This document shows, piece after piece, positions 1 through 64,000 of a stretch of DNA of 64,000 bases. Source of the DNA: Maritalea porphyrae (GTDB taxonomy: Bacteria > Pseudomonadota > Alphaproteobacteria > Rhizobiales > Devosiaceae); assembly GCF_027213965.1 (NCBI RefSeq), contig NZ_JAPWGX010000004.1, positions 1 through 64,000 on the forward strand, in the 5' to 3' direction. A program made the position numbers and the translations under genes. Numbering within the stretch: the stretch's first letter is position 1; the number at the start of each line of letters is the position of its first letter. The notes beneath the pieces are model-generated. The model searched no databases. It had not been told where the DNA came from and saw only the letters and a list, made by a program, of their open reading frames with translations.

Positions 1-60
1 CTTTATGAGGGTTTTGCGTGCCGCCGTCGCAGCCTTTCGGCTGCTCGACTGGCCCCCGGG

Positions 61-158
61 TCTTTCACGCCGCCGTCACTCGCTGCGCTCATTACCCCGG
101 CACCCCCGGGTCTTTCGCGCCGCCGTCATTCGCTGCGCTCATTACCCCGGCACCCCCG
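61..158. repeat. Tandem repeat, two copies of a 50-bp unit
   Basis: Positions 61-110 are repeated at 111-158 with a period of 50 bp. The copies differ at two positions (A/G at 69/119 and C/T at 79/129). The unit is GC-rich and carries the short word GCTGCGCTCATTACCCCGG. No coding function is apparent. Confidence 0.85.
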
Positions 159-460
159 CCTGGTGGTGCATTACACCCTTGTTGGGATGATGGCAGCTGA
201 CCCCGGATTAAGTCCAGGGTGGTGCGGTGGGGTTGGACAAATATGCCTTCCGTCTCGCACCGTCCCGCACTTGATGCGGGACCTCCTCACAATCATCACA
301 CCGCCGGCTCATCCACCAACAAACGCCTCACGACCCCTACAACGCGTCCGCTGTCCGCAGGGTCTTCAAGAAAGCTGCGATCATTATAGGGCGTGTGGAA
401 ATGGGCGGGGATAAGATTTTTTTGGTGGCTGATGGTTCAAATACCACCCACCTCGTCATA

Positions 461-574
461 CTCGGGCTTGACCCGAGCATTCATATCCCGCGCCTGTTCG
501 GTTCCACCGTTCCAAATTGTTGCGCAACGCTTATCAACAAAGTCATCATGGACCCTCGGGTCGAGCCCGAGGGT
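461..574. repeat. Two REP-like palindromes of the CTCGGG...CCCGAG type
   Basis: CTCGGG at 461-466 pairs with CCCGAG at 472-477. ACCCTCGGG at 552-560 pairs with CCCGAGGGT at 566-574 across a 5-base loop. Both contain the CGGG(C/T)(T/C)(T/G)GA(G/C)CCG-like core typical of dispersed extragenic palindromes in alphaproteobacteria. They are probably members of one dispersed family; the genome-wide copy number is unknown. Confidence 0.6.
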
Positions 575-604
575 GACGAAGGAGGCGATGCATTGTGCCC
601 TTCA

Positions 605-672
605 TCCTGAGCCTGTCGAAGGATGGAGCTGCTGTGCACTTCATTGATGGTTCGCCCCTCGACAAGCTCAGG
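605..672. repeat. Inverted pair of CCTGAGC(C/T)TGTCGA(A)GG repeats
   Basis: CCTGAGCCTGTCGAAGG lies at 605-621 and an inverted, slightly diverged copy (CCTCGACAAGCTCAGG) at 657-672. The same motif recurs as a hairpin at 1408-1444, so this is a dispersed repeat family and not a local accident. Confidence 0.65.
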
Positions 673-1035
673 GTGAGGTTAGTTGAGGGGTGGTTGGGTG
701 TTGCTCGGAGTTTGACGCGTGTTGCCCGCACTGCAAGACCCCGCATCAAGTGGGGGCAGCCAGAGGGTGCGTGTTCCCCACCTCTAGGGCATTCCCGGAC
801 AACTGTGCGGCGTTTGCGCAGCGCAGGCTGAGACAGGATCGAGTGGGCTTGCAGGCAGTGGTGAGTTTGATCAAATAGGGCGTTGGTTTGCTTTTCTCGA
901 CAGGTCCAAAGCCAGAGAATGAGACCTTGATGACCGTCAAAGATTTTATTCTGACCCACTGGTAAAGTGAACCGAGCGCAACGATATATTGTTTTGCGCT
1001 GCAATTGTGCAGCTGCGTTTTTAGAGACGTTCCCT

Positions 1036-1380
1036 ATGAGCAAGGGTTTAGGTGGAGTTATTGCACTCCCCACAATTTCAAAAGCAAATCGACATATCTT
1101 GAGTTTTCAAATTATCTTCGGCAGCCTTTGCACCATCTTTTTGATTGTCATGCCGCTGGTTGTTTTGGCAACAGCCGCCGTATGGGCGCTCGCTGGTCTT
1201 ACGCATTTGCCGAGTTTTTTAACGGTATTAGTGGCCGTTATTGTTGGCGTGCCAGTACTTTGGGCTTCAGTTGCTGCTTCAATAATGGTTTTTGACAGCG
1301 AAATTGAAGCAGTGGTGCGTCGGGAAGCGGATTTGGCGAACTCACAACAGATAGAAGGCGCGAGTGATCTGGTTGAATAG
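1036..1380 (+). CDS. Small membrane protein of unknown function
   Basis: The frame encodes about 114 residues from the ATG at 1036. An in-frame extension to 967 adds a cysteine-rich stretch that does not look like an N-terminus. Two long hydrophobic segments, at about residues 24-50 and 57-85, are joined by a short loop and followed by an acidic, soluble C-terminal tail. This suggests an inner-membrane protein with both ends in the cytoplasm. I recognise no family. It stands alone between the repeat region and the convergent ThDP-enzyme operon, with a weak hairpin plus T-run just after its stop codon. Function unknown. Confidence 0.55.
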   Translation: MSKGLGGVIALPTISKANRHILSFQIIFGSLCTIFLIVMPLVVLATAAVWALAGLTHLPSFLTVLVAVIVGVPVLWASVAASIMVFDSEIEAVVRREADLANSQQIEGASDLVE

Positions 1381-1385
1381 CGTTT

Positions 1386-1404
1386 GAGCGATAGCGCTTT
1401 TTTG
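1386..1404 (+). terminator. Weak rho-independent terminator after the small membrane gene
   Basis: A short AGCG-ATAG-CGCT stem is followed by seven T on the plus strand, a few bases after the stop codon at 1380. The stem is short, so the call is tentative. Confidence 0.35.
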
Positions 1405-1407
1405 GTT

Positions 1408-1444
1408 CTGAGCTTGTCGAAGCTTGATCCTTCGACAGGCTCAG
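1408..1444. repeat. REP-like hairpin CTGAGCTTGTCGAAG / CTTCGACAGGCTCAG
   Basis: CTGAGCTTGTCGAAG (1408-1422) pairs with CTTCGACAGGCTCAG (1430-1444) with one wobble, across a 7-base loop. It lies between two convergent genes and belongs to the same family as the repeats at 605-672. It may protect or terminate transcripts arriving from either side. Confidence 0.6.
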
Positions 1445-1476
1445 GATGAGTGCAAGTGCAAAAGGGCCGGATTCAG

Positions 1477-3120
1477 CTAAGCCCCGCGCAGTTTTGTGAT
1501 CGTTGTCGTTGGTGAGATCGCTTCGGGATCAATTTTGATGTGGATGATGGAGGGCTTGCCCGAAGTTCGGGCGCGCTCGAAGGCATCTGCAAATTGCTCG
1601 GTGCGCTCAACCGTTTCGCCGTGTCCGCCGTAGGCGCGGGCGAGGGCGGCAAAGTCTGGGTTGACCAAATTGGTGGCTGAGATACGGGCCGGATAATGCT
1701 TTTCTTGGTGCATGCGGATGGTGCCATAAATGCCGTTGTCGATGACCAAAGTGATGACGTTTGCGCCCGATTGCATGGCGGCGCCAAATTCGTTGCCGGT
1801 CATTTGGAAACAGCCGTCGCCTGCAAAACAAATCACGTCCTTTGTTGGGTGGCGCAGTTTGCCCGCAATGGCGGCCGGTAGGCCATAGCCCATGGAGCCA
1901 GAGGTTGGGGCCAATTGGGTGCCGTATTTTTTAAAACGCCAAAAGCGGTGCAGCCAAATAGCGTAATTGCCCGCACCGTTGGTTAGGATCGCATCGTCTG
2001 CAAGGGTGCTGCGCAGGTGAGACATGATCTCGCCCATTTGCACGTCGCCCGGGGTTGTGGGTAGATTGTCCGTCCACGCGTGATAGGCGGCGTTGGCTGC
2101 TTTGGCAGCGCCTGTATCTTTGCGGGCTGCAATATCTTCAACAGCATCGAAAAAGGCTTCTGGTGTGGCGTTGATGGCCAATGTTGGGGTGTAAATGCGT
2201 CCCAGTTCTTCAGCGCCTGAATGGACGTGAATAAGGGTTTTACCCGGGTTGGGCATGCCCAAAAGGGAGAAGTTTTGGCTTGGATTTTCAGAAAAACGCG
2301 CGCCCAGTAATATCACGCAATCGGACTTTGCAATGCGCTCGTTAAGGCTTGGGTTGATGCCCAAGCCAACGTCGCCTGCATAGTTTTGATGGGTGTGATC
2401 AAATAGCTGTTGGCGGCGGAACGAGCAGCCAACGGGGAGGTGGTGTTTTTCGCTGAAAGCTTGAAGCTGGGCGACAGATGTTTCGTCCCAACGCGAACCG
2501 CCAACGATCACCATTGGGTCTTTAGCATCGGCCAAAAGCTGCGCGAATTTGTCGGCGGCTTTTTTTGTTGGGGCAGGTTCGGCCACTTCGATGAAAGTGC
2601 ATGGGTCAACGTCCACTGTGTCGCGCAGCATGTCTTCGGGCAGGGCCAAAACCACGGGGCCGGGGCGCCCACTCATGGCGATGTGGTAGGCGTGGGCGAT
2701 GATTTCAGGGATGCGAGATGCGTCGTCGATCTCTTCGACCCATTTGGCAAGGTCGCCAAAGGTTTGGCGGTAATCAACTTCTTGGAAAGACTCACGGCCT
2801 TTCATTTCGCGGCCGATTTGTCCAACAAACAAAATCATGGGTGTTGAATCTTGCTTGGCCACGTGTACGCCTGCGGCGGCGTTGGTGGCGCCGGGGCCGC
2901 GGGTAACCATGCAAATGCCGGGGCGGCCTAGCATTTTGCCGTCCGCTTCAGCCATAATGGCCGCGCCACCTTCATGACGAGAGGTGACCACGTCGATATT
3001 GCTGTCAACAAGTCCATCCAGAACAGCCAGATAGCTTTCGCCGGGCACACAAAAAACGCGGTCCACGCGTTGGGCCTCAAGGCATTTCACCAGAATTTCG
3101 CCACCGGTCATTTTTGCCAT
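1477..3120 (-). CDS. ThDP-dependent enzyme of the acetolactate synthase family
   Basis: This 547-residue protein has the ordered PYR, central and PP domains of thiamine-diphosphate 2-oxo-acid enzymes. The ThDP-activating glutamate lies in SRHEGGA (about E50), followed by RGPGATN. The ThDP/Mg motif GDGCF...DN lies near residue 435 onward. It is the last gene of an operon after glutaryl-CoA dehydrogenase and a CoA-transferase, 12 nt behind the latter. True acetolactate synthase is normally paired with a regulatory subunit, which is absent here. A catabolic decarboxylase or carboligase linked to C5-C6 dicarboxylate breakdown is more likely. The substrate cannot be read from the sequence. The fold assignment is firm; the reaction is inference. 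Confidence 0.85.
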   Translation of the reverse strand: MAKMTGGEILVKCLEAQRVDRVFCVPGESYLAVLDGLVDSNIDVVTSRHEGGAAIMAEADGKMLGRPGICMVTRGPGATNAAAGVHVAKQDSTPMILFVGQIGREMKGRESFQEVDYRQTFGDLAKWVEEIDDASRIPEIIAHAYHIAMSGRPGPVVLALPEDMLRDTVDVDPCTFIEVAEPAPTKKAADKFAQLLADAKDPMVIVGGSRWDETSVAQLQAFSEKHHLPVGCSFRRQQLFDHTHQNYAGDVGLGINPSLNERIAKSDCVILLGARFSENPSQNFSLLGMPNPGKTLIHVHSGAEELGRIYTPTLAINATPEAFFDAVEDIAARKDTGAAKAANAAYHAWTDNLPTTPGDVQMGEIMSHLRSTLADDAILTNGAGNYAIWLHRFWRFKKYGTQLAPTSGSMGYGLPAAIAGKLRHPTKDVICFAGDGCFQMTGNEFGAAMQSGANVITLVIDNGIYGTIRMHQEKHYPARISATNLVNPDFAALARAYGGHGETVERTEQFADAFERARTSGKPSIIHIKIDPEAISPTTTITKLRGA

Positions 3121-3132
3121 TTCAAAATGGTC

Positions 3133-4281
3133 CTATTGTTTGTTGTTTTTCAGTTCAGCTAATATTTCAGCACGGTGCTGATCGACTTTTGGCGATGCCT
3201 CATTAAGGGTGAGTTCAGCATCGGAAAATGTAATGGGGGTGCGCACACCGGGCACACCATCAAGATCAAGCTGCATGCCGCGCGAGATGACTTGGGGGTC
3301 TGCAAAGACCTCGTCGATATTGTTGATTGGACCTGCAGGTACGTTGCATTTGTGCAGTGCGTCCAGCAGTTCCAACTTATCCCATTTACCAAACGCTTCT
3401 GCCAGAATTTTGGTCAATGCTTCGCGGTGGATTTGGCGGGCTGAATTGGTGGAGTAGGCTTCGTTTGTCGATAGATGATCGAGCTGAAGCACGTGGCATA
3501 GGCGTTGGAATTGCCCGTCATTGCCTACGGCCAAAATGATGTGGCCGTTCTTCACTTCGAGCACTTGATAAGGCACGATATTGGGGTGCGCATTGCCCAT
3601 GCGTTGTGGGGCGACACCGGAAACCAAATAATTCATGGCTTGGTTGGCCAGAACGCCGACCATTGAATCCAAAAGCGCCAGATCAACTTGTTGACCAAGC
3701 CCGGTGCGCTCGCGCTGCCACAATGCGGCTTGAATGCCGATCGTGGCGTAAAGCCCGGTCATAATGTCAGCCAAAGCGGTGCCGATTTTTTGCGGTTCGC
3801 GGCCCGGTTCTCCGGTGATCGACATCATGCCCGACATGCCTTGCACGATAAAATCGTAGCCCGGTTGGCTGGCATAGGGGCCGGTTTGGCCAAAGCCTGT
3901 GATTGAGCAATAAATTAGGCGCGGGTTGATTTGTTTGAGTGTTTCATAATCAAGGCCATATTTTTTTAGGCCATTGAGTTTGAAGTTTTCAACCAAAACG
4001 TCCGACTGTTTGACCAATTCGATAACGATCTCACGGTCAGCGGCTTCTTTGAAATTCAAAGCAATGGAGCGTTTGCCCCGGTTGCAGGCGTGAAAATAGG
4101 CGGCAGATTTGTCGTCTTTGCGCTCGACAAATGGAGGGCCCCAGGTGCGGGTATCATCACCCTGAGGGCTTTCCACCTTGATCACATCGGCGCCAAGATC
4201 AGCGAGCGTTTGGCCGACCCAAGGGCCAGCCAAAACGCGTGCAAGTTCGAGGACTTTGAGCCCTTCAAGTGGTTTATTCAT
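3133..4281 (-). CDS. CaiB/BaiF class III CoA-transferase, probably glutarate-specific
   Basis: The 382-residue protein opens with the family signature ALxLARVLAGPW-like segment and LGADVIKVE. The conserved catalytic aspartate is in TALADIMTG (about D172), which forms the acyl-aspartyl and aspartyl-CoA intermediates in this family. The ATG at 4281 overlaps the stop of glutaryl-CoA dehydrogenase (TGATG), so the two are translationally coupled. That pairing is typical of succinyl-CoA:glutarate CoA-transferases, which make glutaryl-CoA for the dehydrogenase. A TTG one codon upstream is possible but less likely. Family assignment is firm; glutarate specificity is inferred from the neighbour. Confidence 0.85.
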   Translation of the reverse strand: MNKPLEGLKVLELARVLAGPWVGQTLADLGADVIKVESPQGDDTRTWGPPFVERKDDKSAAYFHACNRGKRSIALNFKEAADREIVIELVKQSDVLVENFKLNGLKKYGLDYETLKQINPRLIYCSITGFGQTGPYASQPGYDFIVQGMSGMMSITGEPGREPQKIGTALADIMTGLYATIGIQAALWQRERTGLGQQVDLALLDSMVGVLANQAMNYLVSGVAPQRMGNAHPNIVPYQVLEVKNGHIILAVGNDGQFQRLCHVLQLDHLSTNEAYSTNSARQIHREALTKILAEAFGKWDKLELLDALHKCNVPAGPINNIDEVFADPQVISRGMQLDLDGVPGVRTPITFSDAELTLNEASPKVDQHRAEILAELKNNKQ

Positions 4282-5504
4282 CAAAAGAAGGCCTGCAAAC
4301 CAGTTTGTGAACGACCAAGAATTAGCGCATGAACGTCGGCGGTGCCTTCATAGGTGTTCACGGTTTCAAGGTTGATCATATGTCGGATTACATCGAATTC
4401 GTCCGAAATGCCGTTGCCGCCGTGCATGTCACGTGCCATGCGGGCAATGTCTAAGGCTTTCACGCAGTTGTTGCGCTTCATCAATGAGATCATTTCAGGC
4501 GCGGCGTTGGCTTCATTCATCAAACGACCCACGCGCAATGAGCCTTGTAAGCCCAGCGTAATGTCGGTCATCATGTTGGCCAATTTCATTTGGAACAATT
4601 GCATTTGCGCCAAAGGTTTGCCGAACTGTTTGCGCTCCATGCCATATTTGTTGGCGGCATGCCAGCAAGCCTCTGCAGCGCCCATGGCGCCCCAAGAAAT
4701 GCCGTAACGGGCGCGGTTCAAACAACCGAATGGGCCTTTTAGGCCTTCAACATGGGGCAGCAAAGCGTCTTCGCCCACTTCCACATTTTCCATCACGATT
4801 TCACCGGTGATTGATGCGCGAAGGGAAAGTTTTCCGCCGATTTTTGGCGCAGAAAGACCTTTCATGCCTTTGTCCAAAACAAAGCCACGGATTTTATTGT
4901 CATGGGCATCAGACTTGGCCCAAACCACAAACACGTCAGCGATTGGGCTGTTTGAAATCCACATTTTTGTGCCGTTGAGCACATAGCCATTTTCAGTTTT
5001 TGTGGCGCGGGTCAACATGCCGCCAGGGTCTGAACCTGCGTCAGGTTCGGTAAGGCCGAAGCAACCAATTAGGTCACCGGAGATAAGGCCGGGCAAGTAT
5101 TTTTGGCGCTGTTCTTCTGATCCATATGCGTAAATCGGGTAAATCACCAAAGAGGACTGCACCGACATCATGGAGCGGTAGCCGCTGTCGACACGCTCAA
5201 CCTCGCGGGCGATCAGACCGTAGGCCACATAGCCCATGTCCACGCCGCCGTATTCTTCGGGAATAGTTGAGCCAAGCAGACCCATATCGCCCATTTCTTT
5301 GAATAGGGCAGGGTCGGTTGTTTCATCGTTATAGGCTTCGCGCACACGTGGGCGCAGCTTTTCATCAGCAAAGGCGCGGGCAGTATCTTGCACCATGCGC
5401 TCTTCTTCGGTTAGCTGATCATCAAGCCGGAATGGGTCCTGCCAATTGAATGCCCCCAAGTCAGGGCGGTCTTTATCGCGAATGCTAGGGCGCTCAGTTG
5501 TCAC
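4281..5504 (-). CDS. gcdH: Glutaryl-CoA dehydrogenase
   Basis: This 407-residue acyl-CoA dehydrogenase oxidises and decarboxylates glutaryl-CoA to crotonyl-CoA in lysine, tryptophan and aromatic catabolism. The substrate-binding signature [17 protein letters not shown] is at about 109-125. The FAD-binding segment [13 protein letters not shown] is at about 150-162. The catalytic glutamate is in [16 protein letters not shown] (E386). All match glutaryl-CoA dehydrogenases and not short-chain acyl-CoA dehydrogenases. It is first in a three-gene operon; the roughly 230-base upstream gap would hold the promoter. Its product feeds beta-oxidation. Confidence 0.93.
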
Positions 5505-5732
5505 GGGTCATACCTATAGGTTATTTTAAACTTCAAACATTTTATCAGATCAATTGGGGCTATTCCAACGATAGATGCGCATTTGTTCATGCGCAAAACG
5601 CATTTAAGCGAGTTGGCTAAGATAAACTTGTAAGGTAGGGCGAGTGCAACCCGCTTGCAATAGATTGAATTTTCATCACAATGACTACTGAGTTGCTTAC
5701 CTTCAACTCTTTCGATTCGTCTGGATGTATTT

Positions 5733-6287
5733 GTGCCTTCGCCTTCTCATCGGTATAATTTTTCTGACCTCGATATCATAGTTGTGGACGACAGTGAGTT
5801 CGCGCTTGAAATTATGCGGATCATATTTGCAGCAATGAATATAAAGAAGGTCCGATATTGTAGTTCTTCTGTAGATTGCTTAGCAGCGATCATTAAAAAT
5901 CTGCCTGATATAGTTGTTGTTGATCTACTCATGAAGCCAAAAAATGGTTATGAATTAATCCGCCGAATTCGGGCACATGCCTCTGAGGATATCCGGCATT
6001 TGCCTATTTTGGTTGCAACAGCATATTCATCTGCGCCTGCCATTCGACTGGCAAGAGACGTGGGCGCGAGCGAAATACTGTGCAAACCTTTGTCCGTTGA
6101 AGGAGTCTATGACCGTTTCGTGCACATGCGTAATCACCCACGCCAGTTCGTCAAAATAGCAGAATATGTAGGGCCGGACCGGCGCAGGACGTTACGGGGA
6201 TTTGAAGGGATGGATCGCCGTGCGGGTGACACCGCTGGTGAATTGGATGCCAATAGTGAGCAAAAACATGCCAAAGAAGTACGATAA
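5733..6287 (+). CDS. Single-domain response regulator (CheY-like) with charged C-terminal tail
   Basis: A receiver domain spans about residues 12-135. The acidic pocket is VVDD (D19, D20), the phospho-accepting aspartate is D64 in DIVVVDLLMKPKNG, the conserved threonine is in VATAY and the lysine in CKPLS. There is no output domain. The C-terminus has a YVGPDRRR segment seen in alphaproteobacterial stand-alone receivers, then a disordered tail. The start is GTG at 5733; no strong ribosome binding site is visible. Its 3' end overlaps the Hpt gene by 20 nt, so the two are probably a phosphorelay pair. No histidine kinase is adjacent. Confidence 0.85.
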   Translation: MPSPSHRYNFSDLDIIVVDDSEFALEIMRIIFAAMNIKKVRYCSSSVDCLAAIIKNLPDIVVVDLLMKPKNGYELIRRIRAHASEDIRHLPILVATAYSSAPAIRLARDVGASEILCKPLSVEGVYDRFVHMRNHPRQFVKIAEYVGPDRRRTLRGFEGMDRRAGDTAGELDANSEQKHAKEVR

Positions 6288-6750
6288 TACCAATGCTCAA
6301 GATGTTGAGGTTTACACTCCGCCAAACAAGTTGCGTGAAGCGATTGGCGAGGGTGACGGTCCATCGTTGGGTGAAATGCAGAAAATGGCTGATCAACTTT
6401 TTCGCGCATCTCAGTCAGAATATCGCTTAGTGCTCGAGGGTGCGATTGCAAGAATGAAAGACTACTTGGTATCTGGGGACGCGGTGCCTGAGCTTCAAGC
6501 GGAATTGTATGCTGAGGCGCACGACATTAAAGGTCAAGCGTCTTCTTTTGGGTTTCCATTGGTCGCGCAAGTGGCCGAGAGAATTTGTTTTTCTATTAGA
6601 GAAGTGCCCGAAAAACTTGAGGCCCGTCCGGATTTGCTGGAGTTGCATTTGAGCGCGTTGAGCTGGGCATTTGTCAACCAGCATAATGATGACAAGCTAG
6701 CAGAAAAGGACACGCTTGTGCGCTCGCTGCGCGAAGCGATGGCAAGTTGA
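6268..6750 (+). CDS. Hpt-domain phosphotransfer protein
   Basis: About 160 residues from the ATG at 6268, which I prefer to the upstream in-frame ATG at 6202 because that one lies deep inside the response-regulator gene. The segment AEAHDIKGQASSFGF, with the putative phospho-histidine H85, matches the H-x-x-K-G-x-x-x-x-x-G pattern of Hpt helices. The rest is predicted helical. It overlaps the preceding receiver gene by 20 nt. The pair presumably passes phosphate between an unlinked hybrid kinase and the receiver. Confidence 0.75.
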   Translation: MPKKYDNTNAQDVEVYTPPNKLREAIGEGDGPSLGEMQKMADQLFRASQSEYRLVLEGAIARMKDYLVSGDAVPELQAELYAEAHDIKGQASSFGFPLVAQVAERICFSIREVPEKLEARPDLLELHLSALSWAFVNQHNDDKLAEKDTLVRSLREAMAS

Positions 6751-6938
6751 GAGTTCAATAACTGCAGTATGTCACTTTGGTTTTTTGAGGCCGCAGTTTG
6801 TGAGCATATTCAAATTTGTTAGAGCAACTAATTTGGAATGCAAACGAAAAGCAAGAGTGCTTGCGTTTCAAATAACTCGCTGTACGTCCTATGCTGCTTG
6901 ATGACCACGCAAGGCCCGAGCAAAAGCAGGTGCGATAA

Positions 6939-7012
6939 GCGGGTGTAGCTCAATGGTAGAGCAGCAGCTTCCCAAGCTGACGACGAGGGTTCGATTCCCT
7001 TCACCCGCTCCA
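6939..7012 (+). tRNA. tRNA-Gly(CCC)
   Basis: The 74-nt sequence begins GCGGGTG and pairs with the 3' strand CACCCGC, followed by discriminator T and encoded CCA. The D arm is GCTCAATGGTAGAGC, the anticodon loop TTCCCAA (anticodon CCC) and the T arm GAGGGTTCGATTCCCTT. The first pair of the anticodon stem is mismatched (G-A). The 3' end abuts the stop codon of the convergent GNAT gene. Confidence 0.93.
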
Positions 7013-7543
7013 TCACCCTAGGTGATAAACGTCTGTTGGTAATCCGTTCTCATCAAGTCCACTGGAGATGAGTTGAAATCCCAGAGATCTTAGGATTTTG
7101 ATGGAGGCGATGTTTTCCGGGTCGACCGTGGCGCGAAGGCGGTTGATTTTTAGGATGCCGAGGCCGTTTTTTACAATAGCTGTTGCGATCTCTTTTGCGT
7201 ACCCATTGCCCCATGCGGCATATTCTAGACCATAAATGATCTCAGGTGAGGTCCCTTGCGGGTGGACAATGCCGCCCCATCCAATCATTTGACCAGTGTT
7301 TTTTTCGATGATGGCACCTGCGCTGGTGCCGTTTTTTTCTACGGAAGCAAAGGAGGCCGCGATCCATCGTTTTGCTTGGTCTTCGCTCAATGGCGTGCCG
7401 TCATCAACCCATTTGGATACCCGAGGGTCAGCAAATATTTGGACAATCCGGTGGGTGTCTGCGGTGGAAAAGGGGCGCAACACAAGGCGTTGCGTTTCAA
7501 GCGCGTAGGTCTTTATAGGGCTAGACGGTTGTGTGTTTTCCAT
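7013..7543 (-). CDS. GNAT-family N-acetyltransferase, RimJ/RimL-like
   Basis: About 176 residues. TQRLVLRPFSTADT at the N-terminus is the typical opening of RimJ/RimL-type acetyltransferases. It is followed by IGWGGI, YGLEYAAWGNGYAKEIA (acetyl-CoA binding, with a changed Q/RxxGxG/A loop) and ATVDPENIASIKILRSLGF near the C-terminus. The substrate is probably a protein N-terminus or a small amine, but is not determinable. ATG 7543 is preferred; a TTG ten codons upstream keeps the frame open. The stop directly abuts the tRNA-Gly 3' end on the other strand. Confidence 0.8.
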   Translation of the reverse strand: MENTQPSSPIKTYALETQRLVLRPFSTADTHRIVQIFADPRVSKWVDDGTPLSEDQAKRWIAASFASVEKNGTSAGAIIEKNTGQMIGWGGIVHPQGTSPEIIYGLEYAAWGNGYAKEIATAIVKNGLGILKINRLRATVDPENIASIKILRSLGFQLISSGLDENGLPTDVYHLG

Positions 7544-7598
7544 GCCCAATTCTATGAGCGGGTGAAGCGGCAAGCAACCATAGAATTGGGGTGCAAGA

Positions 7599-8042
7599 TC
7601 AGTCTTTGCAGATGGTCTTTACGATTGAGGATAAGGTGGTGGCGATCTCATCGAGTTGCGCGGCGTATCTTGTGTGTTTGCGGTCCATCATGAATGGGTC
7701 TTCACTCGAGTGAATGGAGCTATAGAAGAAATCGTTTTGTTCACTGATCTTTGCGCAATGTTCCAAGGCAATTGTACATTTGCGCGCGAGTTGCGCGGCT
7801 TCCTCGCTTTGCAGTGAAAGGCTTTTGGCTTCAGTTGCTGCCTTTTCCGCAATTTGCCGCATTTTTGAAATGCTGGTGTTGATCTCAGATAGGCGCGCAA
7901 GCGTTTCCTGCCTGGTCAAAGGGATTGGCTTTTTGAGTAATTTGCCATTTTTGTCGCGCGTTGTTAGCGCGAAGCCGGCCGGCGTGCGAAGGCTCTTGGG
8001 CAACAAGGTGTCAAGTAAACTGCGTTTTACAGATGCGAACAT
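7599..8042 (-). CDS. Hypothetical helical protein
   Basis: About 147 residues from ATG 8042; an in-frame TTG lies at 8066. The region at about residues 50-115 is rich in Ala, Glu, Ser and Lys with heptad-like spacing, consistent with a coiled coil. There is no signal peptide or membrane segment. I recognise no family. It reads as a real gene because the frame is long, fills the space and has normal composition. Function unknown. Confidence 0.55.
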   Translation of the reverse strand: MFASVKRSLLDTLLPKSLRTPAGFALTTRDKNGKLLKKPIPLTRQETLARLSEINTSISKMRQIAEKAATEAKSLSLQSEEAAQLARKCTIALEHCAKISEQNDFFYSSIHSSEDPFMMDRKHTRYAAQLDEIATTLSSIVKTICKD

Positions 8043-8221
8043 TGTGACCACCGGAGAAGTTATCAACTTGGAGTTGCAGTGTTGGCGAAAGTACTATGTA
8101 AAGATTGAACAAATATTAAACTAAATTTCTCGGTCGCTTATAGGTTGCTTGTAGGTGCTGGTGTGCCTTTGTCTAAATTTGACTAATTGATCAATTGCTT
8201 TGGATTTACTTCAGTTGTTAC

Positions 8222-8380
8222 TTAACTGCCTGGTTTTTTGAGCGTGTTTATGCCCACCGCCAAGTCCGTGCGCTGCAACACTTGGGCCTGATCGTCAAAT
8301 ATATGTTTGAATTTGGCGCCATATTTGGTGATGGCGAGCGTCATGTCTGCTTGATTGGCGAAATTTTGGGCCGCTGACAT
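8222..8380 (-). CDS. Doubtful small ORF, about 52 residues
   Basis: The ATG at 8380 opens a 52-codon frame encoding a helical, mixed-charge peptide (MSAAQNFANQADM...). A longer version from a TTG at 8452 would run through a GC-rich hairpin (8393-8412). There is no recognisable domain and no clear ribosome binding site. Listed because otherwise this 400-base gap between genes holds nothing else. Confidence 0.25.
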   Translation of the reverse strand: MSAAQNFANQADMTLAITKYGAKFKHIFDDQAQVLQRTDLAVGINTLKKPGS

Positions 8381-8472
8381 TGGGGCAGGTTGCCGGCGCC
8401 TTGGAGCGCCGGACGATTTGTTCAACTGATTTAGTTCAGTCGATTTTATCAATTGCCAAGATTTGCTTTGGC

Positions 8473-8712
8473 CTAAAACGCCTTGAACGTCAAAGTGGTC
8501 AACGATCGTGAGATGCCGGGGATATCAACAATATGGTCGTTGATGAACATGCCCACATCTTCGCCGTCGGGAATGTAGATCTTCATCAGAAGATCAAAAT
8601 CACCGCTGGTTGAATAAAGCTCTGAGGTGATTTCACGCTCATAAATGGCATCTGCGACTTCATATGTTTTGCCGGGGTGGCAACGCAGTTGCACAAAAAC
8701 ACAAGTGGTCAT
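8473..8712 (-). CDS. Stand-alone Lrp/AsnC-type ligand-binding domain protein
   Basis: The 79-residue protein consists only of the RAM/Lrp ligand-binding fold: [12 protein letters not shown] at the first strand, then [18 protein letters not shown] and the terminal [20 protein letters not shown]. There is no helix-turn-helix. Its ATG overlaps the kynA stop codon (ATGA), so it is translated with tryptophan dioxygenase. In other bacteria full-length Lrp-type KynR regulates kyn genes. This truncated form could sense an amino acid or kynurenine and act by hetero-oligomerising with a DNA-binding Lrp. The domain call is firm; the role is inference. Confidence 0.8.
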
Positions 8713-9563
8713 AGCTGGGTCCTCACATGCCAAAGTTCGGGGAATAGTTCTACTTCGAGCATACGCCGAAGATAAGAAACGCCGCCAGTGCCGCCGGTTC
8801 CCCGTTTAAATCCAATAATTCGCTCTACTGTTGTAACGTGATTAAAGCGCCAGCGGCGGAAATAATCTTCGAAATCAACAAGCTTTTCGGCGAGTTCGTA
8901 GAGCGTCCAGTTTTTGCCAGTGTTTTGATAAACTTGTTTCCACGCCAATTCGACACCCTCATTTGCTTGGTGCTGTTGGCTGACATCGCGGTCAAGAATT
9001 TCTTGGGGGACGGCAATGCCGTGCCGCGCCAGCAGGTGCAAAGCTTCATCGTAAAGGCTGGGCAATAATAGTTCTGCCTTTAGCAATGCGTGGACTTCGG
9101 GCTTATGCGCGTGCGGCTTAAGCATGGCTTGGTTGCGGTTGCCCAGTACATATTCCACCAAGCGATATTGATGGGACTGAAAGCCCGAAGATTGCCCAAG
9201 TGTGTTGCGAAACTCGGTATACTCGCTTGGGGTCATGGTGCGCAAAACGTCCCATGCGTTGTTGAGTTGTTCGAAAATGCGGGCGACGCGGGACAGCATT
9301 TTAAACGCGGGCGCAAGATTATCGGTTTTGATCGCTTCGCGCGCGGCGCTGAGTTCGTGGATGGCTAAGCGCATCCACAGTTCTGAAGTTTGGTGCTGGA
9401 TGATGAACAGCATTTCGTCGTGCGCGCTGGAGAGCGGGTGCTGGGCATCCAGGATTTTATCGATTTGCAAATAGTCGCCATAGGACATGCGTCCATCAAA
9501 CGACATTTGCGCGCCTTCTTTGGCGGGATCGTAGGGTTTGTTTTCGTTGGTCATTTTTACCAT
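8709..9563 (-). CDS. kynA: Tryptophan 2,3-dioxygenase
   Basis: The 284-residue haem enzyme opens the indole ring of L-tryptophan to N-formylkynurenine. Signature residues include [10 protein letters not shown], then [16 protein letters not shown] with the substrate-binding phenylalanine and histidine (F53, H57). The proximal haem histidine is in [15 protein letters not shown] (H242), and the [11 protein letters not shown] loop follows. The start is ATG 9563 or ATG 9554. It is separated from kynU by 176 nt containing an inverted repeat, so it may have its own promoter. It is coupled by ATGA to the Lrp-domain gene. It is the first step of the tryptophan to anthranilate route encoded here. Confidence 0.96.
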
Positions 9564-9624
9564 CCAAATTTGAATTTCAGCATTGCCCGAAATTGGGCGA
9601 AGAACAATTGCTAATTCAAATTGG
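9564..9624. promoter_or_regulatory. Inverted repeat upstream of kynA, candidate operator
   Basis: CCAAATTTGAATT at 9564-9576 is mirrored by AATTCAAATTGG at 9613-9624 with a one-base offset. Between them lies a GCCC-GAAATT-GGGC hairpin. The left arm begins at the kynA start codon, so it could be an operator or a 5' leader structure controlling kynA. No regulator can be assigned from sequence alone. Confidence 0.4.
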
Positions 9625-9739
9625 AAGCGGCACCCCTTGGGACGCTAAAACGGCTTTCGTCGGTCACATACCAATCGCACGCAACAAAGTGATGTTGCGC
9701 CCAATTGGATTTTATGTGGTGAAGGCCGGTTTGCATGGA

Positions 9740-10933
9740 TCAGGTTACCCGCGAACGTGTTTGATATTTGGGGTTGTCCCACAAATTGTCATTGATGACC
9801 CGCTCCAAAATTGCAGCGGCACCGATCACGTCCTCTTCGTCGATGTAAAGCGGGGTGAAACCAAAACGCATGGAGTTCGGAGCGCGGAAATCGCCGACAA
9901 CGCCATTGTCGATCAAAGCTTGCATACCCGCATAGGCGTGTTCAAATTTGAAGGAGATTTGCGAACCGCGGTTTGCGCCGTCGCGTGGGCTTGAAAGCTC
10001 AAGCGATGGGCAGCGTTTTTCAACTTCTGCGATAAAGAGGTCGCATAGTTCAATCGATTTGGCTCGTACATCGGCCGTTGTGACCATGTCCCAAATATCT
10101 AGGGAACTCTCAAGCGCGGTAAGGGCGATCACCGGCGGGGTGCCAACGCGCATCCGTTCAATGCCTGTGCCGGGTCGGTAATCGATATCAAAGGCGAAGG
10201 GTGCTTCATGGCCCAGCCAGCCTGAAAGGGCAGGGCGGACATTTTCTTGATGTTTTGGCGCAACATAGATGAAGGCAGGTGCGCCAGGGCCACCGTTTAA
10301 GTATTTGTATGTGCAACCAATGGCAAAATCTGCGTCGCAGGCGGTAAGGTCCACTTCAACCGCGCCAGCGGAGTGGGCCAAATCCCAAATAACCAGGATG
10401 CCAAGGGCATGGGCTTTTTGTGTGAGCGCCTTCATGTCGTGCTTGCGGCCAGTGCGATAATCGACTTCCGTTAGCATCAACACAGCGATTTCTTCGCTTA
10501 AGGCGGCTTCAACGTCTTCTGGGTTGGCAAGGCGCAATTCTTGGCCCTTATCGAGCGACTTGAGCAGACCCTCGACCATATAAAGATCAGTGGGGAAATT
10601 GCCGTTATCAGAAAGCACCACTTTGCGAGTTGGGTTTAATTCGAGCGCGGATGCAACTGCTTGATAGACTTTGATCGACAAAGTATCGCCCATCACAACT
10701 GACCCGGCAGGTGCACCGATTAATTTGCCGATGCGGTCGCCAACTCGAGAAGGTTGGCCCATCCAATCCGCTTTGTTCCAGCCGGTGATCAGCATGTCGC
10801 CCCACTCTTGGGTCAACATGCTGCCCACCTTCTCGGGCGTTGCTTTGGGCAAGGGTCCCAAAGAGTTGCCATCGAGATAAATTATGCCTTTTGGCAAATG
10901 GAACATTGATTTTGTTTTTTGAAAGTCGCTCAT
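9740..10933 (-). CDS. kynU: Kynureninase
   Basis: The 397-residue PLP enzyme cleaves kynurenine to anthranilate and alanine. The N-terminal IIYLDGNSLGPLPK, the aspartate of WDLAHSAGAVEVDL and the Schiff-base lysine in GCTYKYLNGGPGAPAF (K210) are all present. MRFGFTPLYIDEEDV near the C-terminus is also characteristic. Full length for the family. It starts 5 nt downstream of the 2-aminobenzoate-CoA ligase stop, in the same operon. It supplies anthranilate directly to that ligase. Confidence 0.96.
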   Translation of the reverse strand: MSDFQKTKSMFHLPKGIIYLDGNSLGPLPKATPEKVGSMLTQEWGDMLITGWNKADWMGQPSRVGDRIGKLIGAPAGSVVMGDTLSIKVYQAVASALELNPTRKVVLSDNGNFPTDLYMVEGLLKSLDKGQELRLANPEDVEAALSEEIAVLMLTEVDYRTGRKHDMKALTQKAHALGILVIWDLAHSAGAVEVDLTACDADFAIGCTYKYLNGGPGAPAFIYVAPKHQENVRPALSGWLGHEAPFAFDIDYRPGTGIERMRVGTPPVIALTALESSLDIWDMVTTADVRAKSIELCDLFIAEVEKRCPSLELSSPRDGANRGSQISFKFEHAYAGMQALIDNGVVGDFRAPNSMRFGFTPLYIDEEDVIGAAAILERVINDNLWDNPKYQTRSRVT

Positions 10934-10938
10934 GGTTT

Positions 10939-12555
10939 TTATGATGCTCGCAATTGAAAACGCTGGATTTTGCCCGTCTGTGTTTTGGGCAGCGTATCAG
11001 TAAAGATAATAGAACGCGGGTATTTGTAAGGGGCGATTGTTGCCTTCACATGGTCTTGCAACCGTTTGATGGTGTGCTCATCTTTTGGCACATCATCAAC
11101 CAAAACCACATGGGCTTGCACGATGAACCCACGGTCTTCATCTGGAATGCCGATCACCGCGCACTCCACTACGTGAGGGTGAGACAGCAGCGCGGCTTCA
11201 ACTTCAGGACCCGCAATATTGTATCCCGATGAGATGATCATATCATCGTTGCGGGCAGCAAAATGGAAATAGCCATGATCGTCTTGCACGAACGTATCGC
11301 CGGTAATGTTCCAGCCGTCGCGCACGTATTTTTGTTGGCGATCATCGGCCAGATATCGACATCCGGTTGGGCCGCGAACGGCCAAGCGACCGGGTTCGCC
11401 ACGTGGCATTTCGTTCATGTCATCGTCGACCACTTTTGCTTCATAGCCGGTGACGGGGCGACCGGTACAAGCGGCTTTTGCGTCTTCAAAACGGTTGGTG
11501 ATGAAAATATGCAGCAATTCGGTTGCGCCAATGCCATCCAGCATCGGTTTGCCGGTTTTTTCTCGCCATTCGTCAAATACGGGAGCAGGGAGTGTCTCGC
11601 CGGCAGATACCGCACAGCGCAGTGTTGAAAGGTCCGCGCCTTCATCCATTGCGCGCATCATGGCGCGGTAGGCGGTTGGGGCGGTAAAGCAGATGGTGGC
11701 TTTGTGGGTTTCGATGATCTCAATCATGTTGGCGGGTGAGGCGGTTTCCAGCAATGTCGCGGTTGCGCCAAAGCGAAGGGGGAAAATTGCCAAGCCGCCA
11801 AGGCCAAAGGTGAAGGCCAGCGGCGGTGAGCCAACAAACACATCGCTGGGCTTTACGCCTAAGACTTCTTGCGCGTAGCCATCTGCAATCATCAATAGAT
11901 CACGATGGAAATGCATGGTGGCTTTTGGGTCACCTGTGGTGCCAGAGGTGAACCCGAGAAGGGCAACGTCATCTCGGCCGGTTTTGACCGCGCTGAACTT
12001 CACGGATTTGCCTAGGGCTGTGCGGTCAAGCTCTGCGTCATGGTTTGCCGTGCCGTCAAAACTAACAATGGTTTTTAGAAACGCCGAGCTTTTGCCACAA
12101 GAAACGATTTCATCCATCATGCGGCTGTCACAAAGAGCAACGCTGATTTCGGCTTTATCAACGATGGCGGAGAGTTCGCCCGCGCGCAGCATCGGCATGG
12201 TATTGACCACCACGGCACCCGCTTTTGTGGCGGCCAGCCAGCAGGCAACCATTGCAGGGTTGTTGGCGGAGCGGATCAACACCCGGTTGCCCGGTTTAAC
12301 CCCATAGTCTTCAACCAAAGCGTGGGCCAAACGGTTGGTCCAATCGGCAAGTTCTTTGTAGGTGCGTTGTCGACCATTGCCGATCAGCGCAACATTGTCG
12401 CCAAAGCCTTTTTCGACCATGCCGTCGGTTAGGATCGAGCCGACATTGATGTATTCAGGGTAGTTGAAATTCTCGGTGAGAAAAGTTGGCCACTGGTCCT
12501 CAGGTGGTAAATTGTCTCGTGTGTAGGTATCGGTATGTCCGCTTGGCCCTAGCAT
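10939..12555 (-). CDS. 2-aminobenzoate (anthranilate)-CoA ligase, benzoate-CoA ligase family
   Basis: The 538-residue AMP-forming ligase has GFTSGTTGDPKAT (ATP loop), SAGETLPAPVF, the hinge segment ITGDTF and the catalytic lysine in KTQTGKIQR. It resembles benzoate-CoA ligases. With kynureninase directly downstream and anthraniloyl-CoA monooxygenase in the operon, the substrate is almost certainly 2-aminobenzoate. I chose ATG 12555 because GGGAGAG sits 8 nt upstream of it and it overlaps the preceding stop (TAATG). An upstream ATG at 12576 would hide this site. Often named AbmG in Azoarcus-type clusters. Confidence 0.9.
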   Translation of the reverse strand: MLGPSGHTDTYTRDNLPPEDQWPTFLTENFNYPEYINVGSILTDGMVEKGFGDNVALIGNGRQRTYKELADWTNRLAHALVEDYGVKPGNRVLIRSANNPAMVACWLAATKAGAVVVNTMPMLRAGELSAIVDKAEISVALCDSRMMDEIVSCGKSSAFLKTIVSFDGTANHDAELDRTALGKSVKFSAVKTGRDDVALLGFTSGTTGDPKATMHFHRDLLMIADGYAQEVLGVKPSDVFVGSPPLAFTFGLGGLAIFPLRFGATATLLETASPANMIEIIETHKATICFTAPTAYRAMMRAMDEGADLSTLRCAVSAGETLPAPVFDEWREKTGKPMLDGIGATELLHIFITNRFEDAKAACTGRPVTGYEAKVVDDDMNEMPRGEPGRLAVRGPTGCRYLADDRQQKYVRDGWNITGDTFVQDDHGYFHFAARNDDMIISSGYNIAGPEVEAALLSHPHVVECAVIGIPDEDRGFIVQAHVVLVDDVPKDEHTIKRLQDHVKATIAPYKYPRSIIFTDTLPKTQTGKIQRFQLRAS

Positions 12556-13700
12556 TATTTGATCTCTCCCAAACATTGACGCGCAATGACGATTTTTTGG
12601 ACGTCAGATGCGCCCTCATAAATGCGTAATGCGCGGATTTCGCGATAAAGACTTTCCACAATGCAGCCCTTGCGAACCCCATCCCCTCCGTGGATTTGAA
12701 CAGCCTTATCGATGACTTCTTGTGCTTTATCTGTGGCGTAAAGCTTTGCCATAGCGGCTTCGCGCGTGACCCGCGCTGCGCCCATATCTTTTGTCCATGC
12801 GGCGCGATAAACCAGCAAAGCGGCAGCGTCCACATCAAGCGCCATATCGGCAATATGCCCTTGTACCATCTGCAAATCGAACAGCGGTGCGCCAAACAAT
12901 TCGCGATTGGTGGCACGGTTAAGCGTTTCGTCCAATGCGCGGCGGGCAAAGCCAAGGGCTGCGGCACCTACGGTTGACCGGAAAACGTCCAATACGGACA
13001 TGGCGATTTTAAAACCCTGGCCGGGTTCGCCAATCATTGCCGAAGGCGGTATTTGCATATTGGTGAATTTGAGCCGTGCGAGCGGATGTGGGGCAACAAC
13101 GTCGATGCGTTCAGCAATCTCAAATCCTTGTGTGTCCGCTGGCACCAGAAATGCCGAAAGACCTTTTGCGCCTGGGCCTTCGCCCGTGCGGGCAAACACC
13201 ACGTAAACGTCGGCGATGCCGCCGTTCGAAATCCAGGTTTTTTCGCCGTTCAGAACGTATTGATTACCGACCAATTCTGCGCTGCATTCTATGTTGGCAA
13301 CATCTGAGCCAGATTTTGGTTCACTCAGAGCGAAAGCAGAGATGGCAGTGCCGCTGCGGGTTTTTTTAAGCCACTCGCGCTGTTCAGTTGTGCCGAACAG
13401 CGAGACAGCGCCCATGCCAAGCCCTTGCATGGCAAATGCGAAGTCGGCCAAACCATCATGACGGGCAAGTGTCTCGCGGATGATGCACAGGCTGCGCACG
13501 TCGAGTTTTTCGTCCTCGTTCGCCCCTGAATGGATTAGAAAACCCGCATCGCCGAGAGCAGTTACAAGACTTTTGCAGGCCCCATCAACGTCTGAATGGT
13601 CCACAGGCAGGTTTGCGCTGCACCATGCTTCAAGCTGGTCAGATAAAGCGCGGTGTTTATCCTCAAGAAACGGCCAATTGAGAAAGCTTTTGTCTGGCAT
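12555..13700 (-). CDS. Acyl-CoA dehydrogenase of the 2-aminobenzoyl-CoA pathway
   Basis: 381 residues with the FAD-binding [18 protein letters not shown] and the catalytic glutamate in [17 protein letters not shown]. The fold is complete. It is coupled to the crotonase upstream (TGATG) and the ligase downstream (TAATG). It probably dehydrogenates an alicyclic or ring-opened CoA intermediate after the monooxygenase/reductase step. The exact substrate is inference from context. Confidence 0.88.
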
Positions 13701-14518
13701 CAGTCGCCCTCAAATACAGGTTTTTCTTTTTTCACGAAGGCATTGTAAGCGCGTTCAAAATCTTTGGTTTGCATGCAAATGGCTTGGGCTTGAGCCTCAG
13801 ATTCAATGGCTTGATCTAAGGACATGTTCCATTCTTGGTTCAATTGGGTTTTGGTAATGCCGTGCGCAAATGTTGGACCCGATGCAATGCGGTGCGCCAT
13901 TTTGATGGCTTCGGCTTCGAGTTCGTCAGCTTCGTGCAGTGCGTTGAAAAAGCCCCAGTTGGAACCTTCTTGTGCGCTCATGGAACGGCCGGTGTACAGC
14001 AGTTCAGCGGCACGGCCTTGACCGATGATGCGGGGCAGCATGGCGCATGCGCCCATATCGCAGCCCGCAAGGCCAACACGAGTGAACAGGAAAGCGGTTT
14101 TGGCTTCGGGTGTGGCAAGGCGTAAATCTGAGCACATGGCAATGATCGCGCCCGCGCCAACGCATACGCCATCGATTGCTGAGATGATCGGTTTGCCGCA
14201 ATGGATCATGGCTTTGACCAAATCTCCGGTCATGCGGGTAAAGGCCAACAGCTCTTTCATGTCCATATTGACCAAAGGCCCAATGATGTCGTGCACGTCA
14301 CCGCCGGAGCAGAAGTTGCCACCATTGGATTTGAACACAACCACATCAATATCGTGTGCATAAACCATGTCGCGGAATGTATCGCGCAGCTCTGCGTAGC
14401 TATCAAAGGTTAGGGGGTTTTTGCGGTCGGGGCGCAGCAAGTTGATAACTGCAACCCGTCCATCCATTTCAAAAGCGAAATGCTTGGGTTTTAGGTCTTT
14501 CATCGAAACGGGGGTCAA
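13700..14518 (-). CDS. Crotonase-fold protein lacking the hydratase glutamates
   Basis: 272 residues from TTG 14518. This start is supported by GGAGG seven bases upstream and by overlap with the marR stop (TTGA). The oxyanion-hole segments FCSGGDVHD and [15 protein letters not shown] are present. The two catalytic glutamates of enoyl-CoA hydratase align with Ile (in GAGAII) and Arg (in FTRVG). An aspartate in GLAGCDMGA lies in the loop where MenB and BadI carry their catalytic Asp. So a ring-opening hydrolase or isomerase is more likely than a hydratase. The family is certain; the reaction is inferred. Confidence 0.85.
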
Positions 14519-14979
14519 TGATCTTCCTCCCGCACTTTTGATAGCACGTCGATGAAATGGCCGATTTCGCCTTCGTCTATTTCTTTTAAGTGCTCATTGA
14601 TCCAGGCTTCGTGCTCGTTCGCCATTTCGGCAAATTTGTCGATGCCTTTGGGGGTAAGGCGAACCAGCGTTGCGCGCTTGTCGCCTTTAACTTGAACCCG
14701 CATCACAAAGCCTTCTTGTACCAAACGGTCAATAATGCCGGTGACATTGCCATTTGAGACCATCAATTGTTTGGACAGTTGGCTCATGCGTAAGCCTTCG
14801 CGGGTGCGGTCCAACATGGCCATAACGTCAAAACGCGGCAGGGTGGACTGAAACCCAAGCCGCAATTCTTCGCGCAATTCATTTTCGATGAACCGGGTGG
14901 TTTTGAGCATTTGCAGCCAAAGCCGCAAACGTTGTTTGCTTACCGGTTGGTCTTTAAGTTTTTCGCGTGCCACGCTCAT
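14515..14979 (-). CDS. MarR-family transcriptional regulator
   Basis: 154 residues with the MarR winged helix: [30 protein letters not shown] is the recognition region (about 68-97) and [14 protein letters not shown] forms the wing. It sits inside the catabolic operon, overlapping genes on both sides (ATGA and TTGA). Such MarR proteins (BadR/HcaR group) usually repress CoA-ligase aromatic operons and release DNA on binding the aryl-CoA. Likely targets are the palindromes at 18046-18093 and 19030-19063. Autoregulation is inferred from its position in the operon. Confidence 0.9.
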
Positions 14980-15722
14980 ATTTCGCCCCCTGAAATTGAA
15001 ATGGCTTGTCCACTAATCCCGTCTGATCCGTCACCACACAGCCAAAGGGCTGCAGCGGATACTTCTGCTGGTTCGATTAGTCGCCCTTGCGGGTTGTTCT
15101 TAGATAGATTTGCCCGCGCTTCGTCTTCGCTCATGCCGGTTTTTTCAATGATGGTGGCGACAGATCGATCTGTCATTTCTGTATTGAGAAACCCCGGGCA
15201 CAGCGCGTTGACGGTGATGCCTTTTTTGGCCACTTCGAGCGCCATGGATTTGGTCAATCCGATCACACCATGTTTGGCCGCTGAGTAGGGCGCTACATAA
15301 GCATAGCCCTTCAGGCCAGCAGTGGATGCAACTGAAATCAAACGGCCCCAGTCTTTGCCCTTCATGCGGATCAAACCCTCTTTTAAGGTGAGAAACACGC
15401 CGGTTAGATTGACTGAAATCATGCGGTTCCAGCTGTCCAAATCTGTTTTGACAATTGGAGCGCTTTCAGCCGCGCCTGCATTGGCGATGACAATGTCCAT
15501 TGGCCCGATTTGGTCGAACATGGCCTGCACCGATTTTTCACTTGTCACGTCAGCTATAACGGTTGAGACGGCGCTGTGTTGAGCGGCTACTTTTTCGAGC
15601 GAAGCTTTGGTGCGACCAGAAATGAAAACCGTTGCACCTTGTTCAGCAAATGCCAAAGCCATATCCGCGCCAACCCCGGTGCCACCGCCTGTTATCAGCA
15701 CTGATTTGGTGTTCAAGCTCAT
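14976..15722 (-). CDS. Short-chain dehydrogenase/reductase
   Basis: 248 residues from ATG 15722, which overlaps the stop of the monooxygenase gene (ATGA). The Rossmann motif is TGGGTGVG (about 11-18), then NAGA, the catalytic serine in ISVASTAG and YSAAK (Tyr-x-x-x-Lys). An open frame further upstream lies inside the preceding gene. It probably oxidises or reduces an alicyclic hydroxy/oxo-acyl-CoA in the 2-aminobenzoyl-CoA pathway. Confidence 0.9.
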
Positions 15723-18007
15723 ACTTTTATTCCAATTCCTTCGGCCCGTTCCGCCAAGCGCATCATTTGGTCTCGGCCCGGATGGTATGGGTCTGGCCAA
15801 TTGGTTTGCTTGTCCCCAAGGGCTGCCGCCGCGTGTAGGGTCCAGTATGGATTGGCAAGGTGTGGTCGCGCAAGGCAAACCAGATCGGCGCGCCCAGCCA
15901 TCAAAATTGAGTTGACGTGATCGGGTTCGTAAACATTGCCCACCGCCATTGTTTTAAGGCCCGTATCGTTGCGAATGCGGTCCGAAAACGGGGTTTGGAA
16001 CATGCGACCATAGACCGGTTGCGCTTCTTTGGATGTTTGACCTGCAGATACGTCGATAATATCGATGCCTGTTTCGCTAAACATTTTAGCGATCTCAACG
16101 GATTCTTCAGGGGTCACGCCGCCATCACCTACCCAATCTGTGGCGGAAATGCGCACAGACATCGGTTTGTTTTCTGGCCAAGCGGCACGCATGGCGCGGG
16201 CAACTTCAAGCGGGTAACGCATGCGGTTTTCGAGCGAACCGCCATATTCGTCTGTGCGGTTGTTTGAAGTTGGTGAAATGAACGAGGAGATCAAATAGCC
16301 GTGCGCTGCGTGCAATTCGATCATGTCAAATCCGGATCGTTCTGCCATTTCAACTGAGGATACGAATTGTTCGCGCACCATATCCATATCAGCGCGGTCC
16401 ATTGCCTTTGGTGCGGTATTGTTTTTTGACCATGGAATATCGGATGCTGAAAGGAGTGGCCAATTGCCGTCTTTCAGCGGCGCGTCCATTTCTTCCCACC
16501 CCACTTGGGTTGAACCTTTGCGGCCCGAATGACCGATTTGGCAGCAGATCTTGGCTTCAGTTTCCTGATGCACAAAGTGGGTAATACGTGACCATGCGGT
16601 TTCATGTTCTGGCGCATAAAGGCCCGGGCAACCCGGGGTGATGCGGCCTTCTGGCGATACGCAAGTCATTTCCACATAGATAAGTCCCGCGCCGCCTTTG
16701 GCACGTTCCGCATAATGCGCAAAGTGCCAATCTGTGGGGCAGCCCCCAACAGCTTTATATTGAGCCATCGGGGAAACGACGACGCGGTTTTTCAGTTCCA
16801 TCTCACGCAGTTTGAACGGGGCAAACATGGGCGCGCGATGGGTGTTTTTTGCGCCAGCTTGGGTTTGGAACCAAGTTTCGGCAGATTTAAGCCATTCTGG
16901 GTCGCGTAAGCGCAGATTTTCGTGGCTGATCCGCTGTGAACGGGTCAACAATGAATAGTTGAATTGCACGGGATCAAGATCAAGATAGCGCTCAACTTGC
17001 TCAAACCATTCGGTCGAATTGCGGGCCGCTGATTGCAAGCGCAACACGTCCAAACGACGGTCTTCTTGATATTTCAGGAATGCCGCTTCCATGTTTGGTT
17101 CTGTATGCAAGAACTCAGCAAGTGCGATTGCGCTTTCGAACGCCAACTTTGTGCCAGAGCCAATGGAAAAGTGAGCTGTGGCTGACGCATCGCCAAGTAG
17201 CACCACATTTTCATGGTGCCATTTTTCGCACAATACGCGTGGGAAGTTGATCCATGCGGACCCACGAATGTGGTTGGCGTTGGTCATGAGGCTGTGGCCG
17301 CCCAAGTGGTCTTTGAAGATCTTTTCGCACAGGGCGATGCTTTCTTGCTGGTTCAGGTCACCAAAGCCGAATTTGTCAAATGTTTCTTGATTGCATTCCA
17401 CAATGAAAGTGGCGGTGTCATCGTCAAATTGGTAGGCGTGTGCCCAAACCCAGCCGTGCTCTGTTTCTTCAAAAATGAAGGTAAAAGCGTCGTCAAATTT
17501 TTGGTGGGTGCCGAGCCAAACAAATTTGCAGGCGCGCACGTCAATATCGGGTTTGAAGTGGTCGGCAAATTCGGTGCGTGTGGCGGAGTTCAGACCGTCC
17601 GCCGCAACCACCAAATCATATTCATCCATATATTCGGACGCGGGCTTCGCCTGTGTTTCGAACTGCATATCCACACCCAGTTCAGCGGCGCGTTGTTGCA
17701 AGGACAATAGAAGTTGTTTGCGGCCCACACCACAAAACCCGTGGCCGGTTGAAACTGTTTTGGTGCCGCGATGGTGAACTGCAACATCATCCCAGTAAGC
17801 GAAATGTTCGCGGATCATTTGAGCGCTAATCTTGTCGTTGACCGCCATATTGTCGAGCGTTTCATCGCTCAATACAACACCCCAGCCAAATGTATCATCG
17901 GCTTTGTTGCGCTCTAGAATGGTGATTTGATTGGCAGGGTTGCGCAGTTTCATGCTGATCGCAAAATATAGTGCCGCCGGACCTCCGCCCAAACATACAA
18001 CCTTCAT
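15719..18007 (-). CDS. Bifunctional 2-aminobenzoyl-CoA monooxygenase/reductase
   Basis: 762 residues from ATG 18007, preceded by GGAGGAA. The N-terminal half is an aromatic hydroxylase with GGGPAAL (FAD) and [14 protein letters not shown] near residue 290. The C-terminal half, from about 390, is an Old-Yellow-Enzyme domain ([20 protein letters not shown]...). This fusion is diagnostic of the enzyme that hydroxylates and then reduces anthraniloyl-CoA to an alicyclic oxo-enamine CoA. Salicyloyl-CoA 5-hydroxylase shares the fold, but the adjoining kynureninase and 2-aminobenzoate ligase fix the assignment. It is first in a long minus-strand operon. Confidence 0.92.
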
Positions 18008-18045
18008 CAATTCCTCCTGCTCGATTTGAAGTTATGATGGCACCG

Positions 18046-18093
18046 TGAAAAATATATTTCAAGCACAAAATTTTAAGCTTGAAGTATTTTTCA
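18046..18093. promoter_or_regulatory. Palindromic candidate operator between divergent catabolic units
   Basis: Left arm TGAAAAATA-TAT-TTCAAGC (18046-18064) is matched by right arm GCTTGAA-G-TATTTTTCA (18077-18093). All 16 arm bases pair and only the inner spacer differs (3 versus 1 base). It lies between the monooxygenase start (18007, minus) and the formamidase start (18169, plus), where a MarR repressor would control both. The words AATATATTTCAA and TTTTAAGCTTGA recur at 19030-19063. Confidence 0.6.
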
Positions 18094-18119
18094 TTTCGTG
18101 TCTGAATATGAAACGAAAT
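18093..18119. promoter_or_regulatory. Second inverted repeat ATTTCGT-N13-ACGAAAT
   Basis: ATTTCGT (18093-18099) and ACGAAAT (18113-18119) form a perfect 7-bp inverted repeat directly beside the larger palindrome. The right side, GAAACGAAATTG, occurs again at 19121-19132 upstream of the ABC transporter. A second regulator site or part of a promoter is possible. Confidence 0.35.
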
Positions 18120-18168
18120 TGGTGCAACCATGCTTGCCTTTGGAGTTGGTTTGCGCAACCAATAGGGA

Positions 18169-19008
18169 ATGATCGATAGAATGAAGCAACCGGTGATATC
18201 AGATTGGGATGACGCATACTCCAATGGTGCTTACATTGAAGGGGCGGACGAGTTTCCGCCGCGTTGGGCAGCGCTGGCAGCGCAATATCGCGATGAAATG
18301 AGCGCTTCGGGTCAAGCGGAAATTGATCTTGCCTATGGCAAGTCCGAGCGTGAGCGTTTGGATTTATTCTTGCCCACATCAGCGCCAAAGGGCCTGGCCG
18401 TATTTGTGCATGGTGGCTATTGGATGGCGTTTGACAAGTCCACATGGTCGCATTTGGCAAAAGGGGCAGTGGACAATGGCTGGGCGGTTGCAATGCCCAG
18501 TTATACGCTTGCACCAGAAGCGCATTTAACACGGATGTCTGATCAAATTGCCCATGCGATTGAGTTCTGTGCGCAACGAGTTGCTGGACCAATTCGACTG
18601 TCTGGGCATTCGGCAGGCGGGCATTTGGTGACGCGCCAGATTTGTGAAAAGTCACCGCTAAAAACAAGCGTGCAGAAGCGAATTGAAAAGGTCGTTTCAA
18701 TTTCAGGGCTGCATGATTTGCGCCCCTTGATGAAAACAAAAATGAATGAAAAGCTCGTTTTGGATGAAGATGAGGCGCTGGATCAAAGCGCGGCGTTGCA
18801 GCGGCCTGTCAAATATGCAGACTTGATGTGTTGGGTTGGGGGGAATGAGCGGCCCGAGTTTTTGCGGCAGAATAAATTGCTGGCGCAGATTTGGTCGGGA
18901 TTTGGCGTTCTAACCGAATGGCACGAAGAACCGTCAAAGCATCATTTCAACGTTATTGATGATTTGGCGGACAAAAATTCTGAATTGGTTCAACAATTTG
19001 CACCGTGA
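18169..19008 (+). CDS. Alpha/beta hydrolase, probable kynurenine formamidase
   Basis: 279 residues with the eukaryote/yeast-type arylformamidase signature HGGYW (81-85, oxyanion hole) and the nucleophile serine in GHSAGGH (S148). An acid lies in GGNERPEF and a C-terminal histidine in KHHFNVID. It would hydrolyse N-formylkynurenine to kynurenine. This is the step missing between KynA and KynU, as no cyclase-type KynB is present. It is divergent from the anthraniloyl-CoA operon across the palindromic operator. The start is ATG 18169 or ATG 18181. Confidence 0.82.
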   Translation: MIDRMKQPVISDWDDAYSNGAYIEGADEFPPRWAALAAQYRDEMSASGQAEIDLAYGKSERERLDLFLPTSAPKGLAVFVHGGYWMAFDKSTWSHLAKGAVDNGWAVAMPSYTLAPEAHLTRMSDQIAHAIEFCAQRVAGPIRLSGHSAGGHLVTRQICEKSPLKTSVQKRIEKVVSISGLHDLRPLMKTKMNEKLVLDEDEALDQSAALQRPVKYADLMCWVGGNERPEFLRQNKLLAQIWSGFGVLTEWHEEPSKHHFNVIDDLADKNSELVQQFAP

Positions 19009-19029
19009 TCGCACTTGTGTAGAACGGTG

Positions 19030-19063
19030 TTTTAAGCTTGATATTTTAATATTGAAATATATT
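19030..19063. promoter_or_regulatory. Candidate operator upstream of the ABC transporter
   Basis: TTTTAAGCTTGA (19030-19041) is identical to 18071-18082. TTGAAATATATT (19052-19063) is the exact reverse complement of 18051-18062. The two elements thus recur in a rearranged orientation about 230 bases before the substrate-binding-protein gene. This suggests the same regulator binds here. Confidence 0.5.
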
Positions 19064-19288
19064 GAAAATCATGCACACTGAAATGGGATGAGAAGAGAGA
19101 TAAGGGTTAGGGTTGAGCGAGAAACGAAATTGTTTTTCGCCTCAGCGAGTTCAACAAATGCACATAGGTCTGCGGCTACAGGCCAGTTCATTTCGCGTTG
19201 AGCTTTACAAAAGATACCACCTCGTTAGCTTTCTTTTTGATCGCGAAAACAGTTGCCAATTTTTGGTAACTTCTAATGGGAGGAATAA

Positions 19289-20434
19289 ATGAGACATCTA
19301 AAGAAATTTGCAGTGAGCGCATTAGCGCTGACACTGGCAGCTTCGAGCATGGCTTATGCCGGGGGCGCAAAAATTGGCATGATCACCACTTTGTCTGGTG
19401 GTGGATCAGGCTTGGGCATTGATGTGCGCGATGGCTTTATGCTGGCAATCAATCAGTCCGACAATAAAGACGTTGAAGTTGTGATTGAAGATGACGCGCG
19501 TAAGCCTGAGTTGGCCGTGCAAATCGCCGATAAAATGATCCAAAGTGAAAAGGTCGATATTCTGACCGGCATTATTTGGTCAAACTTGGCGATGGCGGTT
19601 GTTCCGTCTGTTGTTGCACAAGGTAAGTTCTACTTGTCGCCAAACGCGGGTCCTTCTCAATTGGCTGGCAAAGGGTGCAATCCAAACTATTTTAACGTGG
19701 CTTGGCAGAATGATAATTTGCACGAAGCCATGGGCGCTTACGCAAATGCGGTTGGCTATAAAAACAGCTATATCCTTGCGCCAAACTATCCAGCGGGTAA
19801 AGACGCTTTGACTGGCTATAAACGCTTCTATGAAGGCGATTTGGCAGGTGAAGTTTACACCAAACTTGGCGCCACCGACTATGCGGCCGAAATCGCACAA
19901 ATTCGTGCGTCTGGTGCGGACAGCGTGTTCTTCTTCTTACCAGGTGGCATGGGCATTGCGTTCATGAAGCAATATGCAGCTTCTGGTGTTGATATTCCGG
20001 TGCTTGGCCCTGCGTTCTCGTTTGATCAAGGCATTTTGGGTGCTGTTGGTGATGCGGCACTTGGCGTGAAAAACTCTTCACAATGGTCAAACGACCTCGA
20101 CAATGATGCCAACAAAGCATTTGTTGCAAGCTTCCAAGAAGCATATGGCCGCTTGCCATCATTGTACGCTAGCCAAGGTTTTGACACGGCGAACTTGATC
20201 CTTTCAGCTCTTGATGGTGCTGATGTGAAGGATGCAGACGCCTTCCGAGCTGCGCTGAAAGTCGCTGAGTTTGATTCAGTACGTGGCGATTTCCGCTTCG
20301 GCAACAACAACCACCCGATCCAAAACATTTATGTGCGTGAAGTGGTGAAAGACGGTGATGTGTTGACCAACAAGATTGTTGGTTTGGCCCTAGAGCAACA
20401 CACAGATGCATACGCACAAGAGTGCGGAATGTAA
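19289..20434 (+). CDS. ABC transporter substrate-binding protein, Liv/aromatic type
   Basis: 381 residues with a Sec signal peptide (MRHLKKFAVSALALTLAASSMAYA) and the periplasmic-binding-protein type 1 fold: AKIGMITTLSGGGSGLGIDVRDGF, then DDARKPELAVQIADKMI. The start is certain, with GGGAGGAATAA before the ATG. It belongs to the branched-chain-amino-acid/aromatic-acid binding group. From context the ligand is probably anthranilate, kynurenine, tryptophan or a related aromatic. The roughly 280-base upstream gap contains the operator-like element. Confidence 0.9.
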   Translation: MRHLKKFAVSALALTLAASSMAYAGGAKIGMITTLSGGGSGLGIDVRDGFMLAINQSDNKDVEVVIEDDARKPELAVQIADKMIQSEKVDILTGIIWSNLAMAVVPSVVAQGKFYLSPNAGPSQLAGKGCNPNYFNVAWQNDNLHEAMGAYANAVGYKNSYILAPNYPAGKDALTGYKRFYEGDLAGEVYTKLGATDYAAEIAQIRASGADSVFFFLPGGMGIAFMKQYAASGVDIPVLGPAFSFDQGILGAVGDAALGVKNSSQWSNDLDNDANKAFVASFQEAYGRLPSLYASQGFDTANLILSALDGADVKDADAFRAALKVAEFDSVRGDFRFGNNNHPIQNIYVREVVKDGDVLTNKIVGLALEQHTDAYAQECGM

Positions 20435-20445
20435 CTTTGAACTTG

Positions 20446-20472
20446 CATGCGGGGCGCAAGGTGTCCCGCGTG
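20446..20472 (+). terminator. Intercistronic stem-loop after the binding-protein gene
   Basis: CA-T-GCGGG (20446-20453) pairs with CCCGC-G-TG (20465-20472) across an 11-base loop in the 71-base gap before the permease gene. No strong T-run follows. It is more likely a stabiliser or partial terminator, giving more binding protein than membrane subunits, than a full stop. Confidence 0.45.
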
Positions 20473-20505
20473 TTTACCTTTAGGCTCTAGTCGGACGATT
20501 TCTCT

Positions 20506-21426
20506 ATGACAGCTGCCCTTTTCTTCGAGCAATTGCTGAACGGTATGCAATTTGGCGTTACGCTATTTCTGATGGCGGCCGGGTTGACCCTAGTGTTCGG
20601 CGTGATGGGGTTGATCAATCTTGCCCATGGCTCGCTCTATATGATTGGCGCTTTTGCGTGCGCGGCGGTGGCCGCTGCAACGGGCTCTTTTTGGCTTGGC
20701 CTTGTTGCCTCTATTGTTGCTGCGGCGTTTGCTGGCGCGATTATTGAGGTGAGCGTTATCAGACGCCTTTACGATCGGGATCACTTGGATCAAGTTTTGG
20801 CGACTTTTGCGCTTATACTGATCATCTCTGAAGGCTGCCGCTTTGTGTTTGGCTCGTTCCCATTGTTTTTGGACGTGCCTGCTATTTTGGCGGGCCCGGT
20901 GATTTTGCCGGGTGGTTTACCCTATCCGATTTATCGTTTGTCGATCATCGTGGTTGGCGGATTGGTGGCGCTAGGGCTTTATTTGCTGATTGCCAAAACC
21001 CGACTTGGTATTCGCATTCGCGCAGGTGAAGCGGATCGCGAAATGATTGCGGCGCTCGGGGTTGATATCCGCACGCTCTATACAATCGTTTTTGCACTTG
21101 GCGCAGGGTTAGCCGGATTTGCTGGCGCTATGGTTGGTGCTTTGCAATCGGTGCAAGTTGGCATGGGGGAGCCTGTTCTGATCCTTGCCTTTGTGGTGAT
21201 CGTGATCGGGGGCATTGGCTCCATCAAAGGCGCGTTGATCGCCTCTATCTTGGTGGGCGTCGTTGATACGCTTGGTCGTGTTTCACTGCCTTCAATGTTT
21301 GGGCTGTTTATGGACCCAAGCGCTGCTAGTTCAATCGGATCTTCAATCTCATCAATGCTAATTTATGTGTTGATGGCGGTTGTGTTGATTTTCAAACCAG
21401 AAGGGTTGGTATCGCAAAATGGCTAG
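20506..21426 (+). CDS. Branched-chain-type ABC transporter permease (LivH-like)
   Basis: 306 residues with about eight membrane segments and the LivH signature MAAGLTLVFGVMGLINLAHGSLYMIGAF near the N-terminus. The cytoplasmic EAA-like loop is AGEADREMIAALGVDIRTLYTIVFALGAGLAG. It overlaps the next permease gene by 8 nt. Inner-membrane component of the importer encoded at 19289-23836. Confidence 0.93.
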   Translation: MTAALFFEQLLNGMQFGVTLFLMAAGLTLVFGVMGLINLAHGSLYMIGAFACAAVAAATGSFWLGLVASIVAAAFAGAIIEVSVIRRLYDRDHLDQVLATFALILIISEGCRFVFGSFPLFLDVPAILAGPVILPGGLPYPIYRLSIIVVGGLVALGLYLLIAKTRLGIRIRAGEADREMIAALGVDIRTLYTIVFALGAGLAGFAGAMVGALQSVQVGMGEPVLILAFVVIVIGGIGSIKGALIASILVGVVDTLGRVSLPSMFGLFMDPSAASSIGSSISSMLIYVLMAVVLIFKPEGLVSQNG

Positions 21427-22408
21427 CCTTTCTCGTGAATCCATTCTGAACATTTTCCTGACCCTTGCTATGGTTGCCCTGCCATTTGTCGCAACTGCAA
21501 TTGACGAGCCGTTTTACATCACCCTTGCAACTCGGGTGGCCATTCTTGGCCTTGCTGGGGTCGGTCTGAACCTTGCCCTAGGCACCGGCGGACTTGTGTC
21601 GTTCGGCCATGCTGCCTTTTTTGGCGTTGGCGGATATGCCGCGGGTATTTTAGCCAGTCATGCGCTCAATTACACACCGATCATGGAAAGTCCTTTCTTG
21701 ATTGAAGGCACCAACCAGATGTTGATCATTTGGCTGGTCGCAATCATAGCGTCAGGCATTGTCGCTTATCTGATTGGTTTGCTGAGCCTTCGTACATCTG
21801 GTGTTTATTTTATCATGATCACTTTGGCCTTTGCGCAAATGCTCTATTATTTTGCGATTTCTTGGCCAGCTTATGGGGGCGAAGATGGGCTGTCGATCTA
21901 TGTGAGGAACGCCTTCCTGGGGGTGAATACGCTTGCGCCGCATGGCTTCTATTTCATCTGCCTTGGACTGTTGTTCGGCGGAATATTCCTGTCGGCTACA
22001 CTGAAGAATTCGCGTTTTGGTGCGGCGCTTCAGTCTGCGCGGCAAAATGAGGAACGCTTAAGCGCGGTTGGTGTGCGACCGTTCAATATCAAACTTACCG
22101 CATTTGTGATTTCGGGGATGATGACAGGTCTTGCTGGGGCATTATTTGCTGATCTTAACCGATTTGTTTCCCCTTCAATGTTGTCTTGGCACATGTCTGG
22201 CGAGATTATGATTTTGGTGATTTTGGGCGGTGTTGGTCGGCTTTATGGGCCACTTGCAGGGGCAATCATCTATATCCTATTCGAGTTCATTTTTGGGGGC
22301 ATGACTGAGCATTGGCAATTCTTCTTAGGCCTTGTGCTGCTGGGTGTGGTGCTGTTCGCACGAGGTGGTGTGATTGGCCTGATCGCTGGGAGGGCTCGCC
22401 ATGACTAA
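21419..22408 (+). CDS. Branched-chain-type ABC transporter permease (LivM-like)
   Basis: 329 residues, polytopic, with LNLALGTGGLVSFGHAAFFGVGGYAAG and ARQNEERLSAVGVRPFNIKLTAFVISG, both typical of LivM. It overlaps the LivH-like gene before it and the ATPase gene after it by 8 nt each, so the four transporter genes are one transcript. Confidence 0.93.
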   Translation: MASLSRESILNIFLTLAMVALPFVATAIDEPFYITLATRVAILGLAGVGLNLALGTGGLVSFGHAAFFGVGGYAAGILASHALNYTPIMESPFLIEGTNQMLIIWLVAIIASGIVAYLIGLLSLRTSGVYFIMITLAFAQMLYYFAISWPAYGGEDGLSIYVRNAFLGVNTLAPHGFYFICLGLLFGGIFLSATLKNSRFGAALQSARQNEERLSAVGVRPFNIKLTAFVISGMMTGLAGALFADLNRFVSPSMLSWHMSGEIMILVILGGVGRLYGPLAGAIIYILFEFIFGGMTEHWQFFLGLVLLGVVLFARGGVIGLIAGRARHD

Positions 22409-23150
22409 TCCAATTTTGGAGATCAAAAACCTCAAGAAAAGCTTTGGCGCGCTGAAGGCAACTGATGATGTATCGATTACCCTGAATGTGGGGGAAATCC
22501 ACGCGCTTATCGGCCCCAACGGGGCTGGTAAATCGACACTGATCAAACAAATTTGTGGCGGGCTTTCATCGGACAGCGGTTCGGTGATTTTTAACGGCAA
22601 AGATTTGGCCGGACTTGATGTTGCTGAGCGCGCGCAGTTGGGGTTGGGGCGAACGTTCCAAATTTCTTCTGTGATTATGGAGTTTTCTGCGTTGCGCAAT
22701 GTGATGCTGGCGGTTCAAGCGTTCAACGGGTCAAGCTTCCGGTTTTTCAAGAACGTGCGCAACGACAAAGTGCTTGTTGCGCGTGCAATGGAAATTCTAA
22801 GCCGCGTGGACCTTGAGAAGCGTGCTGAGATTAGTGCGGCAGAGCTGTCGCACGGCGAACGGCGGCAGCTTGAGATCGCACTTGCGTTAGCGCTTGAGCC
22901 AAAGGCATTTCTGCTTGATGAACCAATGGCGGGCATGGGGCCGGAAGGGTCAAAACGATTGATTTCCTTCCTGGATGAATTGCGCAAGGAAGCGCCAATC
23001 TTGCTCATTGAGCATGATATGGATGCGGTATTTTCGCTGGCAGATCGGATTTCCGTTTTGGTTTATGGCCGCGTTGTGGCATCTGGCACAGTGGATGAAA
23101 TTCGCGCCAACCCGGCAGTGCGTGAAGCTTACTTGGGAGAAACCGCATGA
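22401..23150 (+). CDS. ABC transporter ATPase (LivG-like)
   Basis: 249 residues. Walker A is GPNGAGKST, the signature is LSHGERRQLEIA, Walker B is AFLLDEPMAGMGPEG and the switch histidine is in LIEHDMD. The LivG-type insertion after Walker A is present. It overlaps its neighbours by 8 and 4 nt. It energises the importer together with the LivF-like subunit. Confidence 0.93.
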   Translation: MTNPILEIKNLKKSFGALKATDDVSITLNVGEIHALIGPNGAGKSTLIKQICGGLSSDSGSVIFNGKDLAGLDVAERAQLGLGRTFQISSVIMEFSALRNVMLAVQAFNGSSFRFFKNVRNDKVLVARAMEILSRVDLEKRAEISAAELSHGERRQLEIALALALEPKAFLLDEPMAGMGPEGSKRLISFLDELRKEAPILLIEHDMDAVFSLADRISVLVYGRVVASGTVDEIRANPAVREAYLGETA

Positions 23151-23836
23151 GTGACCTCCTAACCATCGAAAACATTGAAGTGTTCTATGGCCCTTCGCAG
23201 GCCCTGTTTGGCGTTGATTTAAAAATGGGTGAGGGCGAAGTGGTGGCGTTGATGGGGCGCAACGGCATGGGCAAAACCACGACCATTCGCACGCTTTGCA
23301 GGATGTCCAAACAAAAGGCGGGGCGCATTCAATTCGCGGGCCAAGACATTGGCAATTTGCCCTCGCATAAGGTTGCGCAATTGGGCGTTGGTTTGGTGCC
23401 TGAAGGGCGACGCTGTTTTGCCAATTTAACGGTTGAAGAGAACTTGCTGGCCGCCGCGCGTGGAACTGAGTGGACCCTTGCGCGGGTCTATGAATTGTTT
23501 CCTCGATTGGAAGAACGCCAAACCCAGTTGGCCAACACACTTTCGGGTGGGGAGCAGCAAATGCTGGCCATTGGCCGAGCATTAATGACTAATCCAAAAC
23601 TATTGGTGTTGGACGAAGCCACCGAAGGGCTGGCACCGGTGATCCGCGAAGAGATTTGGCAGGCGGTGCGCGAGCTTAAGGCAACGGGCCAGTCGATATT
23701 GATCGTTGATAAAACATTGGCGGAACTGCTGCCCATTGCTGATCATTGTGTGATTTTGGAGCGCGGACGTACTGCTTGGGCAGGCACGCCTGATGCACTG
23801 ACGCCTGAGCTTGCTGATCGGTATTTGGGGGTTTGA
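23147..23836 (+). CDS. ABC transporter ATPase (LivF-like)
   Basis: 229 residues. Walker A is GRNGMGKTT, the signature LSGGEQQMLAIGRALM and Walker B LLVLDEATEGLAP. The switch position reads LIVDKTL, so the usual H-loop histidine in VEQ/EH appears as Asp-Lys, a common LivF variation. The start overlaps the LivG-like stop (ATGA). Confidence 0.92.
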   Translation: MSDLLTIENIEVFYGPSQALFGVDLKMGEGEVVALMGRNGMGKTTTIRTLCRMSKQKAGRIQFAGQDIGNLPSHKVAQLGVGLVPEGRRCFANLTVEENLLAAARGTEWTLARVYELFPRLEERQTQLANTLSGGEQQMLAIGRALMTNPKLLVLDEATEGLAPVIREEIWQAVRELKATGQSILIVDKTLAELLPIADHCVILERGRTAWAGTPDALTPELADRYLGV

Positions 23837-24255
23837 TGGTGGCAACTTATTCGCTAGAGCAACCAGTGATGTTTCAGCATTGTGATCCGGCGCAGATCGT
23901 TTTTTATCCGCGCTATTTTGAAATGGTCAATGCAACGATTGAGACATGGTTTGACCGTGTTGCAGACTATTCCTATTTGACCATGTTCAACCAAGCCCAC
24001 AGCGGCGTGCCTACAGCGGCTATTGAAGCGCGGTTTCATAACCCGAGCCGTTTGGGCGATATTTTGCTTTGGACGCTGCAGGTGACAAAGCTTGGTAAGT
24101 CGAGCATCAGTTTTGCAATTGAAGCCCATTGCGGGGCAGAAAAACGAATGAGTGCATCAACAACCCTTGTGCATATTGATGGTGCAAAGGGCAAATCCGC
24201 GCCGTGGCCAGATCTGGCGCGGGTAAACATTTCAAACTTTATGGAAAAAGAATAA
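23836..24255 (+). CDS. 4-hydroxybenzoyl-CoA thioesterase-family hotdog protein
   Basis: 139 residues from ATG 23836, which overlaps the LivF-like stop (TGATG). The active-site motif FQHCDPAQIVFYPRYFE contains the catalytic aspartate of the 4HBT family. Probably hydrolyses an aromatic or alicyclic acyl-CoA, either as a pathway step or to rescue free CoA when anthraniloyl-CoA intermediates stall. Coupling to the importer supports a role in the same pathway. Confidence 0.85.
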   Translation: MVATYSLEQPVMFQHCDPAQIVFYPRYFEMVNATIETWFDRVADYSYLTMFNQAHSGVPTAAIEARFHNPSRLGDILLWTLQVTKLGKSSISFAIEAHCGAEKRMSASTTLVHIDGAKGKSAPWPDLARVNISNFMEKE

Positions 24256-24653
24256 TGGCGAATATCAGTTTACACCCAGAAGGATGGAAACCAGCAAAAG
24301 GCTATGCCAATGGCGTGGTGGCTGAAGGACGTACAATTTATGTGGGCGGACAAATTGGCTGGACCGCCAACCAAGTGTTTGAAACCGACGATTTTATCGA
24401 ACAGATGCAACAAGCACTTCGCAACATTGTGGATGTTGTGCAAGAGGCAGGTGGCGAGCCAAAAGATATTGTGCGCTTGACTTGGTTTGTGACGGACAAG
24501 AAAGAATATCTCGCCAAGCAAAGCCAAGTGGGCAAGGCCTATCGTGACGTGATGGGGTACAACTTCCCAGCAATGACGATGGTCGTGGTGGCGGACTTGA
24601 TTGAAGATCAAGCTAAAATTGAGATTGAAGCAACGGCTGTTTTGCCTGCTTAA
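24255..24653 (+). CDS. RidA/YjgF-family protein with an atypical active site
   Basis: 132 residues from ATG 24255, overlapping the thioesterase stop (TAATG). The fold is clear (VAEGRTIYVGGQIGW..., KIEIEATAVLPA). In RidA the catalytic arginine lies in P-A-R-S-x-V; here the segment reads PAMTMVVV, so that arginine is missing. It is probably not a generic imine deaminase. YjgF members such as 2-aminomuconate deaminase act in aromatic pathways, and the anthraniloyl-CoA route must release ammonia, so a dedicated deaminase role is plausible. The stop overlaps that of the convergent araC gene. Confidence 0.85.
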   Translation: MANISLHPEGWKPAKGYANGVVAEGRTIYVGGQIGWTANQVFETDDFIEQMQQALRNIVDVVQEAGGEPKDIVRLTWFVTDKKEYLAKQSQVGKAYRDVMGYNFPAMTMVVVADLIEDQAKIEIEATAVLPA

Positions 24654-25699
24654 TCTAGTTGCGCTTTGCTTTTAGACAAGGTTTGGTTTGGCGTTTCGCC
24701 AAATGCCTCACGGTATTCCTGCGCGAAGCGTCCTAGGTGTTGAAATCCCAAATCGAGCGCGATTTGCGTGACAGTTTGATGAGCGGTGGCAGCTAGCAAT
24801 AAGTGCCGGGCCCATCGCAATCTTTCTAGCCGCAGCATTTGCATGGGCGTGAGATTGTAGGCTGCTTTAAAACTATATTGCAGCGCCCGAGGCGACGCGC
24901 CAGCGGCGCGGGCGATATCGTCCAAGGTGAGTTCCAACTCAAAATTGGCTTTTATTATATCCATTGCTTTGCGTATTTGTCCGCTCGCCAGTTCTGGCGG
25001 GCGCGCATCAAAAAAGCACTGAACATTGCTTGGTGCGGCTTCAAGCAATTCAATAATCATTTCAGAGCTGGTGGTGGGAGTTATGCCCCTGTCTGCATCG
25101 CGGAACATGTTGCGCAACCGCTGCCGCCACAAGCTGAGCTGTTGAGCTTTCATGCGAATGGTGGGTTCGAAACGAATTGGTGCGCTGAGTTGGCGTCCCA
25201 AAAACTGCTCGGCCTCTTTTTTCACCCGGCGCGCATCAACCTGCACCAGCAGCATTTCGCAGTCCGCATGCCACACCATTTGTGTTTTCAGGTCTGGGTT
25301 TAGGATGGTGGCAAAATCTGGCGAGCTGTCTACGGTTTGGTTGCCATTGCGCACGGTTGCCCCGCCCCGCAAAGGGATTTGAATGAGGTAGAATTGATCG
25401 AGTTCGCCGGGTTTGATCTCCACCTTGCCGCCATAGCGCATATAGTTGAAAGAGAGGTCGCCCGCGGCCACATGATTGTGCACAGCGTCGAGTTTTTCGT
25501 CACCCGACATCATGTCCAATTTGTGGGCGCAATATTTGCGCGCAACCATTTCGCGCGCACAATCAAGGTCGCTCGAACGAAACAGCCGATATTTTGCCAG
25601 TGGCTCGTGGACAACAGGCTTGCTTAACCAAGCGCTGTCTTCGCACTTTTGCGTTTTCTGGATAGACTCCTCCCCGTATATGTCTTTTAGTTTAGGCAT
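24650..25699 (-). CDS. AraC-family transcriptional regulator
   Basis: About 349 residues from ATG 25699; a GTG at 25744 would overlap the divergent gene. The N-terminal AraC-binding domain contains LIQIPLRGGATVRNG and ILNPDLKTQMVWHADCEMLLVQV. Two helix-turn-helices follow: LTLDDIARAAGASPRALQYSFKAAYNLTPMQMLR and VTQIALDLGFQHLGRFAQEYREAFGETP. It is divergent from the flavin monooxygenase, its likely target. Confidence 0.9.
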   Translation of the reverse strand: MPKLKDIYGEESIQKTQKCEDSAWLSKPVVHEPLAKYRLFRSSDLDCAREMVARKYCAHKLDMMSGDEKLDAVHNHVAAGDLSFNYMRYGGKVEIKPGELDQFYLIQIPLRGGATVRNGNQTVDSSPDFATILNPDLKTQMVWHADCEMLLVQVDARRVKKEAEQFLGRQLSAPIRFEPTIRMKAQQLSLWRQRLRNMFRDADRGITPTTSSEMIIELLEAAPSNVQCFFDARPPELASGQIRKAMDIIKANFELELTLDDIARAAGASPRALQYSFKAAYNLTPMQMLRLERLRWARHLLLAATAHQTVTQIALDLGFQHLGRFAQEYREAFGETPNQTLSKSKAQLD

Positions 25700-25737
25700 A
25701 AAATAAAAATGATGCAATCGGCGAGGAGGAGGGGACG

Positions 25738-27228
25738 ATGGCACTCAAGAAAAAGGTCGCGGTAATTGGCGCGGGCGTGAGTGGTTTGGCGACAGCCAAA
25801 ACGTTCAAAGAGAAGGGTCATGATGTAACAGTGATCGAACGCAGCCACGATTTGGGCGGTGTTTGGGAATTGTCACGCTCTTACCCTGACGTGCAAACAC
25901 AAAGCCCGAAAGATCTTTATCGATATACCGATAAAGCGATGCCGGACGATTATCCTGAATGGCCCAAGGGTCCGCAGGTGCATGCCTATTTGGATAGTTA
26001 TGCAAAAGATTATAATTTGCGGGATCTTATTCGTTTTAACACCAGTGTTTCAGGCATGGCACGACGTGCAGATGGAGCGCCAGGTTGGACCCTTTCTGTT
26101 GTTGATGAAAGTGGGAAGGAAACGGAAGAAGATTTTGATTTTCTTGCGGTTTGCACCGGGCAATTCAGCGAAAAGAACATCCTAACACACCCGGGCCAAG
26201 AAGCGTTTGAGGCCCAGGGTGGGCAGGTGATGCATTCGTCTGAATATACGGACCCTTCGATTGTTGAAGGCAAGGACGTTACCGTGCTTGGCTTTTCCAA
26301 GTCTGCCACGGACATTGCGGTTAATGCGGTGAAGCAAGGCGCGAAGTCGGTAAATATTATTTATCTGCAAAGCGTTTGGCGGGTGCCCTATTTCATTGGT
26401 GGGCTGATCAACTTTAAGCGCATCCTTTATATCCGTAAGCAGGAAGACATGTTCCCAAAATGGGGCATGAACCCGATGCAAAAACTGGCGCATGCCATAG
26501 GAAAGCCGTTCGTTTGGGCAAATTGGCGTGGGTTGGAGGCTTTGCTGACCATTCAGTTGAAGCTGAACAAAACTGGCTTGAAGCCGGACATTAAGATCGA
26601 AGACGAGATCAATTGTTCGGTGCCAATTGTAACGCCCGGACTGTTCGACATGATAGCGGACGGGCGCATTAAAGCGACCAAAGGCACCTTCAAAGAATAT
26701 GATGGGGACAGTGTTGTTCTAACCGGTGGCGAGCGGGTGAAAACAGACTTGGCCATTCAAGCGGTCGGGTGGAAATTGGGCGTGCCATTTTTGCCGGATG
26801 AATATCAGCAAAAACTGATTGAGGAAGATGGCCAGTATCGGCTTTATCGCATCATCGCAAATCCTGATTTGCCGGATATGGGCTTTGTTGGGTTCAACTC
26901 CTCATTTTGTACGGTGCTATGTGCCGATTTGGCCGCAAACTGGTTGGTGCGCTATGCGGACGGCAAGTTGGCAAAGCAACCAACGCCAGGCGAAATGCAC
27001 AATAACATCGACATGATGCTCAATTGGAAGCGCAACGAAAAACCTTCCGCCAAAGTCTATGGTGGGCTGTGTGTCGCGCCGTACCATTTCGCGCATTTTG
27101 ACGAGTTGCTCGACGATATGGGCGCGAAGAAGCGTCACCGCAACCCGATTGCGGAAAACCTCGCGCCGCCAAATGCGGATGCCTATCGCGAGTTTTTGAA
27201 TTCGACCCCGGACTACAGAGTTAGCTAG
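25738..27228 (+). CDS. Flavin-containing monooxygenase
   Basis: 496 residues. The FAD motif is GAGVSGLATAKTF (about 11-23) followed by the E-R dinucleotide end VIERSHDLGGVWE. The NADPH-binding region has the variant VLGFSKSATDIAV (about 183-195), and DLAIQAVGWKLG marks the FMO-type C-terminal segment. A strong GGAGGAGGGG ribosome site precedes ATG 25738. FMO and Baeyer-Villiger enzymes of this group oxidise ketones or nitrogen and sulfur centres; the substrate is unknown. Followed by a cupin gene, with an AraC regulator divergent. Confidence 0.88.
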   Translation: MALKKKVAVIGAGVSGLATAKTFKEKGHDVTVIERSHDLGGVWELSRSYPDVQTQSPKDLYRYTDKAMPDDYPEWPKGPQVHAYLDSYAKDYNLRDLIRFNTSVSGMARRADGAPGWTLSVVDESGKETEEDFDFLAVCTGQFSEKNILTHPGQEAFEAQGGQVMHSSEYTDPSIVEGKDVTVLGFSKSATDIAVNAVKQGAKSVNIIYLQSVWRVPYFIGGLINFKRILYIRKQEDMFPKWGMNPMQKLAHAIGKPFVWANWRGLEALLTIQLKLNKTGLKPDIKIEDEINCSVPIVTPGLFDMIADGRIKATKGTFKEYDGDSVVLTGGERVKTDLAIQAVGWKLGVPFLPDEYQQKLIEEDGQYRLYRIIANPDLPDMGFVGFNSSFCTVLCADLAANWLVRYADGKLAKQPTPGEMHNNIDMMLNWKRNEKPSAKVYGGLCVAPYHFAHFDELLDDMGAKKRHRNPIAENLAPPNADAYREFLNSTPDYRVS

Positions 27229-27298
27229 CGGGCCGAACTTTCGCCGCCGCGTGACGACAAAATGCGGCGGCACTTAAAAACCTAAATGGAGAGAGAAG

Positions 27299-27742
27299 AT
27301 GGATATGACACCCGGCATTACGCCGAGCGGTGAGGGCATTTCTGCGCTCAAATGGAACATATTGGGACAAACCTATATTCCAAAACTGCTTTCAGAAAAT
27401 ACGTTCATTTGGCATGCATTGTTGCCAGCAGATAGCTTCGTGCCGCCGCACATTCACCCCACCCAAGATGAGTGGATCACCCTGTTAGACGGTGAATTAG
27501 AGTTGGCATTTGGCGACGAAATTTTGACAGCACGTGCTGGTGATACGGTGCGCATGCCAATGGGGATTGCCCACGGAATCACCAATAAATCAGGCAAGGA
27601 TGCCAACTGCTTCTTTGGCGTTGCGCCAAGCCGCAAGCTGTTTGATTTGTTTAACGCGTTGCACGATTTGGGGGATCCTGAAGAAGTTGTGCGTCTATCT
27701 GCATTACACGAGGTGAATTTCCTTCCCCCGCCAGCAGAGTAG
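27299..27742 (+). CDS. Cupin-domain protein
   Basis: 147 residues with the two cupin motifs: PPHIHPTQDEWITLLDGELE (metal-binding His-x-His and Glu) and PMGIAHGITN (third histidine). ATG 27299 follows GGAGAGAGAAG. It is 70 nt after the monooxygenase gene and probably cotranscribed. It may be an isomerase or dioxygenase acting on the monooxygenase product, or a small-molecule sensor. Function is not assigned. Confidence 0.85.
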   Translation: MDMTPGITPSGEGISALKWNILGQTYIPKLLSENTFIWHALLPADSFVPPHIHPTQDEWITLLDGELELAFGDEILTARAGDTVRMPMGIAHGITNKSGKDANCFFGVAPSRKLFDLFNALHDLGDPEEVVRLSALHEVNFLPPPAE

Positions 27743-27769
27743 ATACTTTCATTCCTAACCCCATTAGAT

Positions 27770-27800
27770 GGGCGGGGGCATAGCCGGTCTCCGCCCTTTT
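27770..27800 (+). terminator. Rho-independent terminator after the cupin gene
   Basis: GGGCGG (27770-27775) pairs with CCGCCC (27791-27796), with an inner GGC/GCC pairing in the loop, and TTTT follows on the plus strand. Confidence 0.6.
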
Positions 27801-27900
27801 GTAGGACAAAAGGAATTCTGTTGTAAAAGAGAGTATCACCATATAGTGCTGCCTCGAACTGAATACTGATAATACGGCCCAAGTAAGGCGTTGGTTTCTA

Positions 27901-28641
27901 ATGGAGCAGCTTGAAAAGCTATACGATTGTGCTGAGCGACATTTGGTGGATAGCTTTGATTGGCCGGCGTTTTCCCATGCGTTTTCAGAAGCATTCGCGG
28001 CCGAATTTTCTCTTTATTGTACATTTGGCGACGGCCTGAATTCGGGTGCAGACGAATATAAAATTTACGCCACGTCTGACACCGCGTGTGTAACTGATTT
28101 TTTTGAAAACGGTTTTTATCAAATCAGGCCAATGCATGAGGAAGACTTGGCGCCGCTAGAGCCACATCGGCGAACAGACTATGTATCCGATGAGCAAGTA
28201 AAGGAACTTGGACCCTTTTATTCATTTATGCAAAAGCACGACGTTTTCTATTTGATGATTTCGCCTGCGATCATGCCAGATGGTTCGTTGTTATCGCTTG
28301 TTGTCTGGCGCGGCGAAAAAATGCGTGACTTTGACGATCTTGAGAAACAAAGGCTTGCCCTTTTCTTGAGATATATCGTCGCATTGATACGTAAACAGGA
28401 ACTTGTGGCGCCAAATATTGAAGCTCGGTTGGTCAGCTTTGGAAAGAAACACGGGCTAACCGCGACAGAGACCGAGATTTTGGGCGGGTTATTGGCTGGC
28501 CAGTCACTTCGTGAATTTGCCGCTTCGAGTAATCGTACTTATGCAACGGTACGCTCACACGTGAAGACGATATTGAGCAAATGTCACGTCAATAGTCAGG
28601 TGGGTTTGCTCAGAGAATTCTATTCATTGATTGAAAGATGA
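27901..28641 (+). CDS. LuxR-type transcriptional regulator
   Basis: 246 residues. The C-terminal LuxR helix-turn-helix (about 178-240) reads GLTATETEILGGLLAGQSLREFAASSNRTYATVRSHVKTIL. The N-terminal 170 residues resemble no autoinducer domain that I can confirm; a PAS/GAF-like sensor is possible. It lies after a terminator, so has its own promoter. Convergent with the TRAP transporter operon. Targets unknown. Confidence 0.8.
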   Translation: MEQLEKLYDCAERHLVDSFDWPAFSHAFSEAFAAEFSLYCTFGDGLNSGADEYKIYATSDTACVTDFFENGFYQIRPMHEEDLAPLEPHRRTDYVSDEQVKELGPFYSFMQKHDVFYLMISPAIMPDGSLLSLVVWRGEKMRDFDDLEKQRLALFLRYIVALIRKQELVAPNIEARLVSFGKKHGLTATETEILGGLLAGQSLREFAASSNRTYATVRSHVKTILSKCHVNSQVGLLREFYSLIER

Positions 28642-28703
28642 TAGCTGAAGAACGGGTGAAAATGGACTGCCGCGACTTTTCAGGCCGCGACAGCCTTGTG
28701 TAA

Positions 28704-30110
28704 CTAACCTAGCAGCAAACTCGGTAACCACAGGACGATGCCTGGGAAGGCAATCAGCACGGCGATTGTGATCGCGTCGGCCACAAAGAATGGTGATGCG
28801 CCGCGGAACACGTCTTGTACTGAAATGTCCGAACGAACGCCCGCGACCACAAAACAATTGAGACCAATGGGTGGGGTGATCAGACAAAGCTCTGCCATTT
28901 TTACTACAATAATCCCAAACCAGATCGCACAGCCCCAACCGCTCATGCCAAAGGCACTGTCGGCTGCGGTGACGTCCATGCCGCCATTCAGAGCCATTAC
29001 GGCAGGGAACACAACGGGTAGGGTTAAGAGCAGCATGCCAATGGCATCCATGAACATGCCGAGTATGGCGTAAGCGCACAGGATTAGGATCAAGGTGACC
29101 ATTGGATTTTGTTCAAGGGTTACAATCCAATCCGAGAACGCGCCGGGTAGGTCGGCAAAACCCAAGAAGCGTACAAAGATCAATACGCCCCAAATGATGG
29201 TGAAAATCATCACGGCCAATTTGCCCGTTTCCATCAAAGCATCTTTGAACTGTGGCCATCGCATACCGTGGATCAGTGCCATGACAAAGATCACGAACGC
29301 GCCGATTGCTCCGCCTTCGGTTGGTGTGCCCCAAGCATCACCACCAAATGGATTGTAGATGAAGCAAATGATGATGATGACCACAAAGAAGATGGGAAAT
29401 GCTGGCGGCAATGACTTGAACCGTTCACTCCAAGAGAAACCCCGAACCGGTGGCCCGAGATTTTTGTTGAAGGTTGCCATCAAAACAACCAGCCCGCCGT
29501 AAATGAGTGCGGAAACAGCGCCCGGTAAGAAGCCGGCCAGAAGCAATGCGCCCACATCTTGCTCGACGATAATTGCGTAAATGACCAAAATCGCTGATGG
29601 AGGAATGAGCGAGGCCAATGTGCCGCCAGCCGCCACAACACCTGCGGCAAAACGCTTGTCGTAGCCGATTTTAAGCATTTCAGGGATTGCGATACGGGCA
29701 AACACAGCGGATGTGGCAACCGAAGCACCAGAAACGGCCGCAAAGCCAGCGGTAGCAAATACGGTTGCAACCCCCATGCCGCCCGGTAGCCAGCCAACCC
29801 AACGTTTTGCCGCTTCAAACAATGCCTTGGTGAGGCCTGCGTAGTAGGCGAGATATCCAATGAGGATAAATGTCGGGATAAGCGATAGGGCTTGTGACGA
29901 CACTTTTGAGTGTGGCACTTGCCCAGCGGTTTTGGTGGCAACTTCAAGGGCCCAGAAAAACTGGTTGGGGTCATAGCCCTTCTTGGACCAGAAAATCCAA
30001 ATCAGACCTGTAAGGCCGGCGAGGGCCGCCGCGAATGCTACACGAACGCCGATCAAAACCATGATAAGCAGCAGCCCAGTGACCACGAGACCAATATCAA
30101 TTGAACTCAT
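28704..30110 (-). CDS. TRAP transporter large permease (DctM family)
   Basis: 468 residues with a dozen or so membrane segments. The DctM signatures include FILIGYLAYYAGLTKALFEAA, ATAGFAAVSGASVATSAVF and AGGTLASLIPPSAILVIYAI. It overlaps the DctQ gene by 4 nt (ATGA). It moves the substrate by Na+ symport with the Q and P subunits. The substrate class is probably a carboxylate. Confidence 0.93.
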   Translation of the reverse strand: MSSIDIGLVVTGLLLIMVLIGVRVAFAAALAGLTGLIWIFWSKKGYDPNQFFWALEVATKTAGQVPHSKVSSQALSLIPTFILIGYLAYYAGLTKALFEAAKRWVGWLPGGMGVATVFATAGFAAVSGASVATSAVFARIAIPEMLKIGYDKRFAAGVVAAGGTLASLIPPSAILVIYAIIVEQDVGALLLAGFLPGAVSALIYGGLVVLMATFNKNLGPPVRGFSWSERFKSLPPAFPIFFVVIIIICFIYNPFGGDAWGTPTEGGAIGAFVIFVMALIHGMRWPQFKDALMETGKLAVMIFTIIWGVLIFVRFLGFADLPGAFSDWIVTLEQNPMVTLILILCAYAILGMFMDAIGMLLLTLPVVFPAVMALNGGMDVTAADSAFGMSGWGCAIWFGIIVVKMAELCLITPPIGLNCFVVAGVRSDISVQDVFRGASPFFVADAITIAVLIAFPGIVLWLPSLLLG

Positions 30111-30754
30111 TTTGCTGTCTCCTCATCATCAAAGCCTGAAACGTGCTCAGCTTCACGTGCGGCTTGGGTTGCTGCATCTTCGATTAGGGGAACCGCAACG
30201 GGTTCTAATGTGCCGGTACGCAATGCCCTTCCATAGCCCCAAAGTTGTATGAGTAGGCGGAGTGAAAGGATGAAGAAGGCAAATGGGGCGAGCAGTTTTG
30301 CGGGCCAAAGCGGAATGCCAATGTCCATTGATGAATCGCGGCTCCACATGGGGGCAGCAAAATCGAAAGAACGAGCAAAGTGAGCCCAAGACCCCCACAT
30401 TAACAAAAGCATCAGAAGTAGCATTACTAGTGTTGAAATGAACTCGGCGGTCCAAAGCGCTCGGCCTGTTAGCCGACCAACCAAAATGTCCATGCGAATG
30501 TGCCCACCAACGCGTTGGGTATAGGCCACACCGACAAAAGCTATAAGCGGCATTGCCTGTTCAATCCAGTCCACATATCCAGGCAATGGTCGATTGAAGA
30601 AATTGCGACCACCAACCGATGCAACTGCCATGAGCATGAGTGAAAAGACGGCAAGGCCGCCAATAAAGGCGAGAACGCCTTCGAGTTTGAACAGCTCGCG
30701 ATCAAATCTTGATAGCCAACTATCGTCGGTTAGAACAGATGAAGCACCTGCCAT
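30107..30754 (-). CDS. TRAP transporter small permease (DctQ family)
   Basis: 215 residues with four predicted membrane helices. GRNFFNRPLPGYVDWIEQAMPLIAFVGVAYTQRVGGHIRMDIL is the conserved DctQ core (about 50-92). GGGGGAG lies just upstream of the ATG. Coupled to DctM. It has a roughly 30-residue acidic C-terminal tail. Confidence 0.9.
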   Translation of the reverse strand: MAGASSVLTDDSWLSRFDRELFKLEGVLAFIGGLAVFSLMLMAVASVGGRNFFNRPLPGYVDWIEQAMPLIAFVGVAYTQRVGGHIRMDILVGRLTGRALWTAEFISTLVMLLLMLLLMWGSWAHFARSFDFAAPMWSRDSSMDIGIPLWPAKLLAPFAFFILSLRLLIQLWGYGRALRTGTLEPVAVPLIEDAATQAAREAEHVSGFDDEETAK

Positions 30755-30769
30755 TTTAGTCTCCCCCAG

Positions 30770-30789
30770 TTTGAAGTATTCGCTTCAAA
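30770..30789. promoter_or_regulatory. Palindrome TTTGAAG-N6-CTTCAAA before dctQ
   Basis: A perfect 7-bp inverted repeat ends 16 bases upstream of the DctQ start codon. It contains the word TTGAAGTAT, also present in the right arm of the catabolic operator at 18077-18093. It could be an mRNA hairpin or an operator. Confidence 0.35.
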
Positions 30790-30805
30790 TCCAGTTTAGA
30801 TAAAA

Positions 30806-30846
30806 TTCACCCGGCGTCACGCTTTGATATGGCGCGGCCGGGCGAA
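30806..30846 (-). terminator. Stem-loop between TRAP binding protein and permease genes
   Basis: TTCACCCGGC (30806-30815) pairs with GCCGGGCGAA (30837-30846) with one mismatch. On the minus strand it follows the binding-protein stop and is followed by TTTTAT. It probably acts as a partial terminator, so more DctP than DctQM is made. Confidence 0.5.
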
Positions 30847-30861
30847 CTTAAATCAGGTTGC

Positions 30862-31863
30862 TTAGTTTGCTAGTGTTGAAAGCACGAGGTCGAGCAGCTC
30901 TTGTGCTGGCAGACCTTTTGCGTTGTTGTCGTCAACCCAAGCTTGAGCAATGCCACCAGCTGCAGAACGGAAAGCTGCGAGCTCTTCGTCTGAGTAGGTA
31001 ATCTGCTCGATGCCACGTTCTTCAAGCGCTGGGCCCCAAGCTGCCATTGTTGCATTGTTGTAGTTGTCGACGTAGTGGCCAAGTGCTTCTGGAATTGAGC
31101 TTAGAAGTGCTTCACGGTGTGCATCAGACAAGCCGTTCAATGCATCTGTGTTGGCAACAACTGGGCAGTTGACGGTGCCCGGGTTCAAGTTGGTGGTCCA
31201 CCACTTGCCGCTTTCGATGGTGCCATAAGACATGTGAGCGTGTGGTGCGAATGAAACAGCTTTCACAACGCCTGAATCAAGTGCTTGGCGTACTTCGGTT
31301 GCTGACATTGAGTTTGGAACTGCCATTACAGATTCCATCGCACGGCCAATACCGCCAGTTGCGCGAACTGTCATGCCTTCAAAATCGGCAACGGTGCGTG
31401 GCGCATCGCCGACACCAACAAAGTTATATTGTGGCAAAGGAGATGGCATCAAAAGCGTTGCATTCCAACGGCCCAAGTCTTTTTGTGTTGCTGGGTGGTT
31501 GTAAACGGCCATCGATGCTGCAATTTCAGCTTCCAACGAGCTTACGCCAAGGAAAGGCAGTTCAAGAACGGTGATTGAGGGGTTTTTGTCTGCGTGGTAG
31601 CCCGCGCAGAATTGTGCCATTTCAAACGCGCCAATGGAAATGCCGTCAAGGTTTTCCCGGTTTTTGGATAGGCCGCCATATGATAGGTTTAGCGTGAAAT
31701 CACCGCCGGTTTTTTGAGAAACCAACTCAGCTAATTTTTCAACGTGCTCAGTGAAAGCGCGACGTTTGCCCCAAAGCGAAACATTCCATTCGACAGCCAT
31801 TGCTTCTGCAGCAAAGCCAAATGTTAGCGTGGTTGCGACAGCAACCTTAAAGATCGTTTTCAT
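30862..31863 (-). CDS. TRAP transporter substrate-binding protein (DctP family)
   Basis: About 333 residues from ATG 31863, preceded by GGGAGGAAATT. Signal peptide MKTIFKVAVATTLTFGFAAEAMA. The DctP fold includes VRATGGIGRAMESVMAVPNSMSATEVRQALDSGVVKAV, whose arginine binds the substrate carboxylate in this family. Periplasmic. First gene of the P-Q-M operon. The adjacent two-component system presumably controls it. Confidence 0.9.
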   Translation of the reverse strand: MKTIFKVAVATTLTFGFAAEAMAVEWNVSLWGKRRAFTEHVEKLAELVSQKTGGDFTLNLSYGGLSKNRENLDGISIGAFEMAQFCAGYHADKNPSITVLELPFLGVSSLEAEIAASMAVYNHPATQKDLGRWNATLLMPSPLPQYNFVGVGDAPRTVADFEGMTVRATGGIGRAMESVMAVPNSMSATEVRQALDSGVVKAVSFAPHAHMSYGTIESGKWWTTNLNPGTVNCPVVANTDALNGLSDAHREALLSSIPEALGHYVDNYNNATMAAWGPALEERGIEQITYSDEELAAFRSAAGGIAQAWVDDNNAKGLPAQELLDLVLSTLAN

Positions 31864-31976
31864 AATTTCCTCCCAAAAGAATCCCAAACCCGAACCAAAT
31901 GGATCGTGTTGAAAGCTATCCTACCGATTGGGCGAGTTTTGCCTATGAAGAAAACTGCGTAGGCGCGCGCAAGACC

Positions 31977-32005
31977 CCTTGCGGAAATCCGCAGGGTGGT
32001 TTTTT
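31977..32005 (+). terminator. Hairpin downstream of the DctD-like gene
   Basis: CCTTGCGGA (about 31978-31986) pairs with TCCGCAGGG across AA, followed by six T on the plus strand. It lies between the stop of the DctD-like gene (minus) and the DctP start. The T-run is on the plus side, so it best blocks antisense readthrough. On the minus strand it is only a hairpin. Confidence 0.4.
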
Positions 32006-32008
32006 AGT

Positions 32009-33358
32009 CTAGAGCAATTCGTCTTTGTTCAAATTTAGTTTTACAATTTTCTCGTTGAGCGTGCGCCTGCCAATCCCCAAGGCTTCAGCGACCGCGTCCA
32101 TTTTTCCCTTATGCGTGCGGATCGCTTTGGCGATGAGCGAACGTTCGAAAGCGGCAACAGCTTCGCGCAAAGTTTCGGGCACGTCGCCCATATCGTTTTG
32201 CACGCGCAAGGCCTCAGTTACGGTGCCACCGCCTCGGCGAGATGCAAGGACCAATCGTTCAGCCACATTGCGTAGTTCGCGCACGTTGCCCGGCCAATCA
32301 TGGGCGATCAGTACGGCCATGTCCTCTGCGGTGACCTCAGGGATTTCGGTTTCGTAAAGCTCTGCGTAATTTTGCAAGAAATGTTCGAACAACAAAGGAA
32401 TATCATCACGCCGAGACCGCAGGGTTGGCAGGTCGATCACCACGTTGTTCAACCGAAAATAAAGGTCAGAACGAAACCGTCCTTCTTCGATCGCTTGGTC
32501 TAGAGGTTCATTTGATGCGGACACGATGCGCACATCCACTGTAATGGGTTTGTACGCGCCTATGGGCAGGACTTCGCGCAATTCGATTGCACGCAACAAC
32601 TTGGCTTGAACATCAAGAGTGCACGTACCTATTTCATCCAGAAATAAAGTGCCCCCTTCGGCTTGGCGAAAAAGGCCCTGTGTTTTGTCTTTTTCTCCAA
32701 AAACACGTTGCTCAAATCCGTCCGCTGCGATGTTGGCGCAATTGATGGCAAGGAATGGGCCATTGGCCCGTTCAGACAGATTGTGTAACGCGCGCGCAAC
32801 AAGCTCCTTACCCGTGCCCGTTTCACCCAATATAAGCGCTGCGGCGTGGGCGGAGGAAAAGTCCAACACACTTTCGCGCACCGATTGCAGAAGTTCAGAT
32901 TTTCCCAGTAAGACCCGGTCCAGGCCAGACAAGGTGGCCAATTGGTTGCGCAAACGTTCTGCATCCTTGGACAGGCGATGCTTTTCAGCGGCATTGCGCA
33001 AAATGGTTAGAAGCCTTTGTGGATCGAATGGTTTTTCCAAGAAGCTATAGGCGCCATCGCGCATGGCTTGCACAGCGGTTGGGATATCGCCATGGGCGGA
33101 AATTAAAACGATCGGCAATTGCGCAACGCCTGATTTCTCGTTCAATAGGTCGAGCCCAGATGTTTTGGGCATGCGCACATCTGACAGAATTACGTCTGGC
33201 ACGAAAGCGGCGACCTTGTCGGCAACAGATGTTGCGTCAGCAAGCGCCTGTGTTTCCCAACCAGCGGCCCCCATCAAGTGCGTCAACGACTGACGCATTT
33301 CCTTATCGTCATCGATAATGATGGCACGAAAATTGGCGCTTTTGGCTGTTGGTGACAA
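32009..33358 (-). CDS. DctD-like NtrC-family response regulator lacking GAFTGA
   Basis: 449 residues: receiver domain (DDD at 16-18, phospho-Asp D60), AAA+ domain with Walker A GETGTGKE (about 178-185) and Walker B GGTLFLDEIG (about 235-244), and a Fis-type HTH (ALGIGRRTLNEKIVKLNL). The loop expected to read GAFTGA is replaced by VFGEKDKTQGLF, so contact with sigma-54 is unlikely. The start is TTG 33358 with AAGGAA upstream; no ATG is near. Forms a pair with the kinase gene 10 nt upstream. Confidence 0.88.
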   Translation of the reverse strand: MSPTAKSANFRAIIIDDDKEMRQSLTHLMGAAGWETQALADATSVADKVAAFVPDVILSDVRMPKTSGLDLLNEKSGVAQLPIVLISAHGDIPTAVQAMRDGAYSFLEKPFDPQRLLTILRNAAEKHRLSKDAERLRNQLATLSGLDRVLLGKSELLQSVRESVLDFSSAHAAALILGETGTGKELVARALHNLSERANGPFLAINCANIAADGFEQRVFGEKDKTQGLFRQAEGGTLFLDEIGTCTLDVQAKLLRAIELREVLPIGAYKPITVDVRIVSASNEPLDQAIEEGRFRSDLYFRLNNVVIDLPTLRSRRDDIPLLFEHFLQNYAELYETEIPEVTAEDMAVLIAHDWPGNVRELRNVAERLVLASRRGGGTVTEALRVQNDMGDVPETLREAVAAFERSLIAKAIRTHKGKMDAVAEALGIGRRTLNEKIVKLNLNKDELL

Positions 33359-33368
33359 TGATTGTTCC

Positions 33369-35090
33369 TTAAGTCAGGGGCAATTGAACGGTGAATTTTG
33401 CACCTATTTCACAATCGATGGCGCTGAGCAATCCTTTGTGTTCACGAACAATGGCAGCAGAAATGGCCAAACCAAGTCCCATGCCTTCACCTGAAGGTTT
33501 GTTGGTGTGAAAGGGTTCTTGCAGTTGTTCGATGCTTTGTCCCCGCAGCCCATGGCCCCAGTCGCGTACGGAAATTTTTATCGCCCCATCGTGTAAAACG
33601 GCGCGAATTTCGATGCGTTTACTTTGCAGGTCTTGCAGAGCAGCGATTGCATTGCGGATCAAGTTGACCAGCACCTGTTCCAATCGTTGGCGCATGCCGC
33701 TGATTGCTGGCAAATCCTTTGGTACAATGACGTGCAAGTCGATATGTTTGTTCGAAAGGTCGTGTTTTGTGAGGCCGACCGCACCGTCGATCAGGTCGGC
33801 AATATCGATCGTCTCGGTGTTATTATCACCGGGCATTGAAAAGAACTTTAGTTCCTTTGTTATGTTCTCCATGCGCCGCACAAGTCCGTTGAGGTGGTCA
33901 ATGACACCGCCGGGCTTATGGCCGCTGGAAATTTCCTCTGCTGCAAGGTAGTTGCGCATAGCGGAAATGGGCTGCCCTAACTCGTGGGTGATAGAGGCGG
34001 CCAATTGGCCAAGTGCGGCCAATTTGCTTGTGCGTGCCAATTCGGATCTTGTTTGTTCGAGACGAATTTCTGTTGCCTTGCGTTCTTCTATTTCAACGAT
34101 CAGTTTTTGCCGGTCATCGTGTGAGGCTTTTAGCGCGCGCTGGAGTTGATTTGACCTAAAGGTGATAAAACCAATGCCCATGGCGGCCATAACAATTGTG
34201 GCCAGAATGATCACAAACCAGGTGCGCTCAAAAAGGGTAGATGTTGGCTTGATGTACCAAAGGGTCCAGCCTTGTTGTTCGACATCTTTATTGGCGTAGA
34301 GATATGTTGTTCCATCGAGCAGGACTTCGCTATCGGGGCGCAGTTCCCAATTTAACGGTAGCAATTCTTGTTTGCCGAATTGTTGCTTGTTTTGAATGGC
34401 GATGCGTTGGTTTTCGCTTAGGTCCGTTGTGGCGTGATAGCGCCATTGATCTGAAGTGGCGAAGACGACGATACCCTCTTTGTTGGTGACCAAAATATCG
34501 TCACCAGAAGCGGCCCAAGCGCCTGTGAGTTCACTCAGCGCGATCTTTAGAGCCACCACTCCAATTGCATTTCCACTTTCATCACTGACCGCGTTGCCGA
34601 TGAAGTATCCAGGTGTGAAAGTGGTCGCGCCAATGGCGAAAAACTCGCCGCGCTTGCCAGCCATTGCGTCCTTAAAGTACGGACGAAAACCGTAGTTTTT
34701 GCCCAAGAAATTGATCTCTTGGGCATAGTTGGAGGCAGCGATTGTCCACCCGTTTTCATCCATGACGTAGATGGCTTCGGCTTTAGAGCGGTGGGCAAAA
34801 TCTTCAAGTCGTTGGTTAAGCCCGTCAACCTCGCCCCGGGACAAAGCGCGCACAACCGCTGGGTCCTGCGCGACAATAAAGGGCAGATGCTCTAGGCGCT
34901 CAAGCGCACTCAACAAAGTGGAGTGATAAAGTTGCGCGCGGCCTTCTGCCCGCTCTAATTCAACCGCTTTGAAAACAGAAAACGAAGCGAAAAACAGCGT
35001 AAGAAGTCCACCAAGTAGCAACGCCGCAAAGAGCGCAGTGTAAAGGATTGTCTTGGCTGGTGTGCGTCTATTGTGTTCGCCGTTGCTCAT
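33369..35090 (-). CDS. DctB-like sensor histidine kinase
   Basis: About 573 residues from ATG 35090 (an in-frame TTG lies at 35135). It has an N-terminal membrane helix, a periplasmic double-Cache sensor of about 240 residues, a second membrane helix, a coiled coil and then the kinase core. The H-box is LGQLAASITHELGQPISAMRNYL, the N-box NLIRNAIAAL, and the G-boxes DWGHGL and GEGMGLGLAI. It senses an external carboxylate and phosphorylates the DctD-like partner, controlling the nearby TRAP transporter. Confidence 0.9.
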   Translation of the reverse strand: MSNGEHNRRTPAKTILYTALFAALLLGGLLTLFFASFSVFKAVELERAEGRAQLYHSTLLSALERLEHLPFIVAQDPAVVRALSRGEVDGLNQRLEDFAHRSKAEAIYVMDENGWTIAASNYAQEINFLGKNYGFRPYFKDAMAGKRGEFFAIGATTFTPGYFIGNAVSDESGNAIGVVALKIALSELTGAWAASGDDILVTNKEGIVVFATSDQWRYHATTDLSENQRIAIQNKQQFGKQELLPLNWELRPDSEVLLDGTTYLYANKDVEQQGWTLWYIKPTSTLFERTWFVIILATIVMAAMGIGFITFRSNQLQRALKASHDDRQKLIVEIEERKATEIRLEQTRSELARTSKLAALGQLAASITHELGQPISAMRNYLAAEEISSGHKPGGVIDHLNGLVRRMENITKELKFFSMPGDNNTETIDIADLIDGAVGLTKHDLSNKHIDLHVIVPKDLPAISGMRQRLEQVLVNLIRNAIAALQDLQSKRIEIRAVLHDGAIKISVRDWGHGLRGQSIEQLQEPFHTNKPSGEGMGLGLAISAAIVREHKGLLSAIDCEIGAKFTVQLPLT

Positions 35091-35138
35091 TTTTGGAGCT
35101 TGAAGCCCATATTTGCCATTTGTCAAATCAATCAAGAC

Positions 35139-36440
35139 TTAAACGATCAAACTGGAGAGCAGATCGTTTTCTGTTATGTCCTGAAAACCAAAATCACCTT
35201 CAATCAATTTGGCCTTCAGAGCCTCAAAGTTAGCTGGATCATTGGTTTCAATGCCCATCAGAACTGTACCAAAGTTGCGCGCAGATTTCTTGAGATATTC
35301 AAAACGCGCAATATCATCGTGTGGCCCGAGCATATTGAGGAAGTCTTTCAGTGCACCGGGGCGCTGGGGCATGCGCAAAATGAAGTATTTCTTGAGGCCA
35401 GAATATTTGAGCGCCTTTTCTTTGACTTCGGGCAGTCGCTCAAAATCAAAGTTACCTCCCGACGTGACGCAAACGATGTTTTTGCCGTTTAGTTTTTCGG
35501 GGGGAAGCGCGGACAGCACGTCAATGGAAAGAGCGCCAGCGGGTTCTAACACCATGCCTTCTATGTTGAGCATTTCAACAATGGTGGCGCATAGGCGATT
35601 TTCAGGCACCAAAGTCACGATGTCGGCTGGCAAATGCTCGAGCATTTCAAAATTAAGGGCACCAACTTGGGCGACTGCAGCACCGTCGACAAAATTGTCG
35701 ATTGCCTGAAGCTTCACGCGCTTGCCTTGCTGCAAGCTGGTTTTTAAACTGGGCGCGCCCTGCGGTTCAACCAAAAGGATTTCGGTTTTTGGCGACGTAT
35801 GGGTCAGGTAGGCGGTTACCCCTGCAGCGAGGCCACCCCCGCCCACGGGCATGATGATCAGATCAAGCGGTTCGCCATCCAACTGCTCGAGAATCTCATG
35901 CGCTATAGTGGCCTGACCTTCGATAATATCGGCATGATCAAACGGCGGCACCATGAGGGCGCGTTGCTCATCAGCGAACGAAAGAGCCGCGCTATAACAT
36001 TGATCAAAAATATCACCGATCAATTTGATTTCAATGTTGGCGCCGCCAAACGCACGGGTTTTGTCGATTTTTTGTTGCGGTGTGGTGACGGGCATGAAGA
36101 TGGTGCCCTTGACGCCAAAGTGCGCACAACAAAAGGCAAATCCTTGCGCGTGATTGCCCGCAGAAGCGCACACAAACGCGCCCTTGTGTTCAGGATTTTC
36201 GTCCAGGGCCTTTGAGATGAAATTGTACGCGCCGCGCAGCTTATAGGAGCGCACCGGGGTTAAGTCTTCTCGCTTGAGATAGATGTTGGCGTCAAATTTT
36301 TGGCTGAGATAGACATTTTTTTGGCAGGGCGTTGCATCAAGGATCGAGGACATGCGTTCTTTTGCTGTGGCAACATTGTCGATGAAATTGGTCAATTTGT
36401 CTTCTCTTGGTGCAAGCGGTTTCGTTTGAATTTCTAGCAC
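35139..36440 (-). CDS. ilvA: Threonine ammonia-lyase (threonine dehydratase)
   Basis: 433 residues. The PLP lysine is in PVRSYKLRGAYN (K67); ASAGNHAQGFA and the glycine-rich PVGGGGLAAGV bind phosphate. The C-terminal part (KYFILRMPQRPGALKDFL...) is a single ACT-like regulatory domain, as in the shorter IlvA forms. Deaminates threonine to 2-oxobutyrate for isoleucine synthesis, with feedback through the ACT domain. The frame opens with GTG at 36440. Confidence 0.92.
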   Translation of the reverse strand: MLEIQTKPLAPREDKLTNFIDNVATAKERMSSILDATPCQKNVYLSQKFDANIYLKREDLTPVRSYKLRGAYNFISKALDENPEHKGAFVCASAGNHAQGFAFCCAHFGVKGTIFMPVTTPQQKIDKTRAFGGANIEIKLIGDIFDQCYSAALSFADEQRALMVPPFDHADIIEGQATIAHEILEQLDGEPLDLIIMPVGGGGLAAGVTAYLTHTSPKTEILLVEPQGAPSLKTSLQQGKRVKLQAIDNFVDGAAVAQVGALNFEMLEHLPADIVTLVPENRLCATIVEMLNIEGMVLEPAGALSIDVLSALPPEKLNGKNIVCVTSGGNFDFERLPEVKEKALKYSGLKKYFILRMPQRPGALKDFLNMLGPHDDIARFEYLKKSARNFGTVLMGIETNDPANFEALKAKLIEGDFGFQDITENDLLSSLIV

Positions 36441-36596
36441 TACACCTGATCCTTGCTGGTGACAAACCGCAAAGGTGACGAATTGGTTCTACGACCAATT
36501 ATGCATTTGGGTGAGGTCTGGTATGACAATATGTGTACTTGTTGAAGAGAGAGCTTGTCTTCATGCTGCAATATATCGGGGCAGGGGAAATCGGAT

Positions 36597-37901
36597 ATGG
36601 GCAACAAAGACGAGAGCATTGATGCGTTTGACGGCGAGTTGAGCGAAGACAGTTTTTTTGATCACACCTTGCGTGTGCCTATTCAGGAAGAAATTCACGC
36701 GCGGCTTATTCCCCCGCTTCAGGCGCCACTGCGAGCGCGGCGTATTGTTTTCTTGGTCGGTCGACAGGCAGATCAAATGGCCTATGTTAGCGCGCAATTG
36801 CACGGCTGGTGTGGTGAAGTGGGCATTGAGCCGCCCGATAAGAACTGGCGGCAGTTTTCTTTTTCGAATGAGCGCTATGATGTGACGTGGGAAGCGCACA
36901 CCGAGTTTGTTACTTTGACCTGGTATGCACCGATAAATGACAAAAGCGCTAGACCTAAGGGAATTGGTCTTGAAGTCCTCAAGCAGTTTCCCATCATAAC
37001 CGCCGCACGGATAGATGTTGTCGAGCGCAAAGAGATCTCACCGTCTGCCCTATTGGGATTTGAACCCAAAAGCTTGTGCTTGTCGCGCGTTGGCGTGGGC
37101 AATGCGCAAATTGGGACGGACTTTCAAACCGACGAAAATGGGTTCACGCGTTTTGAAATTGCAATCCATCAGCTTAGTTCTATCAAGACGGGCATTTTGG
37201 TGCGCCGGTTACTCGAAATTGATACCTATCGCACCATGGCGTTGGTTGGGTTGGCGGATGCACGAATTCAATCGCGCATAGTTGGGGGGCTAGAAACTGA
37301 GCTGAGTGCCTTGAATGAAGAAATTGGTTGTGTGTCGAGCATTGAAGACAGTAAGCGCATTATGGGGATGTTGCATTCTCTTTCGGTTCGCGCTGGGCAA
37401 AGCCTTGATGCGACGGCCTATCGATTTGCTGCCAGTCAAGCTTATGGTGACGTATTGCAAATCCGTTTGGACCGGATTGAAGAAGAGCAAAGTGAAAAAC
37501 ACACAACGATCACGCGTTATCTTTCGAACCGGGTGGACCCCGCGTTGGCAACCTGTCGCGCGACTGAAAAGCGGCAACGCTCGCTGAACAACAAGATAGC
37601 GCGGTCCATTCAATTGCTTGATGCGCGGATTAATGTGGATATGCAATCCCAAAGTCGAGAGGTTTTAAGTTCAATCTCGGAAACGGCAAAGAGCCAATAT
37701 AAATTACAGTCAACTGTTGAAGGGCTCTCAACGATTGCTATTTCATATTATTCGCTTGGAATATTGGGGTATGTTTTGGCCGGGTTTGCTGACTATTTGC
37801 CCGTTTCAAAAACCATGATGCTTGGATTGCTCGCGCCGTTTGTTTTGTTGGCCAGCTGGTTTGGGATTCAAGCAATAAAGAATAGGCATAGGGCCGACTA
37901 A
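36597..37901 (+). CDS. DUF3422 family membrane protein
   Basis: 434 residues from ATG 36597, with AGGGGAAA upstream; a TTG at 36555 is less likely. The N-terminal motif HTLRVPIQEEIHARLIPPL is the DUF3422 signature. A helical middle leads to two membrane segments near residues 378-400 and 405-425. An inner-membrane anchored protein of unknown function, widespread in alphaproteobacteria. Confidence 0.85.
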   Translation: MGNKDESIDAFDGELSEDSFFDHTLRVPIQEEIHARLIPPLQAPLRARRIVFLVGRQADQMAYVSAQLHGWCGEVGIEPPDKNWRQFSFSNERYDVTWEAHTEFVTLTWYAPINDKSARPKGIGLEVLKQFPIITAARIDVVERKEISPSALLGFEPKSLCLSRVGVGNAQIGTDFQTDENGFTRFEIAIHQLSSIKTGILVRRLLEIDTYRTMALVGLADARIQSRIVGGLETELSALNEEIGCVSSIEDSKRIMGMLHSLSVRAGQSLDATAYRFAASQAYGDVLQIRLDRIEEEQSEKHTTITRYLSNRVDPALATCRATEKRQRSLNNKIARSIQLLDARINVDMQSQSREVLSSISETAKSQYKLQSTVEGLSTIAISYYSLGILGYVLAGFADYLPVSKTMMLGLLAPFVLLASWFGIQAIKNRHRAD

Positions 37902-38852
37902 TTAGTCTGCATTGGCGGCGGCCAAAATTGCATCCCATGCCAATTCCGATGCAATGGCACCAAGTGCGAAGGGTGCAAGGTTTGGGTCGCTGACTTGTTC
38001 TGTGCTTACAGCGTAAAAGACATCGCCATCAAACTCGGTATGGAAAGGTTGAATGCCCCTTGCCATTGAACTGTGGACTTGCTTTGCAACTTGGCTGAGC
38101 GCTTGGCGGGGCATACGTTGGTTGGTGACCATTAGTGTTAGCGTTGTATTGCCCTTGCCTGCCGGACCAGTGCCATTTGCATGTTCGTGCAGGTGAACGC
38201 GCTCGCCAGTTGTTGGGGCCAAATTGCCGCGCACCACTTTGCCTTGTTTGTTCACTATCGCACCCAATGGATTGAGGACAGTGGCAATGAAGATCTTGGT
38301 TTGACCAACTTGGCGAAAGGCTGCGCCTTGGCCCGTTCGCTCGCCTTCATATCCGGCTTCTGTAAGGCATTTTCCGGCGCTCGCACTAAAGCCTGCGCCG
38401 ACATTTCCCTGTGCAATCAGGTTTGGTTTCGCCGCATTTAGAGCCGCGCGGCCCAGGGCCTTGTCGGGATAGACGGCATTTTCGCGAAAACGATAATCGT
38501 AGATAATGGCACCGGCCGCCAAAGCAATGTCTTGCCAATCGGTCGAATAGTTCGCTCGCTTGTGGATCTCAGCCCCAACGCCCAAAATCGCTTCTTGGCC
38601 ATAAGCAGAGCCACCTGCAAAGCAGATGGCGTCCACTTCGGGATAATGGGTGCCTATAGCGCCAATTGCTCCGCCTCGACAGTCGGAGACCATCATTGCA
38701 CGTTGTTCGAAACTGAACACGGTGCAACCTGTTTGGGCAGATGTGTAATCCGCCGTACCGATTTTAAGTTCTGGGAAATCAAACTTGAGGTGGCCACGAT
38801 CATTTCGATTGGCTTCAATAGAAAGTTCAACAAGATCGTTGGTGATGGTCAC
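37902..38852 (-). CDS. P1-family peptidase / DmpA-like Ntn hydrolase
   Basis: 316 residues. Family segments include CRGGAIGA, FAGGSAYGQEA, GNVGAG and the region GPAGKGNTTLTLMVTN, where the self-cleaving nucleophile (Ser in DmpA) would lie; here it reads Thr. Probably an aminopeptidase or amidase. GTG 38852 overlaps the upstream hydrolase stop (GTGA), indicating coupled translation. Convergent with the DUF3422 gene, whose stop it abuts. Confidence 0.85.
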   Translation of the reverse strand: MTITNDLVELSIEANRNDRGHLKFDFPELKIGTADYTSAQTGCTVFSFEQRAMMVSDCRGGAIGAIGTHYPEVDAICFAGGSAYGQEAILGVGAEIHKRANYSTDWQDIALAAGAIIYDYRFRENAVYPDKALGRAALNAAKPNLIAQGNVGAGFSASAGKCLTEAGYEGERTGQGAAFRQVGQTKIFIATVLNPLGAIVNKQGKVVRGNLAPTTGERVHLHEHANGTGPAGKGNTTLTLMVTNQRMPRQALSQVAKQVHSSMARGIQPFHTEFDGDVFYAVSTEQVSDPNLAPFALGAIASELAWDAILAAANAD

Positions 38853-39496
38853 GCGATTGCCTTTAGCCAGTTTTGGAGATCGATGATCATTTTGTGGTGA
38901 CCAAGGATAGATTTTGGCACATCATTGTCACATTCCAGCACATGTGCCAAATCCGGCAACAAACAGATGGTCGCGCCGGCTTGAGAGAATTTTGCAAATC
39001 TGTCTTCCTCGAACCCTTTGTCCGCGGTTCCAATGCAAATGAATGATCTTTGCGCATTTGCCAATATCTCGTTTGATACCGCGTCGACCTTTGATGAGGG
39101 TGTCAACCACGCAAGGTTTGCCGTTGGCAAGAAACCCTGCTTAATCATATTGCCCATCAGGACTGTACCCAGCGATTTGCCGACAATGAGCAATTCGTCA
39201 TGCTTGGGCAAATCTGCAATGGCATTGCCGATGGTGGTGGCATCGTCAGCCAATATGCTCATGATTTCGTCAAACCCGAAATCGCGAAACCCTTCAACCT
39301 TGTCATAAGCATAGTTGGCCCCCGCAATCGTATAGCCGTGGTCAATCAAGAGCTGGCGCGCGAAGAAAAACATGGGGTTTTTCAAGCGATAACCAACGCC
39401 TGGCAGCAATAAAGCCAAGCGCGATGCGCCTGCATTTTCCTCGCTGATATCGATTGTGAAGCTATGGTTTTTTCGTCCTGTGAGCGAGATAGACAT
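38849..39496 (-). CDS. Small alpha/beta hydrolase
   Basis: 215 residues with nucleophile motif VGKSLGT, aspartate in CIGTADKGF and histidine in PDLAHVLE, in the order of a serine-hydrolase triad. The N-terminal LALLLPGVGY carries the oxyanion turn. Soluble, no signal peptide. Coupled to the P1-peptidase gene. Substrate unknown. Confidence 0.75.
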   Translation of the reverse strand: MSISLTGRKNHSFTIDISEENAGASRLALLLPGVGYRLKNPMFFFARQLLIDHGYTIAGANYAYDKVEGFRDFGFDEIMSILADDATTIGNAIADLPKHDELLIVGKSLGTVLMGNMIKQGFLPTANLAWLTPSSKVDAVSNEILANAQRSFICIGTADKGFEEDRFAKFSQAGATICLLPDLAHVLECDNDVPKSILGHHKMIIDLQNWLKAIA

Positions 39497-39556
39497 GATC
39501 TAATTTCCGCTTAAAGGCTTGAGCTTACACGGGTTCTTGAAAGATGCAATGGGTGA

Positions 39557-40300
39557 TCAAGCTGAAGGGGCGTGCGATCTTGCAACTTCCATCGGGTCAA
39601 TGCCATCCCAGCTTCCGCGGCTTTCGAGTAGGCGAAACCGGGTAAAGGAACTGCGGTCGAACATGGGCTGGGCCTTATGTTGATCGATCATTGATCGATG
39701 TGTACCGTCCTTATAGGCTGCCGCTAACATGTCTGGATCGTTGCGCCAGAGGGTGAAGGATGCGCCATCTGGTGTGCCTATTGGGTTGAATATCTGCCGC
39801 AACACATTTGAACCCAACGATTTGTAGAAGGTTCGAACATCTTCTATTCTTTTTACGAAGTCTCGTGCACGGCCAAAGTCAGCTTCGCCAAACCCCTGAT
39901 ATCCTGCACTGGTCATGACTGCCATTACACCTTGTGGGTCTGTTTTAAGCGCCACGAGGTGAGGGTGAGGTTCGTGTTTTGTGGAGAAATCAACGTCGCC
40001 GCGGTGGGCCACAACAGCTAACAATCCGTGCCAGCTTTGTGTTGCTAAATTGGTAAAGTCCAAACTGTTCGCGGCTTCGTTTAATCCGTGCAATGCGGCT
40101 TCTTGATCATTGTAGAACCCAAGGGCGCACCAAATATCGCTGACCTCCGTGCGAAAGCCGTCATCGCCAATCGGCGAATCTGGTCCGCAACGCCAGACTT
40201 GTGCTGTTGTTGGACCGTCAAAACTGGTGTCCGTGATGGAATGGGCAATTGGAAACTTTGCCAAATGGATGGTCATCCAGCTGTAGCTTGGTTCAGTCAT
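39557..40300 (-). CDS. Spheroidene monooxygenase (CrtA)-like protein
   Basis: About 247 residues from ATG 40300, which has AAAGGAGG just before it; an ATG at 40318 would bury that site. The C-terminal region (ASFTLWRNDPDMLAAAYKDG..., SSFTRFRLLESRGSWDG) resembles the CrtA family, haem-dependent carotenoid oxygenases. No carotenoid genes are nearby, so a carotenoid role is doubtful. The family is moderately sure; the function is open. Confidence 0.6.
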   Translation of the reverse strand: MTEPSYSWMTIHLAKFPIAHSITDTSFDGPTTAQVWRCGPDSPIGDDGFRTEVSDIWCALGFYNDQEAALHGLNEAANSLDFTNLATQSWHGLLAVVAHRGDVDFSTKHEPHPHLVALKTDPQGVMAVMTSAGYQGFGEADFGRARDFVKRIEDVRTFYKSLGSNVLRQIFNPIGTPDGASFTLWRNDPDMLAAAYKDGTHRSMIDQHKAQPMFDRSSFTRFRLLESRGSWDGIDPMEVARSHAPSA

Positions 40301-40449
40301 GCAGCCTCCTTTGTCCATTGAAACCTCGTCGGACGCATGTTGCGCAACTTGGACAATGTGACAGCACCAGCTTATGGTGCACGTATTATCACAGCAAGGC
40401 GGATGTATATTTCGGGGTGGTACAGTTTTGGTAGCGCATTTGAAAAAAT

Positions 40450-41079
40450 CTACAAAAACGAGCTGAGTTTGCGCCCTGTTAGTTTGACGTGGCGTTCGAG
40501 CACTTTGGCCGCATTTTCTATATCGCCATTTTTAAGTGCTTTAATGATCGTGCGGTGATCGTGCTCGATCCGCGTCTCCCATTTCGATTTCCACGTGGCG
40601 AACAAAAAGCGGGCGCTGGCCACATGTAAGTCGTCAAGCGTTGCGAGTAGTTTTGGCATTTTACAATCTGCCACAATCGTGCGGTGAAAACGCTGGTTCG
40701 CGTCTTCCCATGTATAAATGTCTTGGGCCTTTTCGCCTTCGCCAATTGCTTGTTGCGCCAGCATAAATGTGTGCGCTGTGAGGTGCGGGAAGGCATGGCG
40801 CAGGGCCAACACCTCGAGCACGGAGCGCATTTCCGCAACCTCTTTGGCCTCTGTGACGTCAAAGGTGGACACCCGCACACCCCGGCGTGGAATGCTAACT
40901 GCAAGGCCGCGCGCTTCGAGTTGGCGAAATGCTTCGCGCACGGGCACATGGCTTGCACCAAATTCTTCGGCAATATGGTCTTGGCGCAATTTTTCGTCGG
41001 GGGCCAATTCACCGCGCACAATGCGATCAGCCAAAGCCGTTGTAATGTCTTCAACGATGGTACGTTTGTGGTGATCCAT
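40450..41079 (-). CDS. GntR-family regulator, FadR/FCD subfamily
   Basis: 209 residues. The winged helix contains LRQDHIAEEFGASHVPVREAFRQLEARGLAVSIPRRGVRV (about 31-70). The C-terminal FCD domain follows, with the metal-site residues in EDANQRFHRTIV and HDHRTIIKAL. It usually responds to a small organic acid. It starts 4 nt after the stop of the glycosyltransferase gene, but a functional link is not evident. Confidence 0.9.
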   Translation of the reverse strand: MDHHKRTIVEDITTALADRIVRGELAPDEKLRQDHIAEEFGASHVPVREAFRQLEARGLAVSIPRRGVRVSTFDVTEAKEVAEMRSVLEVLALRHAFPHLTAHTFMLAQQAIGEGEKAQDIYTWEDANQRFHRTIVADCKMPKLLATLDDLHVASARFLFATWKSKWETRIEHDHRTIIKALKNGDIENAAKVLERHVKLTGRKLSSFL

Positions 41080-41082
41080 AAA

Positions 41083-42975
41083 TTATAGATAAATTGATTT
41101 TGCCGCTTCTGTCGAGGTCTGATCTTCGTTTGCGTCTTGTTTGCTGTCATATCTTGGCAATTGGGTGCGGGCGTGTGTGGTTTTTTCCCAAGAGAAGGGG
41201 GCCACAGCCAGCTGAAAGGCAGCGCGCAAGGTCGCAAAACTGGTGAGTAACCAATAGAAGGGCAAAAAGACTTGCCATCCGAACAGGTGCAATTGTCGCG
41301 TGTGCCAAAGCCCCAAAAAAGCGGTGCTGATTGCGCTTAAATAGCCCGTGATCAATATGAGCATATAGATGTTTAGATGAGCGTAATGTGAGAGAATGAT
41401 GGCCTTTTGCGTACTCAGGTTCAATAGAAATTGGGCGACAAATAAGCCATGCAAGGGCGCTGAAAATACCAAGCCACCGACATATATGTAGAAAATCAAA
41501 GCGTTTAGAAGGCCAAGTTGTTTGATCAATGATTTTGGATTTCGACTGTGCACCAATAGGGTCTGCATCCACCCCTTCATCCATCGGGTGCGCTGCTTGA
41601 TCCACGGCCAAGTGCTAATCGGGGCCTCCTCGCGCGTATAGCTTGGTAGTACCGCGGATTTTAGCTTTTTGCGTGCCAGTCTTATGCCTAGATCGGCATC
41701 TTCTGTGACGTTAAAACTGTCCCACGCACCCAGGTTGATCAGGGTTTTGGTGCGGAAATGATTGGAAGTGCCGCCCAAGGGCATGGGCATGTCAAATTGT
41801 GCAAGCGTTGGCATGATCAAGCCGAATTGGGCCGCATATTCTGTGGCAAACAAAGCCGTGAGTGGATTTTCGTTCGCGTTATCAATGACAAGCTCTGCTT
41901 GCAAACACTCAAGATTTGCATGGCGCGCGAACATGGTTGCTGCGATGCGTAATTGGTTTGGTTCAGGTATATCTTCCGCGTCAAAAATCACCAAATGTTC
42001 ACCTCGTGCAAATGGCAGGGCAAAGTTGACGGCTTTGGGTTTGGTGCGCGGTTCGCTGTCGGGCACGGGGATCAACTCAAATCGAATATCGTGCAAAAAG
42101 GGTTCGATGGCTTTGATGGTCTTTTTTGACGTTGCCTCAACGACAAATTTCACATCGAGTTTTTCGGCCGGGTAATTTAGCGCGCGCATGGCACGAACCA
42201 GTTGCTCCACAAGAACCGCCTCGTCTCGCAAGGGGATGATGATGGTGTAAACTGGCAATTGGTTGTCGCCCAAAAGGTGTTTTTCGGCCATGCGCTTTAC
42301 AATTCGACCGTTAATAGCGGAGCTGAGGCGAAATGCTGCTGGCAATAGAAACAATATGCCCATCAAAATCGTGGCAATAGGCTGAAACCATCCCAAGGGA
42401 AAGAACACACTGAGCGCGATGGCCAAAACCACTGCGAGGAAACTATAGCGCGTGAGTTTTGAAAGGCCCAGGTGTGCGCTTGCAAAGGGCCATTTTTTTG
42501 CCAATCGAGTGATGGCACTTTCATAAAGCGCTGTGCTTTGCTGAAAAACAAACGCACGGCGCAGTGCTTTGGGCGGGACAACACACAATTGGCTGCGCAA
42601 TTGGGGTTTTTCGCTAATGCGCTTGGCCAACTCAACACACCGCCAAAAATCGGGTGCGATGAACAACACATCCCGGTCGAGCATGCGGCCACGCAAACTG
42701 GCAACAGATTTCAATTGATCGATATTGTCCGCATGAAGCGCGTTCACCGCGAGAGGAGGGATTTGATCACTAAAGGCCAACTCCAATGCCTTGGCGGCAC
42801 GGCGATAGATGTCTTGTTCGGGTAGGTTAAACTGGCCAGCACAAAATCTAAGGGGATCAACATTCGCAGCCGTTGCTTTGCGCAACGCAAATAGCGCTGT
42901 CCAATCGCTTTGAAAATATTCTTTAAATATGCGACGCAAAAGGGCAGCGCCCAAAGGTTCGTTCAAACCATCCAC
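41083..42975 (-). CDS. Membrane-bound family 2 glycosyltransferase
   Basis: 630 residues. An N-terminal cytoplasmic region (about 1-170), two membrane helices, a GT2 domain with TIIIPLRDEA, the D-x-D in FDAED (about 331-335), TED (424-426) and QRTRWMKGW (461-469), then four or so further membrane helices. The D, D, TED, QxxRW set marks a processive cellulose/hyaluronan-synthase-like enzyme. There is no PilZ domain, so c-di-GMP control is not evident. It starts with GTG 42975. Probably makes an envelope polysaccharide; the product is unknown. Confidence 0.85.
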   Translation of the reverse strand: MDGLNEPLGAALLRRIFKEYFQSDWTALFALRKATAANVDPLRFCAGQFNLPEQDIYRRAAKALELAFSDQIPPLAVNALHADNIDQLKSVASLRGRMLDRDVLFIAPDFWRCVELAKRISEKPQLRSQLCVVPPKALRRAFVFQQSTALYESAITRLAKKWPFASAHLGLSKLTRYSFLAVVLAIALSVFFPLGWFQPIATILMGILFLLPAAFRLSSAINGRIVKRMAEKHLLGDNQLPVYTIIIPLRDEAVLVEQLVRAMRALNYPAEKLDVKFVVEATSKKTIKAIEPFLHDIRFELIPVPDSEPRTKPKAVNFALPFARGEHLVIFDAEDIPEPNQLRIAATMFARHANLECLQAELVIDNANENPLTALFATEYAAQFGLIMPTLAQFDMPMPLGGTSNHFRTKTLINLGAWDSFNVTEDADLGIRLARKKLKSAVLPSYTREEAPISTWPWIKQRTRWMKGWMQTLLVHSRNPKSLIKQLGLLNALIFYIYVGGLVFSAPLHGLFVAQFLLNLSTQKAIILSHYAHLNIYMLILITGYLSAISTAFLGLWHTRQLHLFGWQVFLPFYWLLTSFATLRAAFQLAVAPFSWEKTTHARTQLPRYDSKQDANEDQTSTEAAKSIYL

Positions 42976-43065
42976 AAACTAAATCACTTAAAAAATTGCA
43001 TTACAAAAAATATAAAACATAATGTGACCAAGTTTTCGCCACGAGTCAAAGTCCGAATTGAGCAT

Positions 43066-43902
43066 ATGTTTCAGCACCTTTTTCATTTTGCCCGTGCCTC
43101 CCTTTTTGGGGGCGCAATTTTTGTGCAATTGGTTTCGCTAGGGTTGGCACAGACGCTGCCAAATCACTTTGACCCATCTGCCTATGACGATACGCTCGAC
43201 ATGTCGCTTGTGCCGTCCATTCGGTTTTTGACTTCGCCTGACTTTCCTCCTTTCAACTTCAAAGAGGCCAGTGGCGACGTTGTGGGGTACAATGTTGAAC
43301 TTGCGCAGGCGCTGTGTGCTGAACTTGAGGTTGATTGCACGTTGCAAAGTTGGCCGTGGGCGCAATTGCCCAAAGCTTTAGAAGAGGGACAAGGCGATGC
43401 AATTATCGCCGGTCTGAGCATAGATGCCGAAAATGGGCGCTTGTTTGGTTTTTCACAAAGCTATTTGCAACTGCCAGCCCGTTTTGTTGGACGAAAAGAA
43501 AGGGGTGCGTTGGCGGAGTTTAACCCGCACAAGTTATCGGGCGTCGTGGGTGTTCGGCGCAATTCTTCTCACCACGAGTATTTAAAACGAAATTTTTCTA
43601 ACTTGGTTGCTTTGCCATTTGATAGCGAATTGGACGTGCTCAAAGGGGTAGACGCAGGCACCATAGATTTGGGTTTTGTGGACGGTATGCGCGCCTCATT
43701 TTGGCTCAATCAAAATGAATGTTGCGATTTCGCGGGGGCTGCCTATTTCAGCGTTGAGCATTTTGGCGCGGGGCTTGGGATTGCCGTTTCAAAGGACAAG
43801 AACGACACATTGCGCGCCATCAACATAGGGTTGCGTCGATTGGCTGTTTCGGGAAAACTTGATGAGCTTTACCTCAAATGGTTCCCCATTGGGTTTTATT
43901 GA
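43066..43902 (+). CDS. Periplasmic amino-acid-type binding protein (PBP type 3)
   Basis: 278 residues from ATG 43066. The 52-residue in-frame extension upstream lacks a signal peptide and overlaps the divergent gene. The N-terminal 29 residues (MFQHLFHFARAS...GLAQ) form a signal peptide. The binding fold has PDFPPFNFKEASGDVVGYNVELAQALC and GQGDAIIAGLSID. No transporter genes are adjacent, so it is an orphan. It may be a receptor component. Its 3' end overlaps the convergent sterol-desaturase gene by 7 nt. Confidence 0.82.
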   Translation: MFQHLFHFARASLFGGAIFVQLVSLGLAQTLPNHFDPSAYDDTLDMSLVPSIRFLTSPDFPPFNFKEASGDVVGYNVELAQALCAELEVDCTLQSWPWAQLPKALEEGQGDAIIAGLSIDAENGRLFGFSQSYLQLPARFVGRKERGALAEFNPHKLSGVVGVRRNSSHHEYLKRNFSNLVALPFDSELDVLKGVDAGTIDLGFVDGMRASFWLNQNECCDFAGAAYFSVEHFGAGLGIAVSKDKNDTLRAINIGLRRLAVSGKLDELYLKWFPIGFY

Positions 43903-44759
43903 TTTTCAGTCTCTTGGGTTTCAATTTTTTTTGGTTTCTTGTTCACGAAAGGAAACCAGATAGACCAGACAAAGTTCTGCGGTCCGTCACCTTGATACTC
44001 CTTAAGGCCGACAATCATTTTGTCATGCCCTGCTGCGGGTTGATCGATGTAAGTGTTGAAAAGACGATCCCAAATGCTCAATGCAAAACCATAGTTTGAA
44101 TTTGTTTCACCAACTTCAATCGAGTGGTGGACCCGGTGCATATCCGGTGTGACCAAAACTGGGCGAATGATGCGATCTAGCCAAATGGGTAGTTTGTAAT
44201 TCGCATGGTTGAACAAGGCGGTACCATTGACCACGCCTTCAAATATTACCACCAAAACAGCGGGCGCGCCCAATATCACCACCGCTGCGGCTTTGACGAA
44301 AATTGAAAAGACAATTTCGAGTGGGTGAAATCGAATAGCGCTGGATGCATCAAGGTCGTGATCGGAATGGTGTACGCGATGCAATCGCCATAAAATTGGG
44401 ATTTTGTGGGTGGCCCAATGTTGGCCCCAGATAACAAAGTCTAGAATTAGAAATGCCATCATCCACTCAAGCCATATGGGCAAATCTAGCCAATTAAACA
44501 GGCCAAAGCCCCATTGCTTGGCATAAATTGCGGCCAAGAGGGCGGAAATGGGAACCAACAAATTCGCCAGCACCAGTGTGAGCAGAGAGACCGTTAGATA
44601 GCTTGATGCCATGATGCCGATATTTGTGGCCCAGCGGCGCACACGGGAATGGCGCCTTTTGCGCCTTGGCCAAAAGGCTTCCAGAATGACCATCAGTGCG
44701 AAGATGGCGACAAAACTGCCAAAGCGCCAAATGCCTTCACTAAAACCCAACTCTTCCAC
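43896..44759 (-). CDS. Sterol desaturase / fatty acid hydroxylase family protein
   Basis: 287 residues with four predicted membrane segments. The histidine clusters of the di-iron family are GQHWATHK, HRVHHSD and DMHRVHHSIE, plus a further FNHANY. These membrane oxygenases hydroxylate lipids or sterol-like substrates; the actual substrate is unknown. The start codon is probably GTG 44759. Confidence 0.88.
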   Translation of the reverse strand: MEELGFSEGIWRFGSFVAIFALMVILEAFWPRRKRRHSRVRRWATNIGIMASSYLTVSLLTLVLANLLVPISALLAAIYAKQWGFGLFNWLDLPIWLEWMMAFLILDFVIWGQHWATHKIPILWRLHRVHHSDHDLDASSAIRFHPLEIVFSIFVKAAAVVILGAPAVLVVIFEGVVNGTALFNHANYKLPIWLDRIIRPVLVTPDMHRVHHSIEVGETNSNYGFALSIWDRLFNTYIDQPAAGHDKMIVGLKEYQGDGPQNFVWSIWFPFVNKKPKKIETQETENQ

Positions 44760-44843
44760 AACAAACTCCTATATATGGATTTTCTTATATATGTGAGGGT
44801 TGGGAGAAGCTAGTCACACCGCACGCAAAAGTTTGTGATGCGC

Positions 44844-44870
44844 AAAAAAAGACCGCCACATGGGCGGTCT
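44844..44870 (-). terminator. Rho-independent terminator after the TerB-like gene
   Basis: AGACCGCC (44850-44857) pairs perfectly with GGCGGTCT (44863-44870) across a 5-base loop. On the minus strand it is followed by seven T. It lies 25 nt after the TerB-like stop codon. Confidence 0.85.
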
Positions 44871-44894
44871 AAACAGGTGCCGATGTTGCCTTTT

Positions 44895-45302
44895 TTAGAC
44901 AATGCGGTGACGGGCTTGGGCCGCAAGTTCAATTGCCGCTGATGTTAGCTTGTTGATTTTTAAGTGGCCGCGCAATAATTCCAAAATGCGCACTTCTTCG
45001 GGGCGGATGTCTAAATCAGCAGCTGCAATCTCTACCGCTACCGCATAGGCGGTGTCGCGCAATTTGGCTGGAATGGTATCTGCAATTAGGTGCAGCACAT
45101 TGTTCATGCCGTTGTCGTCGTCCAATGCATCGGCGCATTGGCCACAGACAAAGGTGAGGGCTTCTTGGGAGAAATCGCGGAACACGGGAAGGTTGCGCAC
45201 GACGGAGCCGATCCGGCCCAGCTCTTCATCGGACATGCGGCGATCTGATGCTGAAACCATCACCATGATGTAGACCAGTGCTTCTTGCGGCGAAAGTGAC
45301 AT
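44895..45302 (-). CDS. TerB-like helical protein
   Basis: 135 residues from ATG 45302 with GAGGG upstream. All-helical with the TerB-type opening ALVYIMVMVSASDRRMSDEELGRIG and a second half VAVEIAAADLDIRPEEVRILELL. TerB-fold proteins are small cytoplasmic acidic proteins. The role here is unknown and tellurite resistance should not be assumed. Single-gene unit with its own terminator. Confidence 0.7.
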   Translation of the reverse strand: MSLSPQEALVYIMVMVSASDRRMSDEELGRIGSVVRNLPVFRDFSQEALTFVCGQCADALDDDNGMNNVLHLIADTIPAKLRDTAYAVAVEIAAADLDIRPEEVRILELLRGHLKINKLTSAAIELAAQARHRIV

Positions 45303-45524
45303 TTGAGCCCTCACTTATTGTATTGATGTTGGCCCAAAAACTAGGGGCGATTTAGCCCAAATACAAGCCGCAATGCGAACTATTTGGATAGCCAGTGGAA
45401 TGAGCGCCATTGACGATGTTGCAAAGGTGTGCGAAATCGCGTGAAATGCTGGTTTTTCAAGAAGCTTTAAACAAGCATGATGAACACATCATACAATTGA
45501 TTTTTCCAACCAAAGGGCAGCCAA

Positions 45525-47132
45525 ATGGCAAATACCCCCACAATTTTTGACGAACAGTTTTTCGCAGCCGCCAACAATGCACGCGCATGGCCTTTTGAGG
45601 AAGCGAAGAAGATTGTCAAACGGTTGGAAAAATCGCCCAAGGACGTGGTATTGTTTCAGACCGGTTATGGCCCGTCTGGCTTGCCACACATTGGCACATT
45701 TGGTGAAGTGGCGCGCACGTCTATGGTGCGCAATGCCTTCCGTTTGCTGACTGGCGATAAAATCCCATCCAAAATAATCTGTTATTCTGACGATATGGAT
45801 GGGTTCCGCAAGGTGCCAACCAATGTGCCAAACCAAGAGCGCATGGCCGAATATATTGGCATGCCGTTGACGAAAGTGCCTGATCCATTTTCAGACGAAT
45901 ATCCAAGTTTTGCGCATCATAATAATGCGCGATTGCAGAATTTCTTGGATGACTTTGGATTTGAATATGAGTTTGTCAGCTCCACAGATTATTACACATC
46001 TGGTGTGCTGGATAAGGCATTGTTGCGCATGCTCGAAGTCTACGACGATGTGATGAAGGTGATTTTGCCAACACTTGGCGAAGAGCGACAAAAAACCTAT
46101 TCGCCCTTCCTGCCTCTGTGCCCGCGCACGGGCAAAGTGTTGCAGGTGCCTATGATCGCGCGCGATGTGGCGGCAGGCACTGTGACTTATGTTGACCCTG
46201 AAACCAGTGAAGAGGTTACCGTGCCAGTGACTGGTGGTGCGGTGAAGTGCCAATGGAAAGCAGATTGGGCTTTGCGTTGGTATGCGCTTGGGATCGACTA
46301 TGAAATGTCGGGCAAAGACTTGATTGATAGCGTTCGTCTATCTTCTCGCATTGTGCGGGCTTTGGGTGGCACGCCGCCGGAAAGCTTGAGCTATGAATTG
46401 TTCTTGGATGAGAACGGTCAAAAAATCTCCAAGTCAAAAGGCAATGGCCTTTCGATGGAAGATTGGCTGACTTACGCCTCGCCTGAAAGCTTGGCGCTGT
46501 TTATGTATCAAAAACCAAAAACTGCGAAAAAGCTCTATTTTGATGTGATCCCGAAAGCTGTTGATGAGTTTTATGCTTTTTCAACGGCGGCGGAAAAACA
46601 AACGCCAGCTGAGCTGTTGGAAAACCCTGCAACCCATATTCATGGCGAGTTTCCACCAGCGTTTGATTTGCCAATCAGTTTTGCTTTGTTGTTGAATTTG
46701 GTGTCTGCGGCCAATGCTGAAGACAGCGCCGTGCTTTGGGGCTTTATTTCGCGTTATGCGCCAGATGCAACACCCCAAAATCAACCCGAACTTGATCGGT
46801 TGGTTGGCTATGCCATTCGCTACTTCACTGATTTTGTGAAACCAACGAAGAAATTCCGCGCGCCAAGCGAACAGGAAGCCGCTGCGATGGCAGAATTGGC
46901 AACGCGGTTGGATGATGTGGAAGATGCGACGGATGCAGACGCCATTCAAAGCTTGGTGTTTGAAATTGGCAAGAAATATGAATTTGAACCGTTGCGCAAT
47001 TGGTTCAAAGCTTTGTACCAAGTGTTGTTGGGGCAAGATCAGGGCCCGCGTTTTGGCTCATTCATCGCCCTTTATGGCGTTACCGAAACCAAAGCTTTGA
47101 TTGAAAAAGCTTTGGCGGGCGAATTGGTTTAG
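45525..47132 (+). CDS. lysK: Class I lysyl-tRNA synthetase
   Basis: 535 residues. The class I signature PHIGTF (HIGH) is in [16 protein letters not shown], and the KMSKS loop reads KISKSKGNG. This is the archaeal-type lysyl-tRNA synthetase that replaces class II LysS in most alphaproteobacteria. It charges tRNA-Lys. Monocistronic, with a terminator directly after the stop. Confidence 0.95.
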
Positions 47133-47156
47133 GCCCTTTAAAATTTCACAATGATT

Positions 47157-47184
47157 AGCCCTGCCAATTGGCGGGGCTTTTTAT
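47157..47184 (+). terminator. Rho-independent terminator after lysK
   Basis: AGCCCTGCC (47157-47165) pairs with GGCGGGGCT (47170-47178), one wobble, loop AATT, followed by TTTTTATT. It overlaps the stop of the convergent S24-regulator gene by a few bases. Confidence 0.85.
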
Positions 47185-47816
47185 TGGCTGGCCCAAAGGA
47201 TGCGCGCAATCCAATCCACATCTGTGGAGGGTAATTCGCGGGGCGGGTGTTCTGGGTTGAGCGAGTGCAATTCCACTAGATTTGCGGTTTGCCGATGCAA
47301 AATTTTGGCCATCACTTCGCCCTCATTCGTGCGCACCACCACGCGGTCGCCACGCCTGATTTGTTCGGCGGGCGAGACAATGATCACATCGCCATCGCGA
47401 TAAAGGGGCAGCATGCTATCACCGCTCACCTCAAGTGCGTACGTGTTGGAGTTTGGCCCAACAGGGATGTTCACTTCGTCCCAGCCTTGCCCCGCAGGGA
47501 AGCCACCGCTGTCGAAAAATCCGCCAGCTCCGGCTTGGGCAAAACCCAGCAATGGCACCGCGGCTTTGTGAGGGTCAGCTTGTTCGTAAATACCGCCGCC
47601 CGATAGGAATTGATCCATACTCTCATCAGCTGATCCCAGCATTTTGGCAATGCTTTCGGTTGATGGCCAGCGCTCTCGACCGTCTTTTGATATCCGTTTT
47701 GAGGGATTAAAGGCTGTAGGGTCTAGCCCGGCCATGCGCGCCAGTCCGGACACAGATAGGCCGCGACGCTGAGCCAGCGAGTCAATGGCAGACCATATAG
47801 CGCGGTGGGTGATCAT
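47181..47816 (-). CDS. S24-family (LexA/CI-like) transcriptional regulator
   Basis: 211 residues. The N-terminal helix-turn-helix is GLSVSGLARMAGLDPTAFN. The C-terminal S24 peptidase fold has serine in EVSGDSMLP (S134) and lysine in GEVMAKIL (K171). An Ala-Gly pair in FAQAGAGGF (about 93-98) could be the self-cleavage site. It is not LexA itself, having a phage-repressor-type HTH. Probably a DNA-damage-responsive or housekeeping regulator common in the group. Confidence 0.85.
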   Translation of the reverse strand: MITHRAIWSAIDSLAQRRGLSVSGLARMAGLDPTAFNPSKRISKDGRERWPSTESIAKMLGSADESMDQFLSGGGIYEQADPHKAAVPLLGFAQAGAGGFFDSGGFPAGQGWDEVNIPVGPNSNTYALEVSGDSMLPLYRDGDVIIVSPAEQIRRGDRVVVRTNEGEVMAKILHRQTANLVELHSLNPEHPPRELPSTDVDWIARILWASQ

Positions 47817-47994
47817 TGCTTTTCCATTTGTCGAGCAGGAATAGTTTCAGTATCAAGGATAAAAATCCTATAGATGTGTTAACTTTCATTAATCGAAATG
47901 TAAAGTGCGAATGTGAAATTTGGCACATTACCTTGCTTATTTGCTTGATTTTCCATAAATCCGATGAACAGAGTTCAGCGCACAATGAGTCAAA

Positions 47995-48339
47995 ATGAGA
48001 ATTTTCAAAGTATGTACGGTTGCACATTGGTCAAACGCTAAGGCCAATGGTGTTTTTTCGGGGGTAGCAGTGGATTTGGTTGATGGGTTTATTCACTTTT
48101 CAACTGCAGAACAGCTGGCCGAGACCCTGCAAAAGCACTTCACCGGCCAAAGCGATTTGGTGCTTTTAAGTGTTGATCCGGAAAAAATTGGTACGGAATT
48201 AAAGTGGGAACCTTCACGCGGCGGTGCTCTTTTCCCCCATCTATATGCGGACCTGCCACTGGCAGCGATTGTGGCTGAACATATGTTGGAAACTGATGCG
48301 CAAGGCGTCTTTATTCTTCCCGAAGGGCTATTTCAATGA
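47995..48339 (+). CDS. DUF952 family protein
   Basis: 114 residues. The DUF952 signature DGFIHFSTAEQLAETLQKHF and LKWEPSRGGALFPHLYADLP are intact, with conserved histidines and tryptophan. Its stop overlaps the pyrD start (ATGA). The DUF952-pyrD pairing suggests a link to pyrimidine or nucleotide metabolism, but its reaction is unknown. Confidence 0.9.
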   Translation: MRIFKVCTVAHWSNAKANGVFSGVAVDLVDGFIHFSTAEQLAETLQKHFTGQSDLVLLSVDPEKIGTELKWEPSRGGALFPHLYADLPLAAIVAEHMLETDAQGVFILPEGLFQ

Positions 48340-49448
48340 TTTCTCAAATTGCTAAGTTTTTAAGCCAGCCGGCGGTGCAAAACCTAAGCCGTGATGGGTT
48401 GCTAAAACTTGACCCTGAAATTGCGCATCAGCTAACGATCAAAGCGATCAAACTTGGGGCCGTTGCGCCACAAGAAAATAAAGACCCTGATTTCTTTAAA
48501 ACAGAAATTGCAGGACTGTCTTTGAAAAACCCAATTGGCATGGCCGCTGGTTTTGATAAAAACGCCGAAGTGTCAAACCAGTTATCTGACATCGGCTTTG
48601 GGTTCGCAGAAGTTGGAACCATCACGCCACGACCTCAGGATGGAAACCCCAAGCCACGTTTGTTTCGTGTGCCGCAAGCCCAGGGGATCATCAACCGCAT
48701 GGGGTTCAATAATGAGGGGCATCTGGTAGCTTATGAGCGTTTAACAAACAATAAGCAAGCCGGGGTGACGATTGGTGTAAATGTTGGCGCGAACAAAGAC
48801 AGCGATGACTTTGTGGCCGACTATGTTGAGGGCGTTACTCGTTTTGCGCCGATTGCTGATTATCTTACGGTGAATATTTCTTCCCCCAATACACCGGGGT
48901 TGCGTGATTTGCAGTCTGGCGAAGCGCTAAAGCGGTTGTTGGGCGAAGCGTTGAATGCGCGCGCAAAGGCTTGTGTGCGGGTGCCGGTTTTCTTAAAGCT
49001 CGCACCAGACCTCAATGAGGCGGAGATGGATGAAGTGGTTGGCGTGATCAAGCAAGTGGATTTAGATGGTTTGATTATTTCCAATACCACTTTGTCCCGT
49101 GATCAAGTTGCGGGCTTACCCAACGCGGATGAGGCTGGTGGCCTGAGCGGCAAGCCACTCTTTAATTTTTCTACCATGCGCTTGGCGCAAATGCGCATGC
49201 GCGTGGGGAGTGATATGCCCATTATTGGGGTAGGGGGAATCCACTCTGCCCAATCTGCAATAGCGAAACTTGCTGCGGGCGCGAACGCCATTCAGCTATA
49301 TAGCGCGCTGGTTTTTGGCGGCATGGAGCTGCTGCGCGACATTAAAGATGGCATGGCCGTCAAAGTGCGCAAAGATAAGTTGCAAAGTGTTGGGCAATTA
49401 ACTTCCACGGATGTGGAGAGCTGGGCCAGCGGCAAGGCTCAATTGTAA
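48336..49448 (+). CDS. pyrD: Quinone-dependent dihydroorotate dehydrogenase (class 2)
   Basis: 370 residues. GMAAGFDKNAE, the catalytic serine in VNISSPNTPGLR, the flavin-binding lysine in FLKLAPD, and IIGVGGIHSAQSA plus YSALVFGG are present. The N-terminal helices bind the membrane and quinone. Oxidises dihydroorotate to orotate in UMP synthesis. Coupled to DUF952. Convergent with the OmpA lipoprotein gene across a bidirectional hairpin. Confidence 0.95.
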   Translation: MISQIAKFLSQPAVQNLSRDGLLKLDPEIAHQLTIKAIKLGAVAPQENKDPDFFKTEIAGLSLKNPIGMAAGFDKNAEVSNQLSDIGFGFAEVGTITPRPQDGNPKPRLFRVPQAQGIINRMGFNNEGHLVAYERLTNNKQAGVTIGVNVGANKDSDDFVADYVEGVTRFAPIADYLTVNISSPNTPGLRDLQSGEALKRLLGEALNARAKACVRVPVFLKLAPDLNEAEMDEVVGVIKQVDLDGLIISNTTLSRDQVAGLPNADEAGGLSGKPLFNFSTMRLAQMRMRVGSDMPIIGVGGIHSAQSAIAKLAAGANAIQLYSALVFGGMELLRDIKDGMAVKVRKDKLQSVGQLTSTDVESWASGKAQL

Positions 49449-49474
49449 GAACATACGCTTTATGTCAAATAAAA

Positions 49475-49501
49475 GCCGCCGCAACATTAAGTCGCGGCGG
49501 C
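49475..49501. terminator. Bidirectional terminator between pyrD and the OmpA lipoprotein gene
   Basis: GCCGCCGC (49475-49482) pairs perfectly with GCGGCGGC (49494-49501). On the minus strand it is followed by TTTTATTT, and on the plus strand by ATTTGAATTT, so it can serve both convergent genes. Confidence 0.8.
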
Positions 49502-49518
49502 ATTTGAATTTATTGCGC

Positions 49519-50181
49519 CTAGGTTAGTGGCGAAATCTGAATTTCAACGCGCCGGTTTGCCGCTTTGCCCGCTTCGGTTGAATTTGTGGCGATAGGCTGT
49601 GTTTCGCCATAACCGGTCACATAGACACGTCGTGGATCCACACCAACGCCAGATACATAATTGGCAACTGACATGGCTCTTCGGTTCGACAGATCCATAT
49701 TATATTGGTCCGAGCCTGTAGAATCGGTGTGGCCATAGATATCCACTAGCGTTTTTGGATAGCGCTGTAGGATCGTTGCAACCGCTGTCAAAACTTTGTG
49801 GAATTGAGGTTGAACTTGGTCTTGGTTGACCCCAAAGGTGATGTTGGAGGGCATGTTGAGGATGATGTTGTCGCCGTTGCGTTTCACTGTCACGCCAGAA
49901 TCAGCCAGACCCGCGCGAAGCTCTTCTTCCTGCTTGTCCATGTAAATACCAACACCGGTACCTGTGAGTGCACCAAGCCCTGCGCCAATCAGCGCTGCAC
50001 TACGCACGTCTTTGTTGGCCACTGATGCATAAACAAGTCCGGCAAATGCGCCCGCCGCAGCGCCCGCAGCACCACCTTTCACAGAATTACGTAAGTCGCC
50101 CGCATCATTGTTGAGCCATGTTGGGCTGCACCCACCAAGAGCCAATGCGAAAGCCGATACAATAAGAATGGATTTTTTCAT
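49519..50181 (-). CDS. OmpA-family outer-membrane lipoprotein
   Basis: 220 residues from ATG 50181; the longer open frame upstream has no signal peptide. The lipoprotein signal MKKSILIVSAFALALGGC ends at the lipobox cysteine (C18). A glycine-rich helical-hairpin region (GAAGAAAGAFAGLV, YmgG/Gly-zipper type) follows. The C-terminal OmpA domain has DIYGHTDSTGSDQYNMDLSNRRA, binding peptidoglycan. Links the outer membrane to the wall. Confidence 0.9.
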   Translation of the reverse strand: MKKSILIVSAFALALGGCSPTWLNNDAGDLRNSVKGGAAGAAAGAFAGLVYASVANKDVRSAALIGAGLGALTGTGVGIYMDKQEEELRAGLADSGVTVKRNGDNIILNMPSNITFGVNQDQVQPQFHKVLTAVATILQRYPKTLVDIYGHTDSTGSDQYNMDLSNRRAMSVANYVSGVGVDPRRVYVTGYGETQPIATNSTEAGKAANRRVEIQISPLT

Positions 50182-50418
50182 ATTCGAGTTCCAATGCCGC
50201 CAAAAAATTTGAAGCCATAATACATGACTTTGCGGCCTAAAAAAGATCAACATGACACTCAGATTTCGATAAATTTGCAAAGGATGGGCAAAAGGCGAAA
50301 ACTCTTTGGCGGTTTTGCTTGACAAGATTTGCCTGCCCGCATTATATCGCGCTCGAGCAAAGTGATTGGTTCGCCAAACACTTGTCTATTTGTTTTGGTT
50401 TTCACCAAATCAAATTGT

Positions 50419-50495
50419 GGCGGGGTAGCTCAGCTGGTTAGAGCAGCGGAATCATAATCCGCGTGTCGGGGGTTCAAGTCCCTCTCCCGCTACCA
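50419..50495 (+). tRNA. tRNA-Met(CAT)
   Basis: 77 nt: acceptor GGCGGGG paired with TCCCGCT (with two wobbles), D arm GCTC...GAGC, anticodon stem GCGGA/TCCGC with loop ATCATAA (anticodon CAT), T arm GGGGGTTCAAGTCCCTC and encoded CCA. The G-U closing pair and variable loop fit elongator tRNA-Met; an Ile2 type is not excluded. It lies next to the prophage end and is a likely attachment site. Confidence 0.93.
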
Positions 50496-50707
50496 AAATT
50501 TCTTATACATTGCAGGTTGTTAGATGCGAGAGTGGCTTTGCGTTCTAGCGCGTGGATTGCCTTGGGTTGTGTTTGGGTGTCTTTGTGGGTGCTGCGATTA
50601 TTCAGGCGCTTTGTGTGGCGGCGCGCGATCTTTGGGAAACTTTTGAGCTGCCTTTGGGAAACCAAAACAAGTTTTCTAACGCCTTACAGGGGACGTTGGA
50701 AACTATT

Positions 50708-51847
50708 CTAGTCTCTTGCTAGTGCAATTTCTGTGTCTTTTTGTGGAACACGCTTGGGATATGGAAGATCAAAAGCGATTTTGTTTTTGCTTCGAAGATC
50801 ACAGAGTATTGCATTTACATGCGGCTTTCGAACCGACACCCGTTCCATTATCAAGTGGATCATTTGGTCCGCCTTTGCAGATGAGTACATCGACAGATAC
50901 TCAAGAATTAAATCCGCTGCTTTTTCACGGTTAGCTTTGCAACCTACACCCTTTCGCTGTTGTTCCATCGCGGCATAGTCAGCGGTTGAAAAGAGATTTG
51001 GACCACTTGTGTCCCTAAGTTCGTGTCTGACGGCCATCTCTTGAAGCTCAACCTTCTGTTGGACGTTCCGAAAAACTTCAAGTCCCTTGGCACTGTGAGT
51101 GCCGAAGAGTAGTCGCATCTTAATGCGCTCTTTGGTTGGCACCATTATCGAGAAGTCAGGCAAAAACTTTGCAATTTTTGCTTGCTTCATGGCCCTCTTC
51201 ATCTGAGACAATATCTTTCGTTCGTTGCTCCAACTAATAGGTAGAGACGCAAATTCGGCGGCCCAATCAGGGTTCACTAGATAACGCCCGAAGGATGCCG
51301 CGACGCCGTCAAATCCAGCGTGTCTGTTTATATGGTCTGACATGAAATTCAACATGAACTCACTACGGTGCTTCTTTAGAAAAGCGAATACCCCGTCATT
51401 TTGGATATTCCAGCCAGTTGGATCAATGAATGTAAACGTAAATCCATTTGTGAGTTTTGAACTAATGGCGTCCAAATTATCTTCAAACTTGCCTTCAAAT
51501 ATGTGGATTTCTGGCCCCTCGACGGTCGTGGCATATGCCTTGAGCTTTTCCACAGAACTTGGATTTGCCTCGCAAAAACAAAACCGAGTTTTTAGGCCAG
51601 AGATGCCTTGTTTTTGCAGAGTATCCCGTACTGCTTCCAGTGTGTTTATCGCTTGATCAAATGAGGCATCCGAGTATTTCGCTTCATCACTCACTTTCCA
51701 AGGCCCAGCAAACGCGTCCACAAAATTGAACACGTTGGAATATCCTTGAAGTGTTTTGAACGCGGCGGCTTTTAGGTATTGGGTTAGAAATGCGTGTTTT
51801 ATGTATGACTGTTCACGGTCTTTATATAGTCCCAAATCGGGCAGCAT
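50708..51847 (-). CDS. tcmP: Three-Cys-motif partner protein TcmP
   Basis: 379 residues. The TcmP signature is visible: LGLYKDREQSYIKHAFLTQYL, then VFNFVDAFAGPWK (about 39-51), an acidic region CFCEANPSS, and the FTFIDPTGW motif resembling a nucleotide- or SAM-binding edge. It lies 54 nt downstream of the three-Cys (Gp37/Gp68) gene, its expected partner. Biochemical activity is not established. Position between tRNA-Met and the prophage tail genes marks it as phage cargo. Confidence 0.85.
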   Translation of the reverse strand: MLPDLGLYKDREQSYIKHAFLTQYLKAAAFKTLQGYSNVFNFVDAFAGPWKVSDEAKYSDASFDQAINTLEAVRDTLQKQGISGLKTRFCFCEANPSSVEKLKAYATTVEGPEIHIFEGKFEDNLDAISSKLTNGFTFTFIDPTGWNIQNDGVFAFLKKHRSEFMLNFMSDHINRHAGFDGVAASFGRYLVNPDWAAEFASLPISWSNERKILSQMKRAMKQAKIAKFLPDFSIMVPTKERIKMRLLFGTHSAKGLEVFRNVQQKVELQEMAVRHELRDTSGPNLFSTADYAAMEQQRKGVGCKANREKAADLILEYLSMYSSAKADQMIHLIMERVSVRKPHVNAILCDLRSKNKIAFDLPYPKRVPQKDTEIALARD

Positions 51848-51901
51848 GGCACACTCTGTAAATATATTTCGAATCTATACTTTGAGTATAGCCGAATTGT
51901 T

Positions 51902-52675
51902 TTACATAGCTACACTTGGCATTTCGTCCCAAACGCGGCCTTTATAACTTCGGCCATTCGCCTTTTTGGATCGGCGCTTGTTGTCCTTGCCCCATGTTCC
52001 CCACTGTTTGAAGAAGAACGCGGTATTGAAATCCAAGCACTGATTGTGGATTTCATCAATCCACTCTTCTTTAATTGGCCTTGCTGCATGGCCGCTTTCG
52101 CCACCAACGATGGCCCAATGGATGCCGGATAGATCAACGTCGCCAACAGCACCAATTAGCGGTTCGAATGATATGAACCTGATCGCTGCCGGAATGTCTC
52201 GAAGTTCGTCAATGCGGTGCGTAACCTCTGAGTTCTCGACGCTCGTACCAAGCCAAACGTTCGGTAGCGGTTTTGGGAAATGCTTGCCGATAATCTGCGC
52301 CATGCGGTCTGGCCGCTTCGTCAAAATTTGATAGTGATGATGCGGCGTTTGGCGCATGACCTCCCATACCTCAAGAATGAACTCATCGCTCACTTCAGGG
52401 TGGAATAGATCACTCATTGAATTGACAAAAATCTTACGCGGCTTACGCCATTTCAGAGGTATTTGAAGGGCGTTGCGGTCCTCGCGTACCACACCGTTCC
52501 AGATGGTGCGCTTACCCGATTTGCGCGTTAGACCCACATATTTCGGCGTACCCATGGCTTCAAGGCGTTTGGCCATCTGCATGGCATAGCAGTTCGTGCA
52601 ACCAGCAGATTGAATGCTACACCCAGCGACTGGGTTCCAAGTTGCATCTGTCCATTCGATCTGAGTTTCAGCCAT
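51902..52675 (-). CDS. Phage Gp37/Gp68 (DUF5131) three-cysteine protein
   Basis: 257 residues. TWNPVAGCSIQSAGCTNCYA carries Cys19, Cys26 and Cys29 in a C-x6-C-x2-C arrangement that suggests an iron-sulfur cluster, possibly radical-SAM-like. IFVNSMSDLFHPEVSDEFI, ILTKRPDRM and WAIVGGESGHAARP are conserved family blocks. Widespread in phages and mobile elements with TcmP. It presumably modifies a nucleic acid or protein; this is inference. Confidence 0.88.
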   Translation of the reverse strand: MAETQIEWTDATWNPVAGCSIQSAGCTNCYAMQMAKRLEAMGTPKYVGLTRKSGKRTIWNGVVREDRNALQIPLKWRKPRKIFVNSMSDLFHPEVSDEFILEVWEVMRQTPHHHYQILTKRPDRMAQIIGKHFPKPLPNVWLGTSVENSEVTHRIDELRDIPAAIRFISFEPLIGAVGDVDLSGIHWAIVGGESGHAARPIKEEWIDEIHNQCLDFNTAFFFKQWGTWGKDNKRRSKKANGRSYKGRVWDEMPSVAM

Positions 52676-52753
52676 TATATGTCCCCTGATTGCTGCGCAT
52701 TATGAACCGTATCTGAAATCTGTAAAGTTAGCGTTGACGCGTCAGATTTGATC

Positions 52754-53587
52754 TCAAATCTTCACCTCAAAATTTGAGATCAAAAGTTCACCCACTTCTT
52801 TGCCTGATTGTGGGTTGACTGTGTAGCGGGTTTTGACGGGTTGCATGCTGAAACGCTCAAAGATGAAACGCACTTCGGGCGTGTCATTTATCGACATCAA
52901 GAATTTGCCTTTGATCGAACCTAGCTGTTGTGCAAGATACTCAAAGTCCGATTTGGAAAACAGGTTTTTGCCATAGTCGTTTTCACAATTCCAGTAGGGC
53001 GGGTCGAGATAGAAAAGCGTTTGGTCGCGATCATAACGGGTGATGCATTGCGCATAGGGCAAGCACTCGATTGTAACGTATGCAAGGCGGTCGTGAACGT
53101 CTTCAAGCTGGCTGGCCAGTGTGTTCAAATTGAAGCGGCTGCTTCGCTCAGTCGCGATGCCAAATGTCTGGCTTGTTGCCTTGCCGCCAAACGCCGTTTT
53201 TTGAAGATAGATGAAGCGCGCTGCGCGTTCTAAATCTGTTAACGTTGTTGGGTCTGTTGCCTTCAATCTTTCGAACTCAGAACGGCTCGAAAGTTGGTAT
53301 TTTAACGTGTCCAAGAATTGCGGATAGTGGCGCTGAAGGATGCGAAACAGGTTGGCAATATCTTTGGAGATGTCGTTGATCACCTCGCATTTGGTGCGCT
53401 TTGTGCGGCGGAAAAATACGCCGCCCATGCCAACAAATGGCTCAACATAATTCTTGTGTGGTACCGCTTCGATAATTGGCACGATTGTTTTTGCGAGTAG
53501 GCGTTTGCCGCCAAGATATGGGGCAACTGGATTGATGGCGATTGTTGAATTGATCTCGTTCATTATTTGTTGGTTTCTCTCAGCCAT
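52754..53587 (-). CDS. D12-class (Dam-type) N6-adenine DNA methyltransferase
   Basis: 277 residues. APYLGGKRLL (about 22-31) and VEPFVGMGGVFF (about 48-59) form the SAM-binding motifs. The catalytic FYLDPPYWNCENDYG contains DPPY (195-198). There is no cognate endonuclease nearby, so it is an orphan methylase, most likely protecting or regulating phage DNA. The start is ATG 53587 or ATG 53563. Recognition sequence not predictable here. Confidence 0.9.
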   Translation of the reverse strand: MAERNQQIMNEINSTIAINPVAPYLGGKRLLAKTIVPIIEAVPHKNYVEPFVGMGGVFFRRTKRTKCEVINDISKDIANLFRILQRHYPQFLDTLKYQLSSRSEFERLKATDPTTLTDLERAARFIYLQKTAFGGKATSQTFGIATERSSRFNLNTLASQLEDVHDRLAYVTIECLPYAQCITRYDRDQTLFYLDPPYWNCENDYGKNLFSKSDFEYLAQQLGSIKGKFLMSINDTPEVRFIFERFSMQPVKTRYTVNPQSGKEVGELLISNFEVKI

Positions 53588-53716
53588 ATTCGCCCAGCTT
53601 GTACAAGCAGGCGGATGAGGCGTTAAGTCAAATTGCGTCTTTTGGGGGACTATTTTCCGATTGAACCCCGAAGCTGATCAATCAATTGTTAGCGCAATTG
53701 TTGGATCGGCCATCCG

Positions 53717-54217
53717 TCATCTTGTTGATCTGATTGTTGTCATCGGCACACCCTGATCCAACCAATATTGAACAAGATCAGTGGGTGTTGGTGACTTTAT
53801 TTTTAGGCCATGCAAACGGTCAGCGCGCCGGAACAGTTCCGCCGCATATTCTGAGCAAATGAACTCGTCATTGTGCACGGGAAAGCCAAGGCCAGCGCCA
53901 ACAGCTTCAAGATATGAATAGCGCTTGCCAAGGTGAGAAAATGCGAACCCTTCTAGATCAATTGTCCAGTCAATATTAGTAGGCAACCAGTCAAACGATC
54001 CGGTGTTTGAAAGGGCGCCCATTTGCACACCAACGCGCTCTCTTGCTTCTAGAACAAACAGCCGATCCCGAAACCACCAAGCGACACCAACGTGGGTATG
54101 TGCACCGCCTGTTGCGTGCTTGATCAACCAAGACCAAAACCTATTGCCAGACCCTAGGGTCCGCCATGCGAGAAGGTCGCCGGTTTTGATTTTTGAGCGG
54201 GCTTCGGCATAGTTCAT
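53717..54217 (-). CDS. Permuted papain-like (NlpC/P60-type) hydrolase
   Basis: 166 residues. GDLLAWRT near the N-terminus, the histidine in GAHTHVGVAWW (H40 or H42) and the cysteine in EFICSEYAAELF (C121) give the permuted His...Cys order of YiiX/LRAT-like enzymes. Could cleave peptidoglycan peptides for phage entry or lysis, or an amide in a lipid. ATG 54217 overlaps the upstream stop (TAATG), so it is coupled to the tail genes. Confidence 0.7.
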   Translation of the reverse strand: MNYAEARSKIKTGDLLAWRTLGSGNRFWSWLIKHATGGAHTHVGVAWWFRDRLFVLEARERVGVQMGALSNTGSFDWLPTNIDWTIDLEGFAFSHLGKRYSYLEAVGAGLGFPVHNDEFICSEYAAELFRRADRLHGLKIKSPTPTDLVQYWLDQGVPMTTIRSTR

Positions 54218-54873
54218 TATTCCGCGATCCCAGCCAAGATTTGGTCTTTCCGATCTGCTGCCAAAAGACCAGCTGCTGCCAACAAATCAAGTCCGCCAAT
54301 AACCTGTGCTGACGCAAGATCAATGGTATCGTCAGGACCAAGCGCGTCTGTACGACGAAGCATAACGGCTAAAGAAGCAACACCCATAAGGCGGGCTTTT
54401 TCCGCCTCATCAGCTGCGCCAATCAAAGCAGGGGTAACTTCTTCAGATGCGGCCAACCGGATCATGGCTTCTTCTGTTGGGGTGAACAGGCCATAATACT
54501 CAGTGCGACTGACTTTTTTGCGAAGGACGGGTTCGGGTGTTGGTGCCAAATCTACCCACTCGCTGATCGACTTCCATTCTTCACCATCCAGCTCAATGCG
54601 CGTTTGAATGGTTTTGTTTTGGCCCTCGGTGCCTATGGTTTCTTGCTCTTCCAATGGCGCAACACCAGCGAAATAGGACACAGTTGGCTTTGTAACTTCG
54701 GCTTCCAAAGCGGTTGCGGTAGCTGGAACGGTAAGATTGGCACCAAGTGCGCTTAAGCGAGCGGCAATTTTCTCCTGATCCCAAGCGTCAATGACTTCAA
54801 GGCAAAGGAAGCCTTTACCCCAAGTGGAACCGTCAGAATTTTTGATGTTTGATTGGTAGATGACATGTTTCAT
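54217..54873 (-). CDS. Phage protein of unknown function in the tail-fibre region
   Basis: 218 residues. The N-terminal half is soluble and beta-like, with alanine/threonine-rich segments. The second half is helical (SRTEYYGLFTPTEEAMIRLA..., DLASAQVIGGLDLLAAAGLL). The position after the tail-fibre genes suggests a fibre chaperone or tail-tip part. No family recognised. Confidence 0.6.
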   Translation of the reverse strand: MKHVIYQSNIKNSDGSTWGKGFLCLEVIDAWDQEKIAARLSALGANLTVPATATALEAEVTKPTVSYFAGVAPLEEQETIGTEGQNKTIQTRIELDGEEWKSISEWVDLAPTPEPVLRKKVSRTEYYGLFTPTEEAMIRLAASEEVTPALIGAADEAEKARLMGVASLAVMLRRTDALGPDDTIDLASAQVIGGLDLLAAAGLLAADRKDQILAGIAE

Positions 54874-54884
54874 CAGATCAGCTC

Positions 54885-55193
54885 CTAATTGTCGTATTCA
54901 TAGCCAGATACGATGCACGTACCGCTATTGCTACCGCCACGAACGATGGTCCCGCCAGAAGTTAGCACCAGATAACCGTTCCCAGCTCCAATGCCGTGAC
55001 GCTGTGTGGTGGTTGTGCCATTCGAGCCAAAAACAAGGTAAACTGCGGTTTCGCCAACGGGTGTGATGGTTATTGATCCATTGTTCGGAATTGCGTCGGC
55101 GGCGAACGCCTGCCCCACAAAATGCTTGCCAGCTGGGACAGTGTAAGTTGCACCAGTCGTGGTAAGTGTTTTGCAGATTGGATTTTTGGCCAT
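54885..55193 (-). CDS. Small glycine/threonine-rich phage tail-region protein
   Basis: 102 residues rich in Gly, Thr, Ser and Asn with a repeating beta-strand pattern and no charged core (for example TYTVPAGKHFVGQAFAAD). Resembles a beta-sandwich tip or adhesin domain on a tail fibre. It lies 4 nt from the fibre gene end. Family not recognised. Confidence 0.6.
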   Translation of the reverse strand: MAKNPICKTLTTTGATYTVPAGKHFVGQAFAADAIPNNGSITITPVGETAVYLVFGSNGTTTTQRHGIGAGNGYLVLTSGGTIVRGGSNSGTCIVSGYEYDN

Positions 55194-55196
55194 AAT

Positions 55197-56021
55197 TTAT
55201 GCGCCCCCTAAAAAGAATAGATCGCCCGAAACGTTGGAAATGGCTTCGTCGATAGCCGCCTTTACGCCTGCTGCATGGGTGGCTTTGGTTGTGTTGGTAC
55301 CGGTGATCGTTTCGGCTTCAGTGGAAAGTCCGAGCACTTGGTCTTCTGGCAAGCCACCGATCGCCTCACTGACAGACGCATCAATTTTGTCTTGAACGCC
55401 AAGCGCGATGACCAGCTCATCGGTCGTGATTTTCTTGTTGAGATCAGCCGATTTATCGTACAGGCCAAATGTGTCATCTGCGCCCACAACGTTAGCACCG
55501 GCAATAACGGGCAAACCATCAATATCAAGCTCAATTGTGCGGTCTGTTGATAAATCTCCACCGCCCTTTGTGCCGTTTTGGGTGTTGATCACTCGGGCGG
55601 AGGTAACCGCTACTGGGCTAGAAAGTTGAATAACGGCGTCAACTGCATTGGTGACTTCAACAACAAATGTGTAAGACATGGAGTTTTCGGCGACAGCCTT
55701 TTCGACGGTTGGCGTGGAGCCAATTGCAAGAAGGTCGCCGGTTGCACTTTCAAGGCCGACTTCGCGAAGCGTAAAAGGACCAGCGGCTGCCGGAATAAAG
55801 GCCGTACAAATCAATCTATCGCTGTTGTTGGGGTCAACTACAACGGCCTGCAACCCCGCTTCATACACCTCATTTGTTAGCGAGGTTGCATCAGGATCAA
55901 GTGTGATTGGGTTGCCGTTTCCATCACCAAAAACCATTTTTGAAAACGGCACGGGACTGCCGTCTGGTGCGGCGGCGGCCGCAAATGCCGCAATGCCGAT
56001 ATTTGTCAAAATTGAGGGCAC
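55197..56021 (-). CDS. Phage tail fibre protein (P2 gpH-like N-terminus)
   Basis: 274 residues beginning with GTG 56021, which overlaps the gpI stop (TAGTG). The opening ILTNIGIAAFAAAAAPDGSPVPFSKMVFGDG and TSLTNEVYEAGLQ match the N-terminal attachment domain of P2-type fibres. The remainder is repetitive and beta-rich, ending in a helical tail. Shorter than P2 gpH (669 aa), so the receptor-binding part may reside in the following genes. Confidence 0.82.
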   Translation of the reverse strand: MPSILTNIGIAAFAAAAAPDGSPVPFSKMVFGDGNGNPITLDPDATSLTNEVYEAGLQAVVVDPNNSDRLICTAFIPAAAGPFTLREVGLESATGDLLAIGSTPTVEKAVAENSMSYTFVVEVTNAVDAVIQLSSPVAVTSARVINTQNGTKGGGDLSTDRTIELDIDGLPVIAGANVVGADDTFGLYDKSADLNKKITTDELVIALGVQDKIDASVSEAIGGLPEDQVLGLSTEAETITGTNTTKATHAAGVKAAIDEAISNVSGDLFFLGGA

Positions 56022-56602
56022 TAAACAGCCTCCGGCAAAATCAAAAATTCATGGTGTACTTGGGCGGCAACGGCCACAAAAGTGGGACCAGTGATTTCAA
56101 CACCGAGCCGAAATTCGCTGGTTTGGCTTTTGCGCTTCATCGTTTCAATGACCGCTTTTGACTGGCGAACAGCGCGGATTGACCAAAGCTCGCCTTCGCC
56201 AAATATGTCTTGATCTGTGTTGATCAAAATGTTGTGGGTGTGCGGTGAGCCAACGGGTGTCTGGTCATACCACTGCTCGATTTCAGCTTTGAGGCCAAAC
56301 GCATCGAGCGCGCTTAGAACACCCGGATCAGTGCCTTTTGCTTCATGCAATGGAAAGGCATTTTCGATCAATGTTCGAATGGCCGGTTCGGGCGACCCTT
56401 CAACGTCGATAAATTCACCAATAGACTTTTCGGCCATGACAAGGGGCAAAACTTCAATTGGTTCTTCGCTGGGCTGGCGTTCCATTGCGGTTTGAATGTC
56501 GACGTCACTTAGAACGTTCGCAAACATGGCGAACAAGGCTTGGGTGCGGCCATCAAAGATGCCGGGTGGGATTAGGCGATCTTCAAAACGAAGGTCAGGC
56601 AT
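56021..56602 (-). CDS. Phage tail protein I (baseplate wedge, P2 gpI)
   Basis: 193 residues with the gpI family pattern: LRFEDRLIPPGIF near the start and GVLSALDAFGLKAEIEQWYDQTP in the middle. It overlaps gpJ by 8 nt. Part of the baseplate. Confidence 0.85.
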   Translation of the reverse strand: MPDLRFEDRLIPPGIFDGRTQALFAMFANVLSDVDIQTAMERQPSEEPIEVLPLVMAEKSIGEFIDVEGSPEPAIRTLIENAFPLHEAKGTDPGVLSALDAFGLKAEIEQWYDQTPVGSPHTHNILINTDQDIFGEGELWSIRAVRQSKAVIETMKRKSQTSEFRLGVEITGPTFVAVAAQVHHEFLILPEAV

Positions 56603-57752
56603 TTGCCGCCTCCATGGTTAGATCAATGTCGATCAGCACTGGGAACTCTTGGCCTGCAAGTTGGCGATTGGCGGGGCCGACAATATCAAGATCAATGTCC
56701 TCAACGCCTTCAACCGCGCCGCCAACTTTGTCCAATGCCTTTTTGGCAAGGTAGGGCGCTAGGCGTTTTGCCCAACCGCTCGCGACCTTGTTCAATTCCG
56801 CTTCGATGTCGGCTTGGATAAGGGTTGGATTGCCGCGATACCGGACAGTGCCAGCAATTGTGTAAGTGACCGCTTCAGGTGGTTTACTCGTTAGAGTGTC
56901 GCCTTGTGGGCGTTTTTCTAACGGTGCCATCCATAGATCAATATCGTCCAAAATGGTTTGAGAAGGCGCGCCAGTCTCAAGCAATACGTATATCCAAATA
57001 TGACCCTCTTGCGGTCGCACAACTTTTACGGCGGCAATGGCAGATGAATAGGCCAACACTTGTTCTTTGTAACTTGCCTCGCCACCTGCTTTGGAAATGC
57101 GGTCGTGGGCGTTAAGGGCACGAAGGCGAAGGCTTTGGTCTTCTTCTTCGTCTGCGCCGCCGTTTGAAATGTCGGTGTTTGAAACGCTTAGACCTTCGAC
57201 CGGCTCAACCAAATAGACCAATCTGCCGATCGCAATGCCATTACCTACAAAACCAGCATGGTTCACTGTGGCCGTAACCGAACCGCTGGTTTGACCAGCA
57301 AGGATCAACACATCTTCATTCGTCTGAAAATGCAGTAACGTTGAGGTTAGTTTATCAATGGCAACCTTGGTGCCAGCGGCAATAAACAGGTCGGTGGCCA
57401 AGGCTTCAGCTAAGGTGAACTCAATGGTCGTGACCGCTGGTTGAGCTTTGAGGCGAAACGTTGAATTGTTGGCGGCGGCGATGTCTAAGAACTCGCCTTG
57501 CGCAAACAAAATCCAACGGCGTTCCCAAGCTTCTTGCGCCTCTTGGCAAATGATTGACAGGGCATAAGCGATCAGACGGATAAACACCATGTCGGATTGT
57601 GCAGGATAAAGCTTGCGCTGTGGCCCATCGGGGTGATTTTCAAACCAATCGACAAGCTTGGTGACCCAGCCTTTTGATGAGGTTGTAAAAACCTGTGGCG
57701 CGCCACGTTCGATCAGTTCTTGTGGGGTAAAAGCTTTGAGAAAATTGATCAT
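56595..57752 (-). CDS. Baseplate J family protein (P2 gpJ)
   Basis: 385 residues from ATG 57752, which overlaps the gpW-like stop (ATGA). The family blocks are seen: FEFTLAEALATDLFIAAGTKV, SNGGADEEEDQSLRLRAL, APLEKRPQGDTLTSKPPEAVTYTIAG. Forms the baseplate edge. Confidence 0.9.
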   Translation of the reverse strand: MINFLKAFTPQELIERGAPQVFTTSSKGWVTKLVDWFENHPDGPQRKLYPAQSDMVFIRLIAYALSIICQEAQEAWERRWILFAQGEFLDIAAANNSTFRLKAQPAVTTIEFTLAEALATDLFIAAGTKVAIDKLTSTLLHFQTNEDVLILAGQTSGSVTATVNHAGFVGNGIAIGRLVYLVEPVEGLSVSNTDISNGGADEEEDQSLRLRALNAHDRISKAGGEASYKEQVLAYSSAIAAVKVVRPQEGHIWIYVLLETGAPSQTILDDIDLWMAPLEKRPQGDTLTSKPPEAVTYTIAGTVRYRGNPTLIQADIEAELNKVASGWAKRLAPYLAKKALDKVGGAVEGVEDIDLDIVGPANRQLAGQEFPVLIDIDLTMEAANA

Positions 57753-58150
57753 GCGGCGAGCCTTTGCAAAGACACGTCGGTGAAATAAATCTCTTGCGCC
57801 ACATCTTCGCGCAAACGCCAAGCAACATTGGCCTTATAGTGGTCGCGGCCAACTTGGCTGACATTGACCTTGTGCATGATCACGCGCGGTTCCCATTGCT
57901 CGATAGCGTCCCAGATTTCTTGGGTAATGGCGGGAATGGCGATTTCTGAAGGGCGATCGATATAGGTCAGCGCATCGCAAAACTGGTCAGGCGCTGTTGG
58001 GATCGAAAGCTTGGGCGAAAGAATGATAATGCGGATGGCTTGGTGAATGTCATCAATGCCGACGACGATTTGATCCCAAGGCAAATCATTGCCGGGCTGG
58101 ACTTTTGCTTGCCAATGTAAATGATGGACTTCGCCCATGCCTATACCCAT
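57749..58150 (-). CDS. GPW/gp25 baseplate protein (P2 gpW)
   Basis: About 133 residues. The gp25-like core has LPWDQIVVGIDDIHQAIRIIILSPKLS and FCDALTYIDRP. Likely start ATG 58150, with ATG 58138 or an upstream TTG also possible. Baseplate wedge component coupled to gpJ. Confidence 0.85.
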   Translation of the reverse strand: MGIGMGEVHHLHWQAKVQPGNDLPWDQIVVGIDDIHQAIRIIILSPKLSIPTAPDQFCDALTYIDRPSEIAIPAITQEIWDAIEQWEPRVIMHKVNVSQVGRDHYKANVAWRLREDVAQEIYFTDVSLQRLAA

Positions 58151-58198
58151 ATAAGTGGTAATCAATTACAGGCATGATGGACTTATATATTAGGGAAT

Positions 58199-58217
58199 GC
58201 GCCGGAACAGTTCCGGC
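58199..58217. promoter_or_regulatory. Palindrome GCCGGAA-CAG-TTCCGGC before the opposite-strand gene
   Basis: GCCGGAA (58201-58207) and TTCCGGC (58211-58217) are perfectly inverted. It lies 23 bases before the GTG of the 285-residue gene and could be its operator. A 17-base piece (GCGCCGGAACAGTTCCG) also occurs inside the hydrolase gene near 53824-53840. Confidence 0.4.
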
Positions 58218-58239
58218 AGGGGAATAGGTTGAACGTATT

Positions 58240-59097
58240 GTGAATTGGGATCAAGAATTCATAGACGATTTGAGGACGGCCATCGTCGAAATCGATAGTG
58301 TTGACTTAGATGGTCAAGACATACTTCTTGCTTTGGATGCATGCTTAGGCGTGTTGGAAATGGAACTCGACTATGAGCAAATGGTCTATCTCAATGGCGT
58401 GCCAATCAAACGCTTATTGAGAATATGCCTCAAGTTTCTCAAATGGAGCTCCGAAGACATTCTTTCACTGAAAAAATTCGAAAGAGAACAAATTGATGCC
58501 TTTGAGCGTTTTCTTTTCGACGAGCCAAGCTATATTGACACAGTCGATGAAACACTGACCTCCATTCATATGACAGACCAACGGTTTTCAAATGAAGTCA
58601 ACAGCAACGCGAGCAGAAACCGAATTGGGCATTGGGATATTCTAGAGTTCGTACATTTGCTTAAGATCGCATTGGTTAGACGCATCAATGAAATAGGAAG
58701 CAAAGAGAACTTGACATCTATTGTTGGCAAGAAGTCCTCAGTGTCAAAATGGGTTTCCAATCCACTTCATGAGGGCAATGCTTTTGCTAAATACGAACAA
58801 TTTGTAGATGGCTTTGAAAAGCTCGTTATTGAACTTGAAGACTGCAAGTCTTTTTCCAACTCGCCAAGTCTGCACGAGACTAGAAGGCAAAATTTGCTAG
58901 CGATGTCACAAACGATAATTAAACTCTTGGACGCGCCGCTCATCGACGTAGGGTTGGTGCATGATACAAAGTCAGAATTGGAGAAATTTGGTTTTGAGCT
59001 AAAGGACGAAGCAAAAACTGAGGCAAAGAAGTCGTTGGTAGAAGGTGGGAAGTTCATTATCACAGCGCTAATAAAATTACTCTCCGGGGGAGGTTAA
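58240..59097 (+). CDS. Unknown protein encoded opposite to the tail operon (moron)
   Basis: 285 residues from GTG 58240, with GGGGAATAGG upstream. Strongly helical and acidic (LDGQDILLALDACLGVLEMELDYEQ..., FDEPSYIDTVDETLT). The C-terminus reads EGGKFIITALIKLLSGGG, a possible membrane-interacting helix. No family recognised. It is the only plus-strand gene in the prophage part seen; its stop overlaps the gpV stop. Base composition is more AT-rich than neighbours. Likely a lysogeny-expressed cargo gene. Confidence 0.85.
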   Translation: MNWDQEFIDDLRTAIVEIDSVDLDGQDILLALDACLGVLEMELDYEQMVYLNGVPIKRLLRICLKFLKWSSEDILSLKKFEREQIDAFERFLFDEPSYIDTVDETLTSIHMTDQRFSNEVNSNASRNRIGHWDILEFVHLLKIALVRRINEIGSKENLTSIVGKKSSVSKWVSNPLHEGNAFAKYEQFVDGFEKLVIELEDCKSFSNSPSLHETRRQNLLAMSQTIIKLLDAPLIDVGLVHDTKSELEKFGFELKDEAKTEAKKSLVEGGKFIITALIKLLSGGG

Positions 59098-59630
59098 ACC
59101 GGTTCACCACTCAACCCACTGCCCGGCATCGTATCCTTATGCTTGTGATCAGACCCTATATTCACACCATTGTTGGTGATGGTGCCTATGGTCTCAATAT
59201 CACCTTCAAGCTTGATGTTTGGCGCTTCAATCGAAACGTTGGTGGCCGTCACCACAACATTGTTAGCGCCAGACACTGTTACATCGCCTGACTTCTTACC
59301 AACAATAATCGACACCCCACTTTCTGGAAACGAGAAATGCATATTGTCCATGTCGTTTGTGGGTGTGGTGTCCTTCTCAGAATAGATCGTGCCAACGGTC
59401 ATCCCGTCTTCGCCATCCCAATCCACAAGGCATCCGATTTGATCGCCAATGTCGGGCATGTTGAACATCTTGTTTTTTGCACTGCCAGATTGGCCGACGT
59501 TCAGCCAAAAACTTTGATCTTCATCTTCATCGTCAAATTGAACTTTGACCGCACCTGCTTTGCGATCGACAACAATGCCGCGCTTAAAAGGGCTGTTCTT
59601 TTCGTTCTCAATATATCTCGGATTAGACAC
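59094..59630 (-). CDS. Baseplate assembly protein V (spike, P2 gpV)
   Basis: 178 residues starting at GTG 59630. An OB-like N-terminal part (GIVVDRKAGAVKVQFDDEDEDQSFWLN) precedes a triple-beta-helix shaft and the apex motif DHKH (H162, H164), which binds iron in P2 spikes. It overlaps gpD by 8 nt. This is the membrane-piercing tip. Confidence 0.9.
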   Translation of the reverse strand: MSNPRYIENEKNSPFKRGIVVDRKAGAVKVQFDDEDEDQSFWLNVGQSGSAKNKMFNMPDIGDQIGCLVDWDGEDGMTVGTIYSEKDTTPTNDMDNMHFSFPESGVSIIVGKKSGDVTVSGANNVVVTATNVSIEAPNIKLEGDIETIGTITNNGVNIGSDHKHKDTMPGSGLSGEPV

Positions 59631-60615
59631 CTTTAAGCTCCAATGCTGTTGTGTAATTGGCGCGCCGGATTGAGTGGGTAGCTGTGTGAACTAAGTATCG
59701 GCCCTGGTACTTTCCAAAAGTTGGTCCCAATTCAACAATCACACCTGCAATCAACATGACGTCGCCCACCAAAGTTAGGTTTGCGGTACGCTTGTCTTCA
59801 TTGGCTTTTGCCAACCGGCCCTTGGCCAAACGTTCGGCTTGTGCTGGGCTTTCCACACGTTCATCAATCTTGAGGGTATTATTGCCTTTGACCGAACTGT
59901 CGCTGACTTCAGCCTTGATCAGTTCTTTTTTGTTGGGGTCAAGATATTGAACTTTTGCATTGGAAAATGTGCGGTTGGAATTGTCGCGCGCTGACCACTC
60001 GGTGCCTGTAGAAAGTTCGGCGATTTCAATGGTGCGCACGGCGGGGGCCGCTTCGAGTTTATCGCGCCGATGGAACACGATTTGGCGATCTTTAAGCCCG
60101 ACAAAATGCCCATAGTCTTCGCCCAATCGGCGCACAAAACTTAAGTCATGTTCCCGCCGTTGCCGCTTATAGGCAAAATCCATATCGTCAATATCGCCGC
60201 TTAGTCCATAACCATGGCGACCGGCTATATCCGCGCTCATTTTCTTTAAGCTGGTTTCTTCATTGCCTTTGGATTTTTGCGATCGCTGATCGGTGCTTTC
60301 AAAAGCCGATGTGGCTTTAAATTGGAGCTGGTCGTTGCCGCGCGATCCAGATGCGTCGGGAATATCGATTTCAAAAATACCACATGGCATTTGGGCTTGG
60401 CCTTCATAGCCGATCGAAACGCGCACTAAATCGCCTTGTTCTGGTCGCCAAGGCCCGCGCCAAAGCCCGACCGGATCACAAAGGGTGGTTGCGATTTCAT
60501 CAGCCTTGCCATGCAAGTTGTCGGTCCAAGTAAAGTCGACAATGGATTGCGATGTTTCTTGGCCAATACCAACGCCATTGATTTGCATGTCGACAATGGG
60601 AATTGCGCTTGTCAT
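59623..60615 (-). CDS. Late control D / tail hub protein (P2 gpD)
   Basis: 330 residues from ATG 60615, which overlaps the gpX stop (ATGA). Family segments include VDFTWTDNLHGKADEIATTL, KKMSADIAGRHGYG and REHDLSFVRRLGEDYGHFV. Forms the hub below the tail tube to which the V spike attaches. Confidence 0.9.
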   Translation of the reverse strand: MTSAIPIVDMQINGVGIGQETSQSIVDFTWTDNLHGKADEIATTLCDPVGLWRGPWRPEQGDLVRVSIGYEGQAQMPCGIFEIDIPDASGSRGNDQLQFKATSAFESTDQRSQKSKGNEETSLKKMSADIAGRHGYGLSGDIDDMDFAYKRQRREHDLSFVRRLGEDYGHFVGLKDRQIVFHRRDKLEAAPAVRTIEIAELSTGTEWSARDNSNRTFSNAKVQYLDPNKKELIKAEVSDSSVKGNNTLKIDERVESPAQAERLAKGRLAKANEDKRTANLTLVGDVMLIAGVIVELGPTFGKYQGRYLVHTATHSIRRANYTTALELKGV

Positions 60616-60863
60616 TGCAACTGATCTCGTTTCCAAGGGGGCAACATTGTTTGATCAAGTGGTGGCGTTTCAAGCACTGGAATGCGCAAGGTTAAACCCG
60701 CTGGCAGAATGGCTGGATAGGCGTCAAACAGATGCTTGTTCTTGGCCATCAGCAAGTTCATCAAATCAGGATCATTGTAATACTTGTCCGCCAATATATC
60801 CCAACGTTCGCCGGGGGTGGTGATGTGGTCCAAATATTGGCCGGTTTGTTTTGGCGCGGTCAT
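60612..60863 (-). CDS. Tail protein X (P2 gpX, LysM-like)
   Basis: 83 residues from ATG 60863. DHITTPGERWDILADKYYNDPDLMNLLMAKNKHL and AGLTLRIPV match the small P2 gpX/LysM proteins. Sits 2 nt after the gpU stop. Confidence 0.85.
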   Translation of the reverse strand: MTAPKQTGQYLDHITTPGERWDILADKYYNDPDLMNLLMAKNKHLFDAYPAILPAGLTLRIPVLETPPLDQTMLPPWKRDQLQ

Positions 60864-60865
60864 GT

Positions 60866-61330
60866 TCAACCTCTTTTGAGCAATGGGTTGAAAATGGCGC
60901 GCGCAACATTGGCAATACCGGCACCGCGAATTTGGCCAGCGCCTTTTGGCACTTCAAGCAAACTGATTTGCGCTTCAAACCGAACAATGCGCCCACTTGG
61001 TGTGGTCTTTTGAATGCCGTTGGAAAGGGCCGTGATCCAAAAGTGTTTGCCATCATATCCGCCATCGCCCGTTACAAACGGTTTTGCAACGCCTGATCGG
61101 TGTTCACTTTTGAGGCGTTGGCGCTCAATTTCAGGATCGCAAAAGCTTTCATCAAAAAAGAAGGTGAAGGACAATTTGTCCAATTCTTCACCGGCGCGTT
61201 GGGGAATGGGTTTGCCGCGCAAGGTCTTGTGTTCGTGCACGCTATTGGACAGGCTTTCGCTCATTGAAGTTGGGCCGGTCATGTGGCTTTCGTAGCCCAT
61301 TCGAATGTCGCCATAGGTCGCAAATTGCAT
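60866..61330 (-). CDS. Tail protein U (P2 gpU)
   Basis: 154 residues with the gpU pattern LDKLSFTFFFDESFCDPEIERQRL and GYDGKHFWITAL, then a SGRIVRFEAQISLLEVP end. Terminates the tail tube. Follows the tape measure gene by 3 nt. Confidence 0.85.
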   Translation of the reverse strand: MQFATYGDIRMGYESHMTGPTSMSESLSNSVHEHKTLRGKPIPQRAGEELDKLSFTFFFDESFCDPEIERQRLKSEHRSGVAKPFVTGDGGYDGKHFWITALSNGIQKTTPSGRIVRFEAQISLLEVPKGAGQIRGAGIANVARAIFNPLLKRG

Positions 61331-61333
61331 GGG

Positions 61334-63850
61334 TTAAAACTCCAACCGTTCATCGTCTTTGAGTTCGCGCTTAATCTTTTCGATCAGGTCGGGCATGATT
61401 TCAGAAAGCTTGTCGACAATGTCTTCAGCCGATGCGTTAGAACCTTCGCCAACATGAATGACGGGGGCGAGGGTGAAACTGTAGTTTGCCCCTTTTGATG
61501 CTCCGTTGGCTTGTGCTTGACTTGAAGGACGGGCGGCAACGCTTTGGGGCGGGGAAACCAAGGTCGGTGTGCTGGCCAATGCCGGGGCAGAAATCGAAGC
61601 GGCTGCCAAGGTTGCGGCGGCGGCTTGGCGCATGGCCTTGACCATTGGGCCGGGCTTAATGGAACGTGCAATCGTTTCTGAGAATTTGAGGCGATGAATG
61701 TCAGACAGCGGCCCTGTTTTGGCCGGTGATGAAGGCAAGTGATCGCGCAATTGTTTGGTCACGTCGCGCATGGCAGATACCAACAAATGCGATTTAGCGC
61801 GCATGCCAGACGCAATGGTTTCCATCATACGTTCGCCATGATGTGCAAAGTTGATCCGACCTAGGACATTTCCAATGCGATCGACAACAATTTGCATGGT
61901 GTCGGGCAAGGCTTCACCGGCTGCTCTAACCTGATTTAGCCGATCAAGGGCAGGGCTAACATTGACCCCAGATACGCCATCCATTGCCGCCTTTAGTTTG
62001 TTGGCCGCCTGAGTGGCGCGTTCGATCGAAGCTGGATCAGTTGCCGCAATGGTCACTGCATCTTGGCCACCAAAGATGCCGGTTAGACCTTTCCATGCTT
62101 CACTGGTTTTTGCGGATAGATCAGAAATCATGCCGCCAATATCTGGCAGTTCTGGCATGGGGATTTCAGGCCATTCCCAATCGGGCAACCATTCAAGAGA
62201 AAAGAACCACTGGATGTTTGCAATCGCTTCATCAAATGACGGGATTTCTATATTGCCAATTAGTGCGGCCCAATCCACTTTCATGATTGATTTGATGCCT
62301 TCCCATGCGCTGGCAATTGCAGACTTTGCCGCATCAATTGGGCCGGACATGGCTTGGGCGATTGGTTCCCAGTTTTTGGTGATCTGACCAAGTGGGGTCC
62401 ATTCAAACGCTTGTTTGAGCCAATCCCATGCCACTTGTGCGGCATGTAAAATACCGTTCCAAATGGCTTCGAAATAGGGTTTGATGGCGTCCCAGTTTGC
62501 ATAGATGAGATAAACACCAAGTGCGATTGCCGCGATGGCCAACATGATTGGGTTGGCCATTAAAGCTGCACCCAAAGCAGCGAGACCGGTGGCGATTTGG
62601 ATTAGGCCCGCGGCTGTGGCCACAAGGGCAGGGCCAAACACCATGCCACCCAAAACCATGGCAAGGTTTTCCCAACCACCGACAAATTCGGCGGCGCTGC
62701 CCAAATGATCTGATAGTTGAGAAATGATGTCGATCGCACGGTTGGCAAATTCCCATGCGCTTTCAAGACTGGTTTGAATGGCGCTGGCGATTTCAGTGGC
62801 CCAAACTTTAAGTGAACCATCACTTTCCATTTGAGTGATGGTATCCAAAACCAGTTTGAGCTTGCCTTTCATCCAATCGAACAAGCCAGCGTCCATGATC
62901 ATTAATTGGAATTTCATCCAAAGATCGGCCAAGTTAGCCATCATGCCCGCCCAAGTAGCTGAAAGACGTTCCATTGACCCGGCATATTTCTCGTTGAATA
63001 TATCCATCAAAGTCATTTGGATATTGGCACGATCACTAGCTTTTGCAGTTGCCTTCATCGCTTCGCCAGCCGCGTTGGTATAGGAGTAAGTGATGAGGTC
63101 ACCGGACTTTTTTGCGGTGATGCCAAACGATTTAAGGCGTTCGTTCTCGCCTGTCACCGCATCGGCCAATGCTTCAACAGCGTCGCCTAGATTTTTCCCC
63201 ATTGCGGCGGATGTATCGCCCAACGTGCGCAACGTTCCATCGGTTGGATCAATGCCGTAGTTTTTGAGTTGAACAAAAGCTTCGGTGACTTGGTCCAATT
63301 CATATGGAGTTGAAACTGCGAAGGTGGTAACCCACCCCATGGCTTTTTTTGCGCCTTCAGCCGATCCAGTTGAGCTAATCAAAACGGTTTCGAATTTTTC
63401 AAACTGAGAAGCCACATCAACCATGGACCCAGCCGCCAAGGCGGACCCAGCCCACATGGACGCCAACAGACCGCCAGCAATCATTGCGCCCTTGCCGACT
63501 TTGCCTAGACCGTTCTTGATGTTGCCAAGGCCATGCTTGGCTAAGTCTAGCGATTGTCGGTGAAGTTTTGCAATTGAGCGACCAGCGCTTTGAGCGCCTT
63601 TGACCACCGCCTGATAAGCTTGTTGTGCACTCGCTTTTACGCGCGATTGTGCCCGCGCTAGATTTTGAGTTTGTTGGGCGACTTTTGTGGTGGTTTTGTT
63701 CGATTTGGTTTGAGCAACAGATGAGGCTTTTTGTAGCTTGGCTTGCGTTTTATTGAGCCGCTCCATTTTCTCATTGAACTTGAGAAATCGACGCATGCGT
63801 TTGGTCGCACGGTCAGTAAATTCAGCTACGATGCCAAGCTTCATGCTCAT
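61334..63850 (-). CDS. Phage tail tape measure protein
   Basis: 838 residues. The N-terminal 110 residues are coiled coil rich in Lys, Gln and Ala. A tape-measure core contains SSTGSAEGAKKAMGWVTTFA and STPYELDQVTEAFVQLKNYG. Hydrophobic segments lie at about 120-140 and 405-455 (LGGMVFGPALVATAAG..., MLAIAAIALGVYLIYANWD). The C-terminus is Ala/Ser-rich. It sets tail length, so a P2-size or slightly shorter tail is expected. Confidence 0.92.
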   Translation of the reverse strand: MSMKLGIVAEFTDRATKRMRRFLKFNEKMERLNKTQAKLQKASSVAQTKSNKTTTKVAQQTQNLARAQSRVKASAQQAYQAVVKGAQSAGRSIAKLHRQSLDLAKHGLGNIKNGLGKVGKGAMIAGGLLASMWAGSALAAGSMVDVASQFEKFETVLISSTGSAEGAKKAMGWVTTFAVSTPYELDQVTEAFVQLKNYGIDPTDGTLRTLGDTSAAMGKNLGDAVEALADAVTGENERLKSFGITAKKSGDLITYSYTNAAGEAMKATAKASDRANIQMTLMDIFNEKYAGSMERLSATWAGMMANLADLWMKFQLMIMDAGLFDWMKGKLKLVLDTITQMESDGSLKVWATEIASAIQTSLESAWEFANRAIDIISQLSDHLGSAAEFVGGWENLAMVLGGMVFGPALVATAAGLIQIATGLAALGAALMANPIMLAIAAIALGVYLIYANWDAIKPYFEAIWNGILHAAQVAWDWLKQAFEWTPLGQITKNWEPIAQAMSGPIDAAKSAIASAWEGIKSIMKVDWAALIGNIEIPSFDEAIANIQWFFSLEWLPDWEWPEIPMPELPDIGGMISDLSAKTSEAWKGLTGIFGGQDAVTIAATDPASIERATQAANKLKAAMDGVSGVNVSPALDRLNQVRAAGEALPDTMQIVVDRIGNVLGRINFAHHGERMMETIASGMRAKSHLLVSAMRDVTKQLRDHLPSSPAKTGPLSDIHRLKFSETIARSIKPGPMVKAMRQAAAATLAAASISAPALASTPTLVSPPQSVAARPSSQAQANGASKGANYSFTLAPVIHVGEGSNASAEDIVDKLSEIMPDLIEKIKRELKDDERLEF

Positions 63851-64000
63851 CTGTTTGACCTTTTTGACGCCCGTTCCGCAGATTTGCGTTCCGCTTCTGC
63901 AACGTCTTCATCGAATTGAACTTGGCTTTGGAAAACGGCTGCGAATTCGATCTCGCTCATTTGATCAAGGCCATCGGAGTTCCAGCCCCGATTGACCATA
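63847..64000 (-). CDS. Small tail assembly gene (gpE/E'-like), possibly cut by the window end
   Basis: A 50-codon frame from ATG 63999 (or longer, past the window) ends with a TGA that overlaps the tape-measure start (ATGA). The product (MVNRGWNSDGLDQMSEIEF... ending in RKSAERASKRSNR) is short and charged. In P2-like phages the gene before the tape measure is E, with a -1 frameshifted extension E'. The position fits; the sequence is too short to confirm. Confidence 0.5.
   Translation of the reverse strand, partial: MVNRGWNSDGLDQMSEIEFAAVFQSQVQFDEDVAEAERKSAERASKRSNR

Follow-up and report, generated by a model that had tools for sequence, protein, structure and literature searches.

An orphan gene reversed within the tail operon of a Mu-like prophage occupies a variable cargo slot and is probably an anti-phage gene

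Gene X, an orphan of 285 codons, lies reversed within the tail operon of a Mu-like prophage, between the baseplate genes V and W. Because related phages carry different single genes in the same slot, several of them proven defences, X is probably another defence, and we consider it quite likely that it acts against phages. The best explanation overall, held somewhat less firmly but still fairly probable, is that X is one occupant of a hypervariable V-W slot and serves as a defence or exclusion gene that is active while the phage is dormant.

The window, i.e. the whole stretch of 64,000 nucleotides that was analysed, corresponds to C44:1-64000 of a genome of 3.6 Mb. The prophage extends from about 50.6 to 89.4 kb of C44 (about 39 kb) and lies beside a tRNA-Met gene; the part outside the window was read from the loci L010 and L011. 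Beyond the window, it encodes a repressor (C44:88786-89277, plus strand), a Ner-like protein, a ParB-like protein (C44:87468-88292), the transposase proteins A and B, GemA, Mor, and an amidase. Mu-type portal, head and tail genes are also present, and the tail and baseplate genes are located on the minus strand. This gene content, from the repressor to the tail, characterizes a complete-looking Mu-like prophage. The features of the V-W region are compiled in Table 1; the true start of the gpW-like gene is probably the ATG at 58150 or the one at 58138. In the first-pass annotation X was described as the only plus-strand gene of the visible prophage. Within the window X is indeed the only convincing one, but beyond it both the repressor gene and a second antisense gene are encoded on the plus strand. 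The latter (C44:80473-80826; L010:16574-16927, +) is located between GemA and Mor, and its product of 117 aa has a likely signal peptide, is predicted to be secreted, and had no match in Pfam.

Several further loci were observed in and around the prophage. At its right end, the region 50708-52675 (-) encodes TcmP (TIGR04474) followed by DUF5131, which constitute the PADLOC candidate pair PDC-M30A/B, and a D12 methylase is encoded at 52754-53587. Together, the pair and the methylase make this part of the prophage another region of cargo. A gene located between those for the amidase and Mor, at C44:78606-79904 (L010:14707-16005, -), encodes a protein of 432 aa with a weak match to HEPN_Toprim_N (E=3e-4, slightly below the cut-off) and a TOPRIM-like stretch; it is probably also defence cargo. 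Directly past the left prophage end, a type I restriction-modification locus with R, S and M subunits, assigned by sequence, is found at C44:90086-95993.

Table 1. Features of the V-W junction and of gene X (positions in the window)
Feature	Position	Strand	Remarks
gpJ-like baseplate protein	56595..57821	-	next operon gene; PF04865
gpW/gp25-like baseplate wedge	57749..58165	-	right slot edge; PF04965, phrog_43
Candidate weak promoter of gene X	58165..58191	+	ATTACA, 15 bp, TATATT; found by eye, absent from the scan output
Perfect dyad GCCGGAACAGTTCCGGC	58201..58217	.	ancestral V-W junction element, one slot edge
Gene X, orphan cargo gene	58240..59097	+	285 aa, GTG start, TAA stop, antisense to the tail operon
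Predicted helical region, residues ~21-162	58300..58725	+	best VIA-align matches are HEPN toxins; pLDDT 41-54
Rx4H motif R126-N-R-I-G-H131, candidate HEPN RNase active site	58615..58632	+	motif search
C-terminal amphipathic helix of X, KSLVEGGKFIITALIKLLS	59029..59085	+	hydrophobic moment 1.56, mean hydropathy 1.1 (18 residues)
gpV-like baseplate assembly/spike protein	59094..59630	-	left slot edge; closest matches TIGR01644, phrog_9992
gpD-like tail protein	59623..60636	-	searched together with V, W and J for related junctions

The open reading frame of X has the coordinates, strand and frame of the first-pass annotation, and it is almost certainly a genuine gene and a genuine moron. When the region was shuffled 1,000 times by dinucleotides, open reading frames reached 199 codons at most, and thus a frame of 285 codons is not a product of chance. 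The GC contents of the three codon positions (0.50/0.30/0.46) follow a coding pattern, and the codon usage of the frame ranked first among the six frames, at a level equal to that of the neighbouring TcmP cargo gene. The alternative that X is a non-functional frame or a decaying remnant would be in line with the weak ribosome site, the lack of a clear promoter, the neutral codon score and the absence of relatives, but frame length, coding-type position bias and rank among the six frames all speak against it and make it very unlikely. The codon usage of X is foreign, its orientation is opposite to that of its neighbours, and its GC content of 42%, compared to about 50% in the flanks, agrees with the AT-rich composition noted before. 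The overlap with gpV had also been recognized correctly: the TAA of X (59095-59097) and the gpV stop codon (59094-59096, minus strand) overlap by 4 bp, TTAA being common to both stops. A ribosome site of its own, also claimed at that stage, is present but weak, with an AGG 11 nt from the GTG and an AGGGGA farther upstream. In a scan for sigma-70 promoters of gene X, none passed.

X could not be assigned to any family, in accordance with the first-pass annotation. Searches against Pfam, PHROGs, NCBIfam and the PDB sequences yielded no match, and the PADLOC models gave none up to E=1, so that X has no sequence match to a known anti-phage system in that collection. Likewise, no match was obtained in the phages, plasmids, viral_contigs and genome_contigs collections, and no credible match in the genomes of relatives and of the order, class and phylum (about 1,000 genomes searched overall). 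Comparison of X with all retrieved junction loci using tblastn and phmmer --max resulted in noise only, and its own genome contains a single copy. Two matches were discarded, one in G066 (E ~0.003) with 19% identity and internal stops, and one in G878 (E 0.0014) that comprised residues 201-272 only, where the matched sequence looks like that of a membrane protein. As X has no detectable homologue, its function was inferred from the slot alone.

The slot was characterized by comparison of related V-W junctions, a check that had been suggested together with the first-pass annotation. Relatives were collected with profiles of gpJ, gpW and gpD, and the gene borders were set with HMMs of V, W, J and D. 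The gap comparison included 86 distinct phage loci with V, W and J, and D-V could be measured in 85 of them. The V-W gap was at least 500 bp in 33 and at least 700 bp in 28 of the 86 loci, whereas at the neighbouring junctions gaps of at least 500 bp were found only once each (D-V, 1/85; W-J, 1/86). V-W gaps of about 300-600 bp mostly contain structural genes (PAAR, gpU-like), and therefore the count at 700 bp is the cleaner one. The cargo gene was mainly antisense in 20 of the 28 large gaps, as counted manually; because these loci share ancestry, the 28 gaps do not represent independent draws. The nearest relatives, with gpD proteins 46-56% identical, all differ from each other at the V-W site. 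Gap lengths were 953 bp in L040, 1156 bp in L041, 2886 bp in L042, about 990 bp in L043 and L044, 740 bp in L045, 1428 bp in L046, 982 bp in L047 and 1093 bp in L068. In some relatives the slot is empty, with a gap of about 50 bp, and the closest such site, in L066, has 48 bp. X is thus absent or replaced in close relatives while its flanks are conserved, and turnover at V-W exceeds that at D-V and W-J. The 4-bp stop overlap with gpV was also found for unrelated cargo (L019, L044, L046, L130 and L132), and this recurrence identifies the gpV stop codon as the left edge of the slot.

These results also bear on the possibility that X is a part of the virion or of tail assembly, e.g. a spike tip or a chaperone, conserved together with V and W. 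The first-pass annotation had named conservation as a structural part among the findings that would overturn its proposal; instead, the relatives are either empty at this site or carry non-homologous genes. X does occupy the same place as a PAAR spike-tip gene in RR1-B, L022, L031 and L033, but X is antisense and PAAR is not, X is absent or replaced in all relatives, and the gpV protein of this prophage has its own HKH tip-like ending. A structural role is thus largely refuted and retains hardly any probability. Replacement of PAAR by X was ruled out as well, because PAAR is encoded on the sense strand and, in L031 and L035, is present in addition to an antisense cargo gene.

The V-W slot was found to contain 14 or more unrelated gene types, and the occupants are mostly antisense, AT-rich and single. 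The antisense cargo included bSEFIR (E=8e-96) in L042, where PIN_12 was also matched, PD-T7-4 in L130 and L132 (E=5e-78 and 2e-82, respectively), DUF2971 in L068, a Trypco2-like gene slightly below the Pfam cut-off in L043, DUF2513 together with one gene lacking an assignment in L046, and SLFN_AlbA_2 (Schlafen/AlbA_2 family) in L016. Sense cargo comprised an AbiP-like gene in L040 (E=6.5e-11), membrane proteins in L020 and L060, and a D12-like methylase in L100, which was assigned by its resemblance to the prophage's own methylase. PD-T7-4 was discovered through functional selection for phage defence (PMC9519451). In this sample, all V-W occupants with a clear functional family match were defence-related or a DNA methylase. 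The variability of the junction and its unrelated occupants, with the anti-phage families bSEFIR and PD-T7-4 among them, characterize it as a cargo and defence hotspot with mostly single genes. The earlier proposal that X is a moron with a role in exclusion or abortive infection is supported by this hotspot and by the anti-phage matches of its occupants. X could also be a moron with a non-defence role in host fitness, metabolism or regulation, for which occupancy of the slot would be incidental. X is an orphan, and the occupants of L020, L041, L045, L047 and L060, as well as the family described below, have no defence assignment; however, the occupants with a clear family match all point to defence or DNA methylation, and we regard a non-defence role as improbable.

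The most common occupants belong to an antisense membrane and coiled-coil family, which was found in L014, L017, L019, L023, L031, L032, L035, L052, L072 and L085. It has a conserved N-terminal membrane/coiled-coil module and a hypervariable C-terminus, and is probably a separate defence or exclusion family. The frequency of this family in related slots, the strong amphipathic helix at the C-terminus of X, and a Pseudomonas Mu-like phage with exclusion genes that are expressed in lysogens (PMC9936078) are consistent with X being a superinfection-exclusion or otherwise membrane-acting protein. Such a protein would use the C-terminal helix to block DNA entry or to depolarise the cell, and it would have no RNase activity. 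However, X is not homologous to the membrane and coiled-coil family and lacks its N-terminal transmembrane/coiled-coil module, and an Rx4H motif lies within its predicted helical bundle. In addition, the C-terminal helix, which had been described as hydrophobic, turned out to be amphipathic and not transmembrane: the maximal 19-residue Kyte-Doolittle value of X is 1.3, and no transmembrane helix was predicted. We consider membrane-acting exclusion rather unlikely, though less so than a non-defence role.

The palindrome upstream of X that had been reported is real and perfect, but it belongs to the phage junction and is not an element of gene X itself. Five sites with at most two mismatches were found in the 3.6-Mb genome, all of them within the prophage (C44 positions 53827, 58201, 64478, 70530 and 78455). 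The five GCCGGAACWGTTCCGNM copies are spaced 4-8 kb apart, and their orientation is identical when judged by the better-kept left arm; the ParB-like protein of the phage might conceivably bind them. In 37 of the 86 loci, a dyad of the form CGGA-n2-8-TCCG was present upstream of gpW at a distance of at most 110 nt, compared to 22 of 1,409 control windows; the length of the dyad loop varies from 0 to 5 nt. The dyad was also found at the empty V-W sites of L018, L025, L027, L051, L057 and L066. Because it is common to filled and empty junctions, it is a feature of the junction and not a part of X, and a function as operator or terminator of X was ruled out. Cargo occupies the interval between the gpV stop codon and the dyad; for example, the cargo end and the dyad are at 4912 and 4915 in L041, and at 1683 and 1684 in L045. 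In some Rhizobiales relatives, a T-run comes directly after the dyad when read on the V-to-W strand, and the arrangement resembles an intrinsic terminator; in this phage the T-run is missing. A function as operator of the early promoter was also rejected, as no match with at most three mismatches was found near 88.4-88.8 kb.

With regard to the activity of X, an HEPN-type RNase effector is suggested by motif and models, a possibility that we regard as nearly evenly balanced. HEPN RNases are defined by the motif Rx4-6H, in which the R is usually followed by N, D or H (PMC3710099). X carries one Rx4H motif (RNRIGH), in which the R is followed by the polar residue N. In shuffled X, the chance of finding R[NDH]x3-4H was 6.6% and that of RNx3H was 1.1%, for a pattern that was chosen post hoc. 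Single-sequence AlphaFold predicted a helical protein for full-length X (pLDDT 41.5), and the fragment model, likewise of low confidence, was also helical (pLDDT 54). In the latter, the motif terminates one helix and precedes the long helix 131-162, which resembles the arrangement in HEPN domains, a four-helix fold that carries the motif where helix 3 ends. The top three VIA-align matches of the full-length model, which has a low pLDDT, were all HEPN toxins: 8yuf (Z 6.3, rmsd 3.4, 102 aligned), 8xdj (6.2) and 7ae8 (6.1). With the fragment model, the HEPN toxins 7ae8, 7ae9 and 7ae6 (Z 5.0-5.1) made up three of the top six matches, and the HEPN-like YutE was also among the matches. However, helical bundles can attain such Z scores, including values of about 6, by chance, and other helical folds share the band of Z 4-6, so that the presence or absence of a fold in VIA-align proves little. 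Foldseek with the fragment model yielded nothing at E <= 0.001, the HEPN families in Pfam did not match X even at E=10, and hhalign of X with HEPN relatives, using a small and poor profile, gave a score of 15.1, below the 95% value of 17.3 for shuffled sequences. With Z scores in the chance range and neither Foldseek nor profile support, HEPN is a lead and not an established membership.

Taken as a defence gene, X would have a promoter of its own that is active in the lysogen, when the late operon is silent. Upon induction, by analogy with Tai and Tha, late transcription would run head-on through X and shut it down, and the phage would thus remain unharmed by its own weapon. With less certainty, residues ~21-162 might form an HEPN-like bundle with RNRIGH as the active site. 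The C-terminal helical half could sense the invader, or could attach X to the membrane or to a partner. Once triggered, X would arrest the infected cell or kill it. In its widest form, the proposal is that Mu-like phages have, at their V-W junction, a defence hotspot not described before, with a built-in antisense switch, by which any toxic effector placed there is active in the lysogen and is silenced upon induction without a dedicated inhibitor, that X is a new orphan HEPN-type effector, and that the membrane and coiled-coil family serves in defence or exclusion and has so far gone unrecognised; this combination is tentative. If it is true, the V-W locus, which is short, PCR-sized, and bounded by two conserved tail genes, would allow the harvest of new anti-phage genes, and most of the gene types already obtained from the slot in this sample are uncharacterised. 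It would also provide a testable general idea, namely that antisense placement in the late operon is itself a safety catch that spares the prophage's progeny. The general principle of antisense immune genes and of prophage defence hotspots is already known, and no description of the V-W location, its scale or its occupants was found in the literature searched, the coverage of which excluded most subscription journals.

Among known systems, Tai of phage phi80 is an immune gene that is reversed within the late operon, is on in the lysogen, and goes down with late transcription (PMC11364771). With respect to layout, Tai and X are both single genes reversed inside a late operon. However, Tai is found in another phage type and at another position, and it has a paired counter-defence gene in the operon, whereas none is visible beside X. 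In the Tha/Ith system of Staphylococcus prophages, the genes overlap in antisense and the immune gene is reduced upon induction (PMC11087260). Tha and X are both prophage-encoded proteins of about 300 aa with mostly unrecognisable sequences and one R-N-x3-H motif. Antisense transcription avoids autoimmunity in the case of Tha, and by analogy the same role is proposed for X. In contrast, the HEPN domain of Tha is C-terminal and confidently modelled, while the motif of X lies in the N-terminal half of a poor model. Expression of Tha comes from the cI operon, while X is opposite to the tail operon. The hotspots of P2 and P4 resemble the V-W slot in being small loci between two conserved phage genes with a rapid turnover of single defence genes (PMC9122126, PMC9519451). 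They are, however, located beside cos, or in the interval that separates the replication endonuclease gene from the portal gene, whereas the V-W slot lies inside a Mu-like baseplate operon and its cargo is mostly antisense. Likewise, the regions of genomic plasticity of Pseudomonas Mu-like phages are fixed places at which accessory genes such as morons and anti-CRISPRs are found. They contain short ORFs and belong for the most part to the left arm of siphophage genomes, and the part of the published account consulted does not list a V-W baseplate slot (PMC4378225). Although their sequences have no similarity to X, PD-T7-4 and bSEFIR, which are validated or listed anti-phage systems, occupy the identical antisense V-W slot in related phages.
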